Shown: positions 1-29,112 of the stretch, piece by piece
How the letters are laid out: every line of letters begins with the position of its first letter
Numbering within the stretch: the first letter of the stretch is position 1
Virus record (IMG/VR): IMGVR_UViG_3300017758_000079
Location: 1-29,112 of that record
Origin: a virus
Length of the DNA: 29,112 nucleotides
Reading direction: 5' to 3' (one strand)
The notes under the pieces: model-generated
Told to the model about the DNA's origin: nothing
Seen by the model: the letters and a program-made list of their open reading frames with translations, nothing else
The model's database searches: none
Program-made: the position numbers and the translations under genes

Positions 1-2
1 AA

Positions 3-446
3 CCAAAGGTAGCTAATCGATTTATATTGGATGTTGATGGTATACCATCGTATATAATTAAGGGAGTTAGTGGAATGGGGTTCGCGCAGGATGAAATAAT
101 ATTAAATCATATAAACACTTATAGAAAAGTAAAAGGTAAATTAAGATGGAATGATTTAACAATGGAATTATTTGACCCTATTACACCTTCAGGGGCTCAA
201 GCAGTAATGGAATGGACAAGATTACACCATGAATCAGTTACTGGTAGAGATGGTTATTCTGATTTCTATAAAAAAGATTTAACAATTGATGTATTGGGTC
301 CTGTCGGAGATGTAGTTTCTGAATGGATTATTAAAGGTGCTTTTATTAAGGACGCATCATTTGGGGATATGAATTGGGATGATGATACTACAGTAATGAA
401 TATTTCTTTAACATTAGGAATGGATTATTGCGTATTAAATTTCTAA
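3..446 (+). CDS. 19: Tail tube protein, T4 gp19-like (5' end outside window)
   Basis: This is the inner tail tube subunit, which stacks inside the contractile sheath and forms the channel for DNA. The frame is open to the left edge and first reads PKVANRFILDVDGIPSYIIK, which matches the beginning of T4 gp19-type proteins (NRF...DG.PSYLIKG). A TTG at position 27 is in frame but lies inside this conserved stretch, so it is not the true start; only a few N-terminal residues are missing. Other conserved features are the WNDLTMELFDPI segment and the ending LTLGMDYCVLNF. About 147 residues are visible, compared with 163 in T4 gp19. A strong terminator follows, as expected for an abundant virion protein. 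The next genes are a tail assembly protein and the tape measure, the usual order in tail modules. Confidence 0.9.
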   Translation, partial: PKVANRFILDVDGIPSYIIKGVSGMGFAQDEIILNHINTYRKVKGKLRWNDLTMELFDPITPSGAQAVMEWTRLHHESVTGRDGYSDFYKKDLTIDVLGPVGDVVSEWIIKGAFIKDASFGDMNWDDDTTVMNISLTLGMDYCVLNF

Positions 447-471
447 AAGAAAAACCATATATTTTACATTT

Positions 472-497
472 AAGCTTGGCATACGTCAAGCTTTTTT
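472..497 (+). terminator. Rho-independent terminator after the tail tube gene
   Basis: The arms AAGCTTG (472-478) and CAAGCTT (487-493) are perfect complements. They flank an 8-base loop that can extend the stem by a G-T and a C-G pair. The hairpin runs directly into TTTT, so the T tract spans 492-497. It starts 25 bases after the tail tube stop codon and probably insulates tail tube transcription from the gp26-like gene. Confidence 0.8.
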
Positions 498-505
498 GTA
501 TATTA

Positions 506-522
506 CATATGTATAACAAAAT
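506..522 (+). promoter_or_regulatory. Late-type promoter motif upstream of the gp26-like gene
   Basis: CATATGTATAACAAAAT lies 24 bases before the ATG at 546. The 11-mer TATAACAAAAT is identical to those at 19013-19023 and 27520-27530 and differs by one base from 1581-1591. Just upstream is TTTTTTGTATATT (492-504), which resembles the other recurrent motif. The motif is seen directly; calling it a promoter is inference from recurrence and position. Confidence 0.45.
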
Positions 523-545
523 TAAGTTATTAACAAATAAGAATT

Positions 546-1292
546 ATGTCTGAAAATAAATTTAAATTCCCTACTGAAGAAGTAGAATTACCATCAAGAG
601 GCTTATTATATCCTAAAGATCATCCATTAAAATCTGGAAAGGTTGAAATGAAATATATGACAGCTAAAGAAGAAGATATTTTAACTAATCAGAATTATAT
701 ATCTAAAGGAATTGTATTAGATAAATTATTACAATCTTTAATTGTTACTGATGTAAAACTTAAAGATATATTAATTGGTGATAAAAATGCTATTTTAATT
801 GCTTCACGTATATTAGGGTATGGTAAAGATTATAAGATTAGGTATAAGGGTCAAGAACATACTGTAGATTTAAGTTTATTAGAAAATAAAAAAATAGATG
901 AAGATTTATTTAAAGGTGGAAAAAATGAATTTGATTGGGAACTACCACATTCTGGAACTAAATTAACATTTAGATTGTTAACTGATGGTTTAGATAAAGA
1001 AATTGAAGCAGAAATTAAAGGTATTCAAAAAATTAATAAAGGAGCATCACCTGAAATTTCAACAAGAATGAAATATATAATTACTTCAGTAGAAGGAGAC
1101 TCATCTGGTAAAACTATTAGAGATTTTGTTGATACTTATCTTTTAGCTCGAGATGCAAAAGCATTAAGAGATCATGTAATAAAAATACAACCTGATATAG
1201 AATTAAAAGCCACAATTACTAATGAGTATGATGAGCTTGAAGAAATAGATGTACCAATTTCTTTAAATTTTTTTTTCCCTGACGCCAACTGA
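546..1292 (+). CDS. 26: Baseplate hub / tail assembly protein, T4 gp26-like (T4_baseplate family)
   Basis: This 248-residue protein carries the signature of the T4_baseplate (gp26) family near its N terminus: ELPSRGLLYPKDHPL at about residues 14-28, then VEMKYMTAKEEDILTN. T4 gp26 has 208 residues and is needed for hub assembly. The body is soluble, with no signal or membrane segment. The gene lies between the tail tube and the tape measure, the place where many phages encode tail assembly chaperones. The last in-frame codons cross a run of nine T (1268-1276) and stop at 1290-1292. The conserved-looking continuation lies in another frame (see 1267-1566), so ribosomes probably make both this short form and a longer fusion. 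The start ATG follows an A-rich leader without a Shine-Dalgarno sequence. Confidence 0.8.
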   Translation: MSENKFKFPTEEVELPSRGLLYPKDHPLKSGKVEMKYMTAKEEDILTNQNYISKGIVLDKLLQSLIVTDVKLKDILIGDKNAILIASRILGYGKDYKIRYKGQEHTVDLSLLENKKIDEDLFKGGKNEFDWELPHSGTKLTFRLLTDGLDKEIEAEIKGIQKINKGASPEISTRMKYIITSVEGDSSGKTIRDFVDTYLLARDAKALRDHVIKIQPDIELKATITNEYDELEEIDVPISLNFFFPDAN

Positions 1293-1566
1293 AGCAGCTC
1301 AATATAGAAGTAATATTTTTTCACAAATTCATGAAATAGTTTTTAATGGTAAGGGAGGCTATGATTGGGATACTGTGTATAATATGCCCATATGGCTTCG
1401 TAATTTCACATTTAAAAAATTAGATGAATTTTATAAACAACAAGCAGAAGCTCGGAAACCTAAAAAGAATAATGATATAGATTTATCTAATCCTAATAAA
1501 TCAAAACTTCCCCCTAAAAGAACAGTTTCACCTCCTACTTATATTACAAAAGCATCGAGAAAATAG
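1267..1566 (+). CDS. 51: Frameshift extension of the gp26-like protein, T4 gp51-like C-terminal part
   Basis: This frame is open from just after a TAA at 1264-1266 to the TAG at 1564-1566. It encodes an ordered sequence, LTPTEAAQYRSNIFSQIHEI, then VFNGKGGYDWDTVYNMPIWL and RNFTFKKLDEFYKQQAE, and ends in a basic, Pro/Lys-rich tail. The segment around YDWDTVYNMPIWLRNFTF resembles the small gp51-type hub assembly proteins I recall from marine T4-like phages (from memory, not checked). There is no ATG before 1384, inside the conserved segment; the GTG at 1375 would also cut it. Translation is therefore most likely reached by slippage from the gp26-like frame on the T9 run, giving a fusion of about 340 residues. 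The shift needed is +1, or equally -2. Independent initiation at GTG 1375 would yield only 63 residues and seems less likely. Confidence 0.6.
   Translation: MFFSLTPTEAAQYRSNIFSQIHEIVFNGKGGYDWDTVYNMPIWLRNFTFKKLDEFYKQQAEARKPKKNNDIDLSNPNKSKLPPKRTVSPPTYITKASRK
1268..1276 (+). promoter_or_regulatory. Candidate programmed frameshift (slippery) site, run of nine T
   Basis: AAA TTTTTTTTT CCC lies at the end of the gp26-like frame, 14 bases before its stop. A tRNA-Phe on TTT can re-pair after a +1 or -2 slip, and a T9 run can also cause RNA polymerase slippage. Either would join the upstream frame to the open frame at 1267-1566. Tail assembly chaperone pairs such as lambda G/GT and their Mu counterparts use frameshifts at this gene position. 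Confidence 0.55.
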
Positions 1567-1568
1567 TA

Positions 1569-1592
1569 TTTTTTAATATTTATAATAAAATA
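1569..1592 (+). promoter_or_regulatory. Late-type promoter motif upstream of the tape measure gene
   Basis: The stretch contains AATATTTATAATAAAAT. TATAATAAAAT (1581-1591) matches the motif at 512-522 except for one C/T change. It sits between the preceding stop (1564-1566) and the ATG at 1598, inside the only noncoding bases available. Its promoter role is inferred from recurrence. Confidence 0.45.
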
Positions 1593-1597
1593 TCTCC

Positions 1598-4000
1598 ATG
1601 GTTAAAAAGAGTAAATCTCAAATAGAAGCAGAAAAAAATGCAAAAGAAACAGCTGTAGTTGTTGAGGATGCTTTAAGAAATATTGCTGATAAAGTAGGTG
1701 ATATTTTTAAAGAAGCTCTTTCTTCAACTGATAATGTTTCTAAAGCAATTGCTAAAGATATTACAGGAACATTAAATTCACTAGCTAAAGTATCAAAAGA
1801 TTTAGCAGATGCTAATATTAAAGCAGCTGAAGGAGCATTTAGACAAGCTGATGCTGCTAAACTTATCCAACAAAGACAAGCTAAAATAAGAGCTATAAAT
1901 TATCAAATTTTAGCTTTAGATGAAGAACAAGTTGATGCAAAAGCAGACTTATTAAAGGAATTAGCAAAAATAGAGAATTATAATGATGAATTTGTAGCAG
2001 GCCTGCAAGAACAAGTAAGTTTATCCCAAAAGTTTAACAAACAAATGGGTCTTACGGGAGTTGCTTTAGGTGGTCTTAAGTCATTAGCAGGTAATTTAGG
2101 ATTAGGAGCTTTAACTGATACTTTTGATAATGCTGAGGCAGCAGCAAAAGAGGTAGTAGATGTAACTGGAGGATTAGCTAATCAATTTAAAGTATTAGGT
2201 GCTGGTTTAGCATCGTTAGGTAAAAGTTTTTTAAGTTTCCTTACTTCTCCTGTAGCAATGATAGGTCTTTTAATTAAAGGTTTTCAATCATTATTATCAT
2301 TAGGTCAGAAATTTAGTCAAAAAACAGCAGATATAGGAAAATCCTTTTTAGGGATGGGAAGTGGCAGTGCAACAGTTGTAAAAAACTTAAAACTAATAGC
2401 TCAGGAAAATAATAATATGAATTTTGCTGAAGCTAAGAGAGCTATGGATGGTATAAATGCTGTAGCAGGTACATCTGTAATGGTAAGTAAAGAACAAGCT
2501 AATACTTACCAAGAATATGTAGATTTATTAGGTTTAAGTGAAGAAGCAACTCAAGGATTATTTAAAATTTCAGAATTAACAGGAACAAGTTTTGGGGATA
2601 TAGATGATACTATTAAAAATACTGTAATGGGTATTGATGGGGCATCAGAAGCATCAGTTAATTTAACAGATATAATGAATGAAGTAGCTATGGCATCATC
2701 TACTACATTAGCTAATGTAGGTTCCAGTCCAGAGGCATTAGCAAAAGCAGCATTTCAAGCTAAAAGATTAGGAATGACATTAGATCAAATAGCTGCTGCA
2801 GGTGAAGCTTCTTTAGATTTTGAATCTTCTATTGCTAATGAAATGGAAGCTGAGTTATTGCTAGGTAAAAATCTTAATTTAGAAGCTCTTAGATCTGCAT
2901 CTTTAAGAGGAGATGAAGAACAAGTAGCAAAGGAAATGAATAGAATTCTTTCTGAAAATTATGATGCAACTGAAGGTAATAAAATTGCACAACAAGCTTT
3001 AGCAAAAACCTTAGGGGTAAGTGTGGATGAAATGCACAAAATGAATCAAACACGTTTACTTCAAAATCAACTAGCTAAAAAAGGTATAACTGATCAAGAT
3101 TTAGCACAAAAAACACTTGCTAGATTTAGAAAAGAAGGTTTAACTGAAGCAGAAGCAATGGCTAAGTTAAATGAAGAAGAACTTGAATTTACAAAACAAA
3201 AAGGAATAGATGCACAAGCAACAACAAGAACTTTAGAAAATGCTAAAGAACTTTTTATGAATTCATTAGCTCCTTTAGCTGAAAAAGTAGCAACAGCATT
3301 TAGTTCATTAGTTAATAATGAGGGTTTTAAGACTATGTTATCTTCAATAGCAGGTGTATTAAAAAGTATAGTAGGATTTGTAATGGATTTCCCAAAATCA
3401 TCACTTGGAATAGGCCTTTCAGCTATTTTTGGTGGGTCATTGCTTAAAGCAGTTACAGGTGGAAAGTTAGGATCGTCTGGAAACCCAATGCATGTAACAA
3501 TGTCCAAAGGTGGATTAATGAGTAGTTTACTAAGTAAAATTACAGGAGGAGGAGAAGGTGGAGGATTAGGTGGCATAAAATTTCCAAAAGGAAAAGGTAT
3601 GCTAAAAGGAGCAGGTAAATTAGCAAAAGGAGTACTTGGTAAAGTAGCAGCACCCTTAGCAATTGGAATGGCTTTATTTGATGGTTTTAAAGGATTTAAT
3701 GCAGATAAAAGTGCATCATTAGGAGATAAATTTAAAAATGCAGGATCTAGTGCTTTAAATGGTTTATCATTTGGTTTATTAGGACAATCAGCAGATACAA
3801 TCTCAGCAAATGCTGCCGTTAATGGTAGCAATGTTCCTTTACCTTCTAATATTGCAGCAACTACAACTGCCCCAACTGAAAATGAAGTTGTTACTTTATT
3901 AAAAGAATTAATAGTAGCAGTAAAAGATGGAGGTGATGTTTATATGGATGGGAATAAAGTAGGAAGATCGTTAGTACTTGCAACTTCTAATATGGGATAA
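1598..4000 (+). CDS. Tail tape measure protein (T4 gp29-like role)
   Basis: This 800-residue protein has the composition and position of a tape measure, which sets tail length and is ejected before the DNA. Residues 1-150 are Ala/Lys/Glu-rich helix and coiled coil. Hydrophobic stretches follow at about 200-235 (FLTSPVAMIGLLIKGFQSLL) and in a Gly-rich region at about 600-700 that includes VAAPLAIGMALFDGF. It lies directly after the tail-chaperone-like frames and before the baseplate genes. Sequence similarity to T4 gp29 (590 residues) is not obvious by eye, so the call rests on size, composition and synteny. The usual relation of about 0.15 nm per residue would predict a tail near 120 nm. The ATG at 1598 fits the short leader. 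The long opposite-strand frame at 3094-3831 is a shadow of this gene. Confidence 0.8.
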   Translation: MVKKSKSQIEAEKNAKETAVVVEDALRNIADKVGDIFKEALSSTDNVSKAIAKDITGTLNSLAKVSKDLADANIKAAEGAFRQADAAKLIQQRQAKIRAINYQILALDEEQVDAKADLLKELAKIENYNDEFVAGLQEQVSLSQKFNKQMGLTGVALGGLKSLAGNLGLGALTDTFDNAEAAAKEVVDVTGGLANQFKVLGAGLASLGKSFLSFLTSPVAMIGLLIKGFQSLLSLGQKFSQKTADIGKSFLGMGSGSATVVKNLKLIAQENNNMNFAEAKRAMDGINAVAGTSVMVSKEQANTYQEYVDLLGLSEEATQGLFKISELTGTSFGDIDDTIKNTVMGIDGASEASVNLTDIMNEVAMASSTTLANVGSSPEALAKAAFQAKRLGMTLDQIAAAGEASLDFESSIANEMEAELLLGKNLNLEALRSASLRGDEEQVAKEMNRILSENYDATEGNKIAQQALAKTLGVSVDEMHKMNQTRLLQNQLAKKGITDQDLAQKTLARFRKEGLTEAEAMAKLNEEELEFTKQKGIDAQATTRTLENAKELFMNSLAPLAEKVATAFSSLVNNEGFKTMLSSIAGVLKSIVGFVMDFPKSSLGIGLSAIFGGSLLKAVTGGKLGSSGNPMHVTMSKGGLMSSLLSKITGGGEGGGLGGIKFPKGKGMLKGAGKLAKGVLGKVAAPLAIGMALFDGFKGFNADKSASLGDKFKNAGSSALNGLSFGLLGQSADTISANAAVNGSNVPLPSNIAATTTAPTENEVVTLLKELIVAVKDGGDVYMDGNKVGRSLVLATSNMG
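1997..2006. repeat. GC-rich 10-base palindrome GCAGGCCTGC, copy 1
   Basis: A perfect palindrome lies inside the tape measure gene. The identical decamer occurs at 19111-19120. It stands out against the very AT-rich background, but both copies are coding, so the match may be chance. Confidence 0.5.
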
Positions 4001-4014
4001 TATTTATAATAAAC
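3999..4014 (+). promoter_or_regulatory. Late-type promoter motif after the tape measure gene
   Basis: AATATTTATAATAAAC overlaps the tape measure stop codon and precedes the ATG at 4039 by 24 bases. It shares ATATTTATAATAAA with 1576-1589. The function is inferred from similarity to the other copies. Confidence 0.4.
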
Positions 4015-4038
4015 AATAATTAATAAAAATAATACAAA

Positions 4039-4344
4039 ATGGCATCAGAAAATTCACTAAAAAATAGATTTGATACAAATGGTTCATCTTTAGCTGTACC
4101 TATTTCTCCAAATCCAAACCCATCAACACCTGATAGTATAGGTGTTGTAGGTAATTCAACATTACATAATGAATACTCTAATATTGGTACACCAGAAAGT
4201 AATACAGCTCCCTATACTAATTTTGGGGCATCAGCAATAGCTTATTCAACTCCAAAAACATCACAATTAGGTGAACAAGCTTTTGGTCAACAAGAACAAT
4301 CAAATAGGTATAAAAATAACCTACCTGCAGGGTCATCTTGTTAA
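4039..4344 (+). CDS. Low-complexity protein of unknown function in the tail module
   Basis: I do not recognise this 101-residue protein. It is rich in Asn, Ser, Thr, Pro and Gly, with few hydrophobic residues, no signal peptide and no membrane segment, so it is probably disordered for much of its length. Examples are PISPNPNPSTPDS near residues 22-34 and repeated QQ/GEQAFGQQEQ near the end. The last residue is its only cysteine. It sits between the tape measure and the 621-residue baseplate-type protein, 11 bases before the latter's start, and has its own late-type motif upstream. A small virion or tail-assembly component is plausible from position only. Confidence 0.6.
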   Translation: MASENSLKNRFDTNGSSLAVPISPNPNPSTPDSIGVVGNSTLHNEYSNIGTPESNTAPYTNFGASAIAYSTPKTSQLGEQAFGQQEQSNRYKNNLPAGSSC

Positions 4345-4355
4345 AATAATTTTAT

Positions 4356-6221
4356 ATGTCTGGTACTTTAACACCTGAATCTCGTGGTCGTCTAATTAAT
4401 TTAAAGACAAATCTTAAAAGTTTAAATTATGGTGGGGATCGACCTGCTTCTGGTACCAGTAATCAACCCTATGAAGTAACTCCAATACCTGAAGGAACAG
4501 AATATTTAAGAGATGGAATGCCTCTTCTATCAGGACCAGATTTTATATTAAGAGGTGGTTTAACAGCTCCTTTTGCAGCTCTTAAAGATGTAAGTAGATT
4601 AGTTAAAATGTTTACTGATACTAAATCTCCAAGGGGTATATTTTTTACTTTAAAAGAAAATTTATTATCAAGAACAAGTGTTAAAACTCAAGCTTCTTTT
4701 GGAGCCGGTTATTTAGGAGGTGTAATGAACCAAGGAGCTTATTTACCTATAGGTACTATACTTGATGCTGGTTTAGGTTGGGCGGGTATTCATTTAAATA
4801 AATTTGGTATAAATCCTGTAGGTTCATTAGGTGGTCCTCATGGTGCTAACAAAAATGCTAGAGGAGGTAATCTTGCTTTAAATCCTTATAGTGTAGTAGT
4901 ACAAAATTCACAAATTGCAATAGATAACAGATTAGTTGATCTTTCTAAGGCTCTTACTAATGGGGAAGAAGATAATATTAGAGAATTAAGGGGTTTACCA
5001 AGTTATAAATATAACCCTAAAGCAAATGAAGAAAATCCATTTACTCCTGTATTATATTCATATGGAGGAGGACCTGGTTCTATATTAGGGGTTGGTAGAA
5101 CAAGAATTTTTAAAAATTTACCTACATATAATGCAATAAGAAATTATGAGGGTTTATCAACTGATAGTCCTTTTTATAGTGGAATTGGTAGTAATGATAA
5201 AAAAATCTCTCCTTTATTAGTAGGTAATATATTAAAAGGTTATATATCTACAAATAAAGATTTTAAACAAGGAGGAGGAGACCTTAGGAGTTTTAGTAAT
5301 TACGTAATTGAAGGACGTACAACAGAATTAGAAGGTACAAATCCTTTTGCTGCTTCAAAAATAATTCATAAAGCCCCAAATTATACAAGACAAAATAAAG
5401 CATTAAGAGTTGGTTTAGGAGACCCAGGTAGACATGCTACATACGCAGTTTCTGGATCTGTTACCCCAATAAGAACTGTATTCAATTATGGTATTGATGC
5501 TTCCCAAATGTCAGCTTTAGATAAAATAACAGCATTAAAACCCTACGAAGGTGAAATAGTTAATGCTAATTTACCAGTTGATGATTTATGTACCTTTAAT
5601 ATTGCAGTTATTAAAAATGGTGCTAGTGAAGGTAGAAATGCTGATTATCTTCATTTTAGAGCATATATAAATGGTTTTACAGATAATTATGGAGCGACTT
5701 GGAATGATGTTCAATATGTTGGTAGGGGTAATAAATTTAAAAGTTACGGTGGTTTTACTAGGGATATATCAATGGGTTTTACTATAGCAGCTACTTCAAA
5801 AGCAGAATTAACACCTATGTTTACTAAATTAAATTTCTTAGCATCTACATTAGCACCAGATTACACTTCAGCTGGATTTATGAGAGGAAATATAGTAAGA
5901 ATGACTGTAGGAGGTTATTTACATGAAGTACCTGGAGTATTAACATCTTTAACTTACACTATACCAGATGATACAACATGGGAAATAGGAATAGATACAG
6001 AAGGAAATTCAGATCCTTCAGTAAAAGAATTACCTCATAGAATAGAGGTTAGCTTAGCTTTTACTCCAATAGAAGATTTCTTACCTTCACGACAAACTTT
6101 AAGTTATGAAGATGGAGAATTAGTAGCTATGGGAGATCAAAGATTTATTAGTTTAAAAAATGGTGATGGAAATTTATATGAAGGTATAGGAAATTACATA
6201 AATAAAGTTAGAGATGAATAG
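4356..6221 (+). CDS. Putative baseplate / tail-tube-associated structural protein
   Basis: This 621-residue protein has no signal peptide. Its C-terminal third contains FMRGNIVRMTVGGYLHEVPG followed by VLTSLTYTIPDDTTWEIGID, a pattern that recalls the C-terminal part of T4 gp48/gp54 tube-initiator proteins (VKLTIGDYL...PG....I.IP...PWEI). Such proteins join the baseplate hub to the tail tube. The N-terminal half is Gly-rich (GAGYLGGVMNQGAYLPIGTI at about residues 117-136) and is not recognisable. At 621 residues it is larger than T4 gp48 (364), so it may be a fusion or a lineage-specific form. The stop overlaps the start of the LysM-like wedge gene by 8 bases, which supports coupled translation within a baseplate operon. 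The gp48 analogy is tentative. Confidence 0.5.
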   Translation: MSGTLTPESRGRLINLKTNLKSLNYGGDRPASGTSNQPYEVTPIPEGTEYLRDGMPLLSGPDFILRGGLTAPFAALKDVSRLVKMFTDTKSPRGIFFTLKENLLSRTSVKTQASFGAGYLGGVMNQGAYLPIGTILDAGLGWAGIHLNKFGINPVGSLGGPHGANKNARGGNLALNPYSVVVQNSQIAIDNRLVDLSKALTNGEEDNIRELRGLPSYKYNPKANEENPFTPVLYSYGGGPGSILGVGRTRIFKNLPTYNAIRNYEGLSTDSPFYSGIGSNDKKISPLLVGNILKGYISTNKDFKQGGGDLRSFSNYVIEGRTTELEGTNPFAASKIIHKAPNYTRQNKALRVGLGDPGRHATYAVSGSVTPIRTVFNYGIDASQMSALDKITALKPYEGEIVNANLPVDDLCTFNIAVIKNGASEGRNADYLHFRAYINGFTDNYGATWNDVQYVGRGNKFKSYGGFTRDISMGFTIAATSKAELTPMFTKLNFLASTLAPDYTSAGFMRGNIVRMTVGGYLHEVPGVLTSLTYTIPDDTTWEIGIDTEGNSDPSVKELPHRIEVSLAFTPIEDFLPSRQTLSYEDGELVAMGDQRFISLKNGDGNLYEGIGNYINKVRDE

Positions 6222-6540
6222 ATACGCTACAGCACAGTTTTTACAATCTTATAGTAACAATACTATTGAAGGTAGAGGAATTCAATATAAAAATGTGGTT
6301 AAATATCCCTCAATTCCCCAAAGTATTAATGATATATATGCTATAACAGAATTTGGAGATAGATATGATAATTTAGCTTTTCAATTTTATGGTGATGTGA
6401 CTTTATGGTGGATAATTTCTATTTCTAATCCTAACATAGTTAACTTTTCATCTATGTTTATTCCTATAGGTTCACAAATTAGAATTCCCCAAAATATAGG
6501 GGCTATAATTAATAGTTATAAAGAATTAAATAGATTATGA
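6214..6540 (+). CDS. 53: Baseplate wedge protein with LysM-like domain, T4 gp53-like
   Basis: The 108-residue protein has the compact LysM-like signature seen in T4 gp53 and tail protein X families: ITEFGDRYDNLAFQFYGDVT, then LWWIISISNPNIVN, then IPIGSQIRIPQ, at about residues 44-90. In T4, gp53 links neighbouring baseplate wedges; T4's version has 196 residues, so this one is short. The start lies inside the end of the preceding gene (8-base overlap) and its TGA overlaps the ATG of the hub gene (ATGA at 6537-6540), so the three genes are probably translationally coupled. There is no signal peptide, which argues against a cell-wall enzyme. The fold assignment is good; the exact gp53 equivalence is inferred from neighbours. 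Confidence 0.7.
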   Translation: MNRYATAQFLQSYSNNTIEGRGIQYKNVVKYPSIPQSINDIYAITEFGDRYDNLAFQFYGDVTLWWIISISNPNIVNFSSMFIPIGSQIRIPQNIGAIINSYKELNRL

Positions 6541-9500
6541 GTAATATCATAGGCAATCCCTTTGAGGAGTGGGTAAAAGGTCAAGTAGATATTAGACAAA
6601 CTGCTTTAGGTCAATATTCAAATATTAACTCTAGTGCTTTAAAATATTATTCTTCTAAAACCCCTTGGCTAAGATTAGCAAGTTCAGTTAATATTACAGG
6701 TAAGGTAATTAATGGAGTACCTGATGATAGTGTTTATTGGAAATTAATACAAGCTGGTTTTATAAAAGAACAAATATTAAATGATAATTTAGCTAAAAAT
6801 TTTATACTTTTTGGAGGAGCAGCATCAGTTTCTGATGATTCCTTTACAATAGATAAAGAAAAATACACTACAGCAGTATATGATGGTGCTAAAGCTGGAT
6901 TAAATTATTCATCAGGGGTAAATCGTTCTTTTGGTAATAATGGAAAACAATTATTTGAAGGTGCTTATGGTTGGGGGGGTATTAGTGAAAGAGGTTATGT
7001 TCCTATGCCTGGGATTGAATCTGCTACAACTACATATTACAATAATGGAGCTTTAAGTAAAGCAACAATAAATATAAAATGTTTTAGTAAATCCCAATTT
7101 TCATTATTAGATGTTTTATATTTAAGACCTGGATATACTCTTTTATTAGAATTTGGTTGGACTGCTTATTTAAATAATTTAGGTCAAATTGAAAATTGGC
7201 CTAATTTTACTACAACACCCTTAGATTTTTTACTAAATCCTGATAGTTTTCCTGGAGAAAAAAATCAATATGAGATGTATAGAAAAATTAGTGAAGAAAG
7301 AAAACTATATCAGGGTAATTACGAAGCAGTTTATGGAAAAGTATCTAATTTTAAATGGTCTTTTGATTCAGATGGTACATATAACATTTCAGTAGATTTA
7401 ATAGGAATGGGTAATATTATGGATTCCTTAAAACTAAATGTAACAGATCCTGATAAAGGTAAAGGTGATAGTAATAAATCTCCCTCAGAAACTCCTATAA
7501 GTATAGAAGAATTTGCTAAAGAGTTATTTGGTATAGCAGCAGGAGTAGCAATATATTCTCAATATCAAAATGCATATCATTATCCTGAAAAAGCAAAACA
7601 AGAAATAAGAGCTTATAGAGAAGGAGGAAAACAAATATTTGATCCTTATAATACAAAAACTACAACACCTGCAAAATTAAAAGCCTATTGTCAAGAAAAA
7701 TATGATTTAAGAATAGCAGATGAACAAAATGCTAATAATGTTGGACAACAAAATGCTGATATGAATCCCTTATTAGCTAATAAAAATGATACTAAATTAA
7801 ATAAAGAATTTTTTAAAATATATCAACAATTTGTATCTTTAAATGTAAATGCTTCTGTTGAAGAAGCAAAAATCATTCCTAGAGTAAATGGTGTAAAAAA
7901 TGGGGGATGTTATATAAATAAAACTTATAATGGTGAAAGAGACATAGAAGGAGGAGGTTTAGCTTTAAAAAGTGGTTATATTAAATTTGCGGCGTTATTA
8001 AAAATAATTGAAGATAATTGTAATTTATTTTCAAAAAAGGGAAAAGGTAATAACCCTAGAACTAAAATGATTAAATTTGATTTTAAATATGGTGATGGTG
8101 TAACATCCGATACAAATTATATGTTAATAGTTCCTCCAGGTTTTTCAACAAACCCTCAAATATGTATAGTACCTTGGACCTCAGCGGATATAAAAGGAGT
8201 TATTCAATTTAAAACTACAGAATATAATAGTGACCAATCTAATTCTATTAATGAAATGTTAACAAATTCAACAAACTTTTTTGTTGAAGATAATCCTTTT
8301 GTAGGAAGATTAGCTAATGTAATGATAAATTTAAGATTTGCAGCTGGAGCACTAGCATCAACCCCTAAAAATGAAGAAGGAGCAATATCTGTTATATCGT
8401 ATTTAAATACTATATTACAAGGAGTAAATGAATCTATGGGTAGTATTAATAATTTTAGAGTTATACATGATGAAGATACAGGTATTATAAAAATATATGA
8501 TGAGTCTCCAATGCCTGGACTTGTACAAGTTGATGATAAATCATTTACTACATTTAATGTTTTTGGTGTAAAACGAGGAGCTGAAATCCCTTCAGAAAAT
8601 GGTGTAACTGCTTTTAAACAACAAAACACTACTGGATCATTTATTACTAATATTGGGTTAGATGCTGAAATACCTTCAAACTTTGCAACATTAATTTCTA
8701 TTGGATCCCAAGCTTCTGGAACTAATCTTCAAGGAAATGGAACATCTTTTTCTAATTATAATAAAGGTTTAATAGATAGAATTATACCTGAAAAAATAGA
8801 TGCTGTTGAATCCTCAGATAATAATGAAAAACCTACACCTATCCAAAAAGCAAAAACAATATGGAAAGAAAAAATATCTTATGCAGCTTCTGTTGGGGGT
8901 AGTGAGGGTTATGGTCCATATCAAGAGGTTTATACAGCATATGGTAATGATGGGAGTGGGGGAAATATGTTTAATTTCCATCCAGATACAACAAGAAATT
9001 TAACAGAAAATTATACAAGTTATATTAAAATAGTACATGGGGTATCTGCTGAAAGATTAATATGTCCTCAACCATTTTTCCTTCCTTTTAATTTAAATTT
9101 ATCAATGGATGGACTTTCAGGAATGAAATTATTTGAAAAATTTAGAATAACAGATGATATACTCCCTCCCTCTTATGAAGAAAATAGTGTTGATATTATA
9201 GTTAAAGGTATTAATCATGAAGTTAATGTAAATACATGGTCAACAACATTAGATACTTTATCTGTTCCAAGATTTAAAACAAAAGCAGAAGTTAAAGAAG
9301 AAACAATTGCAAAATTACCTAAAGAAAAACAAAAACAATTAGAAGAAGCAGCAAAAGATCAAGATATAAATAATGCTTTTAGAGAATATGTAACAGCAAC
9401 ACCATGGAGTGCAGCTTTTATTAGTTATGTTATAAAAGAAGCAGGAGTAAATTTCCCATATGGAGGAAACCATGCTATTTATTCACAAAAAATCAGAGAA

Positions 9501-9965
9501 GGAGGTTCAGGTAATCCTTATCCTTGGATAGCCAAAAATCCAAAAACAACAAGAATACGTCCAGGAGATATTGTTGTAGAAAATAGAACTGGAGGTCCAT
9601 ATAAAACTTGGAATACTAATCCATGGACAGGATCTAGCCATGGGGATATAGTAATAGATGTAAATTATGATAAGGGATACATTACAGTGGTAGGAGGAAA
9701 TGTTGGTAATACAGTTAAAACAAAAACAAGACCTATCTATGGAGGAAAAGGAACAAGAAATAGAGGAAGGATGAAAAGTCCCCAAAATTATTTTGTTGTA
9801 CTAACACCAAAAAATAGTTTTAGAGATCAAATTGTATCTGCTGCTAAAAAAGAAAATTTAAATTTTGATTTAAGAGATGAACTTGATAGAAGTGTTGAAA
9901 ACCAATTATATGCTTATTATCAAGTAGCTCAATTAGATGCACCTCCACCAAACTCACAAGCATAA
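6537..9965 (+). CDS. Baseplate hub protein with C-terminal DUF2272-like cell-wall hydrolase domain
   Basis: At 1142 residues this is the largest structural gene here. The N-terminal region (about 1-300) has hub-like segments such as SKATINIKCFSKSQFSLLDV and LYLRPGYTLLLEFGW. Residues around 870-920 (ITDDILPPSY..., then VDIIVKGINHEVNVNTWSTT) resemble the end of gp27-type hub proteins. The last part, from about residue 940, resembles DUF2272/NlpC-P60-like hydrolases: PWSAAFISYVIKEAGVNFPY at 956-975, GGNHAIYSQKI, and SSHGDIVIDV with His1035. The position of the usual catalytic Cys is Ser958, as I recall for DUF2272. In T4 the hub (gp27) and lysozyme (gp5) are separate proteins; here one chain could carry both roles and locally degrade peptidoglycan during infection. 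Overlapping starts and stops tie it to both neighbours. Confidence 0.7.
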   Translation: MSNIIGNPFEEWVKGQVDIRQTALGQYSNINSSALKYYSSKTPWLRLASSVNITGKVINGVPDDSVYWKLIQAGFIKEQILNDNLAKNFILFGGAASVSDDSFTIDKEKYTTAVYDGAKAGLNYSSGVNRSFGNNGKQLFEGAYGWGGISERGYVPMPGIESATTTYYNNGALSKATINIKCFSKSQFSLLDVLYLRPGYTLLLEFGWTAYLNNLGQIENWPNFTTTPLDFLLNPDSFPGEKNQYEMYRKISEERKLYQGNYEAVYGKVSNFKWSFDSDGTYNISVDLIGMGNIMDSLKLNVTDPDKGKGDSNKSPSETPISIEEFAKELFGIAAGVAIYSQYQNAYHYPEKAKQEIRAYREGGKQIFDPYNTKTTTPAKLKAYCQEKYDLRIADEQNANNVGQQNADMNPLLANKNDTKLNKEFFKIYQQFVSLNVNASVEEAKIIPRVNGVKNGGCYINKTYNGERDIEGGGLALKSGYIKFAALLKIIEDNCNLFSKKGKGNNPRTKMIKFDFKYGDGVTSDTNYMLIVPPGFSTNPQICIVPWTSADIKGVIQFKTTEYNSDQSNSINEMLTNSTNFFVEDNPFVGRLANVMINLRFAAGALASTPKNEEGAISVISYLNTILQGVNESMGSINNFRVIHDEDTGIIKIYDESPMPGLVQVDDKSFTTFNVFGVKRGAEIPSENGVTAFKQQNTTGSFITNIGLDAEIPSNFATLISIGSQASGTNLQGNGTSFSNYNKGLIDRIIPEKIDAVESSDNNEKPTPIQKAKTIWKEKISYAASVGGSEGYGPYQEVYTAYGNDGSGGNMFNFHPDTTRNLTENYTSYIKIVHGVSAERLICPQPFFLPFNLNLSMDGLSGMKLFEKFRITDDILPPSYEENSVDIIVKGINHEVNVNTWSTTLDTLSVPRFKTKAEVKEETIAKLPKEKQKQLEEAAKDQDINNAFREYVTATPWSAAFISYVIKEAGVNFPYGGNHAIYSQKIREGGSGNPYPWIAKNPKTTRIRPGDIVVENRTGGPYKTWNTNPWTGSSHGDIVIDVNYDKGYITVVGGNVGNTVKTKTRPIYGGKGTRNRGRMKSPQNYFVVLTPKNSFRDQIVSAAKKENLNFDLRDELDRSVENQLYAYYQVAQLDAPPPNSQA

Positions 9966-10909
9966 TGTATATACCTAAATCACAAATAAAAGATAATTTA
10001 TTTACCCCTGGGGGTGAATGGTATTATGTTAGTTCTAATTCTCCTTATACTGGGTTTTACTATCAATTATCTAATGGTAAAGCCTATACGGGTAAAGATC
10101 AAAATGATCCCCCAAATGAAGAAATATATCAATCAATTCCTTTAGTTTCATCTGAAACAACTACTAATTCTGTAGAAGTATCAAATAAAATAGTAGAATA
10201 TAATCAAGATTGGGAGGGAAGTAAAGATCTTAAAATATACGGAATATTAAGTGATACAGACTATAATTTATTAAAATTAATACCTCAATATTATCAAGAA
10301 TTTCCAACTCCTGAAGATTATAAAAATGGTATGTTTATAAGATATTTTCTTTGCAAAATAAATCAATTAGAGTATTTAGAAGTTAATAAACAAACCTATG
10401 ATAATGTTGATACTAAAAATAATGCATGGGTATGGGAAAATTATATACCTTTTACTTTAGATTGGTATATAAAAGGAGATATTGATAGAGTATTTAATAA
10501 TAATAAAGGATCTATATTTATTAAAGAAAAAGAAATAAACAAAAAAGGTTTAGGAAATTATTTAGGAAAAAAATATTTAGAATATTTTAAATATCCTAAA
10601 TCTAGCAATCTTACTACTACAGGAGGAGAACTAATAACTTTATCAGGTCAAGATTATGTAGGATCTTATCATATCCATGAAAATCAAGGTCCTATGGAAG
10701 GGGCTATTCACATACAAGGGGCTCATAATAGATTATTTTACAAAAGATTTTATCAAAATGAATTAGTTGATGTTTTAAATCAAGAAGGAGTTATTGAAAC
10801 AGGAGAGTCACAACAGGTTGAATTTGTAAGGGATTTAACTATAGAATATGATATACCTAATCAAATTCAAACAAGTAATAATAATTCTTCAACTGGAGGT
10901 GGATATTAG
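9965..10909 (+). CDS. Putative virion structural protein
   Basis: The 314-residue protein begins at an ATG overlapping the hub stop codon by one base (TAATG), so it belongs to the baseplate operon. The N-terminal part reads FTPGGEWYYVSSNSPYTGFY and YQLSNGKAYTGKD. The C-terminal part has QDYVGSYHIHENQGPMEGAI followed by HIQGAH. I recall the 'Y.G.YHIH...GPM.G..H' pattern, without certainty, from structural proteins of marine phages. There is no signal peptide or membrane segment. It ends Gly-rich (SSTGGGY). A baseplate-periphery or fibre-attachment role is plausible but not shown. A terminator is not visible after it; a promoter-like motif follows and starts the replication module. Confidence 0.6.
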   Translation: MYIPKSQIKDNLFTPGGEWYYVSSNSPYTGFYYQLSNGKAYTGKDQNDPPNEEIYQSIPLVSSETTTNSVEVSNKIVEYNQDWEGSKDLKIYGILSDTDYNLLKLIPQYYQEFPTPEDYKNGMFIRYFLCKINQLEYLEVNKQTYDNVDTKNNAWVWENYIPFTLDWYIKGDIDRVFNNNKGSIFIKEKEINKKGLGNYLGKKYLEYFKYPKSSNLTTTGGELITLSGQDYVGSYHIHENQGPMEGAIHIQGAHNRLFYKRFYQNELVDVLNQEGVIETGESQQVEFVRDLTIEYDIPNQIQTSNNNSSTGGGY

Positions 10910-10914
10910 ATAAA

Positions 10915-10927
10915 TTTTTCATATATT
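10915..10927 (+). promoter_or_regulatory. TTTTTCATATATT motif upstream of the DNA polymerase
   Basis: The motif resembles those at 12667-12679, 14638-14648 and 27059-27071. It is followed by GAAATAAAAAAGTT and the ATG at 10942. Unlike three of the others, it has no clear TTTG about 20 bases upstream, so it may be a weaker or activator-dependent promoter. Confidence 0.4.
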
Positions 10928-10941
10928 GAAATAAAAAAGTT

Positions 10942-12201
10942 ATGTTTTGGTTAGTTGAAAGTAAAGTTCAATTTGAACAGTTTACAAATGCTAATTGGGA
11001 AGAAGTTTTTATAGAAGTAATTCCAAATAGTTATTTAATACATCCTGCACAAAATAATATTTGCGCTTTGTATATTAGACCATTATTATCAACTAAAGGA
11101 TTTATTGTCCCACTATCACATAGTGAAACTTTAAATATAAATATAACGGAAATAAACACGATGTTACATAAATTTAGTAGCATATATGTGCGTGATAAGA
11201 AGGAATTTTTACATTATTTACCACTAAAAGGCCTCTTTGACATAAACCAACAAAACCCTCCGTATATACCAGAATTAACCCAAACACATCACATTTTTAA
11301 TAGGAGATATCCTAATAAAAAAGACATAAATAGAATTATACCTATAGTTAAACATTATGAATATTGTGAAAAAATATATAATAACCTTAAAGATAAAATA
11401 AATGAACAAATCAATGAATTCTACAATAATAAATCTTCAGTGGTTTTCAACGCCATTGAAAGAAATGGTATACGAGTTAATAGAGAAAAATTTGAATCGT
11501 ACTTTCATGTTATCGACGGAGATTACGTCTACACGCAGTACAACTTTAAAACTCTTACAGGAAGACCAAGTAATAAATTTAAAGGAGTAAATTATGCCGC
11601 AATTAATAAAGAAAACAATAGTCGAGAAAGTTTTATACCCCGTAATGACATTTTTGTTGAGTTTGATATTGGGGCTTATCATCCTACTTTGTTATCTAAG
11701 TTGGTTGACTTTGATTTTGGTAATGAGGATATTCATACTGCCTTTGCGAAAATGTATGGGGTTGAATATAAAAAAGCCAAAGAATTAACATTTAAACAAT
11801 TATATGGAGGAGTATTTGATCAATATAAAGATCTAGAATTTTTTAAAAAAGTTCAAGTATATACTGATAATTTATGGGAAGAGTTTAAAGAAAAGGGCTG
11901 GATTGAATGTCCTATTTCAAAACATAGGTTTATTAAAGAAAAAATAGGTGAAATGAAGCCTCAAAAATTATTAAATTATTTACTACAAAACTTGGAAACC
12001 GCAATGAATGTTCATATATTGTGGGACATAATTAAGTTATTAAGAAATAAAAAAACAAAAATAGTTTTATATACTTATGATTCGTTTTTATTTGATTTAG
12101 ATAAAGAAGAAGAAGATGTGTTGGAAGAAATAAAAGAGCTATTTAATAAATATAAACTACAAATAAAAATATGCTATGGAAACGATTACAATTTTAAATA
12201 A
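10942..12201 (+). CDS. Family A DNA polymerase, compact, with degenerate exonuclease region
   Basis: This is a template-directed DNA polymerase of the Pol I family, 419 residues against 605 for Klenow. Visible motifs include TLTGRPS with Arg208 (Pol I TGRLSS), motif A EFDIGAYHPT with Asp242, motif B KAKELTFKQLYGG with Lys280, Phe284 and Tyr288 in Pol I spacing, Asn345/Gln349 matching Pol I N845/Q849 spacing, and motif C YTYDS with Asp380. Motif C normally reads HDE, so His and Glu are replaced. Residues 21-103 follow the layout of the Klenow 3'-5' exonuclease domain, but the DxE and later Asp positions are lost (VFIEVIPNS), so proofreading is probably absent from this chain. T4 itself uses a family B polymerase. 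The downstream neighbours (gp32, uvsX, 5' nuclease, gp41) support this as the replicative enzyme. Confidence 0.85.
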   Translation: MFWLVESKVQFEQFTNANWEEVFIEVIPNSYLIHPAQNNICALYIRPLLSTKGFIVPLSHSETLNINITEINTMLHKFSSIYVRDKKEFLHYLPLKGLFDINQQNPPYIPELTQTHHIFNRRYPNKKDINRIIPIVKHYEYCEKIYNNLKDKINEQINEFYNNKSSVVFNAIERNGIRVNREKFESYFHVIDGDYVYTQYNFKTLTGRPSNKFKGVNYAAINKENNSRESFIPRNDIFVEFDIGAYHPTLLSKLVDFDFGNEDIHTAFAKMYGVEYKKAKELTFKQLYGGVFDQYKDLEFFKKVQVYTDNLWEEFKEKGWIECPISKHRFIKEKIGEMKPQKLLNYLLQNLETAMNVHILWDIIKLLRNKKTKIVLYTYDSFLFDLDKEEEDVLEEIKELFNKYKLQIKICYGNDYNFK

Positions 12202-12649
12202 AACTCCTAATATGTATACAGTGGACGATTTTTCGGACATTACTAATCAAAATTTAGGAGATTTGAACAATAAACTATTTTGCACATTTACTACCCTAGA
12301 TAATTTAGAATTACTTCTAAGTTCTATTACAGACAAATATAATATAATGTATAATAAAATATTTGTTTTGTATGTTAAAGAAAATGATGAGTATGTTTGT
12401 ACCTACAACATTGACCAAGGCAATATCTCAGACTTACCTGATAATACAATTTTAGTTCATAGAAAAAAAGAAACAAATACACTTTATACTATTAATGCTT
12501 TAAATGAATTAATTAAAAAATTAAATGGTGGTGTAGTTGATACTAAGTTCCCTATAACTTGGGAACATTATAAAAATTCAGTACTTTTAACTCAACATGA
12601 TGAGTTAAAACAATTGAAAACAAAAATTCATAAAATAATTGAACTATAG
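12176..12649 (+). CDS. Conserved-looking protein of unknown function in the replication module
   Basis: I do not recognise this 157-residue protein. It is soluble, with Lys/Asp/Glu-rich surfaces, ordered segments such as NTLYTINALNELIKKLNGGV (about 111-130) and FPITWEHYKNSVLLTQHDEL, and a helical C terminus. The first ATG overlaps the polymerase end by 26 bases. An in-frame ATG at 12212 (MYTVDDFSD) starts just after the polymerase stop with an A-rich leader, as other genes here do, and may be the true start, giving 145 residues. It lies between the polymerase and the ssDNA-binding protein, so a replication accessory or polymerase-partner role is an inference from position. Confidence 0.65.
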   Translation: METITILNKTPNMYTVDDFSDITNQNLGDLNNKLFCTFTTLDNLELLLSSITDKYNIMYNKIFVLYVKENDEYVCTYNIDQGNISDLPDNTILVHRKKETNTLYTINALNELIKKLNGGVVDTKFPITWEHYKNSVLLTQHDELKQLKTKIHKIIEL

Positions 12650-12679
12650 TTTGGTTGTTTTATAAATTTGTCGTATATT
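12650..12679 (+). promoter_or_regulatory. Bacteroidota-type promoter upstream of the ssDNA-binding protein gene
   Basis: TTTG (12650-12653) is separated by 20 bases from TATATT (12674-12679). The same spacing occurs at 27042-27071 and nearly the same (19) at 14620-14648. Known Bacteroidota housekeeping promoters have a -33 TTTG-like box and a -7 TAnnTTTG box at about this distance. This is a strong candidate for early/middle expression by host polymerase. Confidence 0.55.
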
Positions 12680-12688
12680 AATCACAGT

Positions 12689-12696
12689 TATAAATA
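12689..12696 (+). promoter_or_regulatory. TATAAATA box matching the T4 late promoter consensus
   Basis: TATAAATA lies 16 bases before the ATG of the gp32-like gene. It is identical to the T4 late -10 consensus. T4 gene 32 also has several promoters. The match is short and the genome is AT-rich, so chance cannot be excluded. Confidence 0.35.
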
Positions 12697-12712
12697 AATA
12701 AAAAAAGTTATT

Positions 12713-13540
12713 ATGGATTTAAACCAAATAAAAAAGAAGTTAGAGTCACTTCAGTCACAATCAAACTCAAACAAATCAAGTGGAAAATCAATATTTTGGA
12801 AACCTACAGTAGGTAAACAACAAGTTAGAATTGTTCCTAATAAGTATAATAAATCATTCCCATTTACTGAAATGCAATTCTATTATGGAATAGGTCAAAG
12901 AGTAATGGCTTCTCCTATGAATTGGGGAGAAAAAGATCCAATTCAAGAATTTACAAAACAATTGCGTTCTAGTGGAGATAAAGAAAATTGGTATTTAGCA
13001 AAAAAATTAGATGCCAAAACTCGTATTTTTGCCCCAGTAATTGTAAGAGGTGAGGAAGAAGAAGGTGTTAAATTATGGCAGTTTGGAAAAGAAGTTTATC
13101 AAGCATTTTTAAATTTAGCAGCTGATGCTGAGGTTGGTGATTATACTGATGTATCAGGAGGAAGAGATATTAAATTAACAACTGTAGGACCTGAAGTAAC
13201 AGGAACTCCTTATAATAAAACTACTATTTCCCCATCAATGAAACAATCACCTATTAGTGATAATACTAACATAGTTGAAAGAGCTTTAGATACTCAACCA
13301 AATCCTATAGATGTGTTTAAAAGACTTACTTTTGATGAGGTTAAAGCTAATTTAGAAACTTTTTTAAAACCTGAAGGTGGAGAAGAAGGTGAAATTTTAT
13401 CTGAACCTGCTGTGGGATTTGATAATGATAAATCAAATAATTATTCACTTGAAGGGAAAAATACAACTTCTAAGGCAGAAAAATTTGATTCATTATTTGA
13501 TGATAAAAAGTCTTCAACTGATGATGATTTACCATTTTAA
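12713..13540 (+). CDS. 32: Single-stranded DNA-binding protein, T4 gp32-like
   Basis: This protein coats ssDNA during phage replication and recombination and recruits partners. The 275 residues begin with a basic helical segment (MDLNQIKKKLESLQ), the equivalent of the gp32 cooperativity domain. The core follows: SIFWKPTVGKQQVRIVPNKY at about 26-45, then FPFTEMQFYYGIG and NWYLAKKLDAKTRIFAPVIV, typical of gp32 proteins of marine T4-like phages. The zinc-binding cysteines of T4 gp32 are not seen. The C-terminal tail is acidic and ends DDDLPF, almost the DDDIPF tip of bacterial SSB rather than the T4 tail. It is followed after three bases by uvsX. Two different promoter-like elements precede it. 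The start is the ATG after an A-rich leader. Confidence 0.88.
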   Translation: MDLNQIKKKLESLQSQSNSNKSSGKSIFWKPTVGKQQVRIVPNKYNKSFPFTEMQFYYGIGQRVMASPMNWGEKDPIQEFTKQLRSSGDKENWYLAKKLDAKTRIFAPVIVRGEEEEGVKLWQFGKEVYQAFLNLAADAEVGDYTDVSGGRDIKLTTVGPEVTGTPYNKTTISPSMKQSPISDNTNIVERALDTQPNPIDVFKRLTFDEVKANLETFLKPEGGEEGEILSEPAVGFDNDKSNNYSLEGKNTTSKAEKFDSLFDDKKSSTDDDLPF

Positions 13541-13543
13541 AAT

Positions 13544-14617
13544 ATGGCTAAGAAAAAATCACTTACAGAAGCTGCTTCTAAGGAACTTAAATCTAAATTT
13601 GACCTAAATGCTTTTAAAGATAAAAAAGGTTTAAAACAAAATGTAAAATTTAAGGAACAAGAATGGATTCCATTATCTTCAGCATTTCAGGATGTTACTT
13701 CTATTCCTGGTATTCCTATGGGACATATTGTACTACTCAGAGGACATTCAGACACAGGTAAAACAACAGCACTTTTAGAAGCTGCTGTATCTGCTCAAAA
13801 ACGAGGTATAATGCCCGTGTTCATTATTACAGAAATGAAATGGTCTTGGGATCATGCTAAAATGATGGGTATGGAAGTAAATGAAGTTGTTGATAAGAAA
13901 ACAGGTGAAATTACTAATTATGATGGGAATTTTATTTATGTTGATAGGGAAACTATTAATTCTATTGAAGATGTAGCTGGGTTTATTTTAGATTTAATGG
14001 ATGAGCAAAAGAAAGGTAATTTACCTTATGATTTATTATTCTTATGGGATTCAATTGGATCAGTGCCTTGTGAAATGTCAATTAAATCAAATAAAAACAA
14101 TAATGAATGGAATGCAGGTGCTATGTCAACACAATTTGGAAATAGCGTAAATCAACGTATTACATTGTCACGTAAGGAATCATCCTCATATACTAATACA
14201 CTTGTATGTATTAATAAAGTTTGGACGTTAAAAGCGGAGTCTCCAATGGGACAACCCAAACTAATGAATAAAGGAGGTTATGCAATGTGGTTTGATTCCA
14301 CATTTGTAGTTACATTTGGTAACGTTATGTCAGCTGGAACTTCTAAAATTAAAGCTATTAAAGATGGTAAACAAGTTGAATTTGCTAAACGTGTAAATAT
14401 TCAAATTGATAAAAATCATATTAATGGTGTTACTACTAGAGGTAAAATCGTAATGACTCCTCATGGATTTATTAATGATAATGACAGAGAACTAAAAGGT
14501 TATAAAGATGCCAGAAAAGATGATTGGGCTGATATACTAGGTGGTGGTGATTTTAGAGTAGTTGAAGAAGATCAAGCATACACTGATATAACATCTTTTG
14601 GGGAAGAACCACAATAA
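13544..14617 (+). CDS. uvsX: UvsX RecA-like recombinase
   Basis: This is an ATP-dependent strand-exchange protein used for recombination-dependent replication and repair. The 357 residues contain the P-loop GHSDTGKT (67-74), the catalytic-type Glu97 in IITEMKW, and Walker B LLFLWDSIGSV (164-174, Asp169). A loop region at about 186-215 contains EWNAGAMSTQFGNSVNQRIT. T4 UvsX has 391 residues, so the size is normal. The C terminus is acidic. It starts three bases after the gp32-like gene, its usual functional partner, and the 5' nuclease follows. The RecA-like nuclear core is unambiguous; choosing UvsX rather than bacterial RecA rests on the phage context and the divergent P-loop. Confidence 0.9.
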   Translation: MAKKKSLTEAASKELKSKFDLNAFKDKKGLKQNVKFKEQEWIPLSSAFQDVTSIPGIPMGHIVLLRGHSDTGKTTALLEAAVSAQKRGIMPVFIITEMKWSWDHAKMMGMEVNEVVDKKTGEITNYDGNFIYVDRETINSIEDVAGFILDLMDEQKKGNLPYDLLFLWDSIGSVPCEMSIKSNKNNNEWNAGAMSTQFGNSVNQRITLSRKESSSYTNTLVCINKVWTLKAESPMGQPKLMNKGGYAMWFDSTFVVTFGNVMSAGTSKIKAIKDGKQVEFAKRVNIQIDKNHINGVTTRGKIVMTPHGFINDNDRELKGYKDARKDDWADILGGGDFRVVEEDQAYTDITSFGEEPQ

Positions 14618-14619
14618 AT

Positions 14620-14648
14620 TTTGATACCCGGAATATCTTTCGTATATT
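14620..14648 (+). promoter_or_regulatory. Promoter-like motif upstream of the 5' nuclease gene
   Basis: TTTG (14620-14623) is followed after 19 bases by TATATT (14643-14648), in the extended form TTTCGTATATT as at 27061-27071. Part of the motif lies in the loop and right arm of a perfect hairpin (14627-14653), so transcription and RNA structure may interact here. Confidence 0.5.
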
Positions 14649-14653
14649 CCGGG
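14627..14653 (+). other. Perfect 10-bp hairpin between uvsX and the 5' nuclease gene
   Basis: CCCGGAATAT (14627-14636) and ATATTCCGGG (14644-14653) are exact complements around the 7-base loop CTTTCGT. The arms carry a five-base GC clamp, unusual for this AT-rich sequence. No T tract follows, so it is not a standard terminator. It could be a terminator variant, an mRNA-stabilising or processing hairpin, or an operator overlapping the promoter. Confidence 0.7.
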
Positions 14654-14667
14654 CATAAAAACAACAC

Positions 14668-15699
14668 ATGAAACAGAAAGAATTATTTAAGCTTCTGGAT
14701 AATATCCAGGAGCAAGGCCCACAAACTGAGACTCACGAAAGAATATTATTTATAGATGGTTTAAATTTATTTTTTAGAAATTTTGCTGTGTTAAATATGG
14801 TAAATCCCTTAGGAATTCATATCGGGGGATTAGGTGGATTTTTTCGTTCTTTAGGAGCTATGATTCGTCAAATTAGTCCTACACAGGTTTATGTAGTATT
14901 TGATGGGGCTGGATCAGCTAATAACAGAAAAAATATAATGCCAGAATATAAATCTGGTAGAGATTTACAACGTATTACTAATTGGGATGCTTTTGATGAT
15001 AAAGATGATGAGGATGATGCTAAAGTAGACCAAATGGTTAGAATTATTCAATATTTAAAAACATTACCCGTTAAAACTGTAAGTATTGATAAAGTAGAAG
15101 CAGATGATATTATAGCATATTTAAGTAAATCTGTTATTAAACACCCTAAAGACAAATCTTTTATCATATCATCAGATAAAGATTTTTTACAATTAGTTAG
15201 TGAAAATGTTGTTGTATATCGTCCTATGGAAAAAGAATATTATACACCTAAAACCGTAATGGATAAATATAAAATGTCTCCTCATAATTTTATACTACAT
15301 AAAACATTATTAGGTGATAATTCTGATAAAATTAAGGGTGTTAAGGGATTAGGTGAAAAAGGATTATTAAAAAAGTTTCCTGAATTAATAGAAAAAGACA
15401 TGAATTGGGATGATATATTAAATATATGTGAAAATAAAATATCAGATCACGTTGTATATGCTCGAATAATTCATGGTCAAGATGATTTAGAAAAAAATTA
15501 CAAAATAATGGATTTAAGTAATCCAATGTTAAGTAAAGAAGATAAAGAATGGTTAGATGAGGTTGTAGAATCAAATGATCTTTCGTATTATCCCGATCAA
15601 TTCGTAGCAATGTATAATGAAGACCAAATAGGAGGATTAATTCGAAATGTTGAGTTTTGGGTTAAAGATTGTTTTCAAAATTTAGTTGTAAAAAAATAG
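14668..15699 (+). CDS. rnh: 5'-3' exonuclease / RNase H, T4 rnh-like (FEN family)
   Basis: This nuclease removes RNA primers and 5' flaps from lagging-strand fragments. The 343 residues carry the family's metal-binding acidic residues: FIDGLN (Asp30), FDG (Asp79), EADD (144-147), SSDKDF (Asp170, Asp172) and GDNSD (Asp217, Asp220). A helix-hairpin-helix type stretch follows, KIKGVKGLGEKG (221-232). T4 RNase H has 305 residues, so the size is normal. An acidic insertion, DDKDDEDDAK, lies at 110-119. The gene sits between uvsX and the gp41-like helicase, four bases from the latter, which fits a replisome operon. An upstream hairpin and promoter-like motif suggest it may have independent control. 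Confidence 0.9.
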   Translation: MKQKELFKLLDNIQEQGPQTETHERILFIDGLNLFFRNFAVLNMVNPLGIHIGGLGGFFRSLGAMIRQISPTQVYVVFDGAGSANNRKNIMPEYKSGRDLQRITNWDAFDDKDDEDDAKVDQMVRIIQYLKTLPVKTVSIDKVEADDIIAYLSKSVIKHPKDKSFIISSDKDFLQLVSENVVVYRPMEKEYYTPKTVMDKYKMSPHNFILHKTLLGDNSDKIKGVKGLGEKGLLKKFPELIEKDMNWDDILNICENKISDHVVYARIIHGQDDLEKNYKIMDLSNPMLSKEDKEWLDEVVESNDLSYYPDQFVAMYNEDQIGGLIRNVEFWVKDCFQNLVVKK

Positions 15700-15703
15700 T
15701 TAT

Positions 15704-17077
15704 ATGACATTAACAAATTTAAACTCATATGGAACTAGCTTCCAGATTAAAGTAATATCTTCTTTATTAACACATAAAGAATTTTTAGTTAACATTAATG
15801 ATATGTTAAGTGAAGAATATTTTGATAATCAAGCCCATAAATGGATTATTAAAGAGGTTTTAAAGTATTATGATAAATATCATACTACACCTTCAATGGA
15901 AATATTAGCTGTAGAGTTACAAAAGTGTGGTAATGAAGTTTTACAAATATCTATAAAAGAACAACTTAAAGAAGCATATAATACTTCTAATGATGATTTA
16001 GAATATGTACAAGAAGAATTTGCATCTTTTTGTAAAAACCAACAATTAAAAGGAGCACTGTTGCAAAGTGTTGATTTACTAAAAGGTGGAGACTATGAAT
16101 CCATAAGACATTTAATTAACAATGCTATTAAAGCAGGACAAGATAAAAATATAGGACATGAGTATACTAAAGATGTTGAATCAAGATATAGAGAAGATAG
16201 TAGAACAACAATTAAAACCCCATGGGATAAAATTAATCAATTACTTCAAGGAGGCCTCGGAAATGGAGATTTTGGTCTTATATTTGGTAATCCAGGAGGT
16301 GGTAAATCTTGGTCGTTAGTAGCTTTAGGAGGACATGCTGTTAAATTAGGTTATAATGTTTTACATTATACTTTAGAATTAGGCGAACAATATGTAGGAA
16401 GAAGATATGATGCCTATTTTTCTAGAATTGGAGTTGATAAAATTCAAAAACATAAAGATAAAATTGAAAGTATAATGGAGGATTTAAAAGGAAATTTAAT
16501 TATTAAAGAATTCCCTACAGGAAAAGCAACAATGTCTACTATAGAAGCACACATTCAAAAGGTTAAAGACACAGGAATTGAACCAGATTTAATTATAATT
16601 GATTATGTAGATCTTCTTTCATCAAAAAGAAAAACAGTTGATAGAAAAGGAGAAATTGATGATATTTATACTAGTACAAAAGGATTAGCTCGTGAACTAG
16701 ATATACCAGTTTGGAGCGTTTCCCAAGTAAACAGAGCAGGTGCTAAAGATAACATTGTAGAGGGAGATAAAGCAGCTGGGTCATACGATAAAATTATGAT
16801 TACAGATGTTTGTATTTCTCTTTCTAGACAACGTAAAGATAAAGTAGAAGGAACTGGGAGATTCCATATTATGAAAAATAGATATGGTATGGATGGTTTA
16901 ACATTTGGAGTTAAAGCTGATACTTCAACTGGTCATTTTGAAGTTTCAAATGAACTTTATCAAGAAGGTGAAGAAGATAATGATAATACATCTACTCCAC
17001 AAACTAAAAGTTTTAGTGGGATTGATAAATTTGATAGATCTGAGTTGCAAAAGAAATTTTTTGAACTAAATACATAG
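15704..17077 (+). CDS. 41: Replicative DNA helicase, T4 gp41 / DnaB-like
   Basis: This is the hexameric ATP-driven helicase that unwinds the fork. The N-terminal domain (about 1-150) has the helical DnaB layout (LLTHKEFLVNINDMLSEEYF). The RecA-like motor has Walker A GNPGGGKS (195-202), the catalytic Glu225 in YTLELGE, Walker B LIIIDYVDLL (296-305, Asp300) and a sensor-type SVSQVNRAG with Gln341. A candidate arginine finger lies in MKNRYG near 393. At 457 residues it is close to T4 gp41 (475). The acidic, Ser/Thr-rich tail ends KKFFELNT. Neighbours are the 5' nuclease and the reductase. I see no gp61-like primase or gp59 loader in this window; they are presumably elsewhere in the genome. Confidence 0.92.
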   Translation: MTLTNLNSYGTSFQIKVISSLLTHKEFLVNINDMLSEEYFDNQAHKWIIKEVLKYYDKYHTTPSMEILAVELQKCGNEVLQISIKEQLKEAYNTSNDDLEYVQEEFASFCKNQQLKGALLQSVDLLKGGDYESIRHLINNAIKAGQDKNIGHEYTKDVESRYREDSRTTIKTPWDKINQLLQGGLGNGDFGLIFGNPGGGKSWSLVALGGHAVKLGYNVLHYTLELGEQYVGRRYDAYFSRIGVDKIQKHKDKIESIMEDLKGNLIIKEFPTGKATMSTIEAHIQKVKDTGIEPDLIIIDYVDLLSSKRKTVDRKGEIDDIYTSTKGLARELDIPVWSVSQVNRAGAKDNIVEGDKAAGSYDKIMITDVCISLSRQRKDKVEGTGRFHIMKNRYGMDGLTFGVKADTSTGHFEVSNELYQEGEEDNDNTSTPQTKSFSGIDKFDRSELQKKFFELNT

Positions 17078-17109
17078 AAATAATAACAATAAAAAAAAAC
17101 AAAAATAAA

Positions 17110-18963
17110 ATGAACATTACGCAGGAAATACTATCAGATATTGTAGTTTATAACAAATATGCAAAATATTTACCTAATAAACAAAGGAGAGAAACATGGG
17201 AAGAGTTAGTTACTAGGAATAAAGAAATGCACCAAGAAAAATTTCCTGATTTAAAAGATGAAATAGAAGATGTTTATAAAATGGTATATGATAAAAAAGT
17301 TTTACCATCAATGCGTAGTTTACAGTTTGCAGGAAAGCCTATTGATATAAATAATTCTAGAATATTTAATTGTTCTTTTTTACCAATTGATGATTGGAGA
17401 TCATTTAGTGAGGTAATGTTTTTATTACTTTCGGGTTGTGGTGTAGGTTATAGTGTTCAAAAACATCACATTGAAAAATTACCTGAAATTAGAATTCCTA
17501 GAAAAACAAGAAGATTTTTAGTAGGAGATTCAATTGAAGGATGGGCTGATTCTGTTAAAGTATTATTAAAATCTTATTTTGGGATAACAACTGCAAGACC
17601 TATTTTTGACTTCCGTGATATTAGACCAAAAGGAGCAGAATTAATTACTGTAGGAGGTAAAGCACCAGGCCCAGAACCATTAAAAGAATGTTTATTTCAA
17701 ATACAAAAGGTATTAGATAGAAAAGAAGATGGAGAACAATTAACATCTATTGAAGCTCATGATATTATTTGTCATATTGCTGATGCTGTATTATCTGGTG
17801 GTATTCGTAGAGCAGCATTAATTTCTTTATTTGATTTACATGATAATGAAATGTTAACTTCAAAACATGGTGCTTGGTGGGAATTAAACCCACAAAGAGG
17901 AAGAGCTAACAACTCAGCTGTAGTTATTCGTTCAAAAGTAACTAAAAAAGATTTTTCTGAATTATGGAGTAAAATTGTTGCTAGTAATTCAGGCGAACCT
18001 GGGATTTATTTTTCAGATGATAAAGATTGGGGTACAAATCCATGTTGTGAAATTGCTTTAAGACCATTTCAATTTTGTAATTTAACAGAAATTAATGTTT
18101 CTAACATAGAATCTCAAGAGGATTTAAATAAAAGAGTAAAAGCAGGTGCATTTTTAGGAACTTTACAAGCAGCTTATACTAATTTCCATTATCTTCGTGA
18201 TATTTGGAAAAGAACAACTGAAAAAGATGCACTTGTGGGGGTAGGAATGACAGGAATTGGTAGTGGGATAGTTTTAAAATATGATTTAGAGGAAGCAGCT
18301 AGAGAAGCTAAAAAAACAAATGAAGAAGTTGCTAATATTTTAGGGGTTAATAAAGCAGCTCGTGTAACAACAGTAAAACCTTCAGGAACTAGTTCATTAG
18401 TATTAGGAACTTCATCAGGGATTCATGCTTGGCATAATGATTTTTATGTAAGACGTATGAGATTAGGAAAAAATGAAGCACTCTATCAATATCTTTCTCA
18501 ATCTCACCCAGAATTAGTTGAAGATGATTTCTTTAAACCTGATATTCAAGCTGTAGTTTCAGTTCCACAAAAAGCACCTAAGGGGGCAATTTATAGAACA
18601 GAAAGTCCAATGGATCTATTAGAAAGAACTAAAAAGTTTAATATGGAATGGGTAAAAGCAGGCCATAGAAAAGGAGCAAATACAAATAATGTTTCAGCAA
18701 CAATATCAGTTAAACAAGATGAATGGGACTCAGTTGGAGAATGGATGTGGGAAAATAAAAATACATTTAATGGTTTATCTGTATTACCTTACGATAATGG
18801 TTCATATACTCAAGCTCCTTTTGAAGATATTTCAGAAGAAAAATTCTTAGAAATGGAAAGTCATTTAAATAATATTGATTTAAAAAAGATAATTGAAATG
18901 ACTGATGAAACAGATTTAAAGGATCAAGCAGCTTGTGCTGGGGGTGCTTGTGAAGTAGTGTAA
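17110..18963 (+). CDS. nrdJ: Class II (adenosylcobalamin-dependent) ribonucleotide reductase
   Basis: This enzyme reduces ribonucleotides to deoxyribonucleotides for phage DNA synthesis, using a B12-generated thiyl radical. It resembles the monomeric RTPR type of Lactobacillus leichmannii. Key residues are Cys88 (FNCSF, RTPR C119), Cys312 and Glu314 in NPCCE (C408, E410), Cys323 in FCNL (C419, the same 11-residue spacing) and the C-terminal redox pair Cys609/Cys614 in CAGGAC (C731/C736). The MFLLLSGCGVGYSVQ and GTSSLVLGTSSGIH segments are also typical. At 617 residues it is shorter than RTPR (739): the Cys88-Cys312 interval is 65 residues shorter. Class II is oxygen-independent and common in marine phages. 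The start follows an A-rich leader. No cobalamin riboswitch fits in the 32-base gap upstream. Confidence 0.93.
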   Translation: MNITQEILSDIVVYNKYAKYLPNKQRRETWEELVTRNKEMHQEKFPDLKDEIEDVYKMVYDKKVLPSMRSLQFAGKPIDINNSRIFNCSFLPIDDWRSFSEVMFLLLSGCGVGYSVQKHHIEKLPEIRIPRKTRRFLVGDSIEGWADSVKVLLKSYFGITTARPIFDFRDIRPKGAELITVGGKAPGPEPLKECLFQIQKVLDRKEDGEQLTSIEAHDIICHIADAVLSGGIRRAALISLFDLHDNEMLTSKHGAWWELNPQRGRANNSAVVIRSKVTKKDFSELWSKIVASNSGEPGIYFSDDKDWGTNPCCEIALRPFQFCNLTEINVSNIESQEDLNKRVKAGAFLGTLQAAYTNFHYLRDIWKRTTEKDALVGVGMTGIGSGIVLKYDLEEAAREAKKTNEEVANILGVNKAARVTTVKPSGTSSLVLGTSSGIHAWHNDFYVRRMRLGKNEALYQYLSQSHPELVEDDFFKPDIQAVVSVPQKAPKGAIYRTESPMDLLERTKKFNMEWVKAGHRKGANTNNVSATISVKQDEWDSVGEWMWENKNTFNGLSVLPYDNGSYTQAPFEDISEEKFLEMESHLNNIDLKKIIEMTDETDLKDQAACAGGACEVV

Positions 18964-18980
18964 TATAATCCTTTATATTA
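18961..18980 (+). other. AT-only hairpin at the end of the reductase gene
   Basis: TAATATAA and TTATATTA are perfect complements around the loop TCCT, beginning at the stop codon. Being all A/T it would be weak and has no T tract, so a terminator role is uncertain. It does mark the end of the replication module. Confidence 0.3.
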
Positions 18981-19004
18981 GTTTACATATTCCTAGTTAG
19001 TCTC

Positions 19005-19023
19005 CATATATTTATAACAAAAT
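19005..19023 (+). promoter_or_regulatory. Late-type promoter motif at the head of the envelope gene block
   Basis: CATATATTTATAACAAAAT is identical over all 19 bases to 27512-27530 and close to the motifs before the gp26-like and tape measure genes. It precedes the ATG at 19029 by 5 bases. Its presence suggests that the envelope block is transcribed with the structural genes. Two exact 19-base copies outside coding sequence are unlikely to be chance. Confidence 0.55.
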
Positions 19024-19028
19024 ATTTT

Positions 19029-19154
19029 ATGGAAAAATTAATTCAATTTTGGAATTGGTTGTTTGGGAAAAAAACTAAAGTAGTAAAATCTTCATGGGAA
19101 ACTAATAAAGGCAGGCCTGCACCTAAAAGAAGGGGTAGACCTAAAGAAAAATAA
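19029..19154 (+). CDS. 41-residue AT-hook peptide
   Basis: This short frame reads MEKLIQFWNWLFGKK at the start, then a basic second half, KGRPAPKRRGRPKEK. The GRP cores flanked by Arg/Lys match the AT-hook, a minor-groove binder of AT-rich DNA, and here there are two (KGRP and RGRP). The N-terminal half is amphipathic with three Trp/Phe pairs (FWNWLF), possibly a membrane- or protein-binding helix. It starts five bases after a late-type promoter motif and ends one base before the next gene's ATG, so the spacing supports a real gene. Function is unknown; binding to AT-rich phage or host DNA is an inference. The 27097 gene also begins with an RGRP motif. Confidence 0.65.
   Translation: MEKLIQFWNWLFGKKTKVVKSSWETNKGRPAPKRRGRPKEK
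19111..19120. repeat. GC-rich 10-base palindrome GCAGGCCTGC, copy 2
   Basis: Identical to 1997-2006. Here it encodes part of the AT-hook peptide. It is noted because GC-rich decamers are rare in this sequence. Confidence 0.5.
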
Positions 19155-19155
19155 A

Positions 19156-20199
19156 ATGAAAAAATTATTATTTTTAATTCTTATATTTAGTACTTTTAAT
19201 TCTTATAGCCAAGACTTAAAAAAAATATTTAAATTTGCTACATTCTATACAGCAGCAAATGGGGGAACATCTATTTCTGATGTAGATGTATATTCTGTTA
19301 CTGATGGTTTACAAACAACTACAATTGAAACCCCTTTTGATTATTCTTTAACTGCAGGTATTAGAAAAATAGCTAGATTTGGTTATGAAAATCGTGCAAA
19401 CACTTTTTATGATGGAACTGAAAAATCATTTTCTGATGCTACTACAGTAGGTAAAGTAAAAGGATTTGAATTTTTATTTGAAGTTGATTATAAAAGACAA
19501 CAAGGTGAAAATTATTTAGATCAACATCATTTTTTAAGATATGTTGATGATAAGTGGATAGCTAAAATTGAATACTTAGCGGATGGTTTTGCAGATATTA
19601 AGTATTTTGAATCATCACAACGTTATAGATACAAACATAATCCAAAATTGTCATTTAATATAGGTGCAGTGCAACGTTTATCTGAACCTTATGGTTATGA
19701 TCCTTTAGAAGAATGGAAATTATCAAATGGAAATTTACATTATACATTTTTAGCACTAGAAGAAGGTTATACTATGATATTTGATGGACAAGGTAATGTA
19801 GAATATTTTGATCCATCAGGAAACTCTGTTGCAACTTCAACTGAAGTGTGGGAAGCAATAGCTATACCAGAAATGTTATCAAATTATACAGAGAAAAAAA
19901 GAAATCAATTAAATAATACAATACAACATTCATTAATAATAGGATTTGATTATTACCATTACACAAAAACATTTTGGTTACATTCATGGGGGAATTTAAT
20001 GCCTTATCATTTAGATCAAGGGGGAGAATTTTCATATCATGAATATAATGAAGGTCAATGGTATGATTATTCAGGGGGATTAATATTAGGGTATAAATTT
20101 GATAAACATTTAGGAGTATTTGCTGAGGGGAAATATAATAAATATTGGAATAGAGAATGGCATGATTTTTCTATTGGGATGAATTATGTAATATTCTAA
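19156..20199 (+). CDS. Secreted outer-membrane beta-barrel-like protein
   Basis: The 347-residue protein begins with a Sec signal peptide (MKKLLFLILIFSTFNSYS, probable cleavage before Gln19, a common Bacteroidota pattern). The mature part shows alternating hydrophobic and polar strands rich in Tyr, Phe and Trp, for example FGFDYYHYTKTFWLHSW-like runs near 265-280 and GGLILGYKFDKHLGVFAEGK near 307-326. It ends in FSIGMNYVIF; a C-terminal aromatic residue is the usual signal for outer-membrane barrel insertion by BAM. No plug, TonB box or OmpA domain is seen. It begins one base after the AT-hook peptide and opens a run of exported proteins. A role in masking receptors or excluding other phages is possible, but nothing in the sequence specifies it. 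I do not recognise a named family. Confidence 0.65.
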   Translation: MKKLLFLILIFSTFNSYSQDLKKIFKFATFYTAANGGTSISDVDVYSVTDGLQTTTIETPFDYSLTAGIRKIARFGYENRANTFYDGTEKSFSDATTVGKVKGFEFLFEVDYKRQQGENYLDQHHFLRYVDDKWIAKIEYLADGFADIKYFESSQRYRYKHNPKLSFNIGAVQRLSEPYGYDPLEEWKLSNGNLHYTFLALEEGYTMIFDGQGNVEYFDPSGNSVATSTEVWEAIAIPEMLSNYTEKKRNQLNNTIQHSLIIGFDYYHYTKTFWLHSWGNLMPYHLDQGGEFSYHEYNEGQWYDYSGGLILGYKFDKHLGVFAEGKYNKYWNREWHDFSIGMNYVIF

Positions 20200-20203
20200 T
20201 TAA

Positions 20204-20320
20204 ATGAATTATGAACCTTTAAGTAAAAAAATATTATTAGAAAGGGGATATTGTTGCAAAAATGGTTGCAAAAATTGTCCATATAAAACAAAAGATAAAG
20301 ATGGCAAAAGAATTAAATGA
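20204..20320 (+). CDS. DUF5522-like cysteine-rich microprotein (38 residues)
   Basis: The frame reads MNYEPLSKKILLERGYCCKN followed by GCKNCPYKTKDKDGKRIK. The motif ERGYCCxNGCxxCPY is characteristic of the short DUF5522-type proteins of Bacteroidota (as recalled: RGYCCGNGCRHCPY). Four cysteines at residues 17, 18, 22 and 25 could bind zinc or an iron-sulfur cluster; no function is known to me. It starts four bases after the barrel gene stop. Its 3' end overlaps the next gene by 20 bases if that gene starts at 20301. This looks like a host-derived or host-mimicking gene. The motif density makes chance unlikely despite the short length. Confidence 0.7.
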   Translation: MNYEPLSKKILLERGYCCKNGCKNCPYKTKDKDGKRIK

Positions 20321-20585
20321 AGATACAACTTTAAAATTAAGTATAAAAACTCTAGTAGGTATAGGAGTATTAATTTTTACTCTAGTAGGTATGTGGTTTA
20401 CATTACAAGCAGATATAGCTGAAGCTAAAGAACTTCCCATCGCACCACCACCTGATGTCACTAGAATGGAATATGATATGAAAGATCAACTCATTAGACA
20501 AACTATTATGACAACTCAAGATGATGTTAAAGAGTTAAAAGAACGCCTTGTTAGAATGGAAGAAAAGATTGATAAATTAAGATAA
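20301..20585 (+). CDS. Single-span membrane protein with C-terminal coiled coil
   Basis: With the start at 20301 the protein has 94 residues: a short charged N terminus (MAKELNEDTTLKLS), one membrane span at about 16-36 (LVGIGVLIFTLVGMWFTLQA), then a Pro-rich linker (LPIAPPPDVTR) and a charged coiled coil ending DDVKELKERLVRMEEKIDKL. An in-frame ATG at 20262 would add 13 residues but overlaps the cysteine microprotein by 59 bases, so 20301 is preferred. The span contains a 14-base direct repeat (ACTCTAGTAGGTAT at 20349 and 20379). The layout of an N-terminal anchor plus coiled coil recalls inner-membrane spanins, and a lipoprotein is encoded nearby, but this is only an architectural analogy. 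No family is recognised. Confidence 0.65.
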   Translation: MAKELNEDTTLKLSIKTLVGIGVLIFTLVGMWFTLQADIAEAKELPIAPPPDVTRMEYDMKDQLIRQTIMTTQDDVKELKERLVRMEEKIDKLR

Positions 20586-20592
20586 AATTCTT

Positions 20593-20937
20593 ATGAAAAA
20601 ATTATTTACATTACTATTATTTTTAATATTTTCTTTAGTAGTAAAATCCCAAGTAATACCGAGTGAAGGATTAATTATAGCTGAATTTAATGCCCCTTTT
20701 TCAGGAACTCAATGTGAATATCTAGATAAATTAACTGATTGTGATTTAGCAAAAATAGATATTTCAACCCAACCAAAATTACAATCAAAACACAAAATTG
20801 TAGTTGTACCAACTTTAATTGTGTTTTATGATGGAGAAGAAGTAGCAAGATTTCAAGCAAATATTATGATGAAGTTAGAAGTAACTAGAGAAGAAGTACA
20901 AGATAAGATTGATGAAACTATAATGTCAAACTTTTAA
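20593..20937 (+). CDS. Secreted thioredoxin-fold protein lacking CxxC
   Basis: The 114-residue protein has a signal peptide (MKKLFTLLLFLIFSLVVKS, cleavage before Gln20). The mature part reads IIAEFNAPFSGTQCEYLDKL, then DCDLAKIDIS, VVVPTLIVFYDGEEVARFQA, which follows the thioredoxin pattern, including the cis-Pro motif VPT and the 'FYDGEEVARF' strand pair. The active-site CxxC is replaced by FSGTQC with one cysteine, and a second cysteine lies in LTDCD; classical disulfide exchange by the usual motif is therefore unlikely. It is placed directly before the very cysteine-rich T9SS protein, 11 bases apart. A chaperone-like or atypical redox role in folding that protein in the periplasm is an attractive but unproven idea. 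Confidence 0.7.
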   Translation: MKKLFTLLLFLIFSLVVKSQVIPSEGLIIAEFNAPFSGTQCEYLDKLTDCDLAKIDISTQPKLQSKHKIVVVPTLIVFYDGEEVARFQANIMMKLEVTREEVQDKIDETIMSNF

Positions 20938-20948
20938 TATAAAAAACA

Positions 20949-23900
20949 ATGAAAAAACTACAGTTATTATTATTAATAATTTTAATACCTTTTTTAGGTT
21001 ATACACAAAATTCTTGGATTCATATCCAATTAATGACAGATAATTATCCTTCTGAAACAAGTTGGGATATTACCCCTCCAGGTGGTTCACCTATTATTAT
21101 AGAAAATGATAGCAATATGCTACCTAATACTTTATATGATACTATTGTTCAACTTGGTGGAACTATTATTGCAAGCATATATGATGAATATGGTGATGGT
21201 TTATCTTCCTCACAATTTGGTGGTACTGATGGTTGGTTTATGATTAGTAATTCATGTCAAGATACAATTATGTATGTTGCAGGTAATTTTGGAGATAGTT
21301 TAGTACAAACATTAACTATTGCTCCTTGTGCTCCTCCTCATGGAGGTTGTTTAGACCCAATAGCATTAAATTATGACTCTACAGCTACATTTTCAGATAG
21401 TTCTTGTATTTATCCTTTATGTAGTGGGTTAGATACTTTTTGGGTAGAAAATTTTTGTAATGTAGGTCAAAATAAAGTTTGGTACCATTGGAGTAATATG
21501 CCTAATCCTAATTGTAGAATGGCTTATTATACTAGAACAACAGATCCTAATACTCTAGGTAATACTTGGTATCCATACCCTATAAATTTTTCAAACACAG
21601 GTTTATTGTATAGTAACAGCCAACCAAATACTACTTATTACTTTTTAGGAATGTTAGCTGATTCAAGTTTAACAGATACTTTAGTAATAACAACAGGAGA
21701 ATGTATTCCTGGTTGTATGGATCCAACAGCTTTGAATTATAATCCTTGGGCAAATACAGATGATGGTTCATGTCAAGCACCTCCTGCAAATTGTGTAAAT
21801 GGAGAATCTAATATTGTAATAACAATTACACCAGATACTTATGCTGGAGAAACTTCTTGGGAAATTGCAGATACAACAGGTACAGTATTAGCAACATCAC
21901 CTAATTATACTATAACAGGAGTACCTGTAATATCAGAAATATGTGTACCAAATGGTACTGTAATAGAATTTACTTTATTTGATTCTTTTGGAGATGGTTT
22001 ATGTGGTTCATGTTATGGTGGAGTAGATGGTACAGCATTAGTTCAAACTTTATGTGGTGATACTTTATTATCAATATTACCAGGTAATGCAAATTTTGGA
22101 AATGATACTTCTGTAATTTATACTGTAACTCCTTGTACACCTAATATTATTTTAGGATGTACTACTCCAGGATTTACAGAATATAACCCACAAGCTAACA
22201 CTGATGATGGTTCTTGTTTAACTCCTATAGTAATTGGTTGCATAGACTCAACTTCACCTGATTATGACCCATTAGCAAATACAATGGATATAATTCCTAG
22301 TTGTGATTATACTTTAGTAATTACAGATGAAGCAGAAGATGGATGGTTTGGTGCATGGGTTGGTATATTACAAGATACTACAATATTAGGTCCTTTTATG
22401 ATGGGCCCTAATGATGGTTATTCAGAATCTTTTACAATTACTTTAAGTGCTTTAAATCCAGTTGAATTAATGTTTTTTGCTCCAGGCAATTCATCAACAA
22501 CAGCAAATCAATGTGGATTCTTTTTAATAGGTCCTGAAGGTGATACTACATTATCTGGTGGTACTAATCCTTGGACAGATCCTATGTTACAATTTCCATA
22601 TAGATATAATAATGTACCTTATTGTGGAGATTATTGTACACCTGGAGTTTTAGGTTGTATGGATCCTACAGCATTAAATTATGATAGTCTAGCTAATATG
22701 CCTGATACTTGTACTCCAGTTATTTTAGGTTGTACAAACAGTTTAGCATTTAATTTTAATCCAACTGCAAATGTAGATGATGGATCGTGTGAACCTATAA
22801 TAATAGGATGTATGGATTCAACTGCATTTAATTATAATCCTTCAGCAAACACAAATGATCCTTTGTCTTGTATACCTGTAATATTAGGATGTATGGATGA
22901 TACACAATTTAATTATAACCCAGCAGCAAATACAGATGATGGTAGTTGTATTCCAATAATATTTGGTTGCACTGACCCATTAGCTTATAATTTTGATTCA
23001 TTAGCTAATACTAATAATGGTTCATGTATACCAGTTATTTTAGGTTGTACTGACCCAACAGCTTTTAATTATAGTACTAATGCTAATACAGATGATGGTA
23101 GTTGTATTCCTGTAATAATTGGTTGTACTGACCCAACAGCATTAAATTATGATTCTTTAGCTAATACTAATAATGGGTGTATTTATCCAATTCTAGGTTG
23201 CACAGACCCTAATGCTTTTAATTTTAATGTAAATGCAAACACAGATGATGGTTCATGTGTACCTGAAGTTTTAGGATGTACTGATCCTACAGCTTTAAAC
23301 TATGATTCATTAGCAAACATAAATATAGGTTGTATTTACCCAATTTTAGGTTGTACTGACCCAACAGCATTTAATTATAATGTAAATGCAAATGTAGACG
23401 ATGGTTCATGTGTACCCTATATTTATGGATGTACCGATTCTACAGCTTTTAATTTTAACCCAACAGCAAATACAAATGTAGGATGCATTTACCCAATTTT
23501 AGGTTGTACAGATCCTACAATGTTTAATTTTGATCCATTAGCAAATACAGATGATGGTAGTTGTATTCCTTTTATCTATGGTTGTATGGATCCTATAATG
23601 TTTAATTATGACCCTAATGTTAATACTGATAATGGTTCGTGTATTCCTTTCATATATGGATGTACAGACTCAACGCAATATAATTTTGACCCAACAGCAA
23701 ATACAGACAATGGATCTTGTATACCCTACATATATGGTTGTACCGATAATACAGCACTTAATTTTAATATACTAGCAAATACACTAGATAATTCTTGTTG
23801 TTATATAGGAGGTTGTACTGACCCAACAGCAGTAAATTATGACCCAGATGCTTGTTTTGATGATGGGTCATGTGTTACACCAATTTCAGGTTGTACTGAC

Positions 23901-24350
23901 GTGTCTGCTTATAATTATGATCCTACAGCAAATGTTTCAGATACAACAGCTTGTTTATATGATGCTGGTTGTTATGGAGGACCTGGAATACCTTATTGGT
24001 TAAATGATGGATGTTATGCTTGGGTAATTGATGTTGATAATTATTGTTGTACTAATGACTGGGATGTAAGTTGCCAATCAATGTATAATTATTGTGAATT
24101 AGGTTGGCCTACTTCACTTGAAAATTTATCTACATTAGGTATAAGAGTTTATCCAAATCCTGCACAAGATATAGTAAATATTGATACTCGTTTAAATATT
24201 AAAGTAGAATTATATAATATAACAGGAGAATTAATATTAAAAGAAGAAAATTGTAAAAGAATTAATATGAGTGATTTTCCTTCTGGTATTTATCACGTGA
24301 TAATAATTTATCAAGAAAAAAGATTTATAAATAAAATAATTAAACAATAA
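20949..24350 (+). CDS. Cysteine-rich repeat surface protein with T9SS type A sorting domain
   Basis: The 1133-residue protein begins with a signal peptide (MKKLQLLLLIILIPFLGYT, cleavage near Gln20). Two related domains resembling Flavobacteriia extracellular modules appear early: TDNYPSETSWDITPPGG near 34-50 and PDTYAGETSWEIADTTG near 295-311, each followed by an acidic YGDGL or FGDGL turn. Twenty-one units of the form GC(T/M)DPTAxNYxPxANTDDGSC occur between residues 133 and 1002; units 5-21 are tandem. A Cys/Trp-rich segment (YCCTNDWDVSCQSMYNYC) follows. The last 70 residues are a typical Por-secretion/T9SS sorting domain: VYPNP (1067-1071), VELYNITGELI, INMSDFPSGIYHVIII, KIIK. It should be secreted across the outer membrane by the host type IX system and attached to, or released from, the surface. 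A role in adhesion, aggregation or surface shielding is inference; the T9SS tag is clear. Confidence 0.9.
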   Translation: MKKLQLLLLIILIPFLGYTQNSWIHIQLMTDNYPSETSWDITPPGGSPIIIENDSNMLPNTLYDTIVQLGGTIIASIYDEYGDGLSSSQFGGTDGWFMISNSCQDTIMYVAGNFGDSLVQTLTIAPCAPPHGGCLDPIALNYDSTATFSDSSCIYPLCSGLDTFWVENFCNVGQNKVWYHWSNMPNPNCRMAYYTRTTDPNTLGNTWYPYPINFSNTGLLYSNSQPNTTYYFLGMLADSSLTDTLVITTGECIPGCMDPTALNYNPWANTDDGSCQAPPANCVNGESNIVITITPDTYAGETSWEIADTTGTVLATSPNYTITGVPVISEICVPNGTVIEFTLFDSFGDGLCGSCYGGVDGTALVQTLCGDTLLSILPGNANFGNDTSVIYTVTPCTPNIILGCTTPGFTEYNPQANTDDGSCLTPIVIGCIDSTSPDYDPLANTMDIIPSCDYTLVITDEAEDGWFGAWVGILQDTTILGPFMMGPNDGYSESFTITLSALNPVELMFFAPGNSSTTANQCGFFLIGPEGDTTLSGGTNPWTDPMLQFPYRYNNVPYCGDYCTPGVLGCMDPTALNYDSLANMPDTCTPVILGCTNSLAFNFNPTANVDDGSCEPIIIGCMDSTAFNYNPSANTNDPLSCIPVILGCMDDTQFNYNPAANTDDGSCIPIIFGCTDPLAYNFDSLANTNNGSCIPVILGCTDPTAFNYSTNANTDDGSCIPVIIGCTDPTALNYDSLANTNNGCIYPILGCTDPNAFNFNVNANTDDGSCVPEVLGCTDPTALNYDSLANINIGCIYPILGCTDPTAFNYNVNANVDDGSCVPYIYGCTDSTAFNFNPTANTNVGCIYPILGCTDPTMFNFDPLANTDDGSCIPFIYGCMDPIMFNYDPNVNTDNGSCIPFIYGCTDSTQYNFDPTANTDNGSCIPYIYGCTDNTALNFNILANTLDNSCCYIGGCTDPTAVNYDPDACFDDGSCVTPISGCTDVSAYNYDPTANVSDTTACLYDAGCYGGPGIPYWLNDGCYAWVIDVDNYCCTNDWDVSCQSMYNYCELGWPTSLENLSTLGIRVYPNPAQDIVNIDTRLNIKVELYNITGELILKEENCKRINMSDFPSGIYHVIIIYQEKRFINKIIKQ
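22653..23954 (+). repeat. Tandem array of about 60-75 bp coding repeats (17 units)
   Basis: Within the T9SS protein, residues 569-1002 hold 17 successive Cys...Cys units of 20-22 core residues joined by short linkers such as IPVIL, IYPIL or VPYIY. DNA identity is high between some units: GGTTGTACTGACCCAACAGC occurs exactly four times (near 23043, 23120, 23351 and 23813). This suggests recent unit duplication or recombination, so copy number may vary between related phages. Confidence 0.9.
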
Positions 24351-24358
24351 AAACAAAA

Positions 24359-24910
24359 ATGAAAAATTTATTTACCCTTATATTAACAACATTCTTAGTT
24401 ATTGGATGTGGAAGTGATAAAAAAGTAGACCCAGCTTTAGCTGGAATGATACAAGAAGATGGTTCAATTTTAAATGTAAAAATGGATCCTGCAACAGTTA
24501 CTTTATATGTAGTAAACAATACAGATCAACTAATTTATTGGCACAGAACTATGGGTATGGATAAAAATGATGTATATGATACTATTGCTATAGGTGATAC
24601 ATTACTTTCAAATTCAAATACTCAACCATTAGCAGGGGCAACTTCATTTATAGGTACAATTTTACCTCCAAAAGGATTAACTAGTATATCTCCTAGTAAT
24701 GGTAATTGGAATTATGAATATGGATTTGATGGTAGTAATACTATGAAAATAAATAACGAAAATGATGGTGGAGGACCAATGCCAGGTAATGCTACAGCAA
24801 GATCAGCAACTTGGGTATATGAAACAGAATTTAAAGATGGAAACCCATCATCAATTAATAATACTATAACATTTACAACTTCTGTATGGCCTAAACCTAC
24901 AGTTAAATAA
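24359..24910 (+). CDS. Predicted lipoprotein of unknown function
   Basis: The 183-residue protein starts with a lipoprotein signal, MKNLFTLILTTFLVIGCGSD, with lipobox VIGC and lipidated Cys17. The residues after Cys (GSDKK) do not clearly match the acidic lipoprotein surface-export signals of Bacteroidota, so it may stay facing the periplasm or reach the surface; this is unresolved. The mature part reads like beta-sandwich material (VTLYVVNNTDQLIYWHRTM) with a Gly/Pro/Asn-rich section (NENDGGGPMPGN). I recognise no domain. It begins nine bases after the T9SS protein gene, so the two are probably co-expressed, and the holin-like gene follows. Confidence 0.65.
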   Translation: MKNLFTLILTTFLVIGCGSDKKVDPALAGMIQEDGSILNVKMDPATVTLYVVNNTDQLIYWHRTMGMDKNDVYDTIAIGDTLLSNSNTQPLAGATSFIGTILPPKGLTSISPSNGNWNYEYGFDGSNTMKINNENDGGGPMPGNATARSATWVYETEFKDGNPSSINNTITFTTSVWPKPTVK

Positions 24911-24959
24911 TATGTTAGATTATAACTTATTAAATATATTAATTATAAAATAAAAAATT

Positions 24960-25175
24960 ATGTGGTCAATATTTAAAAATGATAATGAGTGGAATGAAAA
25001 AACTGTAGTAGGTTTTATTGCATTTTTAGTAATGGTATTATTTGCTTTATTAGATTTATTAACTGGATACACAGGTAAAGATTTAGTAATTAATGAAACA
25101 ATATATGATTCATTTACATGGGTTGTAATAGGTTGTTTTGGAATAGCAGGAGTTGAAAAATTTGCAAAAAAATAA
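24960..25175 (+). CDS. Putative holin (small two-span membrane protein)
   Basis: The 71-residue protein has two hydrophobic spans, at about 16-37 (TVVGFIAFLVMVLFALLDLL) and 52-66 (FTWVVIGCFGIAG), joined by a short loop (TGKDLVINETIYDS). It has a charged N terminus (WSIFKNDNEWNEK) and a Lys-rich C terminus (EKFAKK). This is the layout of class II holins, which time lysis by opening the inner membrane. It lies seven bases before the YkuD-like peptidase gene, a common holin-endolysin arrangement. No named family is recognised with certainty. Preceding it are 49 bases with a TATATTAATTATAAAATA stretch that loosely resembles the late-type motif. Confidence 0.55.
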   Translation: MWSIFKNDNEWNEKTVVGFIAFLVMVLFALLDLLTGYTGKDLVINETIYDSFTWVVIGCFGIAGVEKFAKK

Positions 25176-25182
25176 TTAAATT

Positions 25183-25791
25183 ATGAGTTGTTATACAAGA
25201 GAACAAATTGAAGAAACGATGATTAGTAAGGGTTATAAATACTTTACTGGTGGAGATTATGATGTTAATATTATAGGTGTAAGAAATTCAAAAACTAAAA
25301 ATAGAGTTACTAATGCATTTGATGATTGTATAACTTTATCTTATAAATTAGATAATGAATGGAAATTTCATTGCTTTAAATGTACAACAGACCCAGGGAC
25401 ACATTGGGTAGAAAATTTATTAAACCCAAATGGTGTAGCAATTTTAAAACCAGGACAATACAGAAGTTCTCATAAAATTGGTTTACATCAAGGAAAATAT
25501 GAGGCATTAAGACAAGCTAAACCTTTAGAAGTTTATCGTGATGATAATACTGATGGAGTTTATGATTGTTTAGAAGAAGATATTGAAAAAGGTATTTTTG
25601 GGATTAACATCCATAGAGCAACAGCTAAAACAGGAGGTAAATCAACTCGAGTAGATAAATGGTCGGCTGGTTGTCAAGTAATTGCTTCAAATGAAGATTT
25701 TGCGGTGTTTATGAAAATTTTACGCCAAGCTAGAGATGTTTGGGGTAATTCATTTACTTATACTCTTATTGAGTCTAAAGATATTGTTTAA
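25183..25791 (+). CDS. YkuD-like (L,D-transpeptidase-fold) peptidase, possible endolysin
   Basis: The 202-residue protein has the catalytic arrangement of YkuD-like proteins: His144 in GINIHRA, then 16 residues, then SAGC (161-164) with Cys164 as likely nucleophile (family pattern H-x14-17-[ST]-x-G-C). Other ordered segments are FDDCITLSYKLDNEWKFHCF (46-65) and LKPGQYRSSHKIGLHQGKY (88-106). There is no signal peptide, so export would need the adjacent holin-like protein. YkuD enzymes act on peptidoglycan stem peptides. The residue after the Cys (Gln) differs from the common Arg/Val, so the specificity is uncertain. Its place after a holin-like gene supports a lysis role. An alternative is a virion or cell-wall-modifying enzyme. 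Confidence 0.55.
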   Translation: MSCYTREQIEETMISKGYKYFTGGDYDVNIIGVRNSKTKNRVTNAFDDCITLSYKLDNEWKFHCFKCTTDPGTHWVENLLNPNGVAILKPGQYRSSHKIGLHQGKYEALRQAKPLEVYRDDNTDGVYDCLEEDIEKGIFGINIHRATAKTGGKSTRVDKWSAGCQVIASNEDFAVFMKILRQARDVWGNSFTYTLIESKDIV

Positions 25792-25805
25792 TTAAAAAAT
25801 TAGTT

Positions 25806-27041
25806 ATGTGGAAAAATATTCAAATAAGATTATTTCCTTTAATAATTGCATTCTCCGCACTATCAGTCTCTATTTCAGCAGCATTTTATTCTGTTAGTGG
25901 TTTAAGTAAATTATTTGCAGGAGCAGCTGTTGCAGTTATAGTAATGGCAGCGTCATTAGAAATTGCTAAACTAGTTATAGCATCTTTATTATATCAATAT
26001 AGAAAATCCTTACCAAAATTTTTAAAGTGGTATTTATCTATAGCTTGTTTTATTTTAATTTTAATAACTTCTATGGGTATTTATGGATTTTTATCTGCAG
26101 CATACCAAGAAACAGCTTCAAAATCTGGAAATATAGATGCACAAATTACTCTAATAGAAACTAAAAGGGATAACATAAAAGAACAGTTAATTGTATATAA
26201 TGAAGAAAAATCAAGTATAAATAAATCCGTAACAAGTTTACGAAATGGTTTAAGTAACAATATAATACAGTATACAGACACAAGTGGTAATATAGTTACA
26301 ACAACTTCATCATCAACTCGTAGAGCTTTAGAAAAACAATTAGATCAAGCTATTGAAAGACAAACAATAATAAATGCTAAAGTTGATAATTTAAATGATA
26401 AAATATTTCAATATGAAACTGAAATAGTTGAAGTAAGAACTAGTGATGCTGTTTCTAGTGAGTTAGGCCCTTTAAAATATCTATCAGGATTAACAGGAAT
26501 ACCTATGGATCAAATTATTAATTATTTATTATTGACTATTATATTTGTATTTGATCCTTTAGCTATTGCTTTAGTAGTAGCAGCTAATTTTGCTTTTGAA
26601 CAGATAAAAACAACATCTTTTATTCCTAAATCTATAAAAATAAGACAACCTAAAAAGGTAAAAATGTCTGTTCCTGAAGGTATGGAGTTTGATAAATCTT
26701 ATCCTTTACCTAAAATGTATGAACCTTCAGAAGTTAAAGTTGAAGTTATAAACCAAAAACCTAAATCAAAAAAACAATCTCCTGATTTTGAATTAGCTAC
26801 AAGTGAGAGTCAAAATAGATTAATAGATAAAGATGAAGAAAGGATAAATATTATAGGTCAAAATGGTAATGATGGTTTACATTATGATAAATTAGATTTA
26901 AATAAAGATGGGGTTGTTGATGATAATGAACGTTTATTAGTAATGCAAAAATTAAAATCTTTAGCTCATGAAGCTAAAATGAGTGGAAATACTGCCTTAT
27001 ATGAAGTTTATCTATCTCAAATCAATGAAATTAAATCTTAA
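25806..27041 (+). CDS. Multi-span membrane protein with coiled coil and an EF-hand
   Basis: The 411-residue protein has three N-terminal membrane spans (about 9-28, 36-60 and 75-96), a charged coiled-coil segment (about 104-215, IDAQITLIETKRDNIKEQL and further heptads), a fourth span (about 238-265, LLLTIIFVFDPLAIALVVAA) and a cytoplasmic-type Lys/Pro-rich tail. Near the end is a canonical EF-hand calcium loop, DLNKDGVVDDNE at 364-375, with Asp364, Asn366, Asp368, Gly369, Asp372 and Glu375 all in place. The topology resembles DUF4407-like membrane proteins; the EF-hand is an unusual addition. It follows the YkuD-like gene by 14 bases. A lysis-control, membrane-sensing or superinfection role is possible but not shown. 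Confidence 0.7.
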   Translation: MWKNIQIRLFPLIIAFSALSVSISAAFYSVSGLSKLFAGAAVAVIVMAASLEIAKLVIASLLYQYRKSLPKFLKWYLSIACFILILITSMGIYGFLSAAYQETASKSGNIDAQITLIETKRDNIKEQLIVYNEEKSSINKSVTSLRNGLSNNIIQYTDTSGNIVTTTSSSTRRALEKQLDQAIERQTIINAKVDNLNDKIFQYETEIVEVRTSDAVSSELGPLKYLSGLTGIPMDQIINYLLLTIIFVFDPLAIALVVAANFAFEQIKTTSFIPKSIKIRQPKKVKMSVPEGMEFDKSYPLPKMYEPSEVKVEVINQKPKSKKQSPDFELATSESQNRLIDKDEERINIIGQNGNDGLHYDKLDLNKDGVVDDNERLLVMQKLKSLAHEAKMSGNTALYEVYLSQINEIKS

Positions 27042-27072
27042 TTTGGTTTATTAAAAAATTTTTCGTATATTT
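27042..27072 (+). promoter_or_regulatory. Bacteroidota-type promoter upstream of the 27097 gene
   Basis: TTTG (27042-27045), 20 bases, then TATATTT (27066-27072) in the context TTTTTCGTATATTTATC. The whole segment parallels 12650-12682 upstream of the ssDNA-binding protein gene, including TTTGGTT and the same spacing. It starts right after the preceding stop codon. Confidence 0.6.
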
Positions 27073-27096
27073 ATCCTATAAACAAAAATAAAAGTT

Positions 27097-27507
27097 ATGA
27101 GAGGTAGACCATCTGAAAACATTGAACGTAAAACAAAGTATACATTAGAATTTTTTGATTATCCATCAAAACCAGAATTAGGTGGAAGATCTATATGGCA
27201 TTTTGATGATAAAAAGTCTAAAAAAGGTGCTTATAAAGTAGAACAATTTTACTCTAAAGATAAAAAATATAAAAAAATAAAAATAGAAAAAGGTAAAGCA
27301 TACGGTAAAATGCCTGTAGTTATGGTTTTTAAAACTTCAAATCGTTCAAATGCTAAAACTAAAATAAAGATATGGAACAATGAAAATGTAGATTATATTC
27401 TATTAGCTAAAAAACTACCAGGAGTACCTGAAAAGGCAGAAATATTAGAAATTGGCGTAGGTTTATCACTTATTAATTACTGTCGAGAAAAATATAATCT
27501 AACTTAA
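27097..27507 (+). CDS. Small basic protein of unknown function with N-terminal RGRP motif
   Basis: I do not recognise this 136-residue protein. It begins MRGRPSENIERKTKYTLEFF; the RGRP core recalls a single AT-hook, as in the 41-residue peptide at 19029. The rest is Lys-rich with beta-type segments (VVMVFKTSNRS, DYILLAKKLPGVPEKAEILE) and has no signal or membrane segment. A DNA- or RNA-binding role is possible from its charge. It has its own Bacteroidota-type promoter, which suggests expression earlier than the neighbouring structural-type genes. Confidence 0.6.
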   Translation: MRGRPSENIERKTKYTLEFFDYPSKPELGGRSIWHFDDKKSKKGAYKVEQFYSKDKKYKKIKIEKGKAYGKMPVVMVFKTSNRSNAKTKIKIWNNENVDYILLAKKLPGVPEKAEILEIGVGLSLINYCREKYNLT

Positions 27508-27530
27508 TTTTCATATATTTATAACAAAAT
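27508..27530 (+). promoter_or_regulatory. Late-type promoter motif upstream of the 27539 gene
   Basis: TTTT followed by CATATATTTATAACAAAAT (27512-27530). The 19-mer is identical to 19005-19023. It fills the gap between the preceding stop and the ATG at 27539. Confidence 0.55.
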
Positions 27531-27538
27531 ATAAAAAC

Positions 27539-28084
27539 ATGGATAATTTTGACCTTAAAAAGTTTGTTAGCGGAAAAACGTTATTAAACGAAAACGCCCC
27601 AGGATATGATACTAGAAAAACTGGAGAACCGTTACCAACCCTAGAAAGTGTAAAAGCAGCTTATGAAGCTAAAAATACTGAATCCTTAAATGAAGGTAAA
27701 AAATCTGAATTAGATAAAAAATTAGCTGAAATTGATAAAGCAGGAGCTATTACTACTTTAGAAGCTAAAATTAATGCTATTGATGAAGCTATTGAAGCTA
27801 AAAATAGTAGAATTAATATGGTTCAAGAAGATGAAAATCTATCAGAATTAATAGATAAAAAAAGAGTTAAAGAAATGCAAAGAGAAATTAAACTCTTAGA
27901 AAGATCTAAAAAATTATATGAAAAGCAATTAGATAAAGCAAACGGTAAGAAAAAAGCTAAAAAAGAAATTGTAGACGAATATAATGTAGAACCACATGAT
28001 GCTCCAGATGCATCAGCTGATATGGAAATGAGTGAAATGAAATCCGATATATCTGATGACCCAGATGATTTTGGAAAATACTAA
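27539..28084 (+). CDS. Coiled-coil protein of unknown function, possible virion component
   Basis: The 181-residue protein has an extended N terminus (MDNFDLKKFVSGKTLLNENA PGYD), then a long charged helical region (about 58-140, rich in Lys, Glu, Ala and Ile heptads), and an acidic, Met-rich tail (DASADMEMSEMKSDISDDPD). No signal or membrane segment is present. Its opening, with a short lead 'DLKKFLxENKLT..' type segment, resembles a number of small proteins I recall from marine T4-like phages, but I cannot name a function. The late-type promoter motif just upstream suggests late expression, and so a virion or assembly role, by inference only. The next gene overlaps its stop by one base. Confidence 0.6.
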   Translation: MDNFDLKKFVSGKTLLNENAPGYDTRKTGEPLPTLESVKAAYEAKNTESLNEGKKSELDKKLAEIDKAGAITTLEAKINAIDEAIEAKNSRINMVQEDENLSELIDKKRVKEMQREIKLLERSKKLYEKQLDKANGKKKAKKEIVDEYNVEPHDAPDASADMEMSEMKSDISDDPDDFGKY

Positions 28085-28227
28085 TGGCTAAAAAAAGGAA
28101 ATTAAATAGTAAAAATCCTAAATATTGGGATAAAAGTCTTTTAGTTGAAGAAGAAATTAAAAAAAAAGTATTAATTAAGGATGTTGATGGTGTTAAAATA
28201 TCAGCAGTTTGGTATAAATCAAAATAA
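28084..28227 (+). CDS. 47-residue basic protein of unknown function
   Basis: The frame starts at an ATG overlapping the preceding stop codon (TAATG) and ends two bases before the next ATG. The sequence begins MAKKRKLNSKNPKYWDKSLL and ends VLIKDVDGVKISAVWYKSK. It is Lys-rich with one central acidic stretch (EEE). The tight fit between neighbours supports a real, translationally coupled gene. No family is recognised. Confidence 0.6.
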   Translation: MAKKRKLNSKNPKYWDKSLLVEEEIKKKVLIKDVDGVKISAVWYKSK

Positions 28228-28229
28228 AA

Positions 28230-29111
28230 ATGGCAACAAGAGCACTTATAGGATATTTAGATGACAATAAAGTATTAACTTCTACTTATAATCATTATGA
28301 TGGTTATCCTGATCATTTAGGAAAAATGTTAGATAAACATTATAATAGTGATGAAAAAGCAAAATTCGTAGCAAACGAAGGTTATATTTCATATATAACT
28401 GATGATGGTACTATAGAAGCTAAAAATAAAATGAATCCTGAAAAAACAAGACTTGATAAAGAATGGGAGGATGCATTATATGATATGGCTGGTCAAATTG
28501 ATAGCTATGGTGCCGATTATGCTTATATTTGGTATGAAGAAGATGGTGATTGGGTTGAAATAAAAAATACAGGAACTAGAAGTATGATAGACCAATTAGC
28601 TAATCAATTAGCATCTGCAGCTACAATGTTTGGTCCTGTTGATGAAGAAAAATCAATGAAAGAAAGAAGAGCAGTCCCTTCAGACAGAGCAAATCATAAA
28701 TTAATGGATAAAGCAATCGATAAAGATGAAAAAATAAAAGATATGAAAAAAGAAAATATAGATTATAGATTAGATCCTTATGATGATAAAGAGGAAGTTG
28801 AAGGAATGATAATAAAATTAGTTGTGGGTAAAAGAGGTGTAGATGCTGATATAGCTAAATCTTTTATCGATACCCACTACGAAGATATTATAAATGCAGA
28901 TGGTACTGATGGTATACTTGATGAATTTGATGAGTTTATGTCAGTTAACACAGAATATGTAAGAGAAGAAGATAACATAGAAGTTGATTCTAGTGATGCA
29001 GCAGCAGGGGATGATGCTATAGAAAGAGAATCAGCGTCAGGTGCATTTGAAGAAGCAGTAAATTGGAGAGGTGAAACTCTTAAAGAACAATTTAAAAGAT
29101 TATCAAAATAA
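28230..29111 (+). CDS. Conserved marine T4-like phage protein of unknown function
   Basis: The 293-residue protein begins MATRALIGYLDDNKVLTSTY NHYDGYPDHLGKML, a start I recall from proteins common in marine T4-like phages, where the function is unassigned. The first 120 residues form one compact domain (ends near ADYAYIWYEEDGDWVEIKNT). The rest is acidic and helical, with a putative unstructured linker (EEKSMKERRAVPSDRANHKL) and a tail ending WRGETLKEQFKRLSK. No signal or membrane segment is present. The stop at 29109-29111 lies one base before the window end. The N-terminal domain may be a small regulatory or host-takeover module, but nothing visible decides this. Confidence 0.65.
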   Translation: MATRALIGYLDDNKVLTSTYNHYDGYPDHLGKMLDKHYNSDEKAKFVANEGYISYITDDGTIEAKNKMNPEKTRLDKEWEDALYDMAGQIDSYGADYAYIWYEEDGDWVEIKNTGTRSMIDQLANQLASAATMFGPVDEEKSMKERRAVPSDRANHKLMDKAIDKDEKIKDMKKENIDYRLDPYDDKEEVEGMIIKLVVGKRGVDADIAKSFIDTHYEDIINADGTDGILDEFDEFMSVNTEYVREEDNIEVDSSDAAAGDDAIERESASGAFEEAVNWRGETLKEQFKRLSK

Positions 29112-29112
29112 A

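Follow-up and report, generated by a model that had tools for sequence, protein, structure and literature searches.

In a virus record, a reading frame with no usable start of its own overlaps the end of a gp26-like frame, flanked by genes for the tail tube and the tape measure, and the question that this locus raises is how the second frame is expressed. The record is 29,112 bases long and was analysed as a whole (hereafter the window). Its gp26-like frame ends just after a run of nine T (T9, 1268-1276), reading AAT TTT TTT TTC CCT GAC GCC AAC TGA with the stop at 1290-1292, and a second frame of 99 residues, in +1 to the first, spans 1267-1566. The first GTG/ATG of this second frame lies 85-94 nt beyond the 0-frame stop, within the conserved core (YNMPIWLR). 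In these respects the locus is as the original prediction had described it, with a gp26-like and a gp51-like part and no usable start codon between the T run and the conserved segment of the second frame; the prediction had proposed that a programmed frameshift joins the two. Our results indicate that the locus is very likely a two-product tail assembly chaperone (TAC) gene, in which a programmed +1 ribosomal frameshift would generate a short (TAC-N) and a long (TAC-NC) form. The features, all on the + strand, are as follows.

3..446, + strand: tail tube protein (gp19-like), upstream neighbour; 5' end beyond the window; phrog_4542 tail tube, E 8e-21.
546..1292, + strand: TAC-N, gp26-like tail assembly chaperone; 248 aa, ending ...LNFFFPDAN*; phrog_150, E 1.5e-9.
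1266..1268, + strand: codon before Phe-Phe; third base C or G in 73/80 representatives, T in the window.
1269..1280, + strand: candidate frameshift signal TTT TTT TTC CCT; P-site UUU (77/80) or CUU (3/80), A-site U (80/80), CCU (80/80).
1272-1274 and 1275-1277, + strand: proposed slip codons, P-site UUU (+1) and A-site UUC, then CCU; the A-site codon is UGG in most relatives.
1276..1566, + strand: predicted extension (gp51-C-like helical domain) read after the shift in the +1 frame; 96 aa and a stop codon.
546-1274 joined to 1276-1566, + strand: predicted TAC-NC, 339 aa.
1598..4000, + strand: probable tape measure protein, 800 aa, downstream neighbour; assigned by position, length and synteny with immuto.

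The neighbouring genes put the pair where TAC genes typically lie, with the tail tube upstream and the tape measure downstream, as had been proposed. The tail tube assignment rests on the phrog_4542 match (the PF06841 match to the same product, with E 7.5e-6, falls just under the cut-off of that family), and the tape measure is identified by its size and by synteny, as the corresponding gene in immuto is annotated as a tape measure. The product of 1598..4000 had no family match in domain and PHROG profile searches, and megablast of the window against phages returned no match. The phage is T4-type, and its host is probably among the Flavobacteriales. The gene at 20949-24350 codes for a protein of 1133 aa in which many GCTDPTAxNYNxxANTDDGSC-type repeats occur together with a Por_Secre_tail domain (type IX secretion sorting), a combination that points to a Bacteroidota host. 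Elsewhere in the window, what appears to be a fragment of a family A DNA polymerase, only 419 aa long (10942-12201; PF00476 E 0.0009, below cut-off; phrog_17 E 9e-9) lies near the gene for a gp32-like protein, and a ribonucleotide reductase of only 617 aa with a class II (B12-dependent) insertion domain is encoded at 17110-18963.

Both parts of the predicted fusion show homology to the gp26/gp51 family. Both gp26 and gp51 of T4 are members of phrog_150 and PF12322, gp51 carrying in addition a C-domain (phrog_634), and the N part of the window protein matches phrog_150 (E 1.5e-9). For the C-domain, phrog_634 gave no direct match, and the relationship to gp51 C appears through an intermediate only: the window C-domain aligns with that of the Kyanoviridae-type clade (the -1 clade described below; hhalign E 1e-6), which in turn aligns with T4 gp51 C (hhalign E 1.4e-6). 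Alignments of the window-group N-domain to single T4 sequences and to a P-SSM2-type alignment using hhalign were not significant. The AlphaFold model of the N-domain (pLDDT 92.6) has among its best viral matches the SP-15 and T4-like baseplate hub assembly proteins, and the HK97 TAC (2ob9) ranked first in the PDB at a non-significant score (E 1.3, TM 0.45 of target). The modelled C-domain comprises three helices followed by a low-confidence tail; a fold search with it gave no match under E 0.001, with a tape measure chaperone of phage Moogle at rank 13. Sequence searches of the PDB with both profiles gave no useful match.

Frameshifting in TAC genes is conserved in long-tailed phages except T4, and can be -1, -2 or +1 depending on the phage (reviewed in PMC5009743). 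The locus resembles lambda gpG/gpGT and other frameshifting TACs (Xu, Hendrix and Duda 2004, as cited in PMC5009743) in its position between tube and tape measure, in its short/long layout and in a C-domain that would be added through a frameshift shortly before the first frame ends. It also has the conserved overlapping second frame that lacks its own start (except in L138 and L142) and a conserved slippery site (UUU/CUU, U, CCU), the latter of a +1 kind and not the commoner -1 heptamer. The likeness considered here is one of layout; lambda shifts -1, and the window lineage would shift +1 on a single UUU without detectable structure. The original prediction had further held that the pair would newly recast gp26/gp51 as T4-family chaperones. 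This part had been anticipated: T4-type TACs (gp26/gp51) were identified by Vladimirov, Gautam and Davidson (Virology 2022, as cited in PMC10885494 and PMC12846349); some T4-like phages are described in PMC10885494 as having a short gene plus a fused long gene, and PMC12846349 refers to known polyT-containing -1 signals in T4-like TAC-N genes. The T4-family TAC pair and TAC frameshifting in general are thus already known. What looks new here is that this large lineage would shift in the +1 direction, with a signal of its own, where Kyanoviridae use -1; the literature that we searched gave no account of such a signal in the lineage, although this does not prove that there is none.

Relatives of the window were collected as 80 tblastn-confirmed IMG/VR loci, and wider scans with more distant queries added 80 Mel-JY01-type, 20 LR756508-type and 80 cyanophage-type loci. 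The overlap is kept throughout the window group. Its gp26 frames end in FFWPD, FFFPD, FFYPD or FLWPD, the downstream domain is in the +1 frame wherever the contig is long enough, and a search for loss of the second frame found it intact in all 79 loci with enough sequence (the window included). The same arrangement was found in 77 Mel-JY01-type loci (75 by the frame rule, plus L187 and L216 by homology, where both frames are long), 16 L084-type loci, six annotated or huge-phage records (immuto, Mel-JY01, LR756508, SP-15, GXN1 and LIS04) and three contigs from Flavobacteriales MAGs, giving a total of ~180 loci that include cultured phages. This breadth bears on the simplest objection, an assembly or sequencing error in the homopolymer. 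A T9 run in a metagenomic record would invite such an error, but an identical frame relation in ~180 independent assemblies and isolate genomes argues that it is not one, and we regard the probability of this explanation as negligible. SP-15, GXN1 and LIS04 (L085, L086 and L089) are phages of Gram-positive hosts and show the +1 relation at UUU_CAC, UUU_CGU and UUU_AGU, respectively. Using SP-15 as query against viral contigs, SP-15 itself was the sole match.

It could be argued that the downstream frame is a separate gene, translated from an internal or non-canonical start by translational coupling and never fused to TAC-N. The annotators of immuto did call a small downstream ORF, and a search among the relatives for a separate start found one in two sister loci, L138 and L142. 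In both, the C-domain follows its own plausible ATG at the junction and the slip site is altered as well: L138 has lost the slip codon (TTC TTG TAT), and in L142 CTT TGG is intact but CCT is replaced by CCA. These two loci represent an apparent switch from frameshift to separate gene. For the lineage as a whole, a separate gene is very unlikely. From the upstream stop to extension codon 24, 46/80 representatives have no ATG in the +1 frame and 25/80 have no ATG, GTG or TTG before the conserved core. Upstream of its first Met, the extension has a median dN/dS of 0.10 (35 residues, 211 pairs), indicating purifying selection there, and the conservation of the slip codons would have no reason if no ribosome shifted there. 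A CUG start in the +1 frame was also considered and ruled out, as CTG is absent from this stretch in Mel-JY01, LR756508 and SP-15.

The codon usage at the junction is more specific about the mechanism (80 representatives that differ from each other by >20%). The proposed P-site codon is UUU in 77/80 and CUU in 3/80 and is never UUC, although UUC accounts for 20% of the Phe codons of these genes and may be used for the preceding Phe. A UUC codon cannot re-pair in +1, where its tRNA would face UCU or UCC, whereas UUU and CUU can re-pair. The first base of the A site is U in 80/80 (UGG in 69, UUC and UAC in the rest), CCU follows the A-site codon in 80/80, and the third positions of codons further upstream are near random. 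In LR756508 the site reads AAC TTT CTA TTC CCT, and the slip would therefore sit one codon earlier. The slip run sought in relatives is thus conserved as the UUU/CUU, U and CCU positions and not as T9. Runs of T7 are typical; T9 occurs in three representatives and T8 in six, and in 8/80 the longest run is only 3-6 T (e.g., TTTCTTT in L018, immuto).

A T9 run is long enough for RNA polymerase to slip, an option that the original prediction had also allowed, and transcripts with T8 or T11 would restore the frame. A run that is T7 as a norm, and that is sometimes interrupted, cannot provide a general mechanism of homopolymer slippage, and synonymous codon choice in the lineage shortens the T run instead of lengthening it, which would be unexpected if the polymerase slipped. 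Specifically, C or G is the last base of the codon before Phe-Phe in 73/80, compared with a background of 21% (A/T occupies 79% of third positions across these genes). Asn at this position is AAC 26 times and AAT 3 times against a background of 282:643 (Fisher 1e-10), Ser is AGC in 15:0 (4e-8) and Asp is GAC in 9:0 (2e-6). A codon ending in T would complete the -1 heptamer T_TTT_TTT, so that its synonymous avoidance breaks the heptamer. The window is among the few loci with AAT before Phe-Phe, by which its run becomes T9. We therefore consider transcriptional slippage unlikely. The remaining option in the original prediction, a -2 ribosomal shift that would add one residue, is known for phage Mu (PMC5009743), and T7 runs would permit perfect -2 re-pairing. 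It is nonetheless very improbable here: in loci with TTC TTT (15/176 counted) a -2 shift would place tRNA-Phe on UCU, re-pairing in those reading TTC TTT TGG (L127 and others) fits +1 and not -2, and a -2 shift needs no U at the first A-site position. Among the three proposed routes, it is the +1 ribosomal shift that agrees with the codons.

Precedents exist for a +1 shift of this kind. The bacterial prfB gene (RF2) shifts at CUU_UGA. In both this gene and influenza PA-X (UCC_UUU_CGU; PMC3498833), the P-site tRNA re-pairs in +1, on CUU and on UUU/UUC, respectively. The GXN1 site (UUC_UUU_CGU_C) closely resembles that of PA-X, and the immuto-type CUU_UGG_C resembles the RF2 site. The main clade differs from both in that its A-site codon is a sense codon (UGG, UUC or UAC), neither a stop as in prfB nor a rare Arg codon as in PA-X. 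RF2 also has a Shine-Dalgarno-like stimulator, whereas no such sequence is evident at conserved positions upstream of the site in the window lineage. Downstream RNA structure was not found either (mean folding z -0.15 for +6..+66, with a weak -0.75 for +12..+90), and the +1 model does not explain why ribosomes should pause with UGG or UUC in the A site. Among TACs, that of the haloarchaeal myovirus HSTV-2 very likely shifts +1 (PMC5009743); here the likeness is by description, a +1 shift proposed for a myovirus TAC, and the HSTV-2 host is archaeal.

Within the T4-type phages the direction of the shift appears to vary. The C-domain of P-SSM2, S-PM2, Cr30, phiM12 and W-14 is in the -1 frame at T_TTT_TTY, and in the cyanophage-type -1 clade the base before the slip is T in 75/75, with T_TTT_TTC. 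The window lineage does not carry a -1 heptamer (X_XXY_YYZ), with its C-domain in the +1 frame and C or G before TTT TTT in 73/80. T4 does without a frameshift: its genes 26 and 51 are adjacent on opposite strands and divergently transcribed, whereas the window lineage has an overlapping +1 frame, with an N-domain in phrog_150 and a C-domain linked to gp51 C by the -1 clade profiles. A tree of the N-domain separates a T4/Kyanoviridae/Ackermannviridae side (-1 or two genes) from a +1 side with branch support of 100/100. Two huge-phage relatives, LR756511 (L087) and Atu_ph07 (L107), fall on the +1 side on long branches and have their C-domain in the -1 frame (CAT_TTT_TTC in Atu_ph07). The direction has probably changed more than once, but the placement of these two is unsure. 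We think it fairly likely that one TAC family uses opposite shifts at Phe codons in almost identical positions. The Kyanoviridae/T4 side would shift -1 on U_UUU_UUC, and the other lineage, which is large, partly flavobacterial and for the most part uncultured, would shift +1 on UUU_U and also block -1 through synonymous choice of the preceding codon. The +1 shift would operate at a pause on a sense codon, usually UGG, with no recognisable structure or Shine-Dalgarno stimulator, and the separate 26 and 51 of T4 would be a third solution.

A programmed +1 frameshift in this TAC gene is strongly supported by comparison of the sequences and is experimentally unproven. Most ribosomes would terminate at TGA 1290 and release TAC-N (248 aa). 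In the remaining fraction, a pause would leave tRNA-Phe on UUU (1272-1274) in the P site with a U-initial codon in the A site, the tRNA would re-pair one base forward on UUU, and translation would resume at UCC (1276) for 96 further codons, adding the helical C-domain to give TAC-NC of ~339 aa. By analogy with lambda gpG/gpGT, TAC-N and TAC-NC would form a coat on the tape measure protein, and the recruitment of tail tube subunits would fall to TAC-NC. The overlap, its conservation, the limits on codon choice and the relationship of both domains to the gp26/gp51 family are seen in the sequence itself, whereas the occurrence and efficiency of the shift, as well as the chaperone role, are inferred.

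For annotation, the finding means that public records (immuto, SP-15, LIS04) miss or misannotate the final ~65 to 100 codons of this gene; in the entries of SP-15, GXN1 and LIS04 the extension is missed or cut. For the phages themselves, the +1 shift would provide a mechanism for the long TAC form in a large T4-type lineage, and one that is testable with cultured phages. It would also place the two-gene layout of T4 in an evolutionary series of -1 shift, +1 shift and separate gene, and would offer a natural comparison of -1 and +1 signals on nearly identical Phe codons.

Follow-up and report, generated by a model that had tools for sequence, protein, structure and literature searches.

Phage-encoded cargo of the type IX secretion system (T9SS) has already been described (PMC7468147, PMC6949934). 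Cryophage, a 76-kb phage of ice habitats reported in 2020, carries three variable cargos with T9SS type A sorting domains, namely an endoglucanase, a GH39 protein and a PA14-domain protein, and the sections of the report that deal with them describe no fixed partner genes; its authors too propose that the phage hijacks the host's export machinery and excludes superinfecting phages (PMC7468147). The gut phages with BACON repeats reported in 2019 are likewise Bacteroidota phages with T9SS sorting domains, in open reading frames near head genes, but differ in having BACON-repeat proteins, and the relevant part of that paper reports no shared module (PMC6949934). On the bacterial side, Prevotella intermedia is the only species reported to have C-terminal sorting domains (CTDs) of both lengths, short ones of ~40-55 residues working beside the long ones, and the short form needs no more than a motif B loop with two strands after it (PMC11969387). 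CTDs can be species-specific: the portion of one study that addresses this records that a CTD of one species did not work in another (PMC11285876).

Here, we describe a 29,112-nucleotide stretch of viral DNA, IMG/VR virus record IMGVR_UViG_3300017758_000079 (hereafter the window), with a gene for such a cargo. Like Cryophage, it has a phage gene with a T9SS type A sorting domain; unlike Cryophage, as far as the latter's report describes it, the records considered here carry one Cys-repeat cargo each, within a conserved four-gene module whose tag takes either of two exchangeable forms. The T9SS type A cargo of Flavobacterium, such as NucA, resembles the phage cargo in CTD sequence and predicted fold, whereas the present cargo is phage-encoded and its body is a Cys repeat protein. 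No earlier report of the module or of the short tag was found in open-licence papers; what appears to be new is the module, how widely it occurs and the exchange of tags.

The cargo gene and its sorting domain

The window contains genes for a tail tube, a baseplate hub and wedge, SSB, a UvsX-like protein and an exonuclease, together with a DnaB-like helicase and RNR. The preliminary description had called the phage T4-like; it is a myovirus with T4-type genes, to which that label is only loosely apt. A scan of viral contigs yielded 33 relatives of the cargo, the longest of their contigs measuring 231 kb. Contigs from other metagenomes, L002, L003 and L008 (100%) and L004 (89% cargo identity), have the same gene order around the cargo, and in L002, L004 and L008 the shared order spans the replication genes, the cargo and an endolysin gene.

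Features of the module and its neighbors in the window (positions are those of the window)
Feature	Coordinates	Strand	Basis or remark
Module gene 1: signal peptide and predicted outer-membrane beta-barrel, 347 aa	19156..20199	+	AF2 barrel; porin-like fold matches
Module gene 2: one TM segment, Pro-rich linker, coiled coil	20262..20585	+	alignment A4, read from sequence
Module gene 3: signal peptide and thioredoxin fold without CXXC	20593..20937	+	Pfam Thioredoxin
T9SS cargo gene, 1133 aa	20949..24350	+	ORF; Por_Secre_tail over cut-off; 33 viral loci with homologues
Cargo signal peptide MKKLQLLLLIILIPFLGYT, Q at +1 (Bacteroidetes Q-rule)	20949..21005	+	read from sequence
Cargo N-terminal beta-rich domains with four scattered Cys repeats	21006..22652	+	
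17 tandem 25-27-aa repeats GC(T/M)DPxAxNYxPxANTDDGSCxPxIx in cargo	22653..23966	+	
Cys-rich domain PYWLNDxCYAWVIDVDxYCCxxxWDxxC, precedes tag	23967..24125	+	conserved columns, cargo alignment A1
T9SS type A C-terminal sorting domain of cargo	24147..24347	+	profile matches; fold match
Two-TM small protein, holin-like	24960..25175	+	often adjoins module
Endolysin-related protein adjoining module	25183..25791	+	phrog_3000 and phrog_33083 endolysin

Three elements had been claimed for the cargo beforehand: a signal peptide, 21 Cys-bounded repeats and a T9SS type A sorting domain. All three are present. The signal peptide is followed by Q, and Q directly after the cleavage site is the Bacteroidetes Q-rule (PMC5837995). 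By a heuristic, 72 of 72 N-termini in the cargo family are signal-peptide-like, against ~31% of background plus-strand ORFs. There are exactly 21 GC..D..A.NY...DDGSC units, four of them scattered (at residues 133, 255, 403 and 430) and 17 in a tandem array over residues 569-1006 with a period of 78 bases, or 26 aa (TRF). Repeat number differs among the relatives. FN3-like fold matches over the repeats were dropped as functional evidence, the full-length model being poor there. The repeats also have weak matches to T4 Y03C.

The sorting domain exceeds the cut-offs of both T9SS models. Residues 1067-1131 match Pfam Por_Secre_tail (45.2 bits, cut-off 27), and residues 1067-1133, up to the extreme C-terminus, match positions 1-72 of 72 of NCBIfam TIGR04183 (37.2 bits, cut-off 23); a search of the whole record gives this as its single sorting-domain match (E 1e-12). 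An AlphaFold2 model of the domain has seven strands, as in the Ig-like fold of T9SS type A CTDs, at a pLDDT of about 68-84, and by Foldseek it resembles the sorting domain of NucA as solved within the T9SS translocon (8glk_D; TM-score by target 0.75, 2.3 Å over 73 columns, 33% identity). A profile built from 16 phage CTDs matches 8glk, 8glj and gingipain CTDs in the PDB. TIGR04183 is retained in 16 of 17 full-length cargo homologues, and 36 of 50 viral records have exactly one over-cut-off CTD. The remaining 14 comprise 12 with a short tag instead, one that is cut off (L088) and one without the module (L034); loss of the CTD in the 12 module-bearing records was considered and ruled out when inspection revealed the short tag. 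Between the window and L004, dN/dS is 0.17 for the cargo, and that of the long tag (0.19) likewise points to purifying selection. From the sequence features, we consider it highly likely that this phage gene product is exported via Sec and then the host T9SS. The preliminary description holds as to a genuine phage-encoded type A sorting domain and signal peptide, from which we infer secretion itself; it had not noted the four-gene module, the exchangeable tag or the earlier reports of phage-encoded T9SS cargo.

Several further features of the window were recorded. Exact copies of TCGTATATT occur at 12671-12679, 14640-14648 and 27063-27071, each in a short intergenic gap and close upstream of a gene, and with at most one mismatch there are 21 sites against 11.8 expected, making it a candidate phage promoter element. 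The Bacteroidota -7 promoter motif gave no useful signal in the gaps examined. At 1293-1597, in the gap 3' of the baseplate hub gene, an open frame without an obvious ATG overlaps the end of the hub gene, possibly a small tail gene or a frameshifted extension. A lipoprotein-like gene downstream of the cargo (24359-24910) is present only in near-identical relatives.

A conserved module of four genes

The cargo is part of a module with a predicted outer-membrane beta-barrel, a small membrane/coiled-coil protein and a CXXC-less thioredoxin-fold protein. When loci were found by the barrel gene alone and kept if they had enough flank on both sides, all four genes lay on one strand in 32 of 32, in three cyclic orders. 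The barrel gene occurs in at least 579 IMG/VR stretches, and dN/dS across the four genes is 0.09-0.21 (window versus L004). Such conservation suggests that the four products are likely to act together.

Gene 1 is modeled as a barrel (AF2, mean pLDDT 69.5), and its best fold matches in the PDB are porins and outer-membrane barrels. It has no family in Pfam, PHROGs or NCBIfam, and tblastn against 50,697 GenBank phage records returned no match to it or to gene 2. It was also considered as a PorV or PorP/SprF barrel of the T9SS, a candidate that was rejected: there was no NCBIfam match at E<=1, and the fold search led to generic porins. The barrel gene is phage-specific. Gene 2 probably starts at 20304, and its comparison with known lysis families, spanins being the question, gave matches at chance level only. 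Gene 3 reaches 25.9 bits against Pfam Thioredoxin (cut-off 23.5) and has one weak tblastn match among the same phage records. At the active-site position it has NAxWNxxNxVEWL (alignment A3) in place of CXXC, which rules it out as an active disulfide catalyst for the Cys-rich cargo. Holin-like and endolysin-related genes frequently lie near the module, in the window and in many relatives, and the holin-like family is found in 22 of 81 dereplicated loci. Second large ORFs near the module in L104 (817-5079, 1421 aa) and L107 (5105-9607, 1501 aa) match the N-terminal domains of the cargo weakly.

A short tag and the putative host family

Of 73 modules, 54 have the long sorting domain on the cargo; the other 19 have in its place a C-terminal tag of ~38 residues with the consensus KKLhxITDhLGRPxKxxKNxLLFYIYDDGTVEKKhhK. 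The two interchange on homologous cargo. On a gene 1 tree of the same 73 rows, at least three changes of tag are forced by starred branches and six by parsimony, counts that are approximate as this is a quick tree; all fall within one clade. L084, with neither tag in frame, was left out of the count; a little further downstream its DNA does encode the short tag, though not in line with the Cys domain of the cargo. No model in Pfam or NCBIfam, TIGR04183 included, fits the short tag. That it is a mere truncation of the long CTD is unsupported by hhalign, which aligns the two at a non-significant probability of 3%.

The same tag is found in bacteria. Among 198 sampled Bacteroidota it occurs in 13 places in a Flavobacteriales MAG, G052, and in one other genome. 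All 52 genomes of the marine family to which G052 belongs carry it, with 2 to 50 occurrences per genome, versus a single one of the 197 other Bacteroidota sampled; in the order as a whole, 57 of 148 genomes have it, nearly all <=2 Mb. In the copies examined the host tags are strictly C-terminal, most of the intact ORFs have a signal peptide, and in genomes of the family such as L121, L134 and L142 many signal-peptide proteins end in it. The 52 genomes also hold 20-64 long sorting domains each, SprA is present in 44 of them, and the cargo-type Cys repeat is present in all; given how widely host proteins use this repeat, the cargo probably arose by combining pieces of host origin. G052 itself has a copy of the module, which is taken as a binned phage contig because UvsX, DnaB, RNR and endolysin genes lie on the same contig.

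Because the tag is exchanged with the long CTD on homologous cargo, because the putative hosts that use it bear a T9SS and because P. intermedia offers a precedent, the short tag is probably a T9SS signal. By description, the phage and Flavobacteriales tag (TDhLGR...NxLLFYIYDDGTVEKK) may be likened to the P. intermedia CTDs, and it would likewise be used by the T9SS. Where CTDs are species-specific, a phage would gain from carrying the tag of its local host. A Shine-Dalgarno core is found upstream of 0 of 25 window genes, versus ~7% by chance per site, and an absence of such motifs is expected of Bacteroidota. Together with the tag of the host family, SprA in that family and, as a heuristic, Q at +1, this indicates that the module-bearing phages very probably infect Bacteroidota.

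Possible roles at the envelope of the infected cell

Phages alter the surfaces of the cells they infect. To our knowledge, a conserved viral module that uses a dedicated host secretion machine has hardly been studied. The signal peptide, the sorting domain, conservation of the module, the tag swap and purifying selection are all there to be read in the sequences, and in the explanation that we find rather probable, the T9SS-exported cargo and its three phage-specific partners would alter the envelope of the infected cell. An infected Bacteroidota cell would export the cargo through Sec, then through its own T9SS, to the cell surface. The barrel would sit in the outer membrane and the coiled-coil protein would be anchored in the inner membrane, while the redox-dead thioredoxin-fold protein would occupy the periplasm. 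We infer surface anchoring, formation of a complex, timing and purpose, the four products jointly remodeling the envelope, probably late in infection. There is a slightly less than even chance that they amount to a widespread, previously unnamed phage machine spanning the envelope, made of inner-membrane, periplasmic and outer-membrane proteins plus T9SS cargo, with tags exchanged to match Flavobacteriales hosts, one of them an undescribed short T9SS signal on many host proteins.

As for purpose, exclusion or receptor masking, by which adsorption of competing or sister phages would be blocked, ranks as the likeliest, and we put it forward tentatively. The uses listed in the preliminary description, namely blocked adsorption, clumping, deterrence of grazers and a coat for virions, are reasonable candidates. 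As the repeats are a common host module, more than one kind of surface role would suit the cargo. A lysis role also fits, given the proximity of holin and endolysin genes. Under it, the four proteins would do the work of spanins at lysis, either weakening the Bacteroidota outer membrane or bridging it; an inner-membrane coiled coil with an outer-membrane partner resembles the two-membrane layout of spanins. However, membrane fusion needs no repeat protein of 600-1600 aa exported outside the cell, nor did the comparison with known lysis families show a sequence link to spanins, and we regard this role in egress as doubtful. It is also conceivable, but unlikely, that the cargo is an adhesin by which infected cells or debris stick to cells or particles, increasing contact between virions and hosts, or else a shield against grazers. 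In fold, its beta-sandwich domains are akin to FN3-type domains and to adhesins, GhpA and SiiE among them, at weak TM-scores, and repeat number varies between relatives, yet adhesion leaves the dedicated barrel, coiled-coil and thioredoxin-like partners unexplained.

A virion structural protein with a vestigial sorting domain might be proposed from residues 483-637, which are weakly similar to a virion structural protein of Synechococcus phage S-CAM3 (31%, E 7e-4). This is highly improbable: signal peptides are kept across the cargo family, and the tag, besides being under purifying selection, is kept or exchanged for another host tag, not lost. That a host gene was fused to phage DNA by misassembly, or captured recently without function, has a negligible probability, common as the repeat and CTD are in hosts, for the preliminary description's concern about a chimera with host DNA was not borne out; misassembly is excluded because independent contigs from other metagenomes repeat the gene order, and the barrel occurs in one of the 52 host-family genomes, its sole copy on a phage contig, and the module is intact in every one of the 32 loci.

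Taken together, our results favor a T9SS-exported cargo that, with its three partners, alters the envelope of the infected cell. If true, phages would be manipulating the T9SS across marine Bacteroidota, the hosts of uncultivated phages could be recognized by the export tag, and the tag swap would be a natural experiment defining a new short T9SS signal.
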